Source: an uncultured Bacteroidota bacterium (GTDB lineage Bacteria > Bacteroidota > Bacteroidia > Flavobacteriales > Flavobacteriaceae). From it: DNA of 64,000 nt. Shown in pieces: positions 1 through 64,000 of this stretch (within the stretch, counting starts at the first letter, position 1; each line of letters starts with the position of its first letter). A program made the translations under genes and the position numbers. A model generated the notes under the pieces. That model was not told where the DNA came from. It saw nothing but the letters and a program-made list of their open reading frames with translations, and did not search any database. The stretch spans positions 1 to 64,000 of the forward strand of contig CAILWV010000067.1 in the NCBI GenBank assembly GCA_903838055.1, given 5' to 3'.

Positions 1-285
1 AATGATGCGCCAGGTGGTATGTCAGAAGAATTAAAAGAAGTTACCTATTCTGTAGGAAGTGAATATACTTATGAAGATTCCTTTTCAATGCGAATGGGTT
101 ATTTTCATGAAAGCCCAATGAAAGGAGCTAGAAAGTTTTTCTCTTTAGGTGCTGGATTCAAATACAATGTTGTTAAAGTGGACGTATCGTATTTGTTTAA
201 CGCATCAAGAATAAAAAGCCCTCTAGAAAATACGCTTCGTTTTTCATTGACCTTCAATTTCGGAGACAAATACGATGATTTATAG
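1..285 (+). CDS. porV: PorV-like outer-membrane protein (type IX secretion), C-terminal fragment truncated by window start
   Basis: Frame is open from base 1; C-terminal beta-barrel strands (..FSLGAGFKYNVVKVDVSYLFN..LRFSLTFNFGDKYDDL); lies next to cdd/pdhA as in flavobacteria. Confidence 0.65.
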   Translation, partial: NDAPGGMSEELKEVTYSVGSEYTYEDSFSMRMGYFHESPMKGARKFFSLGAGFKYNVVKVDVSYLFNASRIKSPLENTLRFSLTFNFGDKYDDL

Positions 286-308
286 TAAATAAAAAAAGTA
301 ATAATAAT

Positions 309-341
309 CCAAATTTCATAATTGAAATTTGGATTTTTTTT
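309..341 (+). terminator. Rho-independent terminator after porV
   Basis: CCAAATTTCataattGAAATTTGG followed by a T-tract. Confidence 0.7.
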
Positions 342-354
342 CCTCAATAAGCAA

Positions 355-837
355 ATGAAAGAAATAAATATCACCACAACTTTTGAAGTTTTTAATAGTA
401 TTGCCGACTTGCCTGAAGAAATTCAGACCTTAATGCACCAAGCAATTGCAGTAAGAAAGAATGCTTATGCCCCATATTCTCATTTTAGAGTTGGTGCAGC
501 TATTTTATTAGATAATGGCAATACTGTATTGGGTTCAAATCAAGAAAATGCGGCATATCCTTCGGGACTTTGTGCTGAAAGAGTAGCTATTTATCAGGCG
601 GGAGCAGTTTATCCAGAAGCCAAAATGCTAACAATTGCAATATCAGCAGCTTCAGATTCTAATCCGACTTTGTCTCCAATTCCTCCATGTGGATCTTGTC
701 GTCAATCAATTGCAGAATATGAATTCAAGCAAGACACTCCAATTGAAATTTATTTTATGGGCGAAACAGGTGAAATTTATAAATCAAATTCAATAAATAA
801 TTTATTGCCATTATCATTTAATAAAAATTCTTTGTAA
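355..837 (+). CDS. cdd: Cytidine deaminase
   Basis: NAYAPYSHFRVGAA, GSNQENAAYPSGLCAERVA and PPCGSCRQ zinc motifs; internal ATG at 355 preferred over 322, which lies in the terminator. Confidence 0.93.
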   Translation: MKEINITTTFEVFNSIADLPEEIQTLMHQAIAVRKNAYAPYSHFRVGAAILLDNGNTVLGSNQENAAYPSGLCAERVAIYQAGAVYPEAKMLTIAISAASDSNPTLSPIPPCGSCRQSIAEYEFKQDTPIEIYFMGETGEIYKSNSINNLLPLSFNKNSL

Positions 838-1020
838 CCTATATCGATATAGTTGATATTTTTGATTAATCAGTTATTAAAAAATAACATTTTCATAGAT
901 ATTAATTTTTACATCTACTTGCAATATCTTACTTTTGCCATTCGCAAATTAATTAACCATTAATTGTTTGCTTTAAATTTGTATTAAAAAATAAAAAATA
1001 ACATACGTAATTCATTAAAA

Positions 1021-2019
1021 ATGAAAGAGATTACTAAAGAAGTTTATTTAAACTGGTATGAAGATATGCAGTTCTGGAGAAAATTTGAAGACAAATTGGC
1101 TGCAGTTTATATCCAACAAAAAGTAAGAGGTTTTTTGCATTTATATAACGGTCAAGAAGCAGTGCTTGCAGGAGCACTTCATGCAATGGATTTATCTAAA
1201 GATAAGATGATAACAGCTTATCGTAATCACGTTCAACCAATCGGAATGGGAGTAGACCCAAAAAGAGTTATGGCTGAATTGTACGGAAAAGTAACAGGAA
1301 CGTCTAAAGGAATGGGTGGTTCTATGCATATTTTCTCTAAAGAAAAAGGATTTTTTGGTGGTCACGGAATCGTGGGTGCTCAAATTCCAGTAGGTGCAGG
1401 AATGGCTTTTGCTGATAAATATTTTAATACCGGCGGAGTAACATTAACCTATTTTGGTGATGGAGCTGCTCGTCAAGGATCTCTTCATGAAGCATTTAAT
1501 ATGGCTATGTTATGGAAACTTCCTGTAGTTTTCATTTGTGAAAACAATGGATATGCAATGGGGACTTCTGTAGAGAGAACAGCAAATCATACAGACGTTT
1601 GGAAACTTGGTTTAGGATATGAGATGCCATGTGGACCTGTAGATGGAATGAATCCTGTAAAAGTTGCTGAAGCAATGACAGAAGCAATTGAAAGAGCTCG
1701 TCGTGGTGATGGACCTACATTTTTAGAAATGAAAACGTATCGTTATAGAGGTCACTCTATGTCGGATGCACAATTATATCGTACAAAAGAAGAAGTAGAA
1801 GAATACCGAAAAATAGATCCAATAACGCAAGTTTTGGATATTATTAAAGAAAACAACTACGCTACTGATGCTGAAATTGAAGTTATTGACCAAAGAGTAA
1901 AAGATTTGGTTGATGAATGCGAAAAATTTGCTGAAGAATCTCCGTTTCCAGAAGCACAACAATTGTACGACGTTGTTTACGAACAAGAAAATTATCCTTT
2001 CATTTCTCATAGATTATAA
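1021..2019 (+). CDS. pdhA: Pyruvate dehydrogenase E1 component subunit alpha
   Basis: TPP-binding GDGAARQGSLHEAFNMA..ENNGYAMGTSVERT and YRYRGHSMSD motifs. Confidence 0.95.
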   Translation: MKEITKEVYLNWYEDMQFWRKFEDKLAAVYIQQKVRGFLHLYNGQEAVLAGALHAMDLSKDKMITAYRNHVQPIGMGVDPKRVMAELYGKVTGTSKGMGGSMHIFSKEKGFFGGHGIVGAQIPVGAGMAFADKYFNTGGVTLTYFGDGAARQGSLHEAFNMAMLWKLPVVFICENNGYAMGTSVERTANHTDVWKLGLGYEMPCGPVDGMNPVKVAEAMTEAIERARRGDGPTFLEMKTYRYRGHSMSDAQLYRTKEEVEEYRKIDPITQVLDIIKENNYATDAEIEVIDQRVKDLVDECEKFAEESPFPEAQQLYDVVYEQENYPFISHRL

Positions 2020-2021
2020 TT

Positions 2022-3620
2022 ATGGCTACAGTAATAAACATGCCTCGTTTAAGCGACACAATGACTGAAGGAACTGTTGCAACTTGGCTTAAAAAAGTTG
2101 GAGATACAGTAAATGAAGGCGACATTTTAGCTGAAATCGAAACCGATAAAGCTACAATGGAATTCGAATCTTTTAATTCGGGTGTATTATTACACATCGG
2201 AATTGAAGCAGGGCAATCTGCTCCAGTCGATTCTTTACTAGCAATCATTGGAAAAGAAGGAGAAGATATATCAAGCTTATTATCAGGTGCGCCTCAAACT
2301 TCAAAAGCTGAAGCTGCTCCTGTTGAATCTGCTCCAGCACCAACTCAAGCAGCTGTTTCAATTCCTGCAGGAGTAAAAGTAATCACTATGCCACGCTTAA
2401 GCGATACTATGACTACTGGAACTGTTGCAACTTGGTTGAAAAAAGTTGGAGATGATGTAAAAGAAGGAGATATTCTTGCTGAAATCGAAACGGACAAAGC
2501 AACAATGGAATTCGAATCTTTCAATGCAGGTACTCTTTTATTTATTGGAATTCAAGAAGGTGAATCTGCACCAGTAGATAGCGTATTAGCAATTATTGGT
2601 CCAGTAGGAACAGATATTTCAGGAATAGCAGAAAATTTCGGAAAAGGGGAAACTATAGCAGTTGCTCCAACTGAAACTGCAACAGCGACACAATCTCAAG
2701 CTATCACTCATGAAGCTACTTCAAATGATAACGGAAGAGTTTTTGCTTCTCCTTTAGCAAGACAAATTGCTAAAGATAAAGGAATTAACCTTTCTCAAGT
2801 TAAGGGTTCTGGTGAAAACGGAAGAATCATAAAAAGCGATGTTGAAAATTATACAGTATCTGCTTCAGTTGCAACGCCGCAAGCAAATGCACAGCAAGAA
2901 ACTCCAATAGCTGTTAAACCTTTCGTGCCTGCTGGCGAGGTAGTAACAGAAGAAATAAAAAATTCGCAAATGCGAAAAATTATTGCAAAACGTCTGGCAG
3001 AGTCTTTATTTACTGCACCTCATTACAACCTTACTATTGAAGTAAGCATGGATGATGCAATGAAATCTAGAACTATTATTAATGCTGTGCCTGATACAAA
3101 AGTGTCGTTTAACGATATGGTAATCAAAGCGTGTGCAATGGCATTGAAGAAACACCCTAAAATTAATTCACAATGGAAGGAAGATGCAATTACAATCAAC
3201 CACCATGTGAATATTGGTGTAGCAGTAGCTGTTGAAGACGGATTAGTTGTGCCAGTATTGCGATTTACAGATGCTATGAGTTTATCTCAAATAGGAGCAG
3301 GAGTTAGAGACTTGGCAGGAAGAGCAAAAACAAAAAAATTGTTGCCTACCGAAATGGAAGGAAGTACTTTTACTGTTTCAAATCTTGGAATGTTCGGGAT
3401 AGTAGAATTTAATTCTATCATTAACCAACCTAATTCTGCAATCCTATCCGTTGGCGCTATCGTTGAAAAGCCAGTGGTTAAAAATGGTCAAATTGTTGTT
3501 GGAAATACTATGATGTTGTCTTTAGCTTGTGATCACCGAACTATTGATGGTGCTACTGGAGCTCAATTTTTACAAACATTAAAATTGTTTATAGAAAATC
3601 CTGTCACAATGTTAGCATAA
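2022..3620 (+). CDS. Pyruvate dehydrogenase E2, dihydrolipoamide acetyltransferase with two lipoyl domains
   Basis: Two lipoyl domains (EIETDKATMEFESF twice), E3-binding domain, catalytic ACDHRTIDGATGAQFL. Confidence 0.95.
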   Translation: MATVINMPRLSDTMTEGTVATWLKKVGDTVNEGDILAEIETDKATMEFESFNSGVLLHIGIEAGQSAPVDSLLAIIGKEGEDISSLLSGAPQTSKAEAAPVESAPAPTQAAVSIPAGVKVITMPRLSDTMTTGTVATWLKKVGDDVKEGDILAEIETDKATMEFESFNAGTLLFIGIQEGESAPVDSVLAIIGPVGTDISGIAENFGKGETIAVAPTETATATQSQAITHEATSNDNGRVFASPLARQIAKDKGINLSQVKGSGENGRIIKSDVENYTVSASVATPQANAQQETPIAVKPFVPAGEVVTEEIKNSQMRKIIAKRLAESLFTAPHYNLTIEVSMDDAMKSRTIINAVPDTKVSFNDMVIKACAMALKKHPKINSQWKEDAITINHHVNIGVAVAVEDGLVVPVLRFTDAMSLSQIGAGVRDLAGRAKTKKLLPTEMEGSTFTVSNLGMFGIVEFNSIINQPNSAILSVGAIVEKPVVKNGQIVVGNTMMLSLACDHRTIDGATGAQFLQTLKLFIENPVTMLA

Positions 3621-3642
3621 TTATTAATCAATATAAATTTTA

Positions 3643-3679
3643 TCCCGTTCATCCTAAGCAATGAACGGGATTTTTTTTA
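3643..3679 (+). terminator. Rho-independent terminator after the PDH operon
   Basis: CCCGTTCATcctaagcaATGAACGGGATTTTTTT. Confidence 0.85.
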
Positions 3680-3819
3680 TTAAAATATAAAATTCAAGAT
3701 TTCAGATTTTGATTGATTTTGAATTATAAGAATTTTATAATCACTTTTATTTCCTCTAAAAATATCTTAAAACCCTTTTTTTATAGCAAAGTTTAATTAA
3801 TTTTACCAAAATCTTTTCT

Positions 3820-4242
3820 ATGAAAGTTATTATCATCAACGGACCAAACCTTAATTTATTAGGAAAACGAGAACCCGAAGTATATGGTAATGAGACTTTT
3901 GAAGAATATTTAAATTATTTAATATCAAAATTTCCTTCAATAGAACTAGATTACTACCAAAGTAATGTGGAAGGTGAATTGATAAATAAACTACAAGAAG
4001 TAGGTTTTTCTTACAACGGAATTATTCTAAATGCTGCTGCCTACACACATACTTCAATAGGAATTGGAGATGCCGTAAAGGCAATTACTACCCCAGTAAT
4101 TGAAGTGCATATTTCCAATACGTTTGCTCGTGAAGAATTTCGCCACCAATCGTTTATCTCCCCTAATGCTAAAGGAGTAATTCTTGGCTTCGGATTGAAA
4201 AGTTATGAGCTAGCTTTACAATCCTTTTTGTTGAATAATTAG
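3820..4242 (+). CDS. aroQ: 3-dehydroquinate dehydratase, type II
   Basis: IINGPNLNLLGKREPEVYG, NAAAYTHTS, EVHISN motifs; 140 aa. Confidence 0.95.
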   Translation: MKVIIINGPNLNLLGKREPEVYGNETFEEYLNYLISKFPSIELDYYQSNVEGELINKLQEVGFSYNGIILNAAAYTHTSIGIGDAVKAITTPVIEVHISNTFAREEFRHQSFISPNAKGVILGFGLKSYELALQSFLLNN

Positions 4243-4282
4243 TATATATTTTTTATTAATAGTTTTCTTTATTACATTTTTT

Positions 4283-6757
4283 ATGAAAAAAATCGGAACC
4301 CTTTTGTTTTTAATTTTCTCGGTTATTTCTTTCAGCCAAGTAAAAGGTGTAGTTAGTGACTCGCAAGGTAAACCAATCCCTTTTGCTAATGTTTATGTAA
4401 AAGACACCTATATTAGCACCACTACCAATGACCAAGGTAAATATGAATTAAATATTAAAGCGCCAGGAACCTACATAATTTTATATAAATATTTGGGATA
4501 TAAAACCGGAAAGAAGGTTGTTGAATATGATAAAGTAGCACTTAATATTGATGTTAATTTGTTAGAGGAAGAAATCCAATTAAATGATGTAGTTATTAGT
4601 TCAAAAGTAAATCCTGCAATTGAAATAATAAAAAATGCTATTGCTAAGAGAAAAGATAATTCTATCAAAACAGCGAGATACAATGCCGATTTTTATTCTA
4701 GAGGTATCTTCAGAGTAAAAAACCTTCCTAAAACTATATTGGGACAAAAATTAGATTTCTTTGATGAAATGATTGATTCTACCCGAAGTGGTATTTTATA
4801 TTTATCGGAAACAGTTTCTAAAATTACTTTCCAAAAACCGGATAAAATGAAGGAAACTATTATTGCTTCTAAAGTTAGTGGAAACGATAATGGTTTTAGT
4901 TTTAATAATGCTGCCGATGTAAATTTCGATTTTTATGAAAACTATTTAGATTTTAATGTAAAAGTTATTTCTCCTATTGCAGACAATGCTTTTAATTATT
5001 ACAAATATAAATTTGACGGTTCATTTGTAGATGAAAACAACAAGATTATAGATAAAATCAAAGTTTTAGCCAAACGTGAAAACGAACCAGTAATGAATGG
5101 CTATATTTATATTGTTGATGATTCGTGGGCTATTTATGCCGTAGATTTATCTATTAAAGGAAGTCAGATGCAAAACCCGGCACTAAATAATCTAACTCTA
5201 AAACAAAATTTTAGCTATAATAATACAAATAATATTTGGGCAAAAAATACACAAACTATAGATTTTGAAGCGGGAATGTTTGGCATAAACATCAATGGAA
5301 GGTTTACATATGTATATTCTAATTTTGATTTCCCTGAAAAATTAGAAAAGAAAACGTTTACTAATGAAGTTTTAAAATTTGAAGCAAATGCAAATAAAAA
5401 AGAGGACACTTTTTGGAATACCATTCGCCCTGTTCCTTTAACTATTGAGGAAAGCACCGATTACTTAAAGAAAGATGCTTTACAAACTAAGAAAAAATCC
5501 AAAGTCTATTTAGATTCTATTGATAATAAACGAAATAAATTTAGATTTTCAGAGGTACTTATGGGATATAATTATTCCAATTCTTATAAAAAATGGTCTA
5601 TTAATTATGATGGACCTCTAATGAAAACTTCTTTTAATACGGTTCAAGGTTGGAAAACACAAGCTGGTTTAACATATACCAAGCGAAATGAAGAAAAAAG
5701 AACTTTTACTAGAATTGGATCTAATTTTGATTACGGTTTTTCAGAAACTAAACTGCGCGCTACAGGAAATTACATTCGTAAATTCAATAATATTAACAAC
5801 TCCACACTTTCTATTATTGGAGGAAGCAGTGTAAAGCAATTCAACGGAAGCAATCCGATTTCAAATACTATTAATACCTTTAGCAGTTTGTTGTTTAAAA
5901 ATAATTTCATGAAATTGTACGATAAGAATTTTGTTGCTGCTAATTTTGGAAGAGAGATTGTAAACGGTTTAAATATGAATTTCAATTTAGAATATTCTGA
6001 AAGGAAACCATTGTGGAATAACACAGATCAAAGTATTAGCAAAACAGATTCTATTTATTCATCAAACAACCCAATAATGCCGAATGATTTTGTAACTCCT
6101 ACTTTTGAAAAGCACAATTTAATGAAAGCAAATATTGCTGCGGTAATCAAATTTGGTCAACATTATTGGACAAGACCAGACGGAAAATACAATATCGGTA
6201 ATGACGACTATCCAACTATTTCAGTTGGCTTAGAAAAAACTTTTGCTGCAACCGACAAGAAATACGAATACACCCATTTATCTACCAAAATACAGAAAGA
6301 TTTCACTCTCGGTAACAAAGGAGAAATGAAAATTAACCTTAAAGCGGGTAAATTTTTTAATGCCAATAATATATCATTTGTAGATTACAAACACTTTAAT
6401 GGTAACCAAACTCACATTGGAGGTGGCGATAGTTATACTAATCAGTTCAATAACTTACCGTATTATTCAGCTAGTACCAACGATAGTTATTTTGAAACCC
6501 ACATCGAACACAATGATAAAGGATTTTTGATGAATAAAATTCCTTTATTGAATAAACTTCAATCGCAGTTGGTATTAGGATTTCACAATTTGGCAATGCC
6601 AGGAAGAAATCCGTATCAAGAATTTTCCGTTGGATTGGATAATTTAGGATTTGGAAAAGCAAGACTTTTTAGATTAGATTATGTTCGTTCCTACCAAAAT
6701 GGATACAAAGGGGACGCCGTTATTTTCGGATTGAAATTTTTAAATGTATTGGAATAA
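4283..6757 (+). CDS. Outer-membrane protein with N-terminal carboxypeptidase-regulatory-like domain (DUF5686-type)
   Basis: Signal peptide, GVVSDSQGKPIPFANVYVKDT..YKYLGYKT CarboxypepD_reg-like domain, long beta-barrel-type C-terminus. Confidence 0.8.
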   Translation: MKKIGTLLFLIFSVISFSQVKGVVSDSQGKPIPFANVYVKDTYISTTTNDQGKYELNIKAPGTYIILYKYLGYKTGKKVVEYDKVALNIDVNLLEEEIQLNDVVISSKVNPAIEIIKNAIAKRKDNSIKTARYNADFYSRGIFRVKNLPKTILGQKLDFFDEMIDSTRSGILYLSETVSKITFQKPDKMKETIIASKVSGNDNGFSFNNAADVNFDFYENYLDFNVKVISPIADNAFNYYKYKFDGSFVDENNKIIDKIKVLAKRENEPVMNGYIYIVDDSWAIYAVDLSIKGSQMQNPALNNLTLKQNFSYNNTNNIWAKNTQTIDFEAGMFGININGRFTYVYSNFDFPEKLEKKTFTNEVLKFEANANKKEDTFWNTIRPVPLTIEESTDYLKKDALQTKKKSKVYLDSIDNKRNKFRFSEVLMGYNYSNSYKKWSINYDGPLMKTSFNTVQGWKTQAGLTYTKRNEEKRTFTRIGSNFDYGFSETKLRATGNYIRKFNNINNSTLSIIGGSSVKQFNGSNPISNTINTFSSLLFKNNFMKLYDKNFVAANFGREIVNGLNMNFNLEYSERKPLWNNTDQSISKTDSIYSSNNPIMPNDFVTPTFEKHNLMKANIAAVIKFGQHYWTRPDGKYNIGNDDYPTISVGLEKTFAATDKKYEYTHLSTKIQKDFTLGNKGEMKINLKAGKFFNANNISFVDYKHFNGNQTHIGGGDSYTNQFNNLPYYSASTNDSYFETHIEHNDKGFLMNKIPLLNKLQSQLVLGFHNLAMPGRNPYQEFSVGLDNLGFGKARLFRLDYVRSYQNGYKGDAVIFGLKFLNVLE

Positions 6758-6780
6758 TAAGGCTATTCCATTTAAAGTTT

Positions 6781-7034
6781 TGACACGAATTTCACGAATT
6801 CACACAAATTATTTGCTGATTAATTTTGGCAGAAAAAATTAGTGGAATTAATTTGATAATAAAAAATTAGTGATAATTCGTGCAATTCGTGTCAACTTTT
6901 TTTTAAGATTACTGCCAAAGGAAGAAAAAATTAGTGAAATCAATTTCAGTATAATGAATTAGTGAAAATTCGTGTAATTCGTGTCAACCTTTTTTTATAA
7001 TTACTGCCAAAGGCAGAAAAAATTAGTGAAATTA
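6781..7034. repeat. Intergenic 91-bp tandem direct repeat with upstream inverted copy
   Basis: ATTAGTGAtaATTCGTGcAATTCGTGTCAAC..ACTGCCAAAGG(a/c)AG starts at 6867 and 6958; TGACACGAATTtCACGAATT at 6781 is its near reverse complement. Confidence 0.75.
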
Positions 7035-7046
7035 GTGTCAAAAAAA

Positions 7047-7814
7047 TCACTTTAAAAACACATCATATCCAAAACGAATCAAAGTACCAACTACTACTAT
7101 TAAAAAGAAAATTCTAATAAATCCATTTCCTTTTTTTATAGCTATTTTGGCTCCCATCCACCCGCCAAAAGCGTTGCAAATAGCCATCGGAATTGCTATT
7201 GCCCAAATGATTTTCCCTTTCAAAATAAATAAACAAATAGAACCAAAATTTGTAGCTAAATTCACCATTTTAGCATTTGCGGAAGCATGTAAAAAATCGA
7301 ATCCTAATAATGCGACAAAGCCAAGCACTAAAAAACTTCCAGTTCCAGGGCCAATAAATCCGTCGTAAAATCCGATGCAAATACTCATTAATATAGCAAG
7401 TAATAATTGTCTTTTTTGAGATAAATTCTTTTCGTGATGCGATCCGAAATTCTTTTTAGCAAACGTATATAGAGCAATCAAACTCAAAACTACAAGTAAC
7501 AATGGTTTCATAAAATCATTACTTACCAAAGTCAATAAATTAGATCCTAAAAAAGCTGCACTAAAAGCAATACTAGCCATGATGGAAAGTAGCTTCCAAT
7601 TCATTTTTACTTTTTTTAAATACTGATTTGCAGCAAAAGCAGTACCGCTAAATGCAGGGATTTTTAAAGATCCAATTACTGAAGAAACCGCTAAATTAGG
7701 CAGTAAAACTAAAGCAATTGGCGTTTGAATTAACCCGCCACCACCAACAATAGCATCTACAAATCCTGCAAAAAATGCTGCTAAACAAAGAAGTAGTAGT
7801 ATATAGGTTTCCAT
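7047..7814 (-). CDS. TSUP (TauE/SafE) family membrane transporter
   Basis: FFAGFVDAIVGGGGLIQTP and GFYDGFIGPGTGSF motifs, multi-TM. Confidence 0.9.
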   Translation of the reverse strand: METYILLLLCLAAFFAGFVDAIVGGGGLIQTPIALVLLPNLAVSSVIGSLKIPAFSGTAFAANQYLKKVKMNWKLLSIMASIAFSAAFLGSNLLTLVSNDFMKPLLLVVLSLIALYTFAKKNFGSHHEKNLSQKRQLLLAILMSICIGFYDGFIGPGTGSFLVLGFVALLGFDFLHASANAKMVNLATNFGSICLFILKGKIIWAIAIPMAICNAFGGWMGAKIAIKKGNGFIRIFFLIVVVGTLIRFGYDVFLK

Positions 7815-7968
7815 AAATATTTTAAATTCAAATAATAAAATTCCAATTCCTTAAAATAAAGTTGAAATATTTGTTTTTATCAATCTAACTAAATTCAAAA
7901 AAAAATCCAAATTCCAAGGTATCAAAGATAAATTTGGAATTTGGAATTTTAAAATATTGGAATTTTAT

Positions 7969-9279
7969 TTAAACCCTCACGATATTTGCTCCAAGAGCTC
8001 TTAAGCGTTCGTCTATTCTTTCGTAACCTCTATCAATTTGTTCGATATTTTGAATAGTAGAAGTTCCTTTAGCAGAAAGTGCAGCAATTAATAAAGATAT
8101 TCCTGCTCTAATATCTGGTGAACTCATTACGGTAGCTTTCAATTGAGATTTAAAATTATGTCCCATGACTACTGCTCGGTGCGGATCACATAACATAATT
8201 TTAGCGCCCATATCAATCAACTTGTCGACAAAAAACAAACGGCTTTCAAACATTTTTTGGTGAATTAATACATCGCCATTAGCTTGAGTTGCAACTACTA
8301 AAATGATACTTAATAAATCAGGAGTGAATCCAGGCCAAGGCGCATCTGCAATAGTTAGAATAGAACCATCGATGTCTGTTTTTACTTCATAACCATTTTC
8401 ATGAGAAGGAATATAAATATCATCTCCTCTTCTTTCAAGAGTAATTCCTAGTTTTCTAAAAACACTCGGAATTACGCCAAGGTTATCCCAGCTTACATTT
8501 TTAATTGTAATTTCACTTCTTGTCATTGCTGCAAGCCCAATCCATGAACCAATTTCAATCATATCCGGTAGAATTCTATGCTCACAACCACCAAGACTTT
8601 CAACGCCTTCAATAGTTAGTAAATTAGAACCAACTCCTTTAATATTGGCGCCCATAGAATTCAACATTTTACATAGTTGTTGTAAGTATGGCTCGCATGC
8701 AGCGTTGTAAATTGTGGTTACTCCTTCTGCTAAAACAGCTGCCATAACGATATTTGCCGTTCCTGTTACGGATGCTTCGTCTAACAACATATAAGCGCCC
8801 TTTAATCTCCCCTCATTTTCAACGCCATAAAAATGGTCTTCTTTTTCGTATCTAAATTTTGCGCCAAGATTAATAAAACCTTCAAAATGGGTGTCTAATC
8901 TTCGTCTTCCTATTTTATCTCCACCTGGTTTCGGAATATATCCTTTTCCAAATCGAGACAACAATGGTCCAACAATCATGATCGAACCTCTAAGAGAGCC
9001 ACCTTCTTTTTTAAAAGCTTCCGTTTCAAGGTAGTCTACATTAACCTCGTCTGCTTGAAATGTAATAGATCCTGGTCCGTTTTTTTGTAGTTTAACCCCT
9101 AAATTTCCTAAAAGAGTTATTAATTTATTGACATCAATAATATCTGGAATATTATTAATTGTTACTTTTTCTGGTGTTAAAAGTACCGCACACAATATTT
9201 GTAATGCTTCGTTTTTAGCTCCTTGTGGTGTAACATCCCCTTTTAGTCTAATGCCTCCTTCAATTTTAAAAGTTCCCAT
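7969..9279 (-). CDS. murA: UDP-N-acetylglucosamine 1-carboxyvinyltransferase
   Basis: EPSP-synthase-like fold sequence: GDVTPQGAKNEALQ, ASVTGTANIVMAA, PWPGFTPDL, RGYERIDERLRALGA. Confidence 0.95.
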   Translation of the reverse strand: MGTFKIEGGIRLKGDVTPQGAKNEALQILCAVLLTPEKVTINNIPDIIDVNKLITLLGNLGVKLQKNGPGSITFQADEVNVDYLETEAFKKEGGSLRGSIMIVGPLLSRFGKGYIPKPGGDKIGRRRLDTHFEGFINLGAKFRYEKEDHFYGVENEGRLKGAYMLLDEASVTGTANIVMAAVLAEGVTTIYNAACEPYLQQLCKMLNSMGANIKGVGSNLLTIEGVESLGGCEHRILPDMIEIGSWIGLAAMTRSEITIKNVSWDNLGVIPSVFRKLGITLERRGDDIYIPSHENGYEVKTDIDGSILTIADAPWPGFTPDLLSIILVVATQANGDVLIHQKMFESRLFFVDKLIDMGAKIMLCDPHRAVVMGHNFKSQLKATVMSSPDIRAGISLLIAALSAKGTSTIQNIEQIDRGYERIDERLRALGANIVRV

Positions 9280-9355
9280 TTTTCTGGTTGTAAGTTAGTA
9301 GTTTATTTTAGCAAAGGATTTTATTGTTTTTTAAAACAATATATCCTATGCACTT

Positions 9356-10078
9356 TTATTTATTTGCATTTTTATTTACATAAGGCTTTTTGCCTAGTGG
9401 TGGTTTTTTATAACCTTGTATTTTTAAATTTTTCTGACCAGGTACTAACGATTTGTTAGTTACTTTTTTGTTAGTTCTGATTAAATCATTAGTAGTAGAT
9501 AATTCTTCTTCACTACCTAAAAGATTTATTGTCCCTTCGGATAGTTCATACAAATGCTCAAAAATAACCGTATCGGTAACGGTGTCTTTATTCCAACTCA
9601 AATAAGACTTTTTCATGTGATTGGCAATAACTTTCACCAATGCACTTTTCATCTCTCCTTCCTCCCATTTATTGGCAACTTCAATCATATATTTGATATT
9701 GTTACCATAAAAACGGTATTTCGGGTTTTTCTGAGGATACGATAAACGCTCGGGTTTTAAGTTAATTACCTCGCGTGTCGGAATCGGATAAGGTGAATCT
9801 ACATCCAACATGAAATCGGCCATAATAAAAATTTGGTCCCATAACTTATGCTGAAAATCAGGTACATCGCGTAAATGCGGATTCAAACTACCCATTACCT
9901 GAATAATATAACGTGCCGCTTTGTTGCGTTCCTCTCTATCTGGAATAACCTTAGCCTGATCGATCAATTTTTGCAAATGACGACCATATTCCGGAATTAT
10001 TAAATGCGGTCTTTCGGCGTTGTATTCTAAATTGAAAACAACGTCGTTAGCATTCTCTTTGATATATTTTGGTACCAT
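9356..10078 (-). CDS. DUF4290 family conserved protein
   Basis: LEYNAERPHLIIPEYGRHLQKLI.. typical of Bacteroidota family adjacent to murA. Confidence 0.75.
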   Translation of the reverse strand: MVPKYIKENANDVVFNLEYNAERPHLIIPEYGRHLQKLIDQAKVIPDREERNKAARYIIQVMGSLNPHLRDVPDFQHKLWDQIFIMADFMLDVDSPYPIPTREVINLKPERLSYPQKNPKYRFYGNNIKYMIEVANKWEEGEMKSALVKVIANHMKKSYLSWNKDTVTDTVIFEHLYELSEGTINLLGSEEELSTTNDLIRTNKKVTNKSLVPGQKNLKIQGYKKPPLGKKPYVNKNANK

Positions 10079-10079
10079 A

Positions 10080-10364
10080 TTAAAATGAAATTATTCCTTC
10101 AATTGTAGAAACTTCAATGTATTTTTCAACTACATCTGCGGGAGAATTCATCGTTACATTAACCGAGACACTAGTGTATTTTCCTGCTTTAGATTGTTGG
10201 GTTTTAATAACAGCACCCATATTATCAAAAGCATTTTCTACCTCTTCAATTTTCTTAGTATCCGTTGGAACAATGAATTTGTAAAGGTATTCTGATGGCC
10301 AACTAGAAGTATTATTTAATTCTTCTTTTAAGCGAATATAAAATTCTTCGGTCTTTTTATCCAT
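10080..10364 (-). CDS. DUF493 family protein
   Basis: MDKKTEEFYIRLKEELNNTSSWPSEYLYKFIVPTD..KYTSVSVNV; internal Met preferred to ORF start at 10394. Confidence 0.75.
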   Translation of the reverse strand: MDKKTEEFYIRLKEELNNTSSWPSEYLYKFIVPTDTKKIEEVENAFDNMGAVIKTQQSKAGKYTSVSVNVTMNSPADVVEKYIEVSTIEGIISF

Positions 10365-10657
10365 TCTATAATTAAAATATACGCAAATATACATTTTTGA
10401 TATTATATATTAGATATAGCCTATTAGATTTTTAAGATTTAGGAGAGTATTTTCAGGAGCGAATGGCTTGCGCATTTCAGTAAACGTAATTCCTGCTTTT
10501 CGCACCTCAAGGCGGTTTGCTTCAATCAGGGCTAGAAAGGTTTTGTCTTTTGTGAAAATAAAATTTATTTCAAAACACTTTAAATTTAAAAAGCTCAGTG
10601 AAAATGAAATAAAGTTTTCCGCTAACAGCTTGCAGGCGTCAAAGCTCCTATAGAACT

Positions 10658-10699
10658 GATTTGCAATCCGTGACAGATGGCGCGGATTTGCAATCCGTG
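10658..10699. repeat. Two copies of REP-like short palindrome
   Basis: GATTTGCAATCCGTG at 10658 and CGGATTTGCAATCCGTG at 10683; each contains GGATT-TGC-AATCC or a near version. Confidence 0.5.
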
Positions 10700-10719
10700 C
10701 CCACAATTATCTCAAACAA

Positions 10720-10754
10720 AAAAAATACAACTTTTTACAGTTGTATTTTTTTTA
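10720..10754 (-). terminator. Terminator hairpin flanked by A and T tracts, downstream of the FISUMP lipoprotein gene
   Basis: AAAAATACAACtttttacaGTTGTATTTTTTTT. Confidence 0.7.
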
Positions 10755-10791
10755 TAATTTCGTTTTATAGTCTCTAAAATTGCATTCTATT

Positions 10792-11853
10792 TTAATTTTT
10801 AACACATCTAACAGATAATCCGCTGCTTTTAATAGCGCCACTTCTTACCAATTGGTCAGTTGAGCTATTTACATTTCTAGACCAAACAATATCAGAAGCG
10901 GTACTTCCTGTTGTTGTAGCACTCCACCAGTAAGTAACTTTAGTTTTTCCTTTAAATAAATCTGCAAGAGCAGGAGCAGGGGCAGGCGGAACTACAGGTG
11001 CAGGTAAGTGATAATTTAAATAACCTGTTCCCGCAGGAACTGCAGTAAATCCGGATTGGTTAGTAGCATAATTTGTAGTTACATCCCAAGTTGAAGTAGC
11101 AGAATTTTCTTTTAGTTTACTTCCTGCTTCATTTTCTCCACCTAAAAAAGTTGCTAAGTTAGACCACTCGGTATCTGTTGGAATATGCCATCCAGCAGGA
11201 GCTAAGCCTCTTGGATCAGTAATTGCATACCAGTTGTATAATTTTCCGTAAATAGGGCCATTTGCAGTGTCGTTTTCATAATAACACCAAGCTCCTGTTG
11301 TTAGAGCTTCCCATTGGGTTACGTCTGTTACTTGCGGAATATCATCCCCATTTTTGTATTTAGTAACCTCTAAGTTTTTCTTCATCCATTCTACTCCGTT
11401 TAATTTTACAGAATCATAATGTCCACCATCAATATCTGTAACGCCACCTCCACTTGTATACAATATATTTAAAGTGTTAAACGATATTTGGGTTCCGTAA
11501 ACAGTACCATTACTATCCGTAGCATATGCTCTTGCATAATAAGTTGTATTAGCGGATAAAGGAGAAAGTGTGCTTGTAAAGCTTGTAGCTGTTACACTAA
11601 CAACTTCTGTAGTATGTAACCCAGAAACAGTAGGATTTGGAGAAGTGCTCCAGCAAATTCCTGCTGCTGAAACTGCATTTTGACCATAAGTTACTACTCC
11701 AACACATTTAGCATTTGTGAAATTAATATTTTCCACACTATAGGTTTGAACTTTTAATAACCCTATTGAACTATTGGTTCCTGAAACAGAATCACTTTTG
11801 CTACAGCTAAATAAGAATAAAGATAAAAAGGATAAATACAGAAAATTTTTCAT
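10792..11853 (-). CDS. Lipoprotein with FISUMP (Fibrobacter succinogenes major paralogous) domain and Fn3-like N-terminus
   Basis: Lipobox LFLFSCSKS; VKLNGVEWMKKNLEVTKYKNGDDIP.., LYNWYAITDPRGLAPAGWHIPTDTEW, LSVRCVKN. Confidence 0.85.
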   Translation of the reverse strand: MKNFLYLSFLSLFLFSCSKSDSVSGTNSSIGLLKVQTYSVENINFTNAKCVGVVTYGQNAVSAAGICWSTSPNPTVSGLHTTEVVSVTATSFTSTLSPLSANTTYYARAYATDSNGTVYGTQISFNTLNILYTSGGGVTDIDGGHYDSVKLNGVEWMKKNLEVTKYKNGDDIPQVTDVTQWEALTTGAWCYYENDTANGPIYGKLYNWYAITDPRGLAPAGWHIPTDTEWSNLATFLGGENEAGSKLKENSATSTWDVTTNYATNQSGFTAVPAGTGYLNYHLPAPVVPPAPAPALADLFKGKTKVTYWWSATTTGSTASDIVWSRNVNSSTDQLVRSGAIKSSGLSVRCVKN

Positions 11854-12062
11854 AATAAAAATAGGATATAATAGTAATTGTTTTCAAAAATAAACAAAAA
11901 AATCAATAAGTGAAATTTTTTATTTTAATGATAATGAATTATTCAGTTTTATATCCTTAAATTTAAGTACTTGTTCGCATTTATATTCATTAGAAAAAAA
12001 ATTAAAAACACCTCTAATTATCTAAAACAAATCAATAAATTTGCTCCTTATTTCCAAAAATT

Positions 12063-12596
12063 TTGAATAAAGAAATTGTAGTTATTATTGGTGGTCCCGG
12101 AACAGGAAAAACAACAATCATCGACGGCTTGTTAGCCAAAGGATATTGTTGCTATCCCGAGATTTCTCGCGAGGTAACTATGGAAGCTAAAAAACAAGGA
12201 ATAGAACAATTATTTCTTGAGAATCCACTGCTTTTTAGCGAACTACTATTAGAAGGCAGGAAAAAACAATTTCATAATGCAGTAGCTGAATCACACAAAG
12301 TTGTATTTCTAGATAGAGGAATCCCTGACGTATTGGCTTATATGCATTACATTGGCGATAGTTATCCGGCTTTTTTTGATCAAGCCTGCCGCGATCATAT
12401 TTATACAAAGATATTTTTACTTCCACCATGGGAAGAAATTTATGTTAGTGACGACGAACGATATGAAAATTTCGAACAAGCCAAACTAATCTTCAACCAT
12501 CTTACAGAAACCTATCAAAAATATGGCTACAATTTAATTGAAGTGCCTAAAGGAACTGTAGAAGAACGTATTCATTATATTATAAATCAATTATAA
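12063..12596 (+). CDS. AAA family ATPase / nucleoside-kinase-like P-loop protein
   Basis: IIGGPGTGKTTIIDGL Walker A; TTG start. Confidence 0.8.
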   Translation: MNKEIVVIIGGPGTGKTTIIDGLLAKGYCCYPEISREVTMEAKKQGIEQLFLENPLLFSELLLEGRKKQFHNAVAESHKVVFLDRGIPDVLAYMHYIGDSYPAFFDQACRDHIYTKIFLLPPWEEIYVSDDERYENFEQAKLIFNHLTETYQKYGYNLIEVPKGTVEERIHYIINQL

Positions 12597-12659
12597 TCTC
12601 GTTTTTATTACATTTACGATATCTTAGCCTCGTAATTTCTAATTTGTAATTGATATTAA

Positions 12660-14555
12660 ATGTCCAATCCGTTAGTAATTCTAAAACAATACTGGAAACA
12701 CGAAGCGTTTAGAACACCGCAAGAAGAAATTATTGCAGCTGTTCTTGACGGAAAAGATACATTTGGTTTAATGCCAACTGGAGGAGGGAAGTCGGTTTGT
12801 TTTCAAGTTCCAGCAATGCTAATGGATGGAATTTGCTTAGTAATATCTCCTTTGGTTGCTCTAATGAAAGACCAAGTTCAAAACCTACAAAACAAAGGAA
12901 TTAAAGCTATTGCACTTACAGGAGGAATTGCTTCCGATGAAATTATTGATCTTTTAGATAATTGCCAATTTGGGAATTACAAGTTTTTATATCTTTCTCC
13001 CGAAAGATTACAAAGTGATTGGGTTTTAGAACGAATAAAAAACTTACCTATAAATTTAATTACAATTGACGAAGCACATTGTGTTTCCCAATGGGGACAT
13101 GACTTTAGACCTGCTTATTTAAAAATTGCAAAACTAAAAGAGTATTTTCCTAAAGTTCCTTTTTTGGCATTAACAGCATCGGCAACTAAAAGGGTGCAAG
13201 AAGATATTTTGGTACAATTGCAAATGAATAATCCTCAGATATTTACCAAATCATTTGCAAGAGAAAACCTAGCTTATATGGTTTTTAACGTAGAAGATAA
13301 ACTCCATTTGATGGAGCAAATTCTGAAGAAAAACCCACAGTCTTCTATTATTTATGTAAATAACAGAAAAGCTTGTTCTGAAACTGCTAACCAATTGCAA
13401 TCACTAGGATATTCTGCTACTTATTATCATGGCGGACTTTCATCTAAAGAGAAAGAAAAACAAATGCAGCTTTGGATGGATGAAAAAGTGCAAATTATAG
13501 TTGCTACAAATGCATTCGGAATGGGAATAGACAAGGCAAATGTGAAAACAGTAATCCATTTACATATCCCTCCAAATTTAGAAAACTATTACCAGGAAGC
13601 AGGTCGTGCAGGCAGAAATGGAGAAAAAGCATTCGCGGTTTTACTAACAAATCCATCCGATGTGATTCATGTGGAAGCCCAATTTTTAAGTATCCTATCA
13701 GATAAAGCATTTTTAAATTTAGTATTTGTCAAACTTTGCAATTATTTTCAGATTGCCTATGGCGAAGGAATAGATGAAAAATTTAGTTTCAACATCAATC
13801 ATTTTTGTACGAAATATTCATTTTCTGTATTAAAAGTTTACAATGCTTTGCAGTTTCTAGACAGACAAGGAATTCTTACCCTTTCACAAGAGTTTTCAGA
13901 AAAAATCACGCTTCAGTTTTGTATTCCATCCAAAGAAGTGATGCGTTATATTAGTTTAAATCCACAAGACGAAGAGGTAATTCTCACTATTTTGAGAACT
14001 AATCCGGGTGTTTATGAATCGCAATCGGTGCTAAACCTCTCTTTAATCGCAAAAAAATCTAATACTCCCGAAAATCAGATTCTAGCAATTCTTCATAAAC
14101 TAAATGAAAAAGGAATAATTGAGTTGAATGCTAAAAATAACGATGCTTCAATTACTTTTAATGAAGTTCGAGAAGATGATAGAACTATCAATAGAGTTTC
14201 TAAATATCTAGAAGCCCAAAATTTACTAAAGACCAACCAATTAAAATCGGTTTTGCATTATATTAAAGAAGATTCTATATGTAAAAGTAAATTATTGCTG
14301 GAATATTTTGGAGAAGTTGTAACTAATGATTGTGGAATTTGCTCTTACTGTATATCTAAAAATAAAAACAAAACAGATTTTATTGTCCTTGCTGAAAAAA
14401 TTATTGGTCTATTAAAAATTCAGGAATTGAATTCTAGAGATATTCAAAAATTATCTAAATATCCAAAAGACGATGTTATCTTTGTGCTTCAAAATTTATT
14501 GGATAACGATACCATTATGGTACAAGCCAATAATTTATATTCTATAAAAAAATAA
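12660..14555 (+). CDS. recQ: ATP-dependent DNA helicase RecQ
   Basis: DTFGLMPTGGGKSVCFQVPA, IDEAHCVSQWGHDFRP, QEAGRAGRNGE, zinc-binding C-terminal cysteines. Confidence 0.92.
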   Translation: MSNPLVILKQYWKHEAFRTPQEEIIAAVLDGKDTFGLMPTGGGKSVCFQVPAMLMDGICLVISPLVALMKDQVQNLQNKGIKAIALTGGIASDEIIDLLDNCQFGNYKFLYLSPERLQSDWVLERIKNLPINLITIDEAHCVSQWGHDFRPAYLKIAKLKEYFPKVPFLALTASATKRVQEDILVQLQMNNPQIFTKSFARENLAYMVFNVEDKLHLMEQILKKNPQSSIIYVNNRKACSETANQLQSLGYSATYYHGGLSSKEKEKQMQLWMDEKVQIIVATNAFGMGIDKANVKTVIHLHIPPNLENYYQEAGRAGRNGEKAFAVLLTNPSDVIHVEAQFLSILSDKAFLNLVFVKLCNYFQIAYGEGIDEKFSFNINHFCTKYSFSVLKVYNALQFLDRQGILTLSQEFSEKITLQFCIPSKEVMRYISLNPQDEEVILTILRTNPGVYESQSVLNLSLIAKKSNTPENQILAILHKLNEKGIIELNAKNNDASITFNEVREDDRTINRVSKYLEAQNLLKTNQLKSVLHYIKEDSICKSKLLLEYFGEVVTNDCGICSYCISKNKNKTDFIVLAEKIIGLLKIQELNSRDIQKLSKYPKDDVIFVLQNLLDNDTIMVQANNLYSIKK

Positions 14556-14567
14556 ACAATACTTGCC

Positions 14568-15515
14568 TTGGAAAAATTAAGAATCGTTTTTATGGGTACG
14601 CCCGAATTTGCAGTAGGTATTTTAGATACAATTCTGAAAAATAACTATGAAGTAGTTGGTGTAATAACGGCTGCGGATAAACCTGCTGGTCGTGGGCAAA
14701 AAATTAAATATTCAGCAGTAAAAGAATTTGCAATAGAAAACAACTTGCATTTATTGCAACCTACTAATTTAAAAGAGGAACATTTTTTAGAAGAATTAAG
14801 AAGTCTTAATGCAAATTTACAAGTAGTAGTTGCATTTAGAATGTTGCCAGAAGTAGTTTGGAAAATGCCGAAGTTTGGCACCTTTAATCTTCATGCGTCT
14901 TTACTTCCGGATTATCGAGGAGCAGCGCCTATTAATTGGGCAATCATAAACGGAGAAACCAAAACAGGAGTTACAACTTTTTTTATTGATGATAAAATTG
15001 ATACTGGCGCTATTATCTTAAGTAGGGAAACGCAAATTGCCGCTGATGAAAGTGCCGGCGACTTACACGATCGCTTAATGAATATTGGATGTGGAGCAGT
15101 TGTAGAAACTTTAGAATTAATAGAAAATGGAGATGCGAATACTACTATTCAAAAAGAATCTAGTGAGGATAAAACAGCATATAAACTAGATAAAGATAAT
15201 TGTAAAATAGATTTTTCAAAAAAAGGAATAGAAATCTATAATCTTATTCGTGGTCTATCGCCTTATCCAAGTTCGTGGTGTACAATTAAAGATGACGAAA
15301 CGGAATGGGCAGTTAAAATATATGAAGCAAAGTTAGAATTAGTATCCCATTCAGAAACTATTGGAAAATTGTTGATTTCTAAGAAAGAGTTAAAGATTGC
15401 AGTTGTTGATGGTTACTTAGAAATAATAAGTTTACAATTTCCTGGCAAGAAAAGAATGAATACTGCTGAATTATTAAATGGAATGACGATTTCTAGTACT
15501 GCAAAAGCTTTGTAA
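14568..15515 (+). CDS. fmt: Methionyl-tRNA formyltransferase
   Basis: IVFMGTPEFAVGILD, NLHASLLPDYRGAAPINWAIINGE; TTG start. Confidence 0.95.
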   Translation: MEKLRIVFMGTPEFAVGILDTILKNNYEVVGVITAADKPAGRGQKIKYSAVKEFAIENNLHLLQPTNLKEEHFLEELRSLNANLQVVVAFRMLPEVVWKMPKFGTFNLHASLLPDYRGAAPINWAIINGETKTGVTTFFIDDKIDTGAIILSRETQIAADESAGDLHDRLMNIGCGAVVETLELIENGDANTTIQKESSEDKTAYKLDKDNCKIDFSKKGIEIYNLIRGLSPYPSSWCTIKDDETEWAVKIYEAKLELVSHSETIGKLLISKKELKIAVVDGYLEIISLQFPGKKRMNTAELLNGMTISSTAKAL

Positions 15516-15697
15516 AGTATTGAAATCATTGAAAAAACAACCCAAATAAAGCCGTAAAACCCTTGTTTTATTAACAAAACAAATGAGTTATCAACAAAAT
15601 CGCCTAAAATGATAGGTATCACTTGTGTAGTGTGTAATTTCTACTAAATTTGTTTTCATTAAAAACAATGTTTAACCAACAATTAATAACTATTATT

Positions 15698-15970
15698 ATG
15701 AACAAATCAGAATTAATCGATGCTATTGCTGCAGATGCAGGAATTACAAAAGCTGCTGCAAAATTAGCTTTAGAGTCATTTTTAGGGAATGTAGGATCAA
15801 CTTTGAAAAAAGGTGGTAGAGTTTCTTTAGTAGGTTTCGGATCATGGTCAGTTTCTAACAGAGCTGCAAGAGATGGAAGAAATCCTCAAACTGGAAAAAC
15901 TATCAAAATTGCTGCTAAAAATGTAGTGAAATTTAAAGCTGGTGCTGAATTAGAAGGTTCAGTAAACTAG
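15698..15970 (+). CDS. HU family DNA-binding protein
   Basis: MNKSELIDAIAADAGITKAAAK..GFGSWSVSNRAARDGRNPQTGKTIKIAAKNVVKFKAG. Confidence 0.95.
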   Translation: MNKSELIDAIAADAGITKAAAKLALESFLGNVGSTLKKGGRVSLVGFGSWSVSNRAARDGRNPQTGKTIKIAAKNVVKFKAGAELEGSVN

Positions 15971-15991
15971 TCTAATTTTATTATCAAATAT

Positions 15992-16022
15992 AAAAATCAC
16001 GCAATTTGCGTGATTTTTTTTT
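15992..16022 (+). terminator. Rho-independent terminator after HU gene
   Basis: AAAAATCACGCAATTTGCGTGATTTTTTTT. Confidence 0.85.
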
Positions 16023-16065
16023 GATTATATTGGTATTATTTGTATTTTTAAATAAAATTGTTCAA

Positions 16066-16626
16066 ATGATTTCAGAAAAACTAAACAAAGGACAAATTCT
16101 AATTGCCGAGCCATCTATTCTGGGAGATGTTTCTTTTAATAGATCTGTAATATTGTTAGCAGAGCATAATGAAGAAGGTTCTGTTGGTTTTATTTTGAAT
16201 AAACCTTTAGAGTACACGATAAGTGATCTACTTCCTGAAATTGAAGCCTCATTTAAGATATACAATGGCGGTCCTGTTGAACAAGATAATCTATATTTTA
16301 TTCATACTATTCCCAATCTTATAACAAATAGTATAGAAATATCCAACGGTATTTATTGGGGAGGAGATTTTGAATTGACCAAAAGTCTTATTAATGAAAG
16401 GAAAATAAACAAAGAAGATATTCGTTTTTTTCTTGGATATACAGGCTGGGAATTCAATCAATTAGTGGCTGAACTACATGATAATTCTTGGATTGTTGCA
16501 AATAACAATTATAATAAAGAAATATTGAGCAAGTCTTCTAAAAAGTTTTGGAAAGAAAAAATCACTGAATTGGGAGGAGACTATTTAATATGGTCTAATG
16601 CTCCAGAAAATCCAAATTTAAACTAG
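16066..16626 (+). CDS. YqgE/AlgH family protein
   Basis: KGQILIAEPSILGDVSFNRSVILLAEHNEEGSVGFILNKPL; internal Met start preferred. Confidence 0.88.
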   Translation: MISEKLNKGQILIAEPSILGDVSFNRSVILLAEHNEEGSVGFILNKPLEYTISDLLPEIEASFKIYNGGPVEQDNLYFIHTIPNLITNSIEISNGIYWGGDFELTKSLINERKINKEDIRFFLGYTGWEFNQLVAELHDNSWIVANNNYNKEILSKSSKKFWKEKITELGGDYLIWSNAPENPNLN

Positions 16627-17448
16627 TTCGTTTAATTTTATTAGTAACTGATTAGCCAAATTAGTAGTATAGGATTTTTTGCGATATTTGGTAATTGGTT
16701 GAATTCCAGTTATTACATTGGTAATAAATAATTCATCGGCTTTTTGTAAATCAAATGGTGAAATTGGTTTTTCAACCACTTCTAGTTCTTCAATCTTTCT
16801 TGCAATTGCTAGTATTTGCTTTCTAATTATTCCATTTAGGCATCCTTCATTAATAGGAGGGGTAATAAGAGTATTTCCCATTAGCATAAATAAATTACCG
16901 TTCAACGCTTCAACTACATTTTTCTCATTGTTTAATAACAGGCAATTTTGAAGATCGTTTTCTTGTGCATAAATACCTCCTGTAATGTTGATCATTTTAT
17001 TGGTGGTTTTTATTGTAGAAAGCAACTGCTTAGAGATAAAAAAATCTTTATATAAATCAACTTCATAATCAGCATTGCTAATAGAATAAATTTTTGATTC
17101 TAAAGCGGAAGCATGAATTACATAAGATATTGTTCTTGTTTCTGGGGTATAAAATCCACCATCGTTTCTAAATACAGTAAATCGAATTCTTGCAGAATCT
17201 CCACAATTATTTTTTATGGCTGTATTTAGAATTTGATTTTCAATAAATTCTAAAGTAAAGTTTGTTGGAATTTGCATTCGCACAATTCGCATAGAAGCCA
17301 TTAATCTAAAGTAATGGTCCTCTAAGAAAAGTATTTTATTGTTAACTACTTTTAAAGTATCAAAAACGCCATCACCATATAAAAAACTTCTGTTTGAGGC
17401 CGATAATAAACTATTGGATGGGAGGAAGGAACCGTTATAATTAATCAT
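16618..17448 (-). CDS. Aminotransferase class IV (aminodeoxychorismate lyase / BCAT-like)
   Basis: NRSFLYGDGVFDTLKV, GCLNGIIRKQIL, ADELFITNVITGIQPI. Confidence 0.85.
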   Translation of the reverse strand: MINYNGSFLPSNSLLSASNRSFLYGDGVFDTLKVVNNKILFLEDHYFRLMASMRIVRMQIPTNFTLEFIENQILNTAIKNNCGDSARIRFTVFRNDGGFYTPETRTISYVIHASALESKIYSISNADYEVDLYKDFFISKQLLSTIKTTNKMINITGGIYAQENDLQNCLLLNNEKNVVEALNGNLFMLMGNTLITPPINEGCLNGIIRKQILAIARKIEELEVVEKPISPFDLQKADELFITNVITGIQPITKYRKKSYTTNLANQLLIKLNELV

Positions 17449-17506
17449 ACTAATTCTTGTTAGAGAAACAAGGCAAATATAAATTATTAAAACGATTTAT
17501 AATGGA

Positions 17507-17899
17507 TTAAACAGAACCAATAACGTGTTTTAAATCGGAAACTTGGTTTTCCCATAATTGTTTAGATTCATCTAGTTCGTCTTCTTCAGCAAAATCAACG
17601 ATCATAAGCGAAACATCTTTTGTAATCTCGTCTTCTAAAATTCGAATTTCAAAATAATATTCAGTGTCATTTTTATCTTCGTCAATCCATTTGAATTTTA
17701 CTTTTTCTCCAGATTTTTTTGAAGCTAATCGAGCATTTTCCTCTGAATCATTCCATTCGAAAGTAAAAAATTCCCCACGGGAGTTAACTTTATCCGCAAA
17801 CCATTCTTGCAAACCTGAAGGTGAAGAAATATATTGATATAATAATTGAGGTGATGAATTAATAGGAAATTCAATCTCGTAACGAACTTTAGGCGTCAT
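17507..17899 (-). CDS. START-like / SRPBCC-fold domain protein
   Basis: EIEFPINSSPQLLYQYISSPSGLQEWFADKV.. typical of the Bacteroidota START-like family. Confidence 0.75.
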   Translation of the reverse strand: MTPKVRYEIEFPINSSPQLLYQYISSPSGLQEWFADKVNSRGEFFTFEWNDSEENARLASKKSGEKVKFKWIDEDKNDTEYYFEIRILEDEITKDVSLMIVDFAEEDELDESKQLWENQVSDLKHVIGSV

Positions 17900-17979
17900 A
17901 TAATAAATTTTTATAAATATATAATTTTTATTTAAAAAACAGCAATAGAAAAAAATATTTTATTTTCTTAAACTAATAT

Positions 17980-18009
17980 TTGTATGCTGTAATATTAGTA
18001 TTATATTTG
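17980..18009 (+). promoter_or_regulatory. Bacteroidota-type promoter for tRNA-Met
   Basis: TTG-N19-TATATTTG (consensus TTG-N17..23-TAnnTTTG) ~31 nt upstream of the tRNA. Confidence 0.6.
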
Positions 18010-18040
18010 CACCCGCGTTGCAAAGCGCATAGCCCATTAT

Positions 18041-18114
18041 GGCGAGGTAGCTCAGTCGGTTAGAGCGCAGGATTCATAACCCTGAGGTCGGGAGTTCAAA
18101 TCTCCCTCTCGCTA
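18041..18114 (+). tRNA. tRNA-Met (anticodon CAU)
   Basis: GGCGAGGTAGCTCAGTCGGTTAGAGCGCAGGATTCATAACCCTGAGGTCGGGAGTTCAAATCTCCCTCTCGCTA folds as a cloverleaf; CCA not encoded; Ile2 (lysidine) not excluded. Confidence 0.92.
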
Positions 18115-18115
18115 C
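18069..18115. repeat. attL core (3' end of tRNA-Met), left boundary of element E1
   Basis: 47-bp AGGATTCATAACCCTGAGGTCGGGAGTTCAAATCTCCCTCTCGCTAC identical to 35721-35767. Confidence 0.9.
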
Positions 18116-18118
18116 AGA

Positions 18119-18148
18119 AATCTTCACAGAAATGTGAAGATTTTTTTT
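18119..18148 (+). terminator. Terminator immediately 3' of tRNA-Met, supplied by E1
   Basis: ATCTTCACagaaatGTGAAGATTTTTTTT. Confidence 0.8.
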
Positions 18149-18468
18149 GGAATGAATTCACTAAAAAATACTGAAAATCAAATACTTGGAACAGTATAAA
18201 AGTGATTTTGTGTCTGATTTATTTTTCAAATATACAACATTTTTGGTACTTTCAAACTTCCTTCAAAAATCCAAAAAAACGATCAAAAACACCCTTTTTT
18301 GACACTTTTTCTGCCACAAACTTGATCAACTTTTCAAGGTTTTCGGTGCTTACGAGAGAAAATTAGTGCCACACTTTTCAAAAACAGCAAAAATCTGCAG
18401 GTTTTTATTCAAAAAACACCATTTATTTTGGAGTCAAAAAAAAAAGTGGATTAATATCCACTCTTTCA

Positions 18469-21400
18469 TTATGCAGTTGCATTCTCATTAATGCGTTCTA
18501 TTATACTTATTACTTTGTGTGCATCACTGTCGTCAAACGTACCAATCAATCCTTGATCATTCATGTCTGTAAATGGTGGTTCAAAAAGCATGCTTGGTTC
18601 AATGGTTCCATTCTTGGTCAAATATGTAATAATGTTTTGTATAAAAGTCATTTGGTCTGCACGAAGATTTCCTGCTTGTAGAAATTCGGAAAATGCATCC
18701 TGTGCTGCTTTTGTTTCCAGTCCAATAATGCTTCTGATGAAAACCCCCAGCGGTTCGTGTCCAAATTCTTTTTCAAAGTCTTCTCTTGTTCCTCTTTCTT
18801 CTCCATCAAACAATATTTCTTCCAACAGTTTCAATTCCTTTGCAGTTATTGGATTATTGGAAAGCAATTTTGAAATGGTCAATTGGTGTTTGTTCTCCCG
18901 TATAAAACTTTCTACTCTTCTTCTGTAGGAAGTTCCATAATTGGATGCCAACATTGGTTCTGAAACAGTCATTGTGATTTCGGAATCTTTCAAATCAGTA
19001 TAAATAATTGCTCTCCCTCTTGTATCAAGATACTGAATAAGTTCTCTCAATTCTTCTCTTACGCTGTCTAATTTCTTCTGTGATATCCCTTTGTAAAAAT
19101 CTTGTTTCTTGATATTCTCAATCATTGATTTTGCACGTAGTACAGCCGGAATAGTATACTTTTGACTCAATCCCTCTGCAATATCAATCAAGTTTTCTTC
19201 ATATTTCTTCTTTGTTCCTGACATCATTAAAGTGGCAATTTGCAACTTTAACATCATCAGATCAAATCGCCTTGCCATTTCGTTTACAGTTTCTGGAACC
19301 TGCAATTCTGATAAATGTTCTTCAATTATATGAACATCATTACTGTCGATAGAATTCCATCTTGATCTTTCTCCAAATTCCTCCACATATTTCAAATTCA
19401 TTGCCACTTGAAAACGGTCTCTGTTCAACTCTTTTATAGTTTTGTGCAATATATCACGTAATGTATTGGACAACTCTATGTTTTCTTCTTCCCCTTCTTC
19501 AACAAGCAACCTACTTAAATGCAATCTCGATTCAAAAATCTGCTGCGTTATTGGTTTTACAATAAATGTTTCCTTTCCCTTTTTCTGTACTTCAAAAAAG
19601 TCAAAATTTCCGCATACATCAAAAATCAAGAAATGATCTTTTGGTTGTCCTGGTCCAAATACATCTTCACACAATCTTGTGCCTCTTCCTATCATCTGCC
19701 AGAATTTGGCATACGAACGAACCACTTTGAAAAATACCAAATTCAATACTCGTACTGCATCAATTCCTGTGTCCATCATATCAACAGAAACTGCAATTTG
19801 CGGATTGTTTTCTTTATACTTATCACAGAATGCATCTATCAAACTTTGAGCGTGTGAAACCTCGTTATGTATCATCGAAATGAATCCCGATGGCAAATGT
19901 GGGTACCGTTCTGTAAAACAATCTACAATGAATTTTGCATGTTGTTGGTTTACTGCAAAGATGATGGTTCTACCTAACTTGTCACCACCCTCAATCTTCA
20001 ATCCGTTGTGCATCAAGTTATCCAAAACCTTGTTAACTGTATCTTTGTTGAACAACCATTTGTTCATGGCATTGGCTCTTATTTCTTCAGGAAAAAGTCC
20101 AGTGGTTTTATCTTCAAATGTTTCTTCGTATTTTTCTTTTTCTTTATCCGTCAAATCTTTATACTTGATTCCATCTCTCAAAAAATTGGTAGTAATATCA
20201 ATGTTTTTGTAAGGATTCAAATATTGTGGTACTGCCTGATGCAATTCATACAAGAAAGTTGGATCTTCATTACCACAACCAAATAGTTCAAAAGTATTAT
20301 GATCAATTCCATCCTTTGGTGTTGCTGTCAATCCTACAATACTTGCATCAAAATAATCAAAGATTGCTTTATACCTGTTGTATATAGAACGGTGCGCTTC
20401 ATCAATAATGATTAGATCAAAATGTCCCACACCATAAAACCGTTCTTCGGCAGTACGGATACTATCAATTTTATTCATCATACTTGGATAGGTACTGAAC
20501 ACCAATCTTGTAGTATCGTTCTCTTTCTCTTCTGACAAATTAATTGAGGAAAGATCCGGCAAATATTCGCTGAAATTATTTTTTGCTTGCCTAACCAATG
20601 CATTTCTATCGGCAAGAAACAGCACTCGTTTAACCCAATTGTTTTTGAACAAAACATCTACTAATGCAGCAGCAGTTCTAGTCTTGCCACTTCCTGTTGC
20701 CATGACTAACAACGCTCTTCTTTTGTTACCACATAATCCATTGGCACCATCTGTAACGAAAGTTTCTGCAACACGATTTATGGCTTCAAATTGGTAAGGT
20801 CGGTTGGCAATTGCAGTATTAATGGTTGCTTGACGAATGTCTTTTATGGTGGATCTTTTTTGAATCAACCAACGCAATTCTTCTTTGGTATAAAACCCAT
20901 AAACTCTTCTTGGAGAACTGTAAAAAGTATCTTCCCATATCTTGGTTTCATATCCATTGGTATAGAAAATCACCGGTCTTTGTTGGTGCATTTTCTCTAA
21001 ACAATTGGCATACAAAAACGCTTGGTGTTTTCCTACTTCAATATCTTTGGTTGTACGTTTTGCTTCAATAATTGCAAGTGGTTTTCCATTATCATCCCAC
21101 AATACATAATCTACAAATCCGTTACCTTTTGGGTTGTCTACAGTTACTGGCATCCCTGTTACAGGGTATTCCAATTCTCTGCCTATATTCAAATTGTTCC
21201 ACCCCACCTCTTTCAAGTCAACATCTATTAAATGCTGACGTGTTTGGGCTTCTGAGAACTCGGATGAAAGTGGTTTTAATCGTTCTTGTTTTTGTTTTTT
21301 CAGTTTTACAACTGCTTGCTGTGTTTGCTGTTTGAATTCTGACAAAGCCGTTTCGCTTTCTTGTGCTTTGGCAAGTATAACATCTTTCTCTTGTTGCAGT

Positions 21401-21903
21401 TTTGCAATTTGTTCCAACAAAAGTTGGTAGGCTTTCTCTTGTTCTTGTTGTTGTTCTTTTATTTGTCTTTGCTTTTCTCCCAATTTTGGAATAAAAGAAT
21501 CGTCAAAAGAACCTGGTAAATCTGGAATTGCTTTACTGTAAGTTTGTGCAAACCATTTAGTGAAATCATATATGTATCGGATGCTGATTAAAGCATCTTT
21601 GGAAGCAACTTTATTTCCAAAATGGACTGAATTGTTTCCTGTTTTTCTAACAATACGAAGACCCTCTCGAAGTTGAAAAGGAATGATGCTTTTAATTTCT
21701 TCATGATCCATCAACTGAACCAAATCGGTATTGAATGGTTTTTCAATGTGCTCTAAATCATAAATCAAGTACATGGATTCTTCCAATACCAAACGGCAGT
21801 AACTGGCGCAAGAAACAGGTTCTGTAAAAACCCTTTCCTCTGCAGTTTTCAGTTTGCTGTAGAGTGACAGCCACTCTTGTTGAAGAAATTTAAAATTGCT
21901 CAT
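18469..21903 (-). CDS. hsdR: Type I restriction-modification system, restriction subunit (DEAD/DEAH helicase, N-terminal DUF4145-like region)
   Basis: VLWDDNGKPLAIIEAKRTTKD nuclease motif, MATGSGKTRTAAALVD, IIDEAHRSIYNRY, GLTATP, QMIGRGTRL. Confidence 0.94.
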   Translation of the reverse strand: MSNFKFLQQEWLSLYSKLKTAEERVFTEPVSCASYCRLVLEESMYLIYDLEHIEKPFNTDLVQLMDHEEIKSIIPFQLREGLRIVRKTGNNSVHFGNKVASKDALISIRYIYDFTKWFAQTYSKAIPDLPGSFDDSFIPKLGEKQRQIKEQQQEQEKAYQLLLEQIAKLQQEKDVILAKAQESETALSEFKQQTQQAVVKLKKQKQERLKPLSSEFSEAQTRQHLIDVDLKEVGWNNLNIGRELEYPVTGMPVTVDNPKGNGFVDYVLWDDNGKPLAIIEAKRTTKDIEVGKHQAFLYANCLEKMHQQRPVIFYTNGYETKIWEDTFYSSPRRVYGFYTKEELRWLIQKRSTIKDIRQATINTAIANRPYQFEAINRVAETFVTDGANGLCGNKRRALLVMATGSGKTRTAAALVDVLFKNNWVKRVLFLADRNALVRQAKNNFSEYLPDLSSINLSEEKENDTTRLVFSTYPSMMNKIDSIRTAEERFYGVGHFDLIIIDEAHRSIYNRYKAIFDYFDASIVGLTATPKDGIDHNTFELFGCGNEDPTFLYELHQAVPQYLNPYKNIDITTNFLRDGIKYKDLTDKEKEKYEETFEDKTTGLFPEEIRANAMNKWLFNKDTVNKVLDNLMHNGLKIEGGDKLGRTIIFAVNQQHAKFIVDCFTERYPHLPSGFISMIHNEVSHAQSLIDAFCDKYKENNPQIAVSVDMMDTGIDAVRVLNLVFFKVVRSYAKFWQMIGRGTRLCEDVFGPGQPKDHFLIFDVCGNFDFFEVQKKGKETFIVKPITQQIFESRLHLSRLLVEEGEEENIELSNTLRDILHKTIKELNRDRFQVAMNLKYVEEFGERSRWNSIDSNDVHIIEEHLSELQVPETVNEMARRFDLMMLKLQIATLMMSGTKKKYEENLIDIAEGLSQKYTIPAVLRAKSMIENIKKQDFYKGISQKKLDSVREELRELIQYLDTRGRAIIYTDLKDSEITMTVSEPMLASNYGTSYRRRVESFIRENKHQLTISKLLSNNPITAKELKLLEEILFDGEERGTREDFEKEFGHEPLGVFIRSIIGLETKAAQDAFSEFLQAGNLRADQMTFIQNIITYLTKNGTIEPSMLFEPPFTDMNDQGLIGTFDDSDAHKVISIIERINENATA

Positions 21904-21982
21904 TAGTATATTTTATTAAAAACCATCATGAAATTATCTGCATTTACCATTGAAAATTGTGTTTCACAAAATGCTTTATCAA

Positions 21983-22016
21983 CATTTCTATCAACATTTC
22001 TATCAACATTTTTTAG
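21983..22016. repeat. 12-bp tandem repeat, ~3 copies, between hsdR and the AlbA-type gene
   Basis: TATCAACATTTC x2 then TATCAACATTTT. Confidence 0.7.
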
Positions 22017-22021
22017 TTATT

Positions 22022-23665
22022 TCATTGATTTATGTTGATAGAGTATAAAGTCCATCTTTTTTCACCTTCTTTAATAAGAAGACTACTATCAATCATTTCA
22101 TCCAGTTTTGCTTTAAGTGTTCTTTGTTTTATTTCTTCACCAATTCTTTTGTTTATGTCACTTATAGCACTTTTTGGATAATTCTTTAAATCTTCATAAA
22201 TAAGTTCTTGCAATCTATGAGGTTCTATTCTTTTTAAATTTGTTTTTTCAATGAAATCACTACTTCTCAAAAATTCAGGATTTACAAAATAGAACGTTCC
22301 TTTTGTTTTTCCTTTTGATTGTACTAACTCCAAATCCAATAATCTCCCTAACCAAGATTGTACGCCATTTGAATTAACAACATTTAATAGATTTGCTAAT
22401 TCAATTGCTGAAATCCCATCATTTTGTGCAATCAAACCTAATGTAATTAATTCTCTTTGTCTAAGTTGCAACTCTTTTGAAGCTTTGTCCATCAATCTTA
22501 AAACTTCATTACTCATGATTCGTTTCTTGATTGTAACAACAACTCTATCATCTCCTTCTAAAACAATTGGAACCTCTTTACCATTACCCAACAATAACTC
22601 ATATACTTTGTCATAACCGCTTCCTTCCTTTTCCATCAATTTTAAATCATAGAAAAGTTTTGCCAACAATGGATTGCGTTGTACCGATTTAGTCAAAATA
22701 TTTTCAGGAGTAACCCCAAGAGGCAATAATCCTGGACTGTGTATTTCAAGTCGATCATTATATAAATTGATAAAAATATCACCACGCATAGAATAATTGC
22801 GATGTGCAAAAGCATTTGCAACCAATTCTCTAATTACTTCGGGAGGATAATTGTAAATATTCTTTCTAAAAATACCATCAGAAACTTCTACAAATTCATT
22901 CCAATCAGGTATTTGAGTCAAAATATCATTGATTAACTCCTTAGGATTTTGGGAAAAATCATCCCAAACTTTTTTAAACACTTTTCGTTCTTCAATATCA
23001 TATTTTATGAACTGAACAGATGGCGGGTAATGAATAACAGCTCTGTCCTTTCTGTTTCCAATCCAGAGAATACCCAAATTAGTAAGCACTCCATTGTTAG
23101 TAAGAAAGTAATGGTCTACAATTTCTTCATCGTGCATGTCTTTTATAAACTGACTTACTCTCTCAGAAGAACGAATATCTTTGAGGAACTGGTTTAATTT
23201 AGTCACATCACAATCTGATAAAGGAATTTTTTTAACTGTTTTATCTTCCCAAACAAATGCATTTTTTTCAGCAAACAAACGTTCAATATCATCCGAAAGT
23301 ATTGGTTTACATTGGTCAGAAACTCGCATATAGTATTTACCATCTGTAGTACAGGCAATGGATTGACTGCTTCTAAAAACGGTTAACTCTATATATTCCC
23401 CACCATTATCTGCGGTAATTATTTTAGGTGCAATACCAACATACAAAGTAAGTGAGGATATTTTCTTCTGAATTGCCTCAATTAAATCTGGATTAATTTT
23501 TTGGGAAGCAACAGGTACATTTTGATCATCTTCAATACCTATTAAAATATTACCTCCTGCACTGTTGGCAAAACAAACGCAGTCTTTCGCAAGTTCTTTC
23601 CAGTCTGCTTTTTTACCATCTATTATTGAAAGTGACTTTTTATCTAAACTACTATTCTCTTTCAT
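22022..23665 (-). CDS. AlbA_2/Schlafen-type ATP-binding (divergent AAA_4) helix-turn-helix protein
   Basis: DWKELAKDCVCFANSAGGNILIGIEDD N-terminus, YPPEVIRELVANAFAHRNYSMRGDIFINLYNDRLEIHSPG central, winged-helix-like C-terminus. Confidence 0.85.
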   Translation of the reverse strand: MKENSSLDKKSLSIIDGKKADWKELAKDCVCFANSAGGNILIGIEDDQNVPVASQKINPDLIEAIQKKISSLTLYVGIAPKIITADNGGEYIELTVFRSSQSIACTTDGKYYMRVSDQCKPILSDDIERLFAEKNAFVWEDKTVKKIPLSDCDVTKLNQFLKDIRSSERVSQFIKDMHDEEIVDHYFLTNNGVLTNLGILWIGNRKDRAVIHYPPSVQFIKYDIEERKVFKKVWDDFSQNPKELINDILTQIPDWNEFVEVSDGIFRKNIYNYPPEVIRELVANAFAHRNYSMRGDIFINLYNDRLEIHSPGLLPLGVTPENILTKSVQRNPLLAKLFYDLKLMEKEGSGYDKVYELLLGNGKEVPIVLEGDDRVVVTIKKRIMSNEVLRLMDKASKELQLRQRELITLGLIAQNDGISAIELANLLNVVNSNGVQSWLGRLLDLELVQSKGKTKGTFYFVNPEFLRSSDFIEKTNLKRIEPHRLQELIYEDLKNYPKSAISDINKRIGEEIKQRTLKAKLDEMIDSSLLIKEGEKRWTLYSININQ

Positions 23666-23675
23666 GATACTTTTT

Positions 23676-24845
23676 TTATAACTCCCCTTTAAACGCCTTT
23701 TGCAACAGACTATTAAACAAACGCTCTGATTGCTCTAAACTCTTTTGTGCAATGGCTTTCTGTTCTTCTATTACTGCCACTCGCTCTGCAAATTCGTTTT
23801 GAAGGTTAATTGAAGGATTTATTACCTCGTAACTCTTTAATAATGCAGAATTCAAATTTGGTTGATTTCCACCTCTTCCTAAACTTCTTAAATCTTCATA
23901 ATTCAATTGTAGTAATTGAAATAGAAAGTTGAAATTCATTTTGTCTGATGGTGGTATTACTCCACAAGCTTGATTTGTAGTGGCATCAATTCCTAACATA
24001 CCTATCTGTCCTCTTGTTTTTCCTTGACCATACATCGCAATTATCAAAGAACCTTTTGGATATAATTTACAACTTGAATTTGTTAATGCTTCTTCAGAAA
24101 TTTTCTCTGATGTATTATAAATCACTTTGCCATTTACTTCACCAGTTTTAACCCAAGGAATTTCACCAACATAATAACTATCATTTTCTCTACTTGGAGT
24201 ACTTCCAGATGAAATTTTACTTATATCTCCCAACATTACTTTCTCCCACCCCTTAGGATTACTCACAGGATCCCCAAACATATCCAAGAACAGTGCTTGT
24301 GTAAGTTCATCATACTTTGCAATCAATGCTTTGTCATTCTGTCTTAATGCATCTGCAGCATCCAGTATGTTGGCAATTTTCTGTTGTTGTGGGAGTGGTG
24401 GTAGAGGGATTTCAAGTTCTCCAAGTTTTTTTCTTGTTATTCTCTCTCTTGTAGTTCCTGTTTTTTGTCTCTCAATAGAATTTCTTATATCTGTAGAATT
24501 CAAACAATATTGTAAATATCTATTATTACAATTTTCATTTGTTCTAATTATGCAAACATCAACCGCAGTAACATATTTTTCATTTTCCTCTAATGGAAAA
24601 ACACACGCTCTTCCTAATGGATCTGGCATTCTTGCAATCAGAATATCACCCTTTTTAAGAAAAGTACATCTTAATCTTTTTGCAGTTTCTCTATTAATAA
24701 ATCTTGATGATTTATCAACAAAAAAACCATCACCAATATCAGCAAGTTGAATAAGTCTTATCTTTCCATTTGGATCTTGATCTTTACTTTCAATCCAATC
24801 CCCATCTGCAAATAAACATCCATCAAGTACATCTTTTAATTTCAT
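23676..24845 (-). CDS. hsdS: Type I restriction-modification system specificity subunit
   Basis: Two TRDs each followed by conserved helices (LGELEIPLPPLPQQQKIANILDAADALR; second half with SGSTPSRENDSYYVGEIPWVKTGEV). Confidence 0.93.
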   Translation of the reverse strand: MKLKDVLDGCLFADGDWIESKDQDPNGKIRLIQLADIGDGFFVDKSSRFINRETAKRLRCTFLKKGDILIARMPDPLGRACVFPLEENEKYVTAVDVCIIRTNENCNNRYLQYCLNSTDIRNSIERQKTGTTRERITRKKLGELEIPLPPLPQQQKIANILDAADALRQNDKALIAKYDELTQALFLDMFGDPVSNPKGWEKVMLGDISKISSGSTPSRENDSYYVGEIPWVKTGEVNGKVIYNTSEKISEEALTNSSCKLYPKGSLIIAMYGQGKTRGQIGMLGIDATTNQACGVIPPSDKMNFNFLFQLLQLNYEDLRSLGRGGNQPNLNSALLKSYEVINPSINLQNEFAERVAVIEEQKAIAQKSLEQSERLFNSLLQKAFKGEL

Positions 24846-26317
24846 TTCAACAACTCTTCTAAGATTAGTAACTTTTGTTTATTCTCTTCTTGAAGATTTT
24901 TAATATCTTGTATAATCACGGATGGTTGTGCATAGGTCACTTCATCATATACTACTTCCTTGTATCTGTTTATAGACAAATCCCAATCGTTGGCTTGTAT
25001 ATCTGCAAATGGTACTAAGAAACTTTTATCTGTACGTTTTCTATCTGCTTCTGCAGTAAGATTGTGGTATCTGGCAACAATGTCTTGTATATCATTGTTC
25101 TTGGTTTCTGATCGTTTTGCATCAAGAGTATAACCATCAGCACCCATGTCATAAAACCATACTTTATCTGTACCACCAGTTCCTGTTTTGGTAAAAAATA
25201 ATACTGCTGTACTTACTCCTGCATAAGGCATAAACACGCCACTTGGCATAGAAATCACTGCATCCAACTTGTGGTTTTCAATAATCTCTTGTCTAATCTG
25301 TTTGTGAGCATTAGAAGCACCAAATAATACTCCATCAGGAACAATTACTGCACATCTTCCACCAGTTTTGAGCATGCGTAACATCAAACCTAAAAACAGC
25401 AATTCGGTTTTCTTTGATTTTACAGTTTTCAATATAGAAGTTTCCACCCCATCATAATCTAAACTTCCTTTGAATGGTGGATTGGCAAGTATCAAGGAAA
25501 ATCGATCCCGCACATCACCATTGCTTTCACTCAATGCATCTTTACCAATCAAGTTTGGACTTTCAATTCCATGCAATTGCAGGTTCATGGCACCAATGCG
25601 CAACATCGTATTGTCAAATTCAATACCTGTGAACATAGAACTGTTGTAGTGTTCTCTGAATGATTTATCATGGAACCAATCCGGGTGATTTTGGTGCAAA
25701 TATTCCCCTGCAGATACTAAGAATCCTGCAGTTCCTGCTGATGGATCACAGATAGTATCTTCTTGTGTTGGCTGCACCATGTCGACCATCATTCTAATGA
25801 TGTGTCTTGGTGTTCTAAACTGTCCGTTAGTTCCTGCGGTTGCAATTTTGGAAAGTAAATATTCATAGACATCGCCTTTGGTATCTCTATCATCCATTTT
25901 GATTTTATCAATCATCTGCACCACTTGGTCCAACAATCTTGGCGTAGGAATCATAAATGTTGCGCCAGTCATGTATTTGGCAAACACACCATTTTCGGCA
26001 CCTACTTGTTTCATGTGTTCAAATACAGATAATCCATCAACCATCGGCTTGGTAAACAAGTCAAACATGATTTGAGGATCTTTATTTTTGAAGGAGTTCC
26101 AACGCAGTTCAGTGGCAGTAGGTGGAAAGATGAAGTTTGAGATTGGCTTCTTTATCAAGGCTGCCTTTTTCTCTTCGAGTAACTGGGCTTCATCCAATCG
26201 TCGGATGAACAATAAATAAGTAAATTGTTCGATCACCGTAAGCGGATTAGAAACACCACCTGTCCAGAAACTCTCCCATATTTTGTCAACTTGTGACTTA
26301 ATTTCTCCTGTAATCAT
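24842..26317 (-). CDS. hsdM: Type I restriction-modification system N6-adenine methyltransferase subunit
   Basis: DPSAGTAGFLVSAGEYL SAM motif and NPPFKGS catalytic motif; start MITGEIKSQVDKIWESFW preferred to ORF start at 26416. Confidence 0.94.
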   Translation of the reverse strand: MITGEIKSQVDKIWESFWTGGVSNPLTVIEQFTYLLFIRRLDEAQLLEEKKAALIKKPISNFIFPPTATELRWNSFKNKDPQIMFDLFTKPMVDGLSVFEHMKQVGAENGVFAKYMTGATFMIPTPRLLDQVVQMIDKIKMDDRDTKGDVYEYLLSKIATAGTNGQFRTPRHIIRMMVDMVQPTQEDTICDPSAGTAGFLVSAGEYLHQNHPDWFHDKSFREHYNSSMFTGIEFDNTMLRIGAMNLQLHGIESPNLIGKDALSESNGDVRDRFSLILANPPFKGSLDYDGVETSILKTVKSKKTELLFLGLMLRMLKTGGRCAVIVPDGVLFGASNAHKQIRQEIIENHKLDAVISMPSGVFMPYAGVSTAVLFFTKTGTGGTDKVWFYDMGADGYTLDAKRSETKNNDIQDIVARYHNLTAEADRKRTDKSFLVPFADIQANDWDLSINRYKEVVYDEVTYAQPSVIIQDIKNLQEENKQKLLILEELLK

Positions 26318-27107
26318 ATATTGTTGTTGTAGAAGTGCAATTGACTGCACCAAAGCGTTTGTATTAATCAGTAAATATAGGAAATTTTGTGAATTATTGA
26401 ACTGAAGAATAAACATGGGTGTTGATGAAAAGTAATAATGTGAATTGATGCATTAGATAGGATGCTGAATTCCTTTAAATGTACCCCCCAAACCCCCCTT
26501 ACTAAATCAAGTCAGTAAGTGATTTGGAGAACCATTTAAAAGAGTAAATTGATGCATTGAGACAATCAGCTTCACTCCCTACATCGGAAAACGCAATCAT
26601 CCAGACATGTAGTAGACTTTTGATTTTAGAACACATTCAGCAGTTCATGTTCGTTAGAGGATTTTGCAGAAATATCTTTCAATTAATGATTCGGAGTAGT
26701 AATTGTTACTCTTCCATACCTCAGGGTGAGTCGTATAACACCCTTCCTCAGGCGCATACATTTGTATTTACAAATTGCATTCCTTTGAGCTCTTCCACTT
26801 GTGACTTTTCAGTCTGCCTCAAGTCCTTTTGATAATGAAAACAATGTTTTCGCATTTATAATTATTAAAGCAAAAATCGTGCCATAAGTTATTGAATTTC
26901 TGACAAATAAGGTCAGATGATAATGCGCCAAAAAGACACAAATTTGACATGAAAACATGACAAAAAAAGCAGTGAAAAATTTATTAAAAATTCAATATGA
27001 TAATTATTGTTTTATGTTTTTCCCCATGAAGAAGCACCCCACCCCCTCACATTTTTCATCAAACATTTCCTCCTGTATTGTAAGGTAAAGAATCACACTA
27101 CATGGCT

Positions 27108-27185
27108 GTAGTTGAAGTATGTGTGCTTTCGAGTGCAAAAAGTACCTATGCAACTACCCCCGATGATTGCATAGTTAACCACTAT
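27108..27185 (+). promoter_or_regulatory. Overlapping, mutually exclusive hairpins upstream of the AAA ATPase gene
   Basis: GTAGTTG/CAACTAC (27108-27114/27151-27157), CTATGCAA/TTGCATAG (27146-27153/27167-27174), ATAGT/ACTAT (27171-27175/27181-27185). Confidence 0.4.
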
Positions 27186-27224
27186 CCCCCTGTTGATCCA
27201 GTTTAACAATTAAATTTTTCAACA

Positions 27225-28085
27225 ATGGAATTAAAAAAATCAAACAGGAATCAAGCACGTATTCGTGTGGCAATGCAGGGTCCTTCTGGATCCGGAAAAT
27301 CGTATTCATCACTCTTACTTGCTTATGGAATTTGTCAAGACTGGAAAAGAATTGCAGTTATTGATAGCGAATCACAATCTGCTCATTTATATTCGCATCT
27401 TGGTGAATATAATGTGCTTAATCTGTCTGCACCTTTCACACCAGAAAGGTACATAGAAGCAATTAATACTTGCGAAAATGCAGGTATGGAGGTCATAATC
27501 ATAGATAGTCTCTCTCATTGTTGGGACGGCGATGGTGGTATTTTGGATATCCACGCACAAATGGCAGGAAATTCCTTCACCAACTGGAGCAAGGTTACTC
27601 CTCGTCATAATGCACTTGTACAGAAGATACTTTCTTCAGGCAGTCATATCATTGCTACTATTCGTAGTAAACAAGATTATGTGATTACTGAAAAGAATGG
27701 TAAGTCTGTACCAGAAAAGGTCGGTATGAAAGGAATCCAAAAAGATGGACTTGAATACGATTATACAATTGTCTTTGAATTGGACATTTACAATCTTATT
27801 AACTGTACAAAGGATCGAACAAGATTATTCAATTCACGTATTCCATTCAAAATTGATGAGAGTGTTGGTAAAAAAATCAAGAATTGGTGTAAAGATGGTG
27901 AGGGTTACAAAGACAATGAGATAATCGAAATGATCAATGCTTGTAAAACCTTTGACGAATTAAATGAGTTACACAAGAACCAACCTTATGTGAGAAAGTT
28001 TACAACCTATCTCAATAATAGAGCAGCAGTCATTAAAGGAGAAGCAAGAGATTATCGTGCAAGTCTTAACGGTCAAGCAGTATGA
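27225..28085 (+). CDS. ATP-binding protein (RecA-like AAA_24 type)
   Basis: VAMQGPSGSGKSYSSLLLAYG Walker A, VIIIDSLSHCWDGDGGILD Walker B region. Confidence 0.8.
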   Translation: MELKKSNRNQARIRVAMQGPSGSGKSYSSLLLAYGICQDWKRIAVIDSESQSAHLYSHLGEYNVLNLSAPFTPERYIEAINTCENAGMEVIIIDSLSHCWDGDGGILDIHAQMAGNSFTNWSKVTPRHNALVQKILSSGSHIIATIRSKQDYVITEKNGKSVPEKVGMKGIQKDGLEYDYTIVFELDIYNLINCTKDRTRLFNSRIPFKIDESVGKKIKNWCKDGEGYKDNEIIEMINACKTFDELNELHKNQPYVRKFTTYLNNRAAVIKGEARDYRASLNGQAV

Positions 28086-28537
28086 TGAATATTGCAAATT
28101 TGGGAGAGGTCACAGTTGGATATAAATACAACTCTTCCCTGCAGAATCGACCAAAAATTACGGATGTAAAAATGGCTCATGATATTATTATGAGAATGAT
28201 GGACATGGACAAAATTGGTTTGCAAGAACAAATTGTGGTTCTGTATCTGAATCAAGCAAATCTTGTGATTGGATCTTCGAATGCTTTTACAGGAGGGCTA
28301 ACTGGCTCTGTTGTTGATATACGAATCATTATTGCAACTGCGCTCAATTTGATGGCAACAGGAGTGATAATTGCTCATAATCACCCGAGTTCAAATCTCA
28401 AGGCATCTACTCAAGATATCACATTGACAAAAAAACTCAAAACCGCATTGTCCTACATGGATATCAATCTTCTGGATCATTTAATAGTCACACCCGAGAA
28501 CGAATATCTCTCCATGTCAAACGAGGGATTATTCTAA
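28082..28537 (+). CDS. RadC-like JAB domain protein of mobile elements
   Basis: ATALNLMATGVIIAHNHPSSNLKASTQDITLTKKLKTAL..LDHLIVT (JAMM HxH..D). Confidence 0.9.
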   Translation: MMNIANLGEVTVGYKYNSSLQNRPKITDVKMAHDIIMRMMDMDKIGLQEQIVVLYLNQANLVIGSSNAFTGGLTGSVVDIRIIIATALNLMATGVIIAHNHPSSNLKASTQDITLTKKLKTALSYMDINLLDHLIVTPENEYLSMSNEGLF

Positions 28538-28605
28538 TTCAATCAAATGACCTATCTGCGTGGTAGGTCATTTTTATTTATTCACAAATCAAAAACTTTA
28601 TTATT

Positions 28606-29601
28606 ATGGAATTACAAACCCACACAGCCGAAATCATTCGATTTCAACCAACATTTACTGTAGAAAGCAGTATCAATACCAACAAAAAACCATTTGTAGA
28701 GGCAAATACAGAGGAAGTCAGCCTTTCATTTCTAAAAAACAAATGTATTATTCCAAATTTTTCAAAAGATGGAGAGGCTATATTGTCTCATCAGGAGTTT
28801 ATTGATGCCACTTGGAATGCAATAAAAAGCATATTTCCTAATGAGGTAATTGAAGAACCTGAGATAAGAGTAAGTCATCAAATCAAAGGTAGAACCCCAG
28901 ATGCTATGAATATTCCTGTAAAAGATATGCAAGAACATCAAATGACAATTTTCTATGAAAGAATGGCATTCATCATCAGAATACCATCTATTACAGAAAC
29001 TATCAATGGCAATACTCTTGCTTTGACTGTTGGTGGTGTTCGTGCGCTCAATACAGAAAATCTGTATAACAAAAAGACGTATGAAAAATTCAAGATTTTC
29101 ATCGGGTTTCAAAATATGGTGTGCTGCAATCTTTGCGTAAGTACAGATGGTTTCAAAGAAGAACTCAAAGCAATGTCTGCAATTGATTTGGAAGACAAAA
29201 CACTTCAATTGTTTAGTTCCTACAATATGAACAGACACTTGAATGCGATGGAGCAACTTTCCAATTATTCCTTGACGGAATCACAATTTGCACAACTGAT
29301 TGGAAAAGGAAGATTGTACAATTTCCTGCCTAAAAAAGAAAAGTTGCTGCTGCCGGAGTTACTTCTTAATGATGGTCATTTGACTGCAGTTGCAAAAGAC
29401 TATTATCAAGATGAAAGTTTCTGCAAGAATGATAATGGAGATATTAATCTTTGGAAATTTTACAATCTTCTCACAGGATCCAACAAGTCTTCCTACTTGG
29501 ATAAATTCCTTGATAGAGGTGTTAATGCATTTGATTTTACAACTGGAGTTTCAGAGGCATTACATGACAGAAATTCAAAACACGCCTGGTTCCTGCAATA
29601 A
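28606..29601 (+). CDS. DUF3871-type mobile-element protein
   Basis: VRVSHQIKGRTPDA..ITETINGNTLALTVGGVRALNTENLYNKK, position after radC. Confidence 0.65.
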   Translation: MELQTHTAEIIRFQPTFTVESSINTNKKPFVEANTEEVSLSFLKNKCIIPNFSKDGEAILSHQEFIDATWNAIKSIFPNEVIEEPEIRVSHQIKGRTPDAMNIPVKDMQEHQMTIFYERMAFIIRIPSITETINGNTLALTVGGVRALNTENLYNKKTYEKFKIFIGFQNMVCCNLCVSTDGFKEELKAMSAIDLEDKTLQLFSSYNMNRHLNAMEQLSNYSLTESQFAQLIGKGRLYNFLPKKEKLLLPELLLNDGHLTAVAKDYYQDESFCKNDNGDINLWKFYNLLTGSNKSSYLDKFLDRGVNAFDFTTGVSEALHDRNSKHAWFLQ

Positions 29602-29697
29602 TTACACTTTATAATAATCACATTAAAAATGCAAACACTGTGAAAATTTGTTAGATTTGTATTCACTTTCGTAAGAAAGAAAACATTTTATCGATAT

Positions 29698-29862
29698 AAC
29701 AGCGTTTGCTATATAATCCTGCACTTGAAAGGTCGAAACTTCAGATGTGAAACAGGAAGGTATAAGTAAAACGCTCACCGTCATGCGTGAGCGTTGCTTT
29801 ACTTTGTTTCACGGGTATTCGACCACCTCAAGTACAAGTAATGGCAATTGTCTCACGCTGTT
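29698..29862. other. ~165-nt long imperfect inverted repeat / candidate structured RNA or ssDNA element
   Basis: Collinear helices AACAGCGT/ACGCTGTT, TTGC/GCAA, ACTTGA/TCAAGT, GGTCGAA/TTCGACC, GTGAAAC/GTTTCAC, AAGTAAA/TTTACTT, ACGCTCAC/GTGAGCGT (~47 bp) around an apical loop. Confidence 0.75.
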
Positions 29863-29909
29863 GTTTTGTGTAGTATCCAAGTAAGAGGCATACTTGAAAA
29901 ACTCTTAAC

Positions 29910-30431
29910 ATGAGAAAAACTTATAAAGCAATGTCAAAAAACTCCGCTTTTTTATTAATAGTTACTTCAATAATCATTATTTCATGTGATAAGAAATATA
30001 AAATTGAACCAAACCAAAGTACAACAAATGTTTCATCTACTAATGGAGGACCACAAAAAGACGAAGTATTATATGATCCTAAAACAGATACTTCTGAAAC
30101 AGATACTTCTGAAAATCCTTTTTCTGGAGGAGAAGGTAATATGTATAATGAATCATCATCATCGAAAACCACAGTAATAACTGGGAGAACTTCAACGTAT
30201 AATTCAACACAATCAATTAATAAAACTGATGAACCAACAATGTCAAAAGTTGCAGCAAGTTTACATCCCAGAAAAGAACCTACGAATGATTTTGACAGAC
30301 AAATGCATGAATTTGATCATGGCATGCAACAACAACAAGAACAAAAAAAGCAACGTTCTTTATATGATAAAATGACGTATGAAGAAGCAGAACCACTTCA
30401 TTATATGGATGCGGATAAAGTAAAACATTAG
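29910..30431 (+). CDS. Hypothetical lipoprotein
   Basis: Lipobox-like IIIISC; low-complexity TDTSETDTSEN repeat. Confidence 0.55.
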   Translation: MRKTYKAMSKNSAFLLIVTSIIIISCDKKYKIEPNQSTTNVSSTNGGPQKDEVLYDPKTDTSETDTSENPFSGGEGNMYNESSSSKTTVITGRTSTYNSTQSINKTDEPTMSKVAASLHPRKEPTNDFDRQMHEFDHGMQQQQEQKKQRSLYDKMTYEEAEPLHYMDADKVKH

Positions 30432-30459
30432 TAAAATAATCATTTCCCAAAAATATAAA

Positions 30460-30660
30460 ATGTACATTAAAGTAAAATCATACAGAATAAATTGGGCAGG
30501 TAGAGAATTAGGAATTGTAAAAATGGAAATAAACATTCTCACATTGAAACTCAAAGCTCTTGTCAAATTATCAAACAATGAAGAACACGTCATTTATAGT
30601 AACGGTGAAACAAATGCAGATTTTGAAAAAAGAATTGAAATATTTGTTCATTCCAAGTAA
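30460..30660 (+). CDS. Hypothetical protein
   Basis: ORF only, co-oriented with neighbours. Confidence 0.4.
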   Translation: MYIKVKSYRINWAGRELGIVKMEINILTLKLKALVKLSNNEEHVIYSNGETNADFEKRIEIFVHSK

Positions 30661-30679
30661 AACCTTTATTAATTGAAAT

Positions 30680-31522
30680 ATGGAAAAAAAAAATAAAAAA
30701 ATAAATCGAACTGTTAATATATCATATTGCAATAAATTTCTTGAAATATCTCAAAGTAAAAAAACATATTGTTTAATTAATAAATATGATTTTAAATATT
30801 TAGGAGCTGAAAGGACAATTAGATATTCACAAGAAACATTAATTTATCAATTTGCAAATGAACTGCATATTGAATATGAGCTTTTAGATACTGAAATAGC
30901 AAATTTGGTTTTTCATATAGTTCTTCTATCTGCAAATAAACTTAAATGCATCAATGATAGAGTTTTTGAATCATTGTACAATGTTTTTAAACCTTCTTCA
31001 GATAAACAATGGTCTGAAATGATAAAATTAATGGATCATGAAGGTAATATTAGAAATACTATAAATAAATCATTAGACTCTGAAATAACAGAATTAGAAA
31101 ATGTAGAGACTCATATAAAGCAACAAGTAAGGAATTTAAGGATATTGGAAAACAAACAATTACAAGGATTATGTGAAAAACTATTCGAATCCAAAGATCG
31201 AAAAGCACAAGATATTTGTTCTGTAATAATTGATACGTTTGTATTATCATTTGAGGAACAAAACTTAATAACTACAGAATTTAACAGAAAAATGAAAATT
31301 GATGGAGAGTTTATCAGTTTGGCTGAAACGCAATGCTCCGAGTACCAAATTAAGACCGAAAAAATGCAAAAAAATGTGCAACTTTTTATTGATTGCAAAA
31401 ATATAGCTGATCCAAATTCAAACAACCAGTTTTTAATTTTTAGAAATAGATTTTTTTCAATACATTTTCCTGACTTTAAATCAATTGCACATGAAATAAT
31501 GTATAAAGGATTAAAAAAATAA
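30680..31522 (+). CDS. Hypothetical protein
   Basis: 280-aa ORF, no recognised motif. Confidence 0.55.
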   Translation: MEKKNKKINRTVNISYCNKFLEISQSKKTYCLINKYDFKYLGAERTIRYSQETLIYQFANELHIEYELLDTEIANLVFHIVLLSANKLKCINDRVFESLYNVFKPSSDKQWSEMIKLMDHEGNIRNTINKSLDSEITELENVETHIKQQVRNLRILENKQLQGLCEKLFESKDRKAQDICSVIIDTFVLSFEEQNLITTEFNRKMKIDGEFISLAETQCSEYQIKTEKMQKNVQLFIDCKNIADPNSNNQFLIFRNRFFSIHFPDFKSIAHEIMYKGLKK

Positions 31523-31531
31523 AAGATTAAA

Positions 31532-31927
31532 ATGCAAAATGACAATATAACAAACAACTTTCTCAACTGTTTTTCAAAACTCGACGTTCAAGGAATTGAT
31601 CGAATCATGAAAGACGAGTATACTTATGAGAAGATGTCAAAATCGGATTTTATATTGCTTCTGAAAGATTTGTTTAAAGGATTTAAAAGGGAGAATGTTC
31701 AAGAATTAGAAGTTCATCCAGGTGTTTGTGAAAAATGCAATAAAGGATGTAATGCATATACTTTTTTGGATTCAAAAAACGGATTCTACCTTGATCTATT
31801 CATCGAAGTAGAAAACAACGAAATCATTGATTTATATGAGTGTTTCAATATAAAAAACAGTACAGATATCAACAAAAAAGAAAGACTTGTAATCAGCACA
31901 AATTCATCAGAAGAATTTCCATTTTAA
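31532..31927 (+). CDS. Hypothetical protein with Cys cluster
   Basis: 131-aa ORF, GVCEKCNKGCNAYTF. Confidence 0.5.
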   Translation: MQNDNITNNFLNCFSKLDVQGIDRIMKDEYTYEKMSKSDFILLLKDLFKGFKRENVQELEVHPGVCEKCNKGCNAYTFLDSKNGFYLDLFIEVENNEIIDLYECFNIKNSTDINKKERLVISTNSSEEFPF

Positions 31928-31940
31928 AGTGTAATCAAAA

Positions 31941-32507
31941 ATGACAATTTCAAACCTTTATACATTAGAATTGGAAATAAGACAAAATCATTATTTGAAA
32001 GAATTTAATGATGTATCGGATTTTCTGAATGATCATGAAAGTTCTCCAAATGATTATGGAAGATTTCTTGTAGTTAAAACATTTGGGAATGAACATCTTT
32101 CAAAAGAACATTTGATTCAAAGTAAGATTGATAATTCAAACAACTTAATTTCCACAAAACCTCGAACAATCAACAGTCAATATTCTTATGACAACGATGA
32201 TAAAATCAAAATTCATTTGTCCAACTTTAAAGATGAAAATTGCATATTAAATGTAGTTTGTATTCGGAATCTTTCAAAAGAACCTGCAGGAAAAAAGAAA
32301 GAATTGGATCTTAAATTCATTGTTAAAAAAAGACGATTGAAAAACCGCCAAACAATAACTCTGATTCATAAAATCTCATCCCTCTTTTGCACATTGTATA
32401 ATCGAAAAATCAAAATTGATTCTACTCCAAAAGTAATAATGAAAATTGAATACATTTCGGATTCAAAGTATGTAATTACTTATCCGATGAATGAAATAAT
32501 TAAGTAA
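31941..32507 (+). CDS. Hypothetical protein
   Basis: 188-aa ORF in same run. Confidence 0.5.
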   Translation: MTISNLYTLELEIRQNHYLKEFNDVSDFLNDHESSPNDYGRFLVVKTFGNEHLSKEHLIQSKIDNSNNLISTKPRTINSQYSYDNDDKIKIHLSNFKDENCILNVVCIRNLSKEPAGKKKELDLKFIVKKRRLKNRQTITLIHKISSLFCTLYNRKIKIDSTPKVIMKIEYISDSKYVITYPMNEIIK

Positions 32508-32513
32508 AGGAAA

Positions 32514-32849
32514 ATGAAAAAAGTAATAATCCCAATTGTCTTATTAAGTATAATCACTTGTGCAATTTTATACCACAAACCTGTTTATTCAAAAGAATCG
32601 TATGAAAGAAATGAATATTTCCAAAGTGACCCAAATGTGTATTGTTTTTTACTGTATAACAATTACACTCATGTAAATGATTCTATTAAAGCATCATCCA
32701 AAGAAGAAATAAAAGAGAAAGTATTAACTCTTACAGGAGAAATTCCAAGCGTAGAAAGTACATTCAGGCTCCTTTTGTCCATTTCTGGTATTGCTGCATC
32801 GATTTATTTAATATTTTTCTTGTTCAAACTCTTCAAAAGGAAAACGTAA
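32514..32849 (+). CDS. Small membrane protein, two predicted TM segments
   Basis: Hydrophobic N-terminus and C-terminal ISGIAASIYLIFFLFKLF. Confidence 0.5.
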   Translation: MKKVIIPIVLLSIITCAILYHKPVYSKESYERNEYFQSDPNVYCFLLYNNYTHVNDSIKASSKEEIKEKVLTLTGEIPSVESTFRLLLSISGIAASIYLIFFLFKLFKRKT

Positions 32850-32880
32850 TACTTAAACATTCTATTGAATCCTTACTCAA

Positions 32881-33594
32881 TTATTCTCTGAATTTTTGCA
32901 TGGCATCTATCAATCTATTTTTATATTCAACTGCATTTAATTCAGTAAACTTCCAATCAGGCGAAATTACCGTTATTACATCACAATTTTTCTTTTCAAT
33001 TTGATTCAACAACAACTCTTTTTTATGAGAATTAGGTAGTTGATTTAAAATTCGTTTTGCTTCATCAAATTCACCAATATTTCTATATAATTCTGCAAAC
33101 AGAAACATGTCTTTTGAATTGATGTCTGTTAAAAGACCAATCAAAATCTTTGCATTATTGATAAATATGTTCCTGCTTTCTTCTGATATTACTTTTGGTT
33201 CCCAATACAATGGATTTGTAAGAGGGTGTACTCGTAATCGATCATTATATTCTCTCATGATATTTACCCTTATATAAATCAATCTTTCTTTGTTTCGCAA
33301 CTTATTTAAATTATTAAAAAAGTTTTTCTTTGAATATTTATTTTCAAAATATTCGGCTGCTTCAACATAACCACCAAAACCCAATCCACCGTACATTTGC
33401 GATGACCAATAAAATTGATTACAATTTTCACACCATTGTAGTTCTGATTTTTCAAAACTTGGGACTTCTTTAAACTGTTTACCATCCGACCATTCAGTTA
33501 ATCCATATACATTAACAAAACTATCTCCTTGACGCCCTACTTTCAAATGACCAAAGAAAGAACATTTTGTAATTGGTGGTTTTCCTACCTTCAT
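32881..33594 (-). CDS. Hypothetical protein, paralog of downstream ORF (CxxC plus helical repeat-like C-terminus)
   Basis: LTEWSDGKQFKEVPSFEKSELQWCENCNQFYW.. and ELYRNIGEFDEAKRILNQLPNSHKKELLL. Confidence 0.65.
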   Translation of the reverse strand: MKVGKPPITKCSFFGHLKVGRQGDSFVNVYGLTEWSDGKQFKEVPSFEKSELQWCENCNQFYWSSQMYGGLGFGGYVEAAEYFENKYSKKNFFNNLNKLRNKERLIYIRVNIMREYNDRLRVHPLTNPLYWEPKVISEESRNIFINNAKILIGLLTDINSKDMFLFAELYRNIGEFDEAKRILNQLPNSHKKELLLNQIEKKNCDVITVISPDWKFTELNAVEYKNRLIDAMQKFRE

Positions 33595-33602
33595 ACTTTT
33601 TA

Positions 33603-34319
33603 TTAATTTGTTTTTTTTGGGGGAACTGGAACGGTGATCTCATTTATTATAAAAACATCACAATTTTTATTTTCAATTTCTTTCAATAACAATTCCTTTT
33701 TGTTGGAATCGGGTAATTGATTTAGAATTCGACTTGCTTCCTCAAAATCACCAATATTTCGATACAATTCTGCACGCAGAAATAAATCATCCGAATTGAT
33801 TTCATTTAATAATTTAATGAGTTTTTTCGCATTATCTATAAATATTTTCTTTTTCTCAACTGTGTTTGTGTTTTTAGGTAGTTTACCCTTTGAAAGTGGA
33901 TGAATTCGAAATTGATCATTGTAAGTTCTCATAATATTTGTTCTTATATAAATCAAATCTTTCTTGTTTTTCAATTTGTAATCATAATTGTAATAAAAAA
34001 TATTAATAAAACTAAAAAAACTCATCAATGAATATTTTCTTTCAAAATGTTTTAAAGCCTCAACATAAAAATCAAATGAATTTATACCACAATACGAATC
34101 GTACCAATAATATTTTTTACATACTGTACACATCTGCAGTTTTGACAGATCAGTACTTGGTAAAGTTTTAAATATCTTTCCATCAGACCACTCTGTTTTT
34201 TCATATCCAAAAACACTAAATCTTGGAAATTTGTTTTTCCCACCACAAGAAGGACATTCTATAAAATAAGGTTCGAAGTATTGCATAATTGGTGAATTGT
34301 GATTAACAAATTTACACAA
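33603..34319 (-). CDS. Hypothetical zinc-ribbon protein, tandem paralog
   Basis: ECPSCGGKNKFPRF..LQMCTVCKKYYW and ELYRNIGDFEEASRILNQLPDSNKKELLL. Confidence 0.65.
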   Translation of the reverse strand: MCKFVNHNSPIMQYFEPYFIECPSCGGKNKFPRFSVFGYEKTEWSDGKIFKTLPSTDLSKLQMCTVCKKYYWYDSYCGINSFDFYVEALKHFERKYSLMSFFSFINIFYYNYDYKLKNKKDLIYIRTNIMRTYNDQFRIHPLSKGKLPKNTNTVEKKKIFIDNAKKLIKLLNEINSDDLFLRAELYRNIGDFEEASRILNQLPDSNKKELLLKEIENKNCDVFIINEITVPVPPKKTN

Positions 34320-34552
34320 ATATTAAGGTGTAAATCGCATCTAATAAAAAATTTACCAACAAACGGAATTGTGGTATATCTTATACTGATCCGATCTTCT
34401 AAATCAGTGAAATGTATACTTCAATAAATTGTTGGAATTGTTTTCTCCTGCAAATTATTAGAGATTACACAAAGAGATTGTGCCAAGTTTTAAAGTTTAA
34501 ATCTTTCATATTTAACAGTATCAACTTTAAATTTCAAATGCAGTTTCCATCA

Positions 34553-35674
34553 TCATAATTCTGGCATATCAGATACTGACAATTGTTTTATTTCCAATCC
34601 TCTCAAATACGTAAGTGTAACCTGCAAGGTACTGTGTCCCATTACCTGCTGCAGTTTTGTTAAGTCGCCTGTTTTCTCATACACCTTAATTGCACCAGTA
34701 TGTCTGAAACTATAAAGTGTATTGTGTTGCTTCAAAATCTTCGAAGTCTTTTTATATCTTGACCAAAGTGTCTTGAAATAATCTTCATTGTACGCATACG
34801 GATTTTTTGAAAAGATGTTGTTTTCATCTTCCCCTCTATTTAGATACTCTCTCACAAAAGCAGGAACCGGAACAATTCTGTTTTTCTTCCCCTTGTTTCT
34901 TGAACCTGACAAACTGATATAACTCATATCATCTGCAAAATCTCCCCATTTCAAATTACGTATTTCAACATGCGGTCGCAATAAACAACCATAAGTAATC
35001 AAACAGCACACATGTAAATCTATATTGTATTGTGAAATTTCCTCTAATGTAGATTTCACATCCTTGATTGGTTTGTGAAGGACTTCTTCTTTCTTCTTAA
35101 GTTTGATTGATTTGAAAGGATTCGGAAGCTTATAGGCTTCAAACATTTCACCAAGTAACGCAGAGTAAACAATCTTGAAATTGAATTGTACTCTTGAAGA
35201 ATCACTTGTGAATCGCAACAATTCTCTTGCTTTGGAAATATCAAATTCAGAAAATTTAAGATTTCTGTATTGTTGGATCTTGACAAAGTTGTCAATACAG
35301 CTTGCCGCCTTTTTTAAATCGCGTACATAATAAGAACTGTACTTTACTGTCAGCTTTTGTTTCAATGCTTGTTGTCCAGCATGCTCAAGTAATATGTTTT
35401 CAATTTTTACTTCAACATCATTTTTGATTGCATCGGTTGGTCTCCAACCTTTCTCCAACATGCTTTGAAATGCAATTAACATTTCATTCAATTTGATTTG
35501 TTTTTCTGGATCCTCACATTGATTTGGTTGCAGATCAAGATTCAAAATTTTTGCGTTGTAATACCTGTATCTTTTTCCATTGAAAAAGAATGAAATTCCC
35601 ACTCTGGAATCGGCTTGAAGAAAGGATTTTAATCGTTTGAATTCGTAGTTCATTGTGACACTTTTGTGACACAA
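34553..35674 (-). CDS. Tyrosine recombinase / site-specific integrase
   Basis: LLRPHVEIRNLKWGD (R), YSFRHTGAIKVYEKTGDLTKLQQVMGHSTLQVTLTYLRG (HxxR..H..Y). Confidence 0.93.
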   Translation of the reverse strand: MCHKSVTMNYEFKRLKSFLQADSRVGISFFFNGKRYRYYNAKILNLDLQPNQCEDPEKQIKLNEMLIAFQSMLEKGWRPTDAIKNDVEVKIENILLEHAGQQALKQKLTVKYSSYYVRDLKKAASCIDNFVKIQQYRNLKFSEFDISKARELLRFTSDSSRVQFNFKIVYSALLGEMFEAYKLPNPFKSIKLKKKEEVLHKPIKDVKSTLEEISQYNIDLHVCCLITYGCLLRPHVEIRNLKWGDFADDMSYISLSGSRNKGKKNRIVPVPAFVREYLNRGEDENNIFSKNPYAYNEDYFKTLWSRYKKTSKILKQHNTLYSFRHTGAIKVYEKTGDLTKLQQVMGHSTLQVTLTYLRGLEIKQLSVSDMPEL

Positions 35675-35720
35675 ATCACAATTTACTCACTTAACTACTT
35701 GATTGTCAAGTATTTGAAGT

Positions 35721-35767
35721 AGGATTCATAACCCTGAGGTCGGGAGTTCAAATCTCCCTCTCGCTAC
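35721..35767. repeat. att copy 2 (E1/E2 junction)
   Basis: 47 bp identical to 18069-18115. Confidence 0.9.
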
Positions 35768-35772
35768 TCTAT

Positions 35773-35806
35773 AACCCCTTAATATTTAGGTATTAAGGGG
35801 TTTTTT
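35773..35806 (+). terminator. att-proximal terminator, copy 1
   Basis: ACCCCTTAATAtttaggTATTAAGGGGTTTTTT. Confidence 0.85.
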
Positions 35807-35838
35807 AATTGTGTTTGAATTAAAGAGTATGAATTTGC

Positions 35839-35917
35839 TCAAGTGAGGAACTGGAGATCTATAGACATGCCAAGCCTTACTACCACTCCAAAAATATAGG
35901 ATTTTTTAAGTGAGGAA
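35839..35917. repeat. Two copies of TcAAGTGAGGAA motif (E2 left end)
   Basis: TCAAGTGAGGAA 35839-35850; TAAGTGAGGAA 35907-35917. Confidence 0.7.
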
Positions 35918-35925
35918 GTTTAATG

Positions 35926-36177
35926 TTAATAAAAATAGCTTATTCCAAATAAAGCCATGAATTTAGTTCCTGGTGTGAAGCATATTTCGGTAACAGGTAC
36001 CTTTCCAATTTTCAATTCTCTTGATGCTTGTAAACGTAAATTTCCATCAATAACCACATTGGTTTTTGATATTACAATTGGTTTAATTATGCCATATACC
36101 GATACTTCTGTTAACATACAGGAATACCCCCAATTAGAAAATTCCGGGACTTCATTATATATTGGATTGTATTTCAA
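35926..36177 (-). pseudogene. ParB-like nuclease domain fragment, apparently truncated
   Basis: SVYGIIKPIVISKTNVVIDGNLRLQASRELKIGKVPVTEI then an abrupt unrelated tail near the element end. Confidence 0.55.
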
Positions 36178-36319
36178 ATCCTTAGAGTCAAACCAAATAA
36201 TATATTTTTCATTATAATACTTTTATTATTTTTCTACAATCACATTTAAAATTTTGGTTTATTGACCGTTACATTATTTCCACCAATATTGGAATTTTAC
36301 AAATTCTAAATACAAAGAA

Positions 36320-36583
36320 ATGAATATTAAAGAAAAATTAGGATTGCGGATTTTGGAATTAAGAAAAGAAAAATCTTTATCATAAGAAAAGCTTGCATTG
36401 AAATCTAATACAGATAGAGCTTATATGCATTTACACTCTCTAAAATCGCAATTGATGAACGTACAGTTTTCAAAATCTTTAAACTTGGTAATGGTATCAT
36501 CAAAGACTTGGTCTTTAAGCTCTTGGTCAAAGATATATCTGAGTGCATGGTTTAAGAGCGTAAAACTAATTAAAAAGAGTTAA
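36320..36583 (+). pseudogene. Degenerate XRE-family HTH regulator
   Basis: MNIKEKLGLRILELRKEKSLS*EKLALKSNTDRAYMH then frameshifted ..IDERTVFKIFKLGNGIIKDL; premature TAA at a position usually CAA (Gln). Confidence 0.65.
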
Positions 36584-36612
36584 GAGTTAATTTTAAAAGA
36601 TTCCTTAGCTTC

Positions 36613-37602
36613 CTATAAATCAAATTTATAATACAATCCAAATTCAACAAATAAGTTCTGTTTTAAATTGCGTTCCGATTCGGTAGTAGAATTTTTAGTA
36701 ACAACATTTTCAATACCGCTTGCTAATTTAGTAGTGGTTACTGTTGTTGTATAAATTGTGTTTTTAGGAATGGCATAAGTTGGAGTTAAAAAAAACACAA
36801 ACTGTTTGGTTTGATAACTCATCAGGACCGAAAACTCATAATCTAATAGAGTAAACCGATTGTCATCTACTGTTGTAATAGCATTTACATTTGCTATATT
36901 AGGATTGTTGTGTAAAATTTTCTTCCCAATTTTTTTATTCAAGTACCCCTCATAATAATTTAAAGTACTAAAGTTTACGTCAAATGTTGGTGTTATTTTA
37001 AACTCATCTTTTCCATTTTTTAAACTGAATTCACGTTCCAATTCAATATCCAATGCAAAATCTGTTTTTTGGGAAAATAAAAGATCTCCTTCGATAAATA
37101 ATTCTATAAATCCGAAATCATAATCAGTATTTGCACCTATATTTCCTTTAATATTTGAACTTAAAGTATTAGTTGACTTATTGTAAAAAGTTCTACTGGC
37201 TACTAATCCACTTGAAAAATTATCAGTAAATTCATGATTGTAATTCAAATCTAACGAAAAGAAATCGAAACGATGTTCATTGGCTTGGTTTAAATAATAC
37301 CCTGAAAAACTCACATCAAATCCTTTTTTATTAAAATAACCAACGGATGGCGTAATATAAGGAGTCGCTATAGAATCATTTCTTCCATTATACACATAAT
37401 TGGATAAATAACTAGCAGAGAATTTAAAGTACGATTTTTTAGTTATACTGTCTTTAATTTCGTTTTTAAGGGAATCTTTTACAACATCATTCTTAATTTG
37501 AGCAGTTAGGTTAAAATTTAGAAATGATAGGAATAGAATTAACTTTAATAGTTTTTTTGAATTTGAAATTTTCATAGTTTTTTGATTTTCTTTATTTTTC
37601 AC
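36613..37602 (-). CDS. Outer-membrane beta-barrel protein, overlapping the NRPS gene
   Basis: Signal peptide (LILFLSFLNFNLTAQ), alternating beta-strands, C-terminal FVEFGLYYKFDL; 11-bp overlap with the NRPS ORF. Confidence 0.65.
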   Translation of the reverse strand: MKNKENQKTMKISNSKKLLKLILFLSFLNFNLTAQIKNDVVKDSLKNEIKDSITKKSYFKFSASYLSNYVYNGRNDSIATPYITPSVGYFNKKGFDVSFSGYYLNQANEHRFDFFSLDLNYNHEFTDNFSSGLVASRTFYNKSTNTLSSNIKGNIGANTDYDFGFIELFIEGDLLFSQKTDFALDIELEREFSLKNGKDEFKITPTFDVNFSTLNYYEGYLNKKIGKKILHNNPNIANVNAITTVDDNRFTLLDYEFSVLMSYQTKQFVFFLTPTYAIPKNTIYTTTVTTTKLASGIENVVTKNSTTESERNLKQNLFVEFGLYYKFDL

Positions 37603-40600
37603 TTATTGGGCTTCCTGTCCAATCAGTATTATTTTGAAGGACTTCTCCTTTCATTACTAGTGATAAGTCACCAATAGTGATATCATTTTTTATTTCAGTA
37701 TTGTATAGAATAATTGTTCGGCTACCTATAGTTACTCTATCACCGATTTTTACTTTTCCAATTTTCATTACTCTATCTTCAAATAGATGGGTTTGAGCAC
37801 CACAATCTTCATTCAAAGCACAATCATCTCCAATAGAAACCATATCGTATTCGGTAAAATCAGCAGTGTTTAAGAAAACCCTTTTGCCAATTGAAACACC
37901 AAACAATTGCAATAGAATAGGTAACCAAGGCGTTCCTTTTAAATATTCTAATATAAAGGGTACACTTAATGCTTCATAAGTAGCCGTTATCATTTCACTT
38001 TTCCATACTTGAAAACTCCACATTGGATGATTACTTTCTTTGTATTTTCCTATCAAAATCCATTTCATAAGTATGGGTAATGCCATTACAGGAATTCCAA
38101 TAAAGAACAAATAGTAAAAAGGTAATTGTAATAAAATTTTACCTATTGACTCATTATACATCAATTCACTTGAATAGGCAATGAAATAAATACTACTAAT
38201 CAATATTACTGTTTGAGGAAGAATGATTCTGATGGATTCAATGATTGCTCTCGATAGAAACATTTTTCTTGAAGGGGAAAAGGTTTTTGAAGCATCAAAA
38301 AGTTGACTATCTTGCCTTTTTGGAATGCCAATGGCAGGCGACCCAAACCAATCATTGAAAGCTTCTTTGTTCAATTGTTCTTTAGTAGGAGGAACACTTA
38401 AAACACCAATGAGCATGTTACTTGATAATTCATATCCTTGCGGAATTAAGGCACTATTGCCCACAAAACTATTATCGCCAATGGTCGTTTTTTCTAAAAT
38501 TAAGCGTTGTCCTCTTACGTCATATTCTCCTAAAGTTACCGCATCTGCAATAAATGATTTATTGCCAATTTCGAGCAAAGGATGAGTTACATTACTAGCT
38601 GTTGATATTTCAGTATTAGCTCCAATTTTCGCGCCGAGTGCTCTAAAATATTTTGAAATAAAAACAGTAGCATACATCGGATGTAATACAATTAATGTAA
38701 GTGAATTTAATTGTTCAACAAACCATTTTTTTACATAAAATTTGCTATAAACAGGATATACGCCTGGTTTAACATCTTTTTGAAGCATTCTGCATAAAAG
38801 AATATTCAACGAAGCAAACATTAAAATGTAAACAGCACTTAAAAAAGGAGTTACCCATAAATAATAAAACTCAAATTCACCAGCTGCATTATCTAATTCG
38901 GTTATTGCAATAATGGTTGGAATTAAAGGAATTAATATAAAAATAGGGAACAGCAGTAATATCAATGAATATATAAACCTGTGATAAAAGAGTTTTCTCT
39001 TGGTGATTGTTAAAGGTTCTAATAAGTCTTTTTCATTTCGGGTTTCCACTAATTTAGAAGGGCTGCCTTTCCAAATTTCGGCATGACCAATAGTATTTCC
39101 ATATTCTAAAAGACTTAAATCTTGCAATTCGCCCCAATCTTCAATAACAGTATTTCCCTCTAAAACAGCACTACTTCCAATGTAAGCATGATTTCCAATA
39201 GTAATTTTGGATAAAATAAAATAGCCGTTTTCGATGACTGCATTATCCAAAACAACATTAGAACTTATGCTAACATCTTTCTTTATAGTTACTAAATCTT
39301 CTGCTCCGATAGTCATGTTACTCAGTTGCGCATCATTTTCAACTTTTACCCCCATTAATCGCATGTATATAGGATACAATGGAGTTCCATTAAGAAATTG
39401 GGTTGGTATAATCTTTTGAAAAGTAGTCACAAACCACCATCTAAAATAATAACTACCCCAAAGCGGATACTTTCCTTCTTTATATTTTCCAATAACTATC
39501 CATTTAATAGCAATTCCCAATCCAATAAACATAGGAGGAATAATTGAAAACATTATAAAAGCCACAATTGCGGCAATTAAATGGCTTTCTTTTTCTAATA
39601 AAGTAAAGTAATAAGCCAAATAAGGAATAAAGATTTCGGACGCTAAAAATCCGAAAATAAGTACTAAGGAAAAGGTTTGAGCCAACCAACAACAGTAGTA
39701 GTTCCAATTAGAAACTTTAATAAATTCTTTTTTGTTTTTAGCTTCTTTTTTGACTTCAGCTTCCCATTTTTGTACTAATGCCGAAAGTGGTCTTGATTGA
39801 TAAATATCTTTTAAAGAGGCATGTGTTACTTTTCCTTCGTCACGCATTTTACTAACAAATGAAGCAGCTAAAAGTGAATGCCCACCAAGATCCGTAAAGA
39901 AGTCGTTTTCTATATTGATGTCTTCTTTTATAAAAATGTTTTTTAAAACTTTAATTGTTTTGGTTTTGATAGAATCCGATTCAGATATATTATTTTCAGT
40001 GGAGGTATTGGCAAAATAATTACTTGGTATGGGCAATTGCTTTCGGTCAATTTTACCACTCGATAGTCGGGGCAATTCGTCCAATTTAACGATTGTTAAC
40101 GGAACCATATACGAAGGTAACTTCAACGCCAATTGTTCTTTGATAATAGCTTCGTTAAAAACAAAATCTTTACTAATCACTACATATCCGGTTAATTGCT
40201 CTTGATCATTGGTGTCTTTTTTTAGAGCAACTGCCGCTTGAAGAATTCCAATTTGGTCATTCAATATACTTTCAATTTCGCCTAGTTCAATTCGGAATCC
40301 TCTAAGTTTAACCTGACTATCGATACGTCCTATGAAATGAATGTTTTGATCACTATCCATATAGGTAGCATCACCAGTTCTATAAATCATAACTCCCGGC
40401 AATTCTTGTAAAGCATCATTTTTAGGAAGAAACTTCTCTTTAGTTAAATCTTCTAAATTCAAATAACCATTACTTACTCCAATTCCAGACACAATTAATT
40501 CACCCGATTCCCCAATAGCAACTGGATGCATGTTTTCATCTACTACTGCCAATCCATAATTTGGAAGCGGTTTTCCAATAGTGATAGGGTCGCCTTTTTT

Positions 40601-41530
40601 TAATTTGGCAAAAGTGGCACTTACAGTAGTTTCAGTAGGACCATACGAATTATAAAAGTCACGTCCTTCCTTGGCCCATTTGTTTAAAACTTGTGGCGTG
40701 CAAGCTTCACCACCGGCATTGATGATTCGTAACTTAGGCAAATCAATTGATTCCATCACAGCCAATAAACTCGGTACAGCATGAAATACTGTGATTTCAT
40801 TTTCTAATAAAATAGTACTTAATTCGTCAATGGACTTTGAAGTAACACTATCTGCAATCCATAGGGTAGCGCCTACTAAATAACTTACCCAAGTTTCTTC
40901 ACACCACATATCAAAAGAAACTGAAAAACCTTGATACACCTTATCATTTTCATTTACATTAAGAAGTGAATTTTCGGAACGAACTAAATGACATATATTT
41001 CTGTTGGTAATTGGAATTCCCTTTGGTTTTCCTGTGCTTCCAGAGGTAAATAGTACATAAGCATAGGTGTCTGGGTCTAATATTACTGTTTCTAAAACAT
41101 TATGCGTACCTTCTTCAAAAATTATTTCATTGATAACTGTGCAAGAATGATTGAATGTTCGCGACGTAATGATGAAATTAGATTGAATGTCTTCTAGAAC
41201 TGATACCACTCGCTCTTCAGGAATGTCGTAATCTAATGGAACATAAGTGCCACCACATTTTAGAATTGCTAAAATAGCTACGTGAAGTTCAATGCCTCGT
41301 TCCCACCAAACTAGGCAAGGACTTCCTTTTTTTAACCCTTTAGCTTGCAATATACAGGCTAAATTAGTTGACCATTCGTCTAAAATTTTATAACTAATTT
41401 GTTTGCCGTTAAAATAAAGCGCCGTTTTAGTAGGACGTTTTTCAACGTTCCTTTTAAATAAATTAACTAAAGTTTCTTCTTTTAAAAAATCTTTACGCTC
41501 GTCGCCAATGATCAAACTTAATTCTTTCAT
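37592..41530 (-). CDS. Single-module NRPS, A-T plus three tandem TM/hexapeptide-like C-terminal units (Pls/epsilon-poly-lysine-synthetase-like architecture)
   Basis: A domain: YVLFTSGSTGKPKG, NSYGPTETTV, YRTGD, VKLRGFRIELGEIE, LSSGKIDRKQL; T domain FFTDLGGHSLLAASF; then three units each with a TM pair and LbetaH-like hexapeptide repeats. Confidence 0.88.
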   Translation of the reverse strand: MKELSLIIGDERKDFLKEETLVNLFKRNVEKRPTKTALYFNGKQISYKILDEWSTNLACILQAKGLKKGSPCLVWWERGIELHVAILAILKCGGTYVPLDYDIPEERVVSVLEDIQSNFIITSRTFNHSCTVINEIIFEEGTHNVLETVILDPDTYAYVLFTSGSTGKPKGIPITNRNICHLVRSENSLLNVNENDKVYQGFSVSFDMWCEETWVSYLVGATLWIADSVTSKSIDELSTILLENEITVFHAVPSLLAVMESIDLPKLRIINAGGEACTPQVLNKWAKEGRDFYNSYGPTETTVSATFAKLKKGDPITIGKPLPNYGLAVVDENMHPVAIGESGELIVSGIGVSNGYLNLEDLTKEKFLPKNDALQELPGVMIYRTGDATYMDSDQNIHFIGRIDSQVKLRGFRIELGEIESILNDQIGILQAAVALKKDTNDQEQLTGYVVISKDFVFNEAIIKEQLALKLPSYMVPLTIVKLDELPRLSSGKIDRKQLPIPSNYFANTSTENNISESDSIKTKTIKVLKNIFIKEDINIENDFFTDLGGHSLLAASFVSKMRDEGKVTHASLKDIYQSRPLSALVQKWEAEVKKEAKNKKEFIKVSNWNYYCCWLAQTFSLVLIFGFLASEIFIPYLAYYFTLLEKESHLIAAIVAFIMFSIIPPMFIGLGIAIKWIVIGKYKEGKYPLWGSYYFRWWFVTTFQKIIPTQFLNGTPLYPIYMRLMGVKVENDAQLSNMTIGAEDLVTIKKDVSISSNVVLDNAVIENGYFILSKITIGNHAYIGSSAVLEGNTVIEDWGELQDLSLLEYGNTIGHAEIWKGSPSKLVETRNEKDLLEPLTITKRKLFYHRFIYSLILLLFPIFILIPLIPTIIAITELDNAAGEFEFYYLWVTPFLSAVYILMFASLNILLCRMLQKDVKPGVYPVYSKFYVKKWFVEQLNSLTLIVLHPMYATVFISKYFRALGAKIGANTEISTASNVTHPLLEIGNKSFIADAVTLGEYDVRGQRLILEKTTIGDNSFVGNSALIPQGYELSSNMLIGVLSVPPTKEQLNKEAFNDWFGSPAIGIPKRQDSQLFDASKTFSPSRKMFLSRAIIESIRIILPQTVILISSIYFIAYSSELMYNESIGKILLQLPFYYLFFIGIPVMALPILMKWILIGKYKESNHPMWSFQVWKSEMITATYEALSVPFILEYLKGTPWLPILLQLFGVSIGKRVFLNTADFTEYDMVSIGDDCALNEDCGAQTHLFEDRVMKIGKVKIGDRVTIGSRTIILYNTEIKNDITIGDLSLVMKGEVLQNNTDWTGSPISEK

Positions 41531-41562
41531 AAATATGTTTAAGTCTTTTAGACTTTATTTAA

Positions 41563-41594
41563 TTGATAGAGTTTAATTGTAATTTCTATATTTG
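41563..41594 (+). promoter_or_regulatory. Bacteroidota-type promoter for the PPTase gene
   Basis: TTG-N21-TATATTTG, 19 nt before the TTG start. Confidence 0.5.
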
Positions 41595-41613
41595 TTTTAA
41601 AAATTGATAAGTA

Positions 41614-42225
41614 TTGGAAATTTATAAAAACTGTTCTAATGTTCTAATGAGTAACGAAGAAATTAACACAAAATTATCGTTACTTCCTGATTACTTGCAA
41701 AATAAAATATCGAACTATGTTAGTACTGAAAAAAAACAACAGCGAATAGAAGGTATAGAACTCTTATCTATTGCTTTAAAAAAGAATCAAATGGATGAAA
41801 AAGAAATTCATTCTATTTATTACAATGATTTTGGAAAACCTTTTATTAGTAATGATTTTGATTTTAGTATTTCCTATTCGAAAACTACGACCGTTTTAGG
41901 TTTTATTAAAAATGGATTAGTAGGAGTAGATGTAGAAGAAATTAAACCTATTGATTGTTTGGTGTATAAAGAGTATTTCACTTCAAAAGAATGGTTATTT
42001 CTGACTCAAAGTTCGTTTAGTACTACTACTTTTTTTCAGCTTTGGACTCGTAAAGAAGCAGTTGCTAAAGCGATTGGTAAAGGTACTTTTTTAGATTTCA
42101 ACTTAATAGAAGTTTTAGAAGATAAAATCATTCTTGAAAACAAATTGTTATACGTGTCTACCAAATTTTTAGAAAACAATTGTTTGTCTATTGCTAGTAG
42201 CGATGAGGTAATTTTAATTGTATAA
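41614..42225 (+). CDS. 4'-phosphopantetheinyl transferase, Sfp type
   Basis: GLVGVDVEEIKPID and WTRKEAVAKAIGKG motifs; divergent from the NRPS. Confidence 0.88.
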   Translation: MEIYKNCSNVLMSNEEINTKLSLLPDYLQNKISNYVSTEKKQQRIEGIELLSIALKKNQMDEKEIHSIYYNDFGKPFISNDFDFSISYSKTTTVLGFIKNGLVGVDVEEIKPIDCLVYKEYFTSKEWLFLTQSSFSTTTFFQLWTRKEAVAKAIGKGTFLDFNLIEVLEDKIILENKLLYVSTKFLENNCLSIASSDEVILIV

Positions 42226-42667
42226 AAATCAACACTAGCTCAGCAAAAAAATCCTTTGAAAAATTCCGTAAATGCCATTAGGTTTTGCGTAATTTTATTA
42301 ATACATACCATATGCTTTACTAACAAATGTTGATAAATTTCAATTATTTAATTCCAAATTAGCAGGTCTTTTTTTTATTGAAAGTAATACATTTGGTAAC
42401 CAAGAAATAATATTTCAGTAAGAACCTCAAAAGAAAATTACGAAAAAGCCTATAGGCATAAAATAATTCCGGAGGATGATAGATAATTTTTATATTACCA
42501 GTTGACTTTTCAAAATCTTTTATCTATTAATTAAAAAAGAGATAGATTTATTATGCAAACAAAAGAATGGTATAATAAAAAAGAGAATTAAGAATATTGA
42601 TTCCTTTAAAACAAAATTCACTACTTCCAAAACAAGTTCCCAAACCAGATTAATTCATCATTCTGTA

Positions 42668-43105
42668 ATGGATGAATTATTCCGTAAAAGAAGACGATTA
42701 AGTAAAAGAGAAATCAATCTTACAATAAAATGGGTTAGAAATCATTATTGGAACTTCATCGGAAACATTGTTCCAGAAAGCACAACCATTGAAGAACTGA
42801 AAGGCAAGATGAGGTTCTTATTTGAACAACTTAAAACGCTACAAATGGAGAACAATCAATTAACCCTCTATTACTCCATCGAAAAAAATCCAAATGACAA
42901 TTACTTCCATTCTCATTTTTTAATTGACTGTGCAAAGGATATGATTGAACTCACTGACATTAATGATAAACTGACAATCATTTGTGAGCCAAACACAATA
43001 AGTGAATCAAGAATTTATCTTGAAGAATATGATATTAAATCTTATAAGGCCGGAGCAATATATTCCTCGAAGGAGCAGAATTTTTTTTATGAAGTTTTGG
43101 GTTAA
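42668..43105 (+). CDS. Hypothetical protein with HUH-endonuclease-like motif
   Basis: YYSIEKNPNDNYFHSHFLIDC (hydrophobic-HUH-hydrophobic) and a C-terminal Tyr/Lys-rich YDIKSYKAGAIYSSK segment. Confidence 0.4.
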   Translation: MDELFRKRRRLSKREINLTIKWVRNHYWNFIGNIVPESTTIEELKGKMRFLFEQLKTLQMENNQLTLYYSIEKNPNDNYFHSHFLIDCAKDMIELTDINDKLTIICEPNTISESRIYLEEYDIKSYKAGAIYSSKEQNFFYEVLG

Positions 43106-43200
43106 AATAGAAAGCGTTTGACTTATCAATTTTATTCCCCTATCCTTTCAAAATCGGTAGGAATAATAACGAGTTTAGAAACTTACACAACATAAATTAC

Positions 43201-43226
43201 GGAGTAAGGAAATGGAGTAAGGAAAT
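43201..43226. repeat. Tandem 13-bp direct repeat at E2 right end
   Basis: GGAGTAAGGAAAT GGAGTAAGGAAAT. Confidence 0.8.
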
Positions 43227-43292
43227 AGTTGAAATTCGTCTAAAAACTAGTAAAACCCTTTAAAATCAGTAGGTTTTGTAATCAAATTTTTT

Positions 43293-43335
43293 TTCATAAC
43301 CCTGAGGTCGAGAGTTCAAATCTCTCTCTCGCTAC
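43293..43335. repeat. att copy 3 (E2/E3 junction), two substitutions versus the tRNA
   Basis: TTCATAACCCTGAGGTCGaGAGTTCAAATCTCtCTCTCGCTAC. Confidence 0.88.
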
Positions 43336-43341
43336 TCTACA

Positions 43342-43374
43342 ACCCCTTAATATTCAGGTATTAAGGGGTTTTTT
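43342..43374 (+). terminator. att-proximal terminator, copy 2
   Basis: ACCCCTTAATAttcaggTATTAAGGGGTTTTTT. Confidence 0.85.
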
Positions 43375-43404
43375 AATTGTGTTTAATAAAGGGTATGGAT
43401 TTGC

Positions 43405-43483
43405 TCAAGTGAGGAACTTGAGATCCATAGACACGCCAAGCCTTACTACCACTTAAAAAAAGGAGGATTTTTCAAGTGAGGAA
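43405..43483. repeat. Two copies of TCAAGTGAGGAA (E3 left end)
   Basis: 43405-43416 and 43472-43483. Confidence 0.75.
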
Positions 43484-43682
43484 ACCTAAACCAGTAGTGA
43501 CATTTTATTGTTTTATATATAATTGATATCCACCTAGCTGATAATTGTTCTAATTAATTTCTTGGGATGCATCAAATCTTGGTTAGAATATATTACAGAA
43601 TAAGGATTATTTAAAATAAAATTTAAATATGAACTATCTTGAACTAAAATAAAATATTATTTATTATTTTTATAAAAAAATC

Positions 43683-44717
43683 ATGATAAGTAAAAATATT
43701 TTACTTGAAGCTATTTACAATAAGACCGGAGTTTATATAACAACCAAAAATGATTGCCGTGCAGTAAGTCAATTTATAGCTGCTGAAAAAATTGGATTTT
43801 TATCAGAATCAACTTTATATCGTTTTTTTCTATACAATTCAAATTCAAATAAACCATATAAAAACACCTTCAATGTACTTGCAAGATTTTGTGGATATCC
43901 CGATTGGAATGCATTTTTAAAATATTATGATTCAAACTATCTATTTAACGAGCCAAAATTTTTGAATAAATCAATTGAAATAGTTGTTGAGAATTTTGTT
44001 ATAAACGAAAATTTCAGCGCATTAATAGGAGTCTTCGACACACTTGAAAATGAAAATTATAAAACCAAAGAATTTTTTGGAGTTAAAACTTTTTTAAGTT
44101 TTAACAAGTCAAAACTATTTCCAAAATTCATAAAAGAGTATGGGTATCATTCTTTTGTGCGAAACATATTAATTGAAGCACTTTATGATCCACAACATAG
44201 AATAGATGGTTATGCAGAAGGAATCAAAAATTACATACTTACATCTGATATAAATTCAGAAAATTATATTCAGGATCTTATGTTTGCTCAATCGGTATTA
44301 TTTAGACATTACTATTTGACTGGAAGCAAAAAAGCAGAAGAATATGGTAAAAAACTTTATCAAGAAACTGAATGGGATTTATCCTTGAAAAATCTTCATA
44401 TTTTCCCAAAAACTCGATTTATGACTTATAAGTTTTGGTATTTAAACCAAAAAAAAGATTTCAAAACACAACATAAAGCTTATAGTAAAAATTATATTGA
44501 TTGGATTACCGAAGAAATTCAAAATACAAATTCTATTATTGAATTAAATATTATCTATCAAACCTCTTTAGAAGTATTTCAAAATTTAAACATAAAAACC
44601 CTTAAAAATAAAGTTAATATCCTAATTAAAAATAAAATAAAAAATCAACAAAACGAAAATATTGAATTTAATAAATTACATAATGCAAACGGCATATTAA
44701 ATATTTTACCTGTATGA
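43683..44717 (+). CDS. Hypothetical protein
   Basis: 344-aa ORF with 4-bp overlap into the transporter gene; N-terminal segment reads as possibly DNA-binding (TLYRFFLYN..). Confidence 0.55.
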   Translation: MISKNILLEAIYNKTGVYITTKNDCRAVSQFIAAEKIGFLSESTLYRFFLYNSNSNKPYKNTFNVLARFCGYPDWNAFLKYYDSNYLFNEPKFLNKSIEIVVENFVINENFSALIGVFDTLENENYKTKEFFGVKTFLSFNKSKLFPKFIKEYGYHSFVRNILIEALYDPQHRIDGYAEGIKNYILTSDINSENYIQDLMFAQSVLFRHYYLTGSKKAEEYGKKLYQETEWDLSLKNLHIFPKTRFMTYKFWYLNQKKDFKTQHKAYSKNYIDWITEEIQNTNSIIELNIIYQTSLEVFQNLNIKTLKNKVNILIKNKIKNQQNENIEFNKLHNANGILNILPV

Positions 44718-45565
44718 TTTATATTTTACTATCAATTCTGTTTTTTGCACTAAACAATGTTTTATGGAAAAAGAACTTACAACAATGCTCCGTTTCTTTT
44801 TTAATTGGATATAGAGCATTATTCACAAGTGTAGGAGCTGTAATAATTCTTCTATATACTTATGGATTTGATATACTTATTGACCAACCTCTATTTCGAA
44901 TTACATTAGGTTCTATTTTTGGGGTTTTAGGATTATTCTGCATGCTAATTGTTATAAAAAAAGCACCTCTACAATGGTTGGGAATTTATAATTTAGTAGG
45001 CATTGTTTTTACTGCTTTTTATTTATACTTTTTCGAAAACACACCCATCTTTAAATCGTTTATGGGATTGTTTCTAATCATCATTGGATTTGTATTCTAC
45101 ATTTATCACAATAAAGAAAAAGAATTTAATATAAGCTTGACACAACACCTATATTTACAAGCAATGACGTTTTGTTTTGGAGTTTCATCGCTTATCCATT
45201 GGAAAAATTTAGACTCAAAAGTACCTCCTATATTTATTATTTCAAATCAAGAATTAGTAGTTTTTATTACAGCAACTTGTATTTCTCTCACTAAAATTAA
45301 AATGCCTAAAATTAAAACCGACATTAAGGTTTATTTTTTTACTGCTTTACTCATGGCATTTATAATTTTTCTTGCTTTACTTTTTAGTTTTTTAGGATTG
45401 CAAATTACCAATCCATTAATTTCTAGTATACTCTTCTTAGCCACTCCCCTTTTAACTATAGTTTTAGGCTTACTATTTTTTAAAGAAAAAATGAGTTATT
45501 TTAATATCGTTGCAATACTAATTATTGCCGTTGGAGCTTTCCTTCTTCACTACCAAAACAATTAA
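44714..45565 (+). CDS. EamA/DMT family transporter
   Basis: ~10 TM segments, IYILLSILFFALNNVLWKKNL.. and C-terminal FFKEKMSYFNIVAILIIAVGAFLLHY. Confidence 0.8.
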   Translation: MIYILLSILFFALNNVLWKKNLQQCSVSFLIGYRALFTSVGAVIILLYTYGFDILIDQPLFRITLGSIFGVLGLFCMLIVIKKAPLQWLGIYNLVGIVFTAFYLYFFENTPIFKSFMGLFLIIIGFVFYIYHNKEKEFNISLTQHLYLQAMTFCFGVSSLIHWKNLDSKVPPIFIISNQELVVFITATCISLTKIKMPKIKTDIKVYFFTALLMAFIIFLALLFSFLGLQITNPLISSILFLATPLLTIVLGLLFFKEKMSYFNIVAILIIAVGAFLLHYQNN

Positions 45566-45715
45566 CTTGAACTAAGTTGAACTGATTTTGCCATTTTTAA
45601 CTTCCTATTTTTACAATTCAAATTAAAAACAGTGGAGTTCAGAACCCACTCTAAAAAACGGGGCGTATTCTGAAAAGCCAAACGAGTAGGACTAAACGAT
45701 TAAAAAAAAAACAAA

Positions 45716-45907
45716 ATGGCACAACAAATTTTAAAAGACAAAAATCACAATACTTTAGGATACATTGACACTGACTCAAACGGTAATCAAACAATTAAAG
45801 ATAAAAATCTTAACACTAAAGGGTATTATGACCCAAAAACCAACATAACAAGAGACAAAAACCACAATACTGTTGGTCACGGAAATCTATTGACTACTTT
45901 ACTTTAA
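45716..45907 (+). CDS. Small repeat protein (three KDKNhNTxGyxd units; beta-flower-like)
   Basis: MAQQILKDKNHNTLGYIDTDSNGNQTIKDKNLNTKGYYDPKTNITRDKNHNTVGHGN. Confidence 0.6.
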   Translation: MAQQILKDKNHNTLGYIDTDSNGNQTIKDKNLNTKGYYDPKTNITRDKNHNTVGHGNLLTTLL

Positions 45908-46109
45908 TAAATATTTAAGGTAGTTTGTTTTAACTGCGAACCACCTTGTTTTATTTCTCGTTAATATTACAATCATAGTTTAGCTAATTGGTAAATTATT
46001 CACTTATCGTGAAGAGATATTTTGAAAGACCATCAGCAAACCTGATTGAAGAACAAGAGTTACACTTAATTTCAGTTAGGTTAAAAAAACAAAAAACAAG
46101 ATATAAATC

Positions 46110-47171
46110 ATGATACAATTAGATGCAACCTACACCTTTGATAACGGTTCAAAATCAATCGTGTTTTCAGAAGGTAAAAAAGGAACAATTACTGGAACTT
46201 ATAATGAAGGTAACTTAAACGGAACTTTACAAGAAAATGTTTTAACAGCTACTTTTCACAATACTAAAGTTAATGCAACTGGTCTTATTGAAATTACTTT
46301 CTTTGAAAAAGGCTTTGATGCGAAATGGAAACAAGGTATCGAACCTGGGCCTATGAAAGGTAAATGGGAAGGGAAATTGTTCGTTGAAATGGATAATGTA
46401 TTACCAAAAAAGATCTTTGAATCATCTATTCAAAAGTCGGATATTGAGACTCAAGTATTGAAACTTATTAATGCTTCACAAAAAGAACAAAAAGAATTCT
46501 CAGAAGCACTATTTAATTTTGTACGAAAAAACACAGAGTACTTGTGGCTATTACCATGTTATGACACTATAATTCAATCATTTGAATATCAAATTGATGA
46601 CGAAGAAATTTCAGGAAGTATTAATGGTTTTTTATGGTCAAAAGATTGTGAGTTAGTACCAGGAAAACTTTTTTCAAATAAATCGCTCTATTTTGATACG
46701 AATGAAGAGGCTTTTTCTTATCAACCTAATGAAGAAACAGATGATTTGTTTAATTTGTTGCTTGATGATTTAAAGATATCAAAAATTGAATTAACAAATT
46801 CCTTTAAATTCATCGGACAAGATAAGGGTTCAGATCCTTATTATCGCTTGGTAAATTTACTTCGAACTTCTCTTTATGCCACTCTAGTAAAAGCTTATTA
46901 TTCTTCTGAATATAGTAATTATGAAATTGCACAAATAATAGTTGCACCTCTTAATGACCAAGAGTTAGACTTTATAAAATCATTAGGAGATATGGACAAC
47001 TTTGGTGACGATGTATTGTGGGCAATTGAAGATGTTCTATTTTGTTTTGGAATAGATATAAATGATGAAAATTATGATTCAGATTGGAATCAATTTTCAA
47101 AAGACTATGAAAAAATGGCTGAAGACATTAATGATAAAGAAAGTTATGACAACTCTTTAATTAGAATGTAA
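46110..47171 (+). CDS. Hypothetical protein with N-terminal beta-rich domain
   Basis: GSKSIVFSEGKKGTITGTYNEGNLNGTLQENVLTATFHNTKVNATGLIEITFFEKGFDAKWKQGIEPGPMKGKWEG. Confidence 0.65.
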   Translation: MIQLDATYTFDNGSKSIVFSEGKKGTITGTYNEGNLNGTLQENVLTATFHNTKVNATGLIEITFFEKGFDAKWKQGIEPGPMKGKWEGKLFVEMDNVLPKKIFESSIQKSDIETQVLKLINASQKEQKEFSEALFNFVRKNTEYLWLLPCYDTIIQSFEYQIDDEEISGSINGFLWSKDCELVPGKLFSNKSLYFDTNEEAFSYQPNEETDDLFNLLLDDLKISKIELTNSFKFIGQDKGSDPYYRLVNLLRTSLYATLVKAYYSSEYSNYEIAQIIVAPLNDQELDFIKSLGDMDNFGDDVLWAIEDVLFCFGIDINDENYDSDWNQFSKDYEKMAEDINDKESYDNSLIRM

Positions 47172-47183
47172 ATTATACAAATC

Positions 47184-47861
47184 ATGGAACATATAAAAAT
47201 TAAAGAATTATATAAATCTAGATATAATTTTCATGACTTCTACGAAGTTGTTACTACATTAATCAACGAAAATATAATATTAAATAAAGGAAGTAATCAA
47301 AAGGTGCAAAAGGATAAATTTGAATGCCAAAATGGTGATGTCCGGGTAGATTTACCTATAAGTTTAGGTCATAAAAATGGTAATTATAGAATTGCAATTT
47401 TAGGATTAGAACCAAGAGATTCAAAATCAAAATTCAACATAGAAAGATCGGGTAAATTTGTGTTTGGTACTCCCTTTGGAATTGAATATTGGACTGAAAA
47501 AAATAAATATTACAGGTGCTTTGAGGATCTAATAAAAAGAGACGATTGTTACCTATATTTTACTGATGTAGTGAAAGAATATGAAGTTAAATCATCAAAA
47601 GGAGATGCGGATGTAAATGCTCGAAAAACATTTTGGAAAAAAGCAGCCGATATTGAAAACATATCATTTTTAAAAAAGGAATTAGAGATTTTAAATCCAA
47701 CTTATATTATTGCTTTAGGAAATGATACGTATACTTTTTTACATCAACAATTCGGTGATAAAGTTATAAAAGTAGTTCATCCAAATGCCAGACAGAATAT
47801 GCAGTCCAAAGAAAATTCATGGGATATTGCAAAAAAACAATTGAATGTTATTTTTATTTAA
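47184..47861 (+). CDS. Uracil-DNA-glycosylase-like family protein
   Basis: IAILGLEPRDSKSK..FVFGTPFGIEYW, NPTYIIALGNDTYTFL, KVVHPNARQNM. Confidence 0.6.
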   Translation: MEHIKIKELYKSRYNFHDFYEVVTTLINENIILNKGSNQKVQKDKFECQNGDVRVDLPISLGHKNGNYRIAILGLEPRDSKSKFNIERSGKFVFGTPFGIEYWTEKNKYYRCFEDLIKRDDCYLYFTDVVKEYEVKSSKGDADVNARKTFWKKAADIENISFLKKELEILNPTYIIALGNDTYTFLHQQFGDKVIKVVHPNARQNMQSKENSWDIAKKQLNVIFI

Positions 47862-47946
47862 TTTAAAATCAAAATAGAACTTTGATTTTAAATATTTTTT
47901 GGATGAAATCATATATTAAAACAGTAAGGGCAAAAAATGTTTTTAT

Positions 47947-47971
47947 CCAAGTGAGGAAATCAAGTGAGGAA
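47947..47971. repeat. Tandem 13-bp direct repeat at E3 right end
   Basis: CCAAGTGAGGAAATCAAGTGAGGAA. Confidence 0.8.
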
Positions 47972-48051
47972 ATGATAGTTTTTTAAATTATGATTTTAAA
48001 AAACCCTATATATTAAAGGGGTTTATTGCTCGAAAAAATATTTAAGATATT

Positions 48052-48094
48052 TTCATAACCCTGAGGTCGGGAGTTCAAATCTCCCTCTCGCTAC
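48052..48094. repeat. att copy 4 (distal boundary of the array)
   Basis: 43 bp identical to the tRNA 3' end. Confidence 0.9.
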
Positions 48095-48100
48095 AAATTA

Positions 48101-48133
48101 ACCCCTTAATATTCAGTTATTAAGGGGTTTTTT
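48101..48133 (+). terminator. att-proximal terminator, copy 3, probably the ancestral tRNA-Met terminator
   Basis: ACCCCTTAATAttcagtTATTAAGGGGTTTTTT. Confidence 0.85.
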
Positions 48134-48310
48134 AATTGTGTTTGAATTAAAGAGAATGAATTTGTTCAAGTGAGGAAGTTGTAAACAAAATTATATGTAA
48201 TTAGATATAATTTATTATTTTATAGTGTTTTATATCCTTAGACATATAATTTAAAAAAGATAAATTCATTAAATGAGCAATTTAACTGAGTAAGGATATA
48301 AATAAATCGA

Positions 48311-48341
48311 AAAATCCCTAAAAAATTAATTTTAGGGATTA
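48311..48341 (-). terminator. Hairpin downstream of the acidic protein gene
   Basis: AATCCCTAAAAaattaaTTTTAGGGATT. Confidence 0.5.
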
Positions 48342-48407
48342 GTATCATATATTCTATATGTTTCGATTTTAAAGAAGAGTATTAATTATATAAGTTAAAA
48401 CTTATGT

Positions 48408-48818
48408 TTATTCATCTTCATCTTCTTCGTCTTCATATTTATCATTTGATTCTGTCTCATCATCATCACCTTCATCTGAGCCGCCTTTATCTTTTAGTAA
48501 ATCAATTTCTTCATCGTCATCATCACTCGGCATGTCATCATCATCTAAATCAAGTCCTTTTACAGGTGAAATTGGCTCAATTACTGAAGCTAAATCATCA
48601 TCTTCATCAAATTTTTCCATTCGATTAGCTAATTTAGTACTAACTTTTACCAAATAAATTGTGTCTTCAGTTCTAACTTCTACGGCTTCAATAAGTTCAT
48701 TTTTAGCATTTCTAAAACGGATAATATCACTATTGTCATATCCGTCAGGAAATTTCTCTACTAACAAGTTTAAAATATCACCTGTAAGTTTAGCATAATC
48801 AACAATAACTCTTTTCAT
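48408..48818 (-). CDS. Conserved protein with strongly acidic D/E-rich C-terminal tail
   Basis: Globular N-terminus followed by DLDDDDMPSDDDDEEIDLL..DEGDDDETESNDKYEDEEDEDE. Confidence 0.75.
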   Translation of the reverse strand: MKRVIVDYAKLTGDILNLLVEKFPDGYDNSDIIRFRNAKNELIEAVEVRTEDTIYLVKVSTKLANRMEKFDEDDDLASVIEPISPVKGLDLDDDDMPSDDDDEEIDLLKDKGGSDEGDDDETESNDKYEDEEDEDE

Positions 48819-48828
48819 AAATTGGGTA

Positions 48829-49803
48829 TTATAAATCTAATAAATAAGCAAAAATTAATGGTGCAACAATTGTTGCATCAGATTCAATAATAAATTTTGG
48901 AGTATGAACGTCTAATTTACCCCAAGTAATTTTTTCATTTGGAACTGCTCCCGAATAAGAACCGTAACTTGTTGTAGAATCTGATATTTGGCAGAAATAA
49001 CTCCAAAAAGGAATGTCATGCATTTCCATGTCTTGGTATAACATTGGTACTACACATATTGGGAAATCTCCAGCAATTCCTCCTCCAACTTGAAAAAATC
49101 CTAATCCTTTTCCAGTAGAGTTTTTAGGATACCAATCGGCTAACCACATCATATATTCAATTCCGCTTTTCATTGTTGTAGGCTTGAATTCACCTTTAAT
49201 ACAATAGGAAGCAAAAATATTTCCCATGGTACTATCTTCCCAACCAGGAACAACAATAGGTAAGTTTTTTTCTGCAGCTGCGATCATCCACGAATCCTTA
49301 GGATCAATTTCATAATATTGTTCTAAATCACCTGAATTCAACATTTGATACATAAATTCATGAGGAAAATAACGTTCTCCTTTAGAGTCTGCATTATTCC
49401 AAATTTCAAATAAATGTTTTTGTAATCTTCTAAATGCTTCCTCTTCGGGTATACAAGTATCTGTAACTCTATTATAATGATTTTCTAGTAAATCCCATTC
49501 GTCTTGAGGGCTTAAATCTCTGTAATTTGGCACCCTTTTATATGAATTATGTGCTACTAAATTCATAATATCTTCTTCAAGATTAGCTCCAGTACAAGAA
49601 ATAATATGCACTTTATCTTGACGAATCATTTCAGCTAATGATTTTCCCAACTCAGCTGTACTCATCGCGCCAGCAAGAGTTATCATCATTTTTCCATTTT
49701 CAAGAAGATGCTGTTCGTATCCTTTTGCTGCATCTACTAATGCAGCAGCATTAAAATGAAGATAATTTTTTTCTATAAACTGACTAATTGGTCCTTTGCT
49801 CAT
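48829..49803 (-). CDS. Deoxyhypusine synthase-like family protein (possibly homospermidine synthase)
   Basis: MMITLAGAMSTAELGKSLAEMIRQDKVHIISCTGANLEED, GGGIAGDFPICVVPML. Confidence 0.88.
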   Translation of the reverse strand: MSKGPISQFIEKNYLHFNAAALVDAAKGYEQHLLENGKMMITLAGAMSTAELGKSLAEMIRQDKVHIISCTGANLEEDIMNLVAHNSYKRVPNYRDLSPQDEWDLLENHYNRVTDTCIPEEEAFRRLQKHLFEIWNNADSKGERYFPHEFMYQMLNSGDLEQYYEIDPKDSWMIAAAEKNLPIVVPGWEDSTMGNIFASYCIKGEFKPTTMKSGIEYMMWLADWYPKNSTGKGLGFFQVGGGIAGDFPICVVPMLYQDMEMHDIPFWSYFCQISDSTTSYGSYSGAVPNEKITWGKLDVHTPKFIIESDATIVAPLIFAYLLDL

Positions 49804-49877
49804 TTTTATTGTTTAATTTTTTTATTGTAATTTGAATTTCAAAGAAAAACTTTTTTTTTAAATCTTGAAACAGTTTT

Positions 49878-50555
49878 TTATTTTTTTAATTCCCTATCAA
49901 TTTCCGCAATTGTTTTTTTATTTAAATCTATTGCATAATCATAAATTGTAATATTGTTTTTTATACTTTCAAGATATTCCTCAAATGAAAATTTATATTT
50001 TAAATTATTTAAAACTTCCGAATTTATTATAGGTTCATAACAAGTTTCTTTATTTAAAACGTCTATTTTATTTTTAAGATCCGATTCTAAATTTAGAACT
50101 AAAGGACATATTGATTGATAATATCCCAATATCATTTTTTTTAATTTCTTATTTTCTATGTATCTAATGTCGCCGCTAGATTTAAAACCTTCATAGTTTC
50201 CGCTTGATGAAGATCTGAAAATCTTTTGAAAATAAATTTCTTTATTATTTATTTTTTTATTTTTTATCGAATCGGAATCAAGCATTGATAAGGTGCCTTT
50301 TAAATTTTTTTCTGCTGCTTGATAAGATAATAAATCATTCTTTAAATCACTTCTTAAATCTGTAATAAATTCATTTACAGCTTCTTGCTGATGATTGTGC
50401 TCACTCCAACTATGCATCCAAATGGATAAGGTAACCGCAAAAACAATTATAAATATCTCTATTATAATTTCTTTAAATTTTTCAAAAAAAGTTGTGTTTT
50501 TGTCTTTTATCGTGTTCTTAATTTTTTCAGTGTGTTTTAGAACTTCGTCTTGCAT
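49878..50555 (-). CDS. Hypothetical protein with one N-terminal TM segment (DUF6090-like)
   Basis: FFEKFKEIIIEIFIIVFAVTLSIWMHSWSEHN.. Confidence 0.55.
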   Translation of the reverse strand: MQDEVLKHTEKIKNTIKDKNTTFFEKFKEIIIEIFIIVFAVTLSIWMHSWSEHNHQQEAVNEFITDLRSDLKNDLLSYQAAEKNLKGTLSMLDSDSIKNKKINNKEIYFQKIFRSSSSGNYEGFKSSGDIRYIENKKLKKMILGYYQSICPLVLNLESDLKNKIDVLNKETCYEPIINSEVLNNLKYKFSFEEYLESIKNNITIYDYAIDLNKKTIAEIDRELKK

Positions 50556-50591
50556 AAGTGAATTTATATTTGTAAAATTAATTTTTTACAA

Positions 50592-51995
50592 TTATTTTTT
50601 GGTGTAACCCAATATTTTTAAAACATCATCTGAAGTTTGTTGCTCCGAAAAAACTTCGGTTGCTAGAATTCCATTTTCATCTCTATCAATTAATATGTGT
50701 TTTGGTTGCGGAATTAAACAGTGATGCAATCCCCCAAATCCGCCAATAGTTTCTTGGTATGCTCCTGTGTTGAAAAAACCAATATATAGTGGCTTTTCTT
50801 TGTTGTATTTTGGCAAATAAATTGCATTCATGTTTTGTTCCGAATTGTAATAATCGTCGCTATCACAGGTCATTCCTCCTAAAAGTACTCTTTCATAGGT
50901 ATCATTCCATCGGTTAATAGCTAACATAATAAAACGTTTATTTATTGCCCATGTATCCGGTAAAGTGGTAATAAATGAACTGTCTATCATATTCCATGCT
51001 TCTCTATCATTTTGTTGTTTTTGATACAAAACTTTATATATAGCTCCGCCACTTTCACCAACTGTAAAGGATCCAAATTCAGTAAAAATATCTGGTACTT
51101 CTACTTCGGCTTCATCACATGCAATCTTTATCTGATGGATAATTTCGTCAATCATGTACTGGTAATCGTACTCAAATGCTAACGAATTTTTTATAGGAAA
51201 TCCACCACCAATATTTAATCCATTAAGTGTAGGACATTCTTTTTTAAGGGCAATATATACTCTAATACATTTTACTAATTCGTTCCAATAATAAGCGTTA
51301 TCATTTATCCCGGTATTGATAAAAAAGTGAAGCATTTTCAACTCCAATTTATCATTTTCTTGAATTTGTTTTTTGTAAAACTGTACTATGTTTTTATATC
51401 CAATTCCTAATCTGGAAGTATAGAATTCAAATTTAGGCTCTTCTTCGGCAGCAATTCTAATTCCGATCTTAAATTTTCCTTTAATTTCTGCTTGTAATAA
51501 ATCTAATTCCTCATAGTTATCAATAATTGGAATAGTATTTTTATGTCCATTATTAATAAGTCGGGCAATATTTGAAATATATTGGTCTCTTTTAAAACCG
51601 TTGCAAATAATGTAAGTGCTTTTATTTATTTTGTTATTTTCTAGTAAATTTTCAACTATGTTAATATCAAAAGCAGAGGAAGTTTCAATATGAATATTAT
51701 TCTTAAATGCTTCATTCATAATATATTCAAAATGCGAGCTTTTTGTGCAATAGCAGTAGTAATATTTACCGTCATACTTATTTTTTTCCATTGCTGTACG
51801 AAACCAATTTTTGGCTTTGTTAATGTTATTGGAAATTTGCGGTAAATAAGTAAATTTTAATGGAGTACCATATTGTTCTACCAATTTCATTAAATCGATA
51901 TGATGAAATTGAAGTGCGTTTTCTTTATTAAGAGTAAATTCCTCTTGAGGAAAATAGTAAGTTTGATTAATTAAGTCGAAATATTTAGTGTTCAT
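50592..51995 (-). CDS. speA: Arginine decarboxylase (fold III, PLP-dependent)
   Basis: YYYCYCTKSSHFEYIMNEAF, LNIGGGFPI, GGMTCDSDDYY; adjacent to the deoxyhypusine-synthase-like gene. Confidence 0.88.
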   Translation of the reverse strand: MNTKYFDLINQTYYFPQEEFTLNKENALQFHHIDLMKLVEQYGTPLKFTYLPQISNNINKAKNWFRTAMEKNKYDGKYYYCYCTKSSHFEYIMNEAFKNNIHIETSSAFDINIVENLLENNKINKSTYIICNGFKRDQYISNIARLINNGHKNTIPIIDNYEELDLLQAEIKGKFKIGIRIAAEEEPKFEFYTSRLGIGYKNIVQFYKKQIQENDKLELKMLHFFINTGINDNAYYWNELVKCIRVYIALKKECPTLNGLNIGGGFPIKNSLAFEYDYQYMIDEIIHQIKIACDEAEVEVPDIFTEFGSFTVGESGGAIYKVLYQKQQNDREAWNMIDSSFITTLPDTWAINKRFIMLAINRWNDTYERVLLGGMTCDSDDYYNSEQNMNAIYLPKYNKEKPLYIGFFNTGAYQETIGGFGGLHHCLIPQPKHILIDRDENGILATEVFSEQQTSDDVLKILGYTKK

Positions 51996-52286
51996 TTTTG
52001 TAAATTAATTAGATTAAAAAGTGTTGTTAAACAATGGTTAATCTAAAATTCAAACTCTAATATTCGCGTAAGCAATAGGTAAATCAAGGGTTATTGATTC
52101 GATAATATTAAATATTGAAATCCCTAATGTTCTTTTATGATTATTAAAAGATAAGTTAATTGCTTGAAAACTAATGAGGTTTTCGTGCAAAAAAAATGGA
52201 GATTTTTTGTTGTTATTATTTTTTATCATCACAGCAAATGTAAAAAATAAAATAAGTGAAATGTAAAATATTCCTTAAAAATTTTG

Positions 52287-53348
52287 TTAACTTTCATAAT
52301 CATGAAAACTACTCATTATCAATTCATTACTTGCTTCTTGATTTATTATAATTTCGCCAATTCTTTTTATTAATGCAAATTGAATCTTTCCATATTCATT
52401 TTTCTTATCGTGAATAAGCAAACCTGTAATATTTTGGATATCATTTGTTGAAATACTATGTTTCCCAAAAAGCCCTAGAACTGTATTTTTTATTTCTAAA
52501 TATTCTATTTCAGTTAGCATATTTTGCTCTTTAGAAATATAGCTTTCTAGAATCATTCCAATTGCTACAGCTTCTCCGTGAAGCAATGGGGTAGTGGTGT
52601 CTAGAAAATGACTTTCAATTGCATGGCCTAAAGTATGTCCGAAGTTTAATGCTTTTCGAATTCCATTTTCCGTGGGATCTTGCAATACAATTTCATTTTT
52701 TATTTCTACTGATCGATAGATTAAAATTTCTAAATCATCAAAATTTAAGTCAGTTAAATTTAAAAATTGGTTCCAATATTTTTTATCATAAATTAACCCA
52801 TGTTTAAGCATTTCGGCAAGTCCAGAACGCATTTGTATTTGAGGAAGCGATTCTAAAAATTCCACATCTAATACTACCATTTTTGGATTAGATATTACCC
52901 CAATTTGGTTTTTTAAATTCCCTATATCTACTCCGTTTTTTCCTCCTATAGATGCGTCAACCATTCCTAATAAGGAAGTGGGAACATTTATAAAATCAAT
53001 ACCTCTTTTAAACGTAGAAGCAATAAATCCGCCAAGATCGGTAATGACACCGCCACCAAGATTAATTAATACACTTTTTCTGTCTGCTCCTAATTCTGAA
53101 AGTATGGACCAAATTTCAATACATGAAGTAATGTTTTTCATTTCTTCTCCGGCCTCAATTTCTATTATTTCAATTTGAATTTCTGTTGCTAATAGAGAAA
53201 GAAATTTAGGTAGACAAAATACATTCGTATTTTCATCAACTAAAATAAAAATAGAAGAATAGTTATTCTCATTTATTATTTTTTGGATCGCTTCATATCC
53301 GCTTTCATTAAAATAGATTGAATAGCCGTTTGCTTGGATTGATTGCAT
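52287..53348 (-). CDS. aroB: 3-dehydroquinate synthase
   Basis: LINLGGGVITDLGGFIASTFKRGIDFINVPTSLLGMVDASIGGKNGVD, NFGHTLGHAIE. Confidence 0.95.
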   Translation of the reverse strand: MQSIQANGYSIYFNESGYEAIQKIINENNYSSIFILVDENTNVFCLPKFLSLLATEIQIEIIEIEAGEEMKNITSCIEIWSILSELGADRKSVLINLGGGVITDLGGFIASTFKRGIDFINVPTSLLGMVDASIGGKNGVDIGNLKNQIGVISNPKMVVLDVEFLESLPQIQMRSGLAEMLKHGLIYDKKYWNQFLNLTDLNFDDLEILIYRSVEIKNEIVLQDPTENGIRKALNFGHTLGHAIESHFLDTTTPLLHGEAVAIGMILESYISKEQNMLTEIEYLEIKNTVLGLFGKHSISTNDIQNITGLLIHDKKNEYGKIQFALIKRIGEIIINQEASNELIMSSFHDYES

Positions 53349-53497
53349 GATAAATATTAAAATTTAAACAAAAATAGACATATTATTTTAGTACTGTTAA
53401 TGCAACAATCACTATTTTTTTGATTTTAATTTGTATTTATAATAAATTTATGTTTAATTTTGTTTAATATTTATAAGTAAAAGTTAAACAATAAATT

Positions 53498-53800
53498 TTG
53501 AAAACAGTTATTGCACCTTTAGAAAATAATATTTTATCTGATATTCAAATAGATAGAATAATAGAAATGGCTTGGGAAGATAGAACACCATTTGATGCTA
53601 TTGAATACCAATTTGGTTTAACGGAAGATAATGTTAAGGCTTTAATGAAAAAGCAGTTAAAGTTTAGTAGTTATAAATTGTGGAGAAAGAGAGTTGAAAA
53701 TTGCAAAACCAAACACGTTGCAAAACGAAATGAAGGAATTGACAGATTTAAATGTACTCGACAAAGAGCAATTTCAAATAATAAAATCGCAAAACGTTAA
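53498..53800 (+). CDS. TIGR03643-type small protein of photolyase neighbourhoods
   Basis: DIQIDRIIEMAWEDRTPFDAIEYQFGLTEDNVKALMKKQLKFSSYKLWRKRVE. Confidence 0.8.
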   Translation: MKTVIAPLENNILSDIQIDRIIEMAWEDRTPFDAIEYQFGLTEDNVKALMKKQLKFSSYKLWRKRVENCKTKHVAKRNEGIDRFKCTRQRAISNNKIAKR

Positions 53801-53815
53801 TCTAATTTAATAATT

Positions 53816-54235
53816 ATGGAAAACAAGAAGCCAGATAATGTAGTTTTTTCTGAAAAAAATGGATATAACGCTAGTGTATTGCCTTATTCTACCAATGTTG
53901 GAGCGCCAGCAATTAGAATTGATGACGTTGTTTCATGGAAAAGCAGAAACATAAGTAACGTTAATAAAGAGTTCGAAAATAAGTTCAAGGAATTAAAAAA
54001 TCAATATGAAAATTTGATGAAAGAATTTGAATTCAATGAATTAGTTTACAATGCTAAATTTTCATTTGAACCTGTTATTGGGGAGATTTATCATTTATAT
54101 ACTGGTGATGATGGTGTGAATTTTCTTTCTTTGATTTCGCCTCAAGAATGGAATAAAGAACATATTGGCACTTTTAAACTTAATAGTGATAAAAAGTGGA
54201 TACAGATAAATGAGAAAGCAAAAAACTACTATTGA
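53816..54235 (+). CDS. DUF2452 family protein
   Basis: LPYSTNVGAPAIRIDDVVSWK..FEPVIGEIYHLY. Confidence 0.8.
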   Translation: MENKKPDNVVFSEKNGYNASVLPYSTNVGAPAIRIDDVVSWKSRNISNVNKEFENKFKELKNQYENLMKEFEFNELVYNAKFSFEPVIGEIYHLYTGDDGVNFLSLISPQEWNKEHIGTFKLNSDKKWIQINEKAKNYY

Positions 54236-54295
54236 TATTTAGAATATCAATATTTACTCATAACCAATTAATTCATTTCATTCCATAATTTCAAA

Positions 54296-55804
54296 TTGAA
54301 AAAAAAGGCTATTAATATTGTTTGGTTCAAACGTGATTTACGTTTTACTGATCACGAACCACTTTTTTTAGCGCAACAAAGTGATATCCCAACTTTATTA
54401 ATTTATTTTTTCGAACCATCACTTATGGCTTATGATGATTCGGATGTTCGACATTGGCGTTTTGTTTATGAATCATTGCAAGAAATGCAATCCACATTAG
54501 AAAAAAAATGTGCTGAAATCTTTTTTTTTCATAGCGAGGTGCACGTAGTTTTTGAGGAATTACTTAAAATATATGAAATTCAATCCGTCTTTTCACATCA
54601 AGAAATTGGCAACAAAGTCAGTTTTGATAGAGATATTTCTATGCAAGCTTTTTTTGATGCCAATACTATTCGATGGAATCAATCTCAGATGCATGGCGTT
54701 ATCAGAAAATTAAAATCAAGAAGCGATTGGGACAAACGGTGGGAAAATGAAATGAGAGCCAATCCGAAAGTAGTTTCTATTTCGGCATTAAAAATAGAAA
54801 CGTTAAATTCTAATTTATACTCCAAATTAAAAGGTGCTGAATTGCATAAAGAGATTACCACTCGCAATAAAAATTTCCAGCAAGGAGGCGAATATTGGGC
54901 TTGGCGCTATTTAGATAGTTTTGTTAAAGAACGTTATGTTAATTACAGCAAACATATTTCTAAACCTAGTTTGAGCCGAAAAGGATGTAGTAGATTATCC
55001 CCTTATTTGACTTACGGGAATATTAGTATGCGAATGATTTATCAGTACACCAACCAGCATTATGAATCCTCCAAAAATAAAAGAGCCATCCTTAATTTTG
55101 TTTCAAGATTACATTGGCATTGCCATTTTATACAAAAATTTGAAGATGAATGTCGAATGGAATTTGAAAATGTAAATAGTGCCTATGATTCCTTAGTGAA
55201 ACCTAAAAATCAGACTTTGATCAAGGCTTGGCAAGAGGGTAAAACGGGTGTTCCTATTGTTGATGCATGCATGCGTTGTGTGGTTGCAACAGGATATCTT
55301 AATTTTAGAATGCGTGCTTTAGTAGTCTCTTTTTTTACTTTTAATTTGTGGCAAGATTGGAGGGAATTACACTTTTTAGCAAGACAATTTTTAGATTATG
55401 AACCTGGCATTCATTACCCACAATTGCAGATGCAATCAGGTACGACAGGAATTAATACAATTCGAATTTATAACCCTATTAAAAACTCAGAAGAACACGA
55501 TCCAGATGGTGTTTTTATTAAACAGTGGTTACCCGAATTGGCTGAAATTCCATTAGAATTAATTCACGAGCCATGGAGATTAAATGCTATTGAACAACAA
55601 TTTTATAATTGTCAAATTGGGAAAGATTATCCCAAACCTATTGTAGATATTGAAGAGTCTAGAAAATATGCTAGTGAAATTGTGTGGAGTTTTAGAAAAA
55701 AAGAGGAAGTAAAACAAGAAGGAATTCGAATTTTAAAAAAACACGTATCCAATCCAAATAAACCAAAAAATGCGAGGAGTAAAAAAACAAAACCTGCCCA
55801 ATAA
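54296..55804 (+). CDS. FAD-binding cryptochrome/photolyase family protein
   Basis: [67 protein letters not shown]. Confidence 0.92.
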
Positions 55805-55907
55805 AATTTGTGTTGTTTGCCAAAAACCTTTTGCTTGGAGAAAAAAATGGGAAAAAGTTTGGGACGAAGTAAAATATTGTAGTGATAAATGTAGAATGAA
55901 TAAATAA
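55770..55907 (+). CDS. DUF2256-type small zinc-ribbon protein (absent from the supplied ORF track)
   Basis: Manual translation [45 protein letters not shown] (45 aa); overlaps the photolyase 3' end by 35 bp in another frame. Confidence 0.85.
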
Positions 55908-55960
55908 AATTAATTCCTGCAAGGTTTCAAAAAACTGTGTAGATTAATTTTAAATCTGCG

Positions 55961-57532
55961 ATGTCCAAAAAAAAGCTGCTGAAAGATAAAGAAAATATGA
56001 GGAAAACCTTACGATTAATTTTAGGAGATCAATTAAATAGTAATCATTCTTGGTTTAATACTGTTGATGATTCTGTGGTTTATGTCCTTATGGAAATCCG
56101 AACTGAGACGGATTATGCTCAACATCATATTCAAAAAGTAGTTGGAATTTTTGTTGCCATGCAAACTTTTGTGTCAGAATTAAAATCTAAAAATCATAAA
56201 GTTGAATATATTCAATTGAATGATACTACTAATTTTCAATCCTTTGAGAAAAATATTGAAAGTTTAATTTCAAAGAGGAATTTCACTCATTTTGAATACC
56301 AATTTCCGGATGAATATAGAGTTGATTTAATTTTGAAAAATCTCTGTAATACGATTCCTATTACAAGTACTGCTGTAGATTCGGAACATTTTTATACTTC
56401 TCGAAATGAATTAGGTGATTTCTTTGAAGGAAAAAAAACCTATTTAATGGAGAGTTTTTATCGCTCGATGCGGAAAAAACATAATGTCTTAATGGAAGGC
56501 GATAAGCCTTTAACGGGGCAATGGAATTATGATGGAGATAATAGAAAAAAGCTACCTAAAAATCATAAGCCAATTCCGCCTTTGGTTTTCAATAATGATG
56601 TTTCAAAGGTTTTCCGAGAAATTAATAAAAGTAATATCAAGACCATTGGGACTATTGATGCCAATAATTTTGTTTGGCCAATAAATAGAGAGCAATCATT
56701 GCAATTGTTAGATTTTTTTGCGACTGAATGTCTGCAACTTTTTGGAAGTTATCAAGATGCCATGACTCCAAATGAATGGTCTTTGTATCATTCTCGAATT
56801 TCCTTTTCTATGAATATTAAACTTATTTCTCCAAAAGAAGTAATCGAAAGAGTAATAAAAGAATGGGAAAAACGTCCAGATGAAATTGAATACCACCAAC
56901 TAGAAGGATTTGTTCGTCAAATAATTGGTTGGCGTGAATACATGAGAGGTATTTATTGGTTAAAAATGCCTGAATATGCAACGTTAAATTATTTCGATAA
57001 TCAAGAAAAATTGCCCGAATGGTTTTGGACAGGCCAAACTAAGATGAATTGCATGAAAGATGCAATAACTCAATCCTTAAATTATGCTTATGCTCACCAC
57101 ATTCAAAGGTTGATGGTTACTGGAAATTTTGCATTATTAGCAGGTGTTCATCCTGATGAAATTGATGCTTGGTATCTCGGAATTTATATCGATGCCTTCG
57201 AGTGGGTAGAAATCACCAATACTCGAGGTATGAGCCAATTTGCAGATGGCGGAATTGTAGGAACTAAACCCTATGTGAGTTCAGCTACTTATATTGATAA
57301 AATGAGTCATTATTGTGGTAGTTGTTATTATAAGAAAGCCATTAAAGTTGGTGAAAAATCATGCCCTTTTAATAGTTTGTATTGGAATTTTTATGATAAA
57401 AATGAAGGTAAATTATCTAAAAACCCACGAATAGGAATGATGTATAAAGTATGGCAAAAAATGAAAATAGAAGATAAAACAGCACTTTTAGAACAGGCAG
57501 ATTTTTATTTGAAAAATATAAATAAATTATGA
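55961..57532 (+). CDS. Photolyase-related FeS-BCP-type (prokaryotic 6-4 type) cryptochrome/photolyase
   Basis: LRLILGDQLNSNHSWF.., QIIGWREYMRGIYW, NTRGMSQFADGGIVGTKPYVSSATYIDKMSHYCGSCYYKKAIKVGEKSCPFNSLYWNF (FeS cysteines). Confidence 0.92.
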   Translation: MSKKKLLKDKENMRKTLRLILGDQLNSNHSWFNTVDDSVVYVLMEIRTETDYAQHHIQKVVGIFVAMQTFVSELKSKNHKVEYIQLNDTTNFQSFEKNIESLISKRNFTHFEYQFPDEYRVDLILKNLCNTIPITSTAVDSEHFYTSRNELGDFFEGKKTYLMESFYRSMRKKHNVLMEGDKPLTGQWNYDGDNRKKLPKNHKPIPPLVFNNDVSKVFREINKSNIKTIGTIDANNFVWPINREQSLQLLDFFATECLQLFGSYQDAMTPNEWSLYHSRISFSMNIKLISPKEVIERVIKEWEKRPDEIEYHQLEGFVRQIIGWREYMRGIYWLKMPEYATLNYFDNQEKLPEWFWTGQTKMNCMKDAITQSLNYAYAHHIQRLMVTGNFALLAGVHPDEIDAWYLGIYIDAFEWVEITNTRGMSQFADGGIVGTKPYVSSATYIDKMSHYCGSCYYKKAIKVGEKSCPFNSLYWNFYDKNEGKLSKNPRIGMMYKVWQKMKIEDKTALLEQADFYLKNINKL

Positions 57533-58821
57533 AAACTTCGATAGTTTGGTTTAAAACGGATTTAAGATTACAAGATAATGAAACTATAATTAGGGCTATT
57601 TCACAAAGTGATGAAATTATTCCGGTGTATTGTTTTGACGAATCTCATTACAAAATAACAAATTTCGGTTTCAAGAAAACAGGAAGTTTTAGAGCTCAGT
57701 TTTTATTAGAATCATTACTTGATTTAGATTCGAATTTAAGGGCTTTAGGTTCGGGATTACTTATTCTTAAAGGAAACCCTGAAGTTGAAATTCCTAAAAT
57801 TGTTAAGCAATATAAAGTTGCTAAAGTCTTTGCAAAAAGAGAAGTTACCTATGAAGAAAAGCAAACCGAAACTCTTTTGCAAAACGAACTTTTTAAGATG
57901 AATTGTGAGCTAGAAACTTATAGTACAAGCACACTATATCATGCCGAAGACTTGCCTTTTTCTATAAAAGATATCCCTGACGTTTTCACTAATTTCAGAA
58001 AAAAAATAGAAATTGAATCTAAAATAAGAAGTTCCTTCGAAAAGCCATCAGCAATAAAATCACCCCAATTGGATGTAATCAAATTACCCACTTTGGAAGA
58101 GCTTGGGTTGTTGTCTATTCCAATAAACAAAAACGCTGCGATTCAATTTAAAGGTGGGGAATCTAAAGCAATTGCTCGTTTAAATCATTATTTTTTTGAA
58201 TCCAAATGCATTTCTAATTATAAAGAAACCAGAAACGGTTTAGTAGGGCCGGATTATTCCTCTAAATTTTCTGCTTGGTTGGCTTTGGGTTGTATTTCGC
58301 CTAGATTTATTTATCAAGAGTTAAAAAAATATGAACAGCAATTTGGATCTAATGAATCTACTTACTGGTTAGTATTTGAATTATTATGGCGCGATTATTT
58401 TAGGTTTTTGATGAAAAAACATTCTTCTAAATTTTTTCAACAAGTTGGAATTCAAAACAAACCCCACTTGGGAACAATTCCTAAAGAAAATCAACTTCAC
58501 GATTGGATAAATGGTTCTACTGGAGTTGCTTTTGTAGATGCCAATATGAATGAATTGAGATTAACTGGGTTTATGAGTAATCGAGGTCGTCAAAACGTAG
58601 CAAGTTATTTTTGTAATGATTTAAAACTCGATTGGCGGTTTGGAGCAGCTTATTTTGAACAACAACTTATTGATTATGATGTGTGTAGTAACTGGGGTAA
58701 TTGGGCTTATCTTGCTGGAGTAGGTAATGATCCTAGAGGAAATAGATATTTTAACATTGAAAAACAAGCAAATGATTATGATAAAAATAAATCCTTTAGG
58801 AATTTATGGGAGAATTCATAA
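57529..58821 (+). CDS. DASH-family cryptochrome
   Basis: TSIVWFKTDLRLQDNE, WLALGCISPRFIYQELKKYE, NELRLTGFMSNRGRQNVASYFCNDLKLDWRFGAAYFEQQLIDYDVCSNWGNWAYLAGVGNDPRGNRYFNIEKQA. Confidence 0.94.
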   Translation: MKTSIVWFKTDLRLQDNETIIRAISQSDEIIPVYCFDESHYKITNFGFKKTGSFRAQFLLESLLDLDSNLRALGSGLLILKGNPEVEIPKIVKQYKVAKVFAKREVTYEEKQTETLLQNELFKMNCELETYSTSTLYHAEDLPFSIKDIPDVFTNFRKKIEIESKIRSSFEKPSAIKSPQLDVIKLPTLEELGLLSIPINKNAAIQFKGGESKAIARLNHYFFESKCISNYKETRNGLVGPDYSSKFSAWLALGCISPRFIYQELKKYEQQFGSNESTYWLVFELLWRDYFRFLMKKHSSKFFQQVGIQNKPHLGTIPKENQLHDWINGSTGVAFVDANMNELRLTGFMSNRGRQNVASYFCNDLKLDWRFGAAYFEQQLIDYDVCSNWGNWAYLAGVGNDPRGNRYFNIEKQANDYDKNKSFRNLWENS

Positions 58822-58869
58822 ATAATATTCTAAAACTCTATTTATATTTGCATAATCAATAAAATTCCG

Positions 58870-60039
58870 ATGGACAAAATATTCAATAATACTGAGGTTG
58901 CTTTCTCTTTAAAAAGCGAAACCGAATTAGATAGAGCCTATTTTCTTTTTAAATTAATTGCAAATGAACCTCTTGTTCGCATTGGAACAGCTGTTACAAA
59001 TTTTGCTCTAAAAGCTCATTTACCAGTAGAGGGATTAATTCGTGCCACGGTTTTTGACCATTTTTGTGGCGGTGTAAATGAGTTGGATTGCCTTTCGGTT
59101 GTTGATAAAATGTATACTAAAGGAGTTTCATCTGTATTGGATTATTCTGTTGAAGGTAAAGAGGAAGAAGCACAGTTTGATTTGGCTTTAAACATGACTC
59201 TAAAAACTATTGAATTCGCCAAAGAACGTAAAGCAATTCCGTTTGCAGTATTTAAACCAACCGGTTTAGGAAGATTAGATTTGTATACTAAAGTTGGTGA
59301 AAAACAAACTCTTTCTGCTGGGGAACAGTCGGAATGGGATAAAGTTAAGAATCGTTTTGAATTGGTTTGTAAAACTGCTCATGACAAAGATGTCGCTTTG
59401 CTAATTGATGCTGAAGAAAGTTGGATGCAAGATGCTGCAGATGATTTGGTAGAAGAAATGATGCGTAAATACAATAAAGAAAAAGTGATTGTTTTTAGTA
59501 CTTTGCAAATGTATCGTTGGGATCGTTTAGATTATTTAAAACAACTACACGAAAAAGCCAAAGCGGAAGGTTTTTATATAGGAATGAAATTAGTACGCGG
59601 TGCTTACATGGAAAAAGAACATGAAAGAGCTAAAGAAAAAGGATGCCCAACTCCAATTTGTGCTTCTAAACAAGCAACCGATGACAATTATAATGCAGCT
59701 GTTGATTACATGATGCACCATATTGATAAAATGGCAATCTTTGCAGGTACCCATAACGAAGAGAGTTCTTATAAATTATTAGAGATGCTTGATGCAAACG
59801 GAATTGATAAAAGTGACACTCGCGTGTGGTTTGGACAGTTGTATGGCATGAGTGATAATATTAGTTATAATTTAGCTAAAAACGGATACAATGTTGCTAA
59901 ATACTTGCCTTTTGGACCAGTTCGTGACGTGATGCCTTATTTAATTCGTCGTGCTGAAGAAAATACATCTGTTGCAGGACAAACTAGTAGAGAATTGAAT
60001 TTGCTAAAAACAGAAAGGCAGCGAAGAAAATTAAAATAA
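58870..60039 (+). CDS. Proline dehydrogenase
   Basis: FKPTGLGRLDLY, GFYIGMKLVRGAYMEKEHERAKEKG, YLPFGPVRDVMPYLIRRAEEN. Confidence 0.94.
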   Translation: MDKIFNNTEVAFSLKSETELDRAYFLFKLIANEPLVRIGTAVTNFALKAHLPVEGLIRATVFDHFCGGVNELDCLSVVDKMYTKGVSSVLDYSVEGKEEEAQFDLALNMTLKTIEFAKERKAIPFAVFKPTGLGRLDLYTKVGEKQTLSAGEQSEWDKVKNRFELVCKTAHDKDVALLIDAEESWMQDAADDLVEEMMRKYNKEKVIVFSTLQMYRWDRLDYLKQLHEKAKAEGFYIGMKLVRGAYMEKEHERAKEKGCPTPICASKQATDDNYNAAVDYMMHHIDKMAIFAGTHNEESSYKLLEMLDANGIDKSDTRVWFGQLYGMSDNISYNLAKNGYNVAKYLPFGPVRDVMPYLIRRAEENTSVAGQTSRELNLLKTERQRRKLK

Positions 60040-60282
60040 TTTCATTTAGTTTTCAGTACTACACCCTAAGAAATCTTTAATTCAAAACAAGAACTAAGGT
60101 TAATTTCTATTTAATTTTTCAAAATCTAAAACCACTAATTTTATTAACTAAAAGGAGTGAGAATTCGTTATATAAAATATCCAATTTTTTTTATTTAGAA
60201 GAGTATTAAGCGGAAGTAGTATTTCAAATTAATTAAAAATCACATTATTAAATTTCTATTTTTTATTTTATTTTATGAAATA

Positions 60283-60300
60283 CCCCTAAAATTTTAGGGG
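60283..60300. promoter_or_regulatory. 18-bp perfect palindrome upstream of amt
   Basis: CCCCTAAAATTTTAGGGG. Confidence 0.4.
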
Positions 60301-60399
60301 GCATAGTATTAAAATAATAAAAATTTTCATTTTATTTCATTTTTTAAATGGGGTATTGTTTTATTTTATAAATTTATTTCGAATTTAAATAAAAAAACA

Positions 60400-61725
60400 A
60401 TGAGAAAAATTATTTTAAGTGTGATTCTAATCACAATTTTGGTGTTATCTATTTTTTCAATTTATTTATTTCCTGAAAGTAAAATTTTGGGTGCTCACAT
60501 TGTGCCTCTTAAACTAGATACTGGGGATACCGCATGGATGCTTGTAGCTACAGGTCTTGTTTTGTTAATGACTCCAGGATTAGGTTTTTTCTATGGCGGG
60601 ATGGTAGGTAAAAAAAATGTTATTAGCACAGTTCTTCAAAGCTTTATGGCTATGGTTATAGTAACTGTACTATGGGTGGTAGTCGGTTTTGGTTTGTGTT
60701 TTGGTCCTTCAATAGGAGGTCTTATTGGTGATCCAACTTCTAATTTATTTTTTAATGGAGTAAGTGCAACTACCGCTTGGGAGCTAGCGCCTACTATTCC
60801 ATTTATTCTCTTTGCCTTATTTCAAGCAAAATTTGCAATTATTACCCCTGCTTTAATTACAGGTGCTTTTGCAGAACGTGTTCGATTTTGGGCTTACCTA
60901 TTATTCATGGTGTTATTTATTCTATTTGTTTACGCTCCATTATGTCACATGACTTGGCATCCAGATGGTTTATTTTTTAGATGGGGAGTATTAGATTTTG
61001 CTGGTGGTACAGTAGTTCATATGAGTGCTGGTTGGGCTGCATTAGCAGGTGCGATATTTTTAGGAAAAAGAAAAGTTCAAAAATCAAATCCTGCAAGAAT
61101 CACCTACGTATTATTAGGAACAGGTTTATTATGGTTCGGTTGGTTTGGTTTTAATGCTGGTTCAGCGGTTGGTTCTAACGGATTAGCTGCGCAAGCTTTA
61201 GGTACAACAACAGTTGCCGCCGCTGCCGCTGCTATGGGCTGGGTGTTTTTAGATAAAATACTTGGACATAAACTTTCTGCAATGGGAGCTTGTATTGGAG
61301 CAGTAGTTGGATTAGTTGCTATAACTCCAGCTGCAGGTTTTGTATCAATTCCTTCTGCTTTAGCAATTGGATTTATTGCAAGTTTTGTGAGTAATTTAGT
61401 TGTAAGCAAATTTCCTAAAGGTAAAATTGATGATGCTCTAGATGTATTTGCATGTCATGGTGTAGGCGGAATGGTTGGCATGTTATTAACAGGAGTTTTT
61501 GCATCAAAATCTGTAAATCCAATTGTTGGTGACAATCAAGGCTTGATATATGGAGATACTACTTTGTTTTTAATCCAATTAAAAGCATTAGTTCTTGTTT
61601 CTATTTTTGCTTTTGCTGCTTCTTATGCCTTATTCTTTATTGTAAATAAAATAACGCCATTAAGGGTGAGTGAGGATAAAGAAGTGCTTGGATTAGATAT
61701 TACGCAACATGGTGAACAACTTTAA
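60400..61725 (+). CDS. amt: Ammonium transporter
   Basis: TGDTAWMLVATGLVLLMTPGLGFFYGGMV, DFAGGTVVHMSAGWAALAGA, CHGVGGMVGMLLTGVFA. Confidence 0.95.
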   Translation: MRKIILSVILITILVLSIFSIYLFPESKILGAHIVPLKLDTGDTAWMLVATGLVLLMTPGLGFFYGGMVGKKNVISTVLQSFMAMVIVTVLWVVVGFGLCFGPSIGGLIGDPTSNLFFNGVSATTAWELAPTIPFILFALFQAKFAIITPALITGAFAERVRFWAYLLFMVLFILFVYAPLCHMTWHPDGLFFRWGVLDFAGGTVVHMSAGWAALAGAIFLGKRKVQKSNPARITYVLLGTGLLWFGWFGFNAGSAVGSNGLAAQALGTTTVAAAAAAMGWVFLDKILGHKLSAMGACIGAVVGLVAITPAAGFVSIPSALAIGFIASFVSNLVVSKFPKGKIDDALDVFACHGVGGMVGMLLTGVFASKSVNPIVGDNQGLIYGDTTLFLIQLKALVLVSIFAFAASYALFFIVNKITPLRVSEDKEVLGLDITQHGEQL

Positions 61726-61857
61726 ACTTAGTATTTTATAACTAAATTATATTTACTTAATTTTTATTATTATTTTTCCGCTTCTAATTTAATATACTAA
61801 AAAGTAAATAATTAGTAAAAATAAAAAGAAAACTTAGTAAAAATTAATTATTAAACC

Positions 61858-62901
61858 ATGAAAAACCATAGTGTTAAATCAATTTTATGTAGAGCAGTCC
61901 TTATTTTAGTTGCGTTCCATACTAGTTATGGTCAAGAAACACCTAAATCTACCACTGTTTTTTCAGGATCTGCAGATATGTATTACAAATATGATTTTTT
62001 TAAATTCGATAATAGCAAAACCAGTTTTACAAAAACGCATGATTCATTTGAACTAGGTATGGCAACTGTAAAAGCGGTTCATAAGTCAGGTAAAGCTTCC
62101 GTTTTAGTAGATTTAGGTTTTGGAAATAGAGCTGCCGAATTCACTTACAACGATGCGAATGCAACATTTATGATAAAACAATTAAATGTTACTTATGATT
62201 TTTCTTCAAAATTTAAAGTCACAGCCGGAAGTTTTTCTACTCATCTAGGATATGAATTAATTGATGCGGTCGATAATAAAAACTATAGCATGTCCTATGC
62301 GTTCACTAATGGGCCTTTTTTTAATACGGGTGTTAAAGCACAATATACAGCTGGTGCTTTTAGTTTTATGGCAGGAGTTTCAAATCCTACAGATTTTAAA
62401 TCAGCTTCAAAAGCAGGTTCTACGCAAAAAACAGTTATTGCTCAAATTGGATATGTAGGAAAAAAAGGGAATGCCTATTTTAATTTTACGTCGGGTAGTA
62501 TGAATCCAATTTCAACAACTAACAAAACACAATTTGATTTTGTTGCATCAAAAAAAGTTGCCGAAAAAGTAACATTAGGTTGCAACGGGACATATGCTTT
62601 AACTTCAGATGATATAGTAAAAGATACAAAATCTTGGTTTTCAGTAGTTGGGTATTCGGTTTTTTCTTTAAAAAGCAATTTAAGTTTAGCTTATAGAGCA
62701 GAGTATTTTGATGATAAAGATAATGTTCTCGGTTTGGCAGCAAATGTTTTTGCTAATACACTTTCTTTGAATTATAAAGAAGGAAATTTAACTTTCATTC
62801 CTGAAATTAGGGTGGATACTGCTTCACAGAATATTTTTACAGATGGAAATCCAAATAAATCATCTGCTTTTGTTTTATTAGCAACAACATATACTTTTTA
62901 A
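61858..62901 (+). CDS. Outer-membrane porin-like beta-barrel (OmpL/bbp2-like)
   Basis: Signal peptide, FSGSADMYYKYDFFKFDNSKTSFTKTHDSFELGMA.., C-terminal LLATTYTF; downstream of amt. Confidence 0.8.
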   Translation: MKNHSVKSILCRAVLILVAFHTSYGQETPKSTTVFSGSADMYYKYDFFKFDNSKTSFTKTHDSFELGMATVKAVHKSGKASVLVDLGFGNRAAEFTYNDANATFMIKQLNVTYDFSSKFKVTAGSFSTHLGYELIDAVDNKNYSMSYAFTNGPFFNTGVKAQYTAGAFSFMAGVSNPTDFKSASKAGSTQKTVIAQIGYVGKKGNAYFNFTSGSMNPISTTNKTQFDFVASKKVAEKVTLGCNGTYALTSDDIVKDTKSWFSVVGYSVFSLKSNLSLAYRAEYFDDKDNVLGLAANVFANTLSLNYKEGNLTFIPEIRVDTASQNIFTDGNPNKSSAFVLLATTYTF

Positions 62902-62942
62902 TTTTAAGTAGATTAATTAGTAATAAAACAATTATTTGTGAT

Positions 62943-62976
62943 GCCAAACCCCACTTTTGTGGGGTTTGGTTTTTTG
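62943..62976 (+). terminator. Rho-independent terminator
   Basis: CCAAACCCCACttttGTGGGGTTTGGTTTTTT. Confidence 0.9.
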
Positions 62977-63272
62977 TTTAATTGACTTATAATTATAAAA
63001 TTGGAGATAATGAAATATTAGTATTAATAAATTGATTAATTCGAAAAAAAACACATTTATTTTTATAGTATTCTCCTAAAACCTATTTTTTATCATTTTA
63101 TGTTTTCATTGATAAATTTGAGTTATTAACATATTTTATTTTAAACAATTGCAAATCAATAGTTTAATTTGTTAATAATACTATTTTTCTTGTTAATAAG
63201 TTGAAAATTTGATTGAAAAACTAAAAAAAAATACTTTTATGTTTGTCATTATTAATTTTAAACAAAACAAAA

Positions 63273-63950
63273 ATGAAAAAAATTATTTTAACTGCAGCAG
63301 CAGTATTTGCATTGTCATTTGCTAATGCACAAGATTTAAAATCATCTAAAGGAGAAAATTATTTGCCAGAGGCTGGTGATTGGGCTATCGGATTTAACGC
63401 TGATGGTTTATTTCATTATGTTGGAAATGCTTTTAATCAAGCAGGTAATAACGCTGCTCCGTCTGTTGATTTTCAACAAGCAGGAACATTTGTTGGAAAA
63501 AAATTCACTTCTGCTACTGAAGCATACAGAGTTGTTGCTAATTTTAAAGTAAATAGTGGTTCAGTAACTGATCCTGCTGGAAATAAAGCTACAAATTCTG
63601 GATTTGCTTTAACTGCAGGTTTAGGAAAAGAGTGGAGAAAAGGGAAAACACGTTTACAAGGTTTTTATGGTGTAGATGCTTTAGTTGGAATTTCTTCAAG
63701 TTCTTCTAAAAGTGCTTCAGGAGTTGAAACTAAAGATGGAATGGGATTCAGTATTGGTGCTAATGGATTTATTGGAGCAGAGTATTTCTTGTTTCCAAAA
63801 ATCTCTATCGGAGCTCAATATGGTTATGGATTAAAGATTTCTAGTCAAGCAGCTTCTGAGGTTGCTGGAGTAAAAACTGGAAACGCTACATCAGGATTTA
63901 ATTTAGGTGGAGTTGGAGTAAGTTCAATCAACATGACTTTACATTTCTAA
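63273..63950 (+). CDS. Outer-membrane beta-barrel protein
   Basis: Signal peptide MKKIILTAAAVFALSFANAQ; C-terminal GVGVSSINMTLHF; internal Met start preferred. Confidence 0.8.
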   Translation: MKKIILTAAAVFALSFANAQDLKSSKGENYLPEAGDWAIGFNADGLFHYVGNAFNQAGNNAAPSVDFQQAGTFVGKKFTSATEAYRVVANFKVNSGSVTDPAGNKATNSGFALTAGLGKEWRKGKTRLQGFYGVDALVGISSSSSKSASGVETKDGMGFSIGANGFIGAEYFLFPKISIGAQYGYGLKISSQAASEVAGVKTGNATSGFNLGGVGVSSINMTLHF

Positions 63951-63974
63951 TCCATTTTAGAATAATACCAAATA

Positions 63975-64000
63975 ACCACTCAAGAAATTGAGTGGTTTTT
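63975..64000 (+). terminator. Rho-independent terminator at window end
   Basis: ACCACTCAAgaaaTTGAGTGGTTTTT. Confidence 0.8.

Follow-up and report, generated by a model that had tools for sequence, protein, structure and literature searches.

A Pls/PosA-family non-ribosomal peptide synthetase, predicted to make delta-poly-L-ornithine, on an insertion beside a Flavobacterium tRNA-Met gene

The cassette and its insertion

The window, by which we mean the whole 64,000-nt stretch of contig CAILWV010000067.1 analysed here, contains a cassette of three genes: one for a non-ribosomal peptide synthetase (NRPS), one for an outer-membrane beta-barrel protein, and one for a 4′-phosphopantetheinyl transferase (PPTase). 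Table 1 gives the coordinates of these genes, together with those of the insertion that carries them. The original prediction had placed the three ORFs exactly there, on a mobile island, and had compared the NRPS to Pls, the enzyme that makes epsilon-poly-lysine.

Table 1. Features of the NRPS cassette and of the tRNA-Met array in the window
Feature	Position	Strand	Evidence or remark
Intact tRNA-Met (CAT), presumed integration site	18041..18115	+	ARAGORN; only tRNA in the window
Tyrosine recombinase, neighbouring type I RM insertion	34553..35674	-	Pfam Phage_integrase 2.3e-13; PHROG integrase
Left boundary of NRPS insertion, 47-nt tRNA-Met 3′ copy	35721..35767	+	41-nt repeat from 35727
Outer-membrane beta-barrel protein	36613..37575	-	AF2 and Foldseek; start by alignment, ATG 37575 probable
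Pls/PosA-family NRPS, predicted delta-poly-L-ornithine synthetase	37592..41530	-	TIGR02353, substrate code, AF2
Sfp-type 4′-phosphopantetheinyl transferase	41614..42225	+	Pfam ACPS 9e-15, motifs, recurrent arrangement
145-aa ORF inside insertion	42668..43105	+	No Pfam family; weak PHROG unknown-function match, E 0.013
Right boundary of NRPS insertion, 41-nt tRNA-Met 3′ copy, 2 mismatches	43295..43335	+	
Third partial copy, distal end of tandem array	48054..48094	+	

Since the 3′ end of the tRNA-Met recurs at 35727, 43295 and 48054, we read the region 18116-48094 as three insertions arrayed in tandem next to the intact tRNA gene. The 41-nt pattern of this 3′ end has four copies in the whole assembly, all of them in the window and on the same strand, and zero copies in shuffles of the window. 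The similarity between the right and left copies extends to about 190 nt, and the last three copies share a downstream terminator-like sequence. The first insertion of the array carries a type I restriction-modification system and closes on the right with the tyrosine recombinase gene, so that about 47 nt lie between this gene and the left-hand border of the NRPS insertion; the third carries an EamA transporter and a UDG-like gene. The direct repeats at both boundaries support the idea of a mobile island. The range originally proposed for it, 36613-42225, is right for the cassette genes, but the insertion itself reaches from about 35768 to 43335.

Between 35768 and 43335 there is no recognised integrase, and the only recognised one belongs to the adjacent insertion; thus the NRPS insertion, if it moves, probably uses a recombinase in trans. 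It can be expected that the cassette may move or be lost. All 10 relatives examined from the genus have kept the left-flank genes and the tRNA-Met, and none of them has the tested island genes close by. In the same 10 relatives the right-flank gene does not adjoin the tRNA-Met, so a clean empty site is not seen. Nor is the tRNA-Met repeat found in the related loci L007-L011 or in the G063 contig (some of these contigs are short), and the cassettes there therefore appear to sit elsewhere. In L008 and L010 the same trio of NRPS, barrel and PPTase genes has other surroundings, with the nuo operon adjoining it in L010, and in L011 the NRPS and PPTase genes are near IS21-type genes.

Family, architecture and substrate code of the NRPS

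The NRPS ORF is 1312 aa long and has the layout A-T-(TM pair + LbH)x3, where LbH stands for left-handed beta-helix. A motif scan finds the A3, A5, A7, A8 and A10 motifs and a single T motif, LGGHSL at residue 548, whereas HHxxxDG and the thioesterase GxSxG are both absent from the whole 1312-aa protein, all as originally described. By hydropathy there are exactly six TM segments, arranged in three pairs (613-631/651-669, 856-874/895-913 and 1100-1118/1132-1150). Pfam recognises AMP-binding, AMP-binding_C, PP-binding, and generic hexapeptide repeats. The C-terminal 693 residues (617-1309) match the NCBIfam model TIGR02353, named "Pls/PosA family non-ribosomal peptide synthetase", over positions 2-695 of 695 and with 617.7 bits, where the curated cut-off is 423.1 bits. 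The Pls-type family call thus stands: the window NRPS is a full-length member of the Pls/PosA family. It has, as members of the family do, one A and one T domain without a canonical C domain or a thioesterase, and six TM helices in three pairs that build three tandem units by both hydropathy and AlphaFold (AF2). The Asp and Glu of the A-domain pocket, at code positions 1 and 3, are D207 and E211.

The AF2 model of the C-terminal part, built with 22 Bacteroidota sequences (pLDDT 84.1, pTM 0.86), has three TM pairs and three LbH units, with hexapeptide/LbH coils following each TM pair. Hydropathy and AF2 therefore agree on the three predicted units, each with a TM pair and hexapeptide-like repeats. 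The C-terminal domain of PosA has likewise been modelled as three left-handed beta-helices (PMC10522769). Sequence and fold searches find no closer solved relative of this domain in the PDB, only generic LbH proteins; Foldseek matches of the model are partial and to LbH acyltransferases alone, LpxD among them, and the Pfam matches of the units are likewise confined to generic LbH proteins. Because TIGR02353 covers the C-terminal domain above its cut-off, these units do not match generic LbH acyltransferases only, an outcome that would have counted against the family call.

LpxD and maltose O-acetyltransferase have the LbH fold of these units and weak sequence similarity to them, but they are separate soluble enzymes without TM pairs. 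LpxD-type LbH N-acyltransferases take the acyl group of a carrier-protein thioester and attach it to an amine, using a His as the base. In 91 aligned sequences of the family, Actinobacteria included, the invariant positions of the C-terminal domain cluster most densely in the third unit, around QTHLFEDR, where there is one invariant His, H1248. The three units may be a single-chain counterpart of the LbH acyltransferase trimer, with only one working site, which would lie around H1248.

In a phmmer search with the A-domain core, the top-scoring solved A domains are 8g95/8g97, with 320 bits vs. 304 for the next best. We take these entries to be PosA, since the published PosA code is present in the chain. 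The A domain 7wew (PDB name epsilon-poly-L-lysine synthase) is more distant and scores about 242 bits, compared with about 335 for 8g95/8g97. The substrate code of the window NRPS, DMEHNGSVSK, is identical to the PosA code, DMEHNGTVSK, at 9 of the 10 positions, the one change being a Ser for the Thr at position 7. In our family alignment of 97 rows, the Acinetobacter baumannii homologue (L122, CP040041.1) has exactly the published PosA code, and DMEHNG[ST]V[ST]K is present in 89 of the 90 Bacteroidota rows, 4 of those 90 being repeat copies of the same genomes.

What these positions do has been established for PosA, in which Asp217 and Glu221 are both indispensable, Met218 restricts chain length and favours ornithine over lysine, the M218A change raises lysine use about tenfold, and losing the hydroxyl of Thr304 carries a 33-fold cost (PMC10522769). 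Given that cost, and given that Ser keeps the hydroxyl, the Ser at position 7 should be tolerated. Pls, the epsilon-poly-L-lysine synthetase of Streptomyces albulus, is of the same family and domain architecture as the window NRPS, but lysine-type enzymes have an Ala at the chain-length position, code position 2 (PMC10522769), where the window NRPS has Met208. On that Met we rejected epsilon-poly-lysine as the product; the code points to L-ornithine, not lysine.

With L-ornithine as the predicted substrate, the predicted product is delta-poly-L-ornithine. Judging from the sequence, the gene most likely encodes an inner-membrane Pls/PosA-family NRPS that makes this short cationic isopeptide homopolymer, a polymer of the antimicrobial type. 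The Pls-like homopolymer in a Gram-negative host that had been proposed thus survives as to the family, but not as to lysine. The A domain would adenylate L-ornithine, which would be loaded onto the phosphopantetheine arm of the single T domain, an arm that the divergent PPTase could install. The C-terminal domain would then link the ornithines one after another, each carboxyl to the side-chain amine of the following residue, and the finished polymer would cross the membranes and leave, presumably to the benefit of the host. Since identity to the A. baumannii homologue is 38% over the full length and 36% over the C-terminal domain, the type and the length of the polymer could differ from those of PosA.

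Other outcomes can be imagined for such an enzyme. PosA crystals bind L-lysine and D-ornithine too, and M218A PosA uses more lysine (PMC10522769), so that one could think of a different or mixed homopolymer, either epsilon-poly-L-lysine or one built from a related diamino acid; with Met in place of the Ala of the Lys type or the Phe of the DAP/DAB type, and with a code so well kept across the Bacteroidota rows, we find this distinctly unlikely. The resemblance to LbH acyltransferases, and to LpxD in particular, whose acyl donor is a carrier protein and whose acceptor is an amine, together with the invariant His of the third unit, would also suit a C-terminal domain that hands the activated diamino acid to a lipid, a cell-surface glycan or a protein, without polymerising it. 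This we think hardly probable at all, because the products of characterised members with this domain are homopolymers (PosA, PMC10522769, and further ones cited there). It is also very improbable that we are looking at a decaying, non-functional locus on a defective insertion: the insertion is without a recognised integrase and few recognisable genes surround the trio, but the NRPS, barrel and PPTase genes are all intact with their motifs retained, and identity to the relatives is even across the A, T and C-terminal parts. Synthesis of delta-poly-L-ornithine remains the reading that we favour.

The PPTase and barrel genes

The PPTase, which has the motifs GVDVE and WTRKEAVAKAIG, is divergent from the NRPS gene with 83 nt between them. 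The same divergent pair is present in 20 other loci, many of them from Mucilaginibacter, and in L129, L131, L132, Sphingomonas and Rhizobium a PPTase gene lies downstream of the NRPS, on the same or on the opposite strand. The divergent PPTase is a recurrent partner of the NRPS, in agreement with the claim that the cassette brings its own. That this makes the cassette self-sufficient is true only in part: the genome of the window has a second PPTase, of 208 aa, and therefore the cassette PPTase is probably a match for the NRPS and not a strict requirement.

The barrel protein has no family in Pfam or NCBIfam. Its AF2 model is weak (pLDDT 58) and shows a signal-like segment followed by about 14 beta strands, and its best 50 Foldseek matches are nearly all outer-membrane barrels of varied functions. 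With a poor model and functionally varied matches, the function of the barrel cannot be read from the structure. The gene had been described as overlapping the NRPS, which holds only with the GTG start at 37602; homologous barrels start at the residue aligned with ATG 37575, a start that leaves a gap of ~16 nt.

How closely does the barrel follow the NRPS? A profile search finds it at 7 loci including the window. In the window and in L007, L008, L009 and L010 the barrel gene comes right after the NRPS gene; in L011, which is of the same clade, it does not, and in L050 and L057 it is about 4 kb upstream, behind other genes. Of 299 Bacteroidota genomes, 18 have the barrel family, and nearly all of these lack the NRPS. 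Only 2 of the 18 also have an NRPS: the window's own genome and G463, in which the barrel gene is far from the NRPS. On these counts we rejected the barrel as a conserved partner of the family, and we would claim no more than a recruitment specific to the lineage. We also considered the next annotated gene downstream of the A. baumannii homologue (L122:7433-8518) as a possible barrel partner, but it has long hydrophobic stretches, does not look like a barrel, and is without a Pfam match.

The role in export or immunity once proposed for the barrel is not supported, as the link to the NRPS is confined to this Flavobacterium clade. That the barrel is a partner dedicated to exporting the polycation across the outer membrane, or to protecting the producer, is conceivable but doubtful. 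The position on the same strand directly downstream of the NRPS at all five loci argues for it, and at least two of the L007-L010 loci sit in different surroundings. Against it count the lack of a barrel beside the NRPS in nearly all other relatives, the many barrel genomes without an NRPS, and the company that the family keeps in other Flavobacterium, where its gene is found between a gene for a small exported protein and a TolC-like gene. For PosA, we found no export route described in PMC10522769.

Relatives in Bacteroidota and beyond

The best 80 loci of one scan of GTDB genomes are all from Bacteroidota, the query itself being a Bacteroidota sequence. In samples that include the genome of the window, the NRPS is present in 2 of 200 genomes of its genus and in 5 of 299 of its phylum; relatives are common in Chitinophaga, Mucilaginibacter and Pedobacter. 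The genes from these three genera (L013 to L086) are 53-57% identical to the window NRPS and have the same type of code, and many Mucilaginibacter and related loci also have the divergent PPTase. They differ in having no adjacent barrel, with a GNAT gene downstream instead in Chitinophaga, and no copy of the tRNA-Met repeat of the window. In the phylogenetic tree, the window and six other Flavobacterium-type loci form a clade with full support. The NRPS of L129, from the same genus and about 50% identical, falls outside this clade on a long branch, which fits separate acquisitions in the genus, although the position of L129 is insecure.

The host is Gram-negative, as had been pointed out, but this is not new, since PosA of Acinetobacter is a characterised Gram-negative member (PMC10522769) and some genera of Bacteroidota commonly carry the family. 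PosA is reported to be encoded by a single-gene operon (PMC10522769), whereas here the PPTase and barrel genes flank the NRPS on a tRNA-Met insertion. We found no characterised Bacteroidota member or product in the literature searched, and the main text of the PosA paper makes no mention of Bacteroidetes, Chitinophaga or Flavobacterium (PMC10522769); the Bacteroidota clade of the family is apparently uncharacterised.

A wider proposal is that Bacteroidota hold a large uncharacterised clade of delta-poly-L-ornithine synthetases, and that Flavobacterium has made of one a transferable cassette with a barrel recruited to pass or shield the polycation. Taken as a whole we consider it rather unlikely. 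If it were true, the recruited barrel would solve the release of a membrane-damaging polymer by a Gram-negative cell. Cationic homopolymers such as epsilon-poly-lysine serve as food preservatives. Delta-poly-ornithine is an antifungal (PMC10522769). The Flavobacterium cassette, with its linked PPTase and barrel genes, provides a concrete system in which to ask if Bacteroidota make ornithine polymers, and a tractable case for asking how a polycation leaves a cell with two membranes. The ornithine prediction for the NRPS is sharp and cheaply testable.

Further away, members of the family from Acinetobacter, Sphingomonas, Azospirillum, Rhizobium, Rhodococcus and Streptomyces are found at about 30-38% (tblastn, plasmid records). 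The GNAT of Sphingomonas is without significant BLAST similarity to the Chitinophaga-type GNAT, and we dropped the idea of one GNAT family across phyla. A Streptomyces enzyme in the family alignment has Phe as its second code residue, which fits the DAB/DAP type, and its gene adjoins diaminobutyrate-transaminase and aspartate-kinase genes.

Neighbours and substrate codes in relatives

A GNAT N-acetyltransferase gene lies directly 3′ of the gene of the Pls/PosA family (NRPSs for cationic homopolymers) in loci L013, L014, L016, L034 and ten further ones, and also in L131, whose GNAT shares 42-50% identity with the others; the loci with this arrangement are mainly from Chitinophaga. The putative role of this GNAT could be acetylation of the polymer or protection of the producer. 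The Azospirillum and Rhizobium family members have substrate codes DLEDIGSVVK (L124) and DLEDIGTVVK (L125), both of the DLEDIGTV type, one of several unique signature sequences given in PMC10522769. In two other Flavobacterium loci (L090, L091), relatives of the outer-membrane barrel encoded beside the window's NRPS have a TolC-like gene on one side and, on the other, a gene whose product is a small exported protein made of two similar halves.

The apparent tRNA-Met array

Window 18116-48094 apparently comprises three insertions in tandem at a single tRNA-Met, separated by partial tRNA copies, and a recognised integrase is present only in the first, with none in the other two.

Features within the array
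Feature	Window position	Remark
Type I restriction-modification operon (HsdR, HsdS, HsdM)	18469-26416	insertion neighbouring the NRPS insertion
Additional gene between HsdR and HsdS	22022-23665	within the operon
Adjacent related genes, 237 and 238 aa	32881-34319	no clear family
145-aa ORF	42668-43105	NRPS insertion; no family match

Judged by eye, the product of the additional gene looks like an AlbA/ATP-binding-type protein. The 237-aa and 238-aa genes are a duplication, and their DNA repeats at 74-76% identity. The 145-aa ORF has the stretches FHSHF and YSSK, which, judged by eye, are reminiscent of HUH-type Rep motifs.
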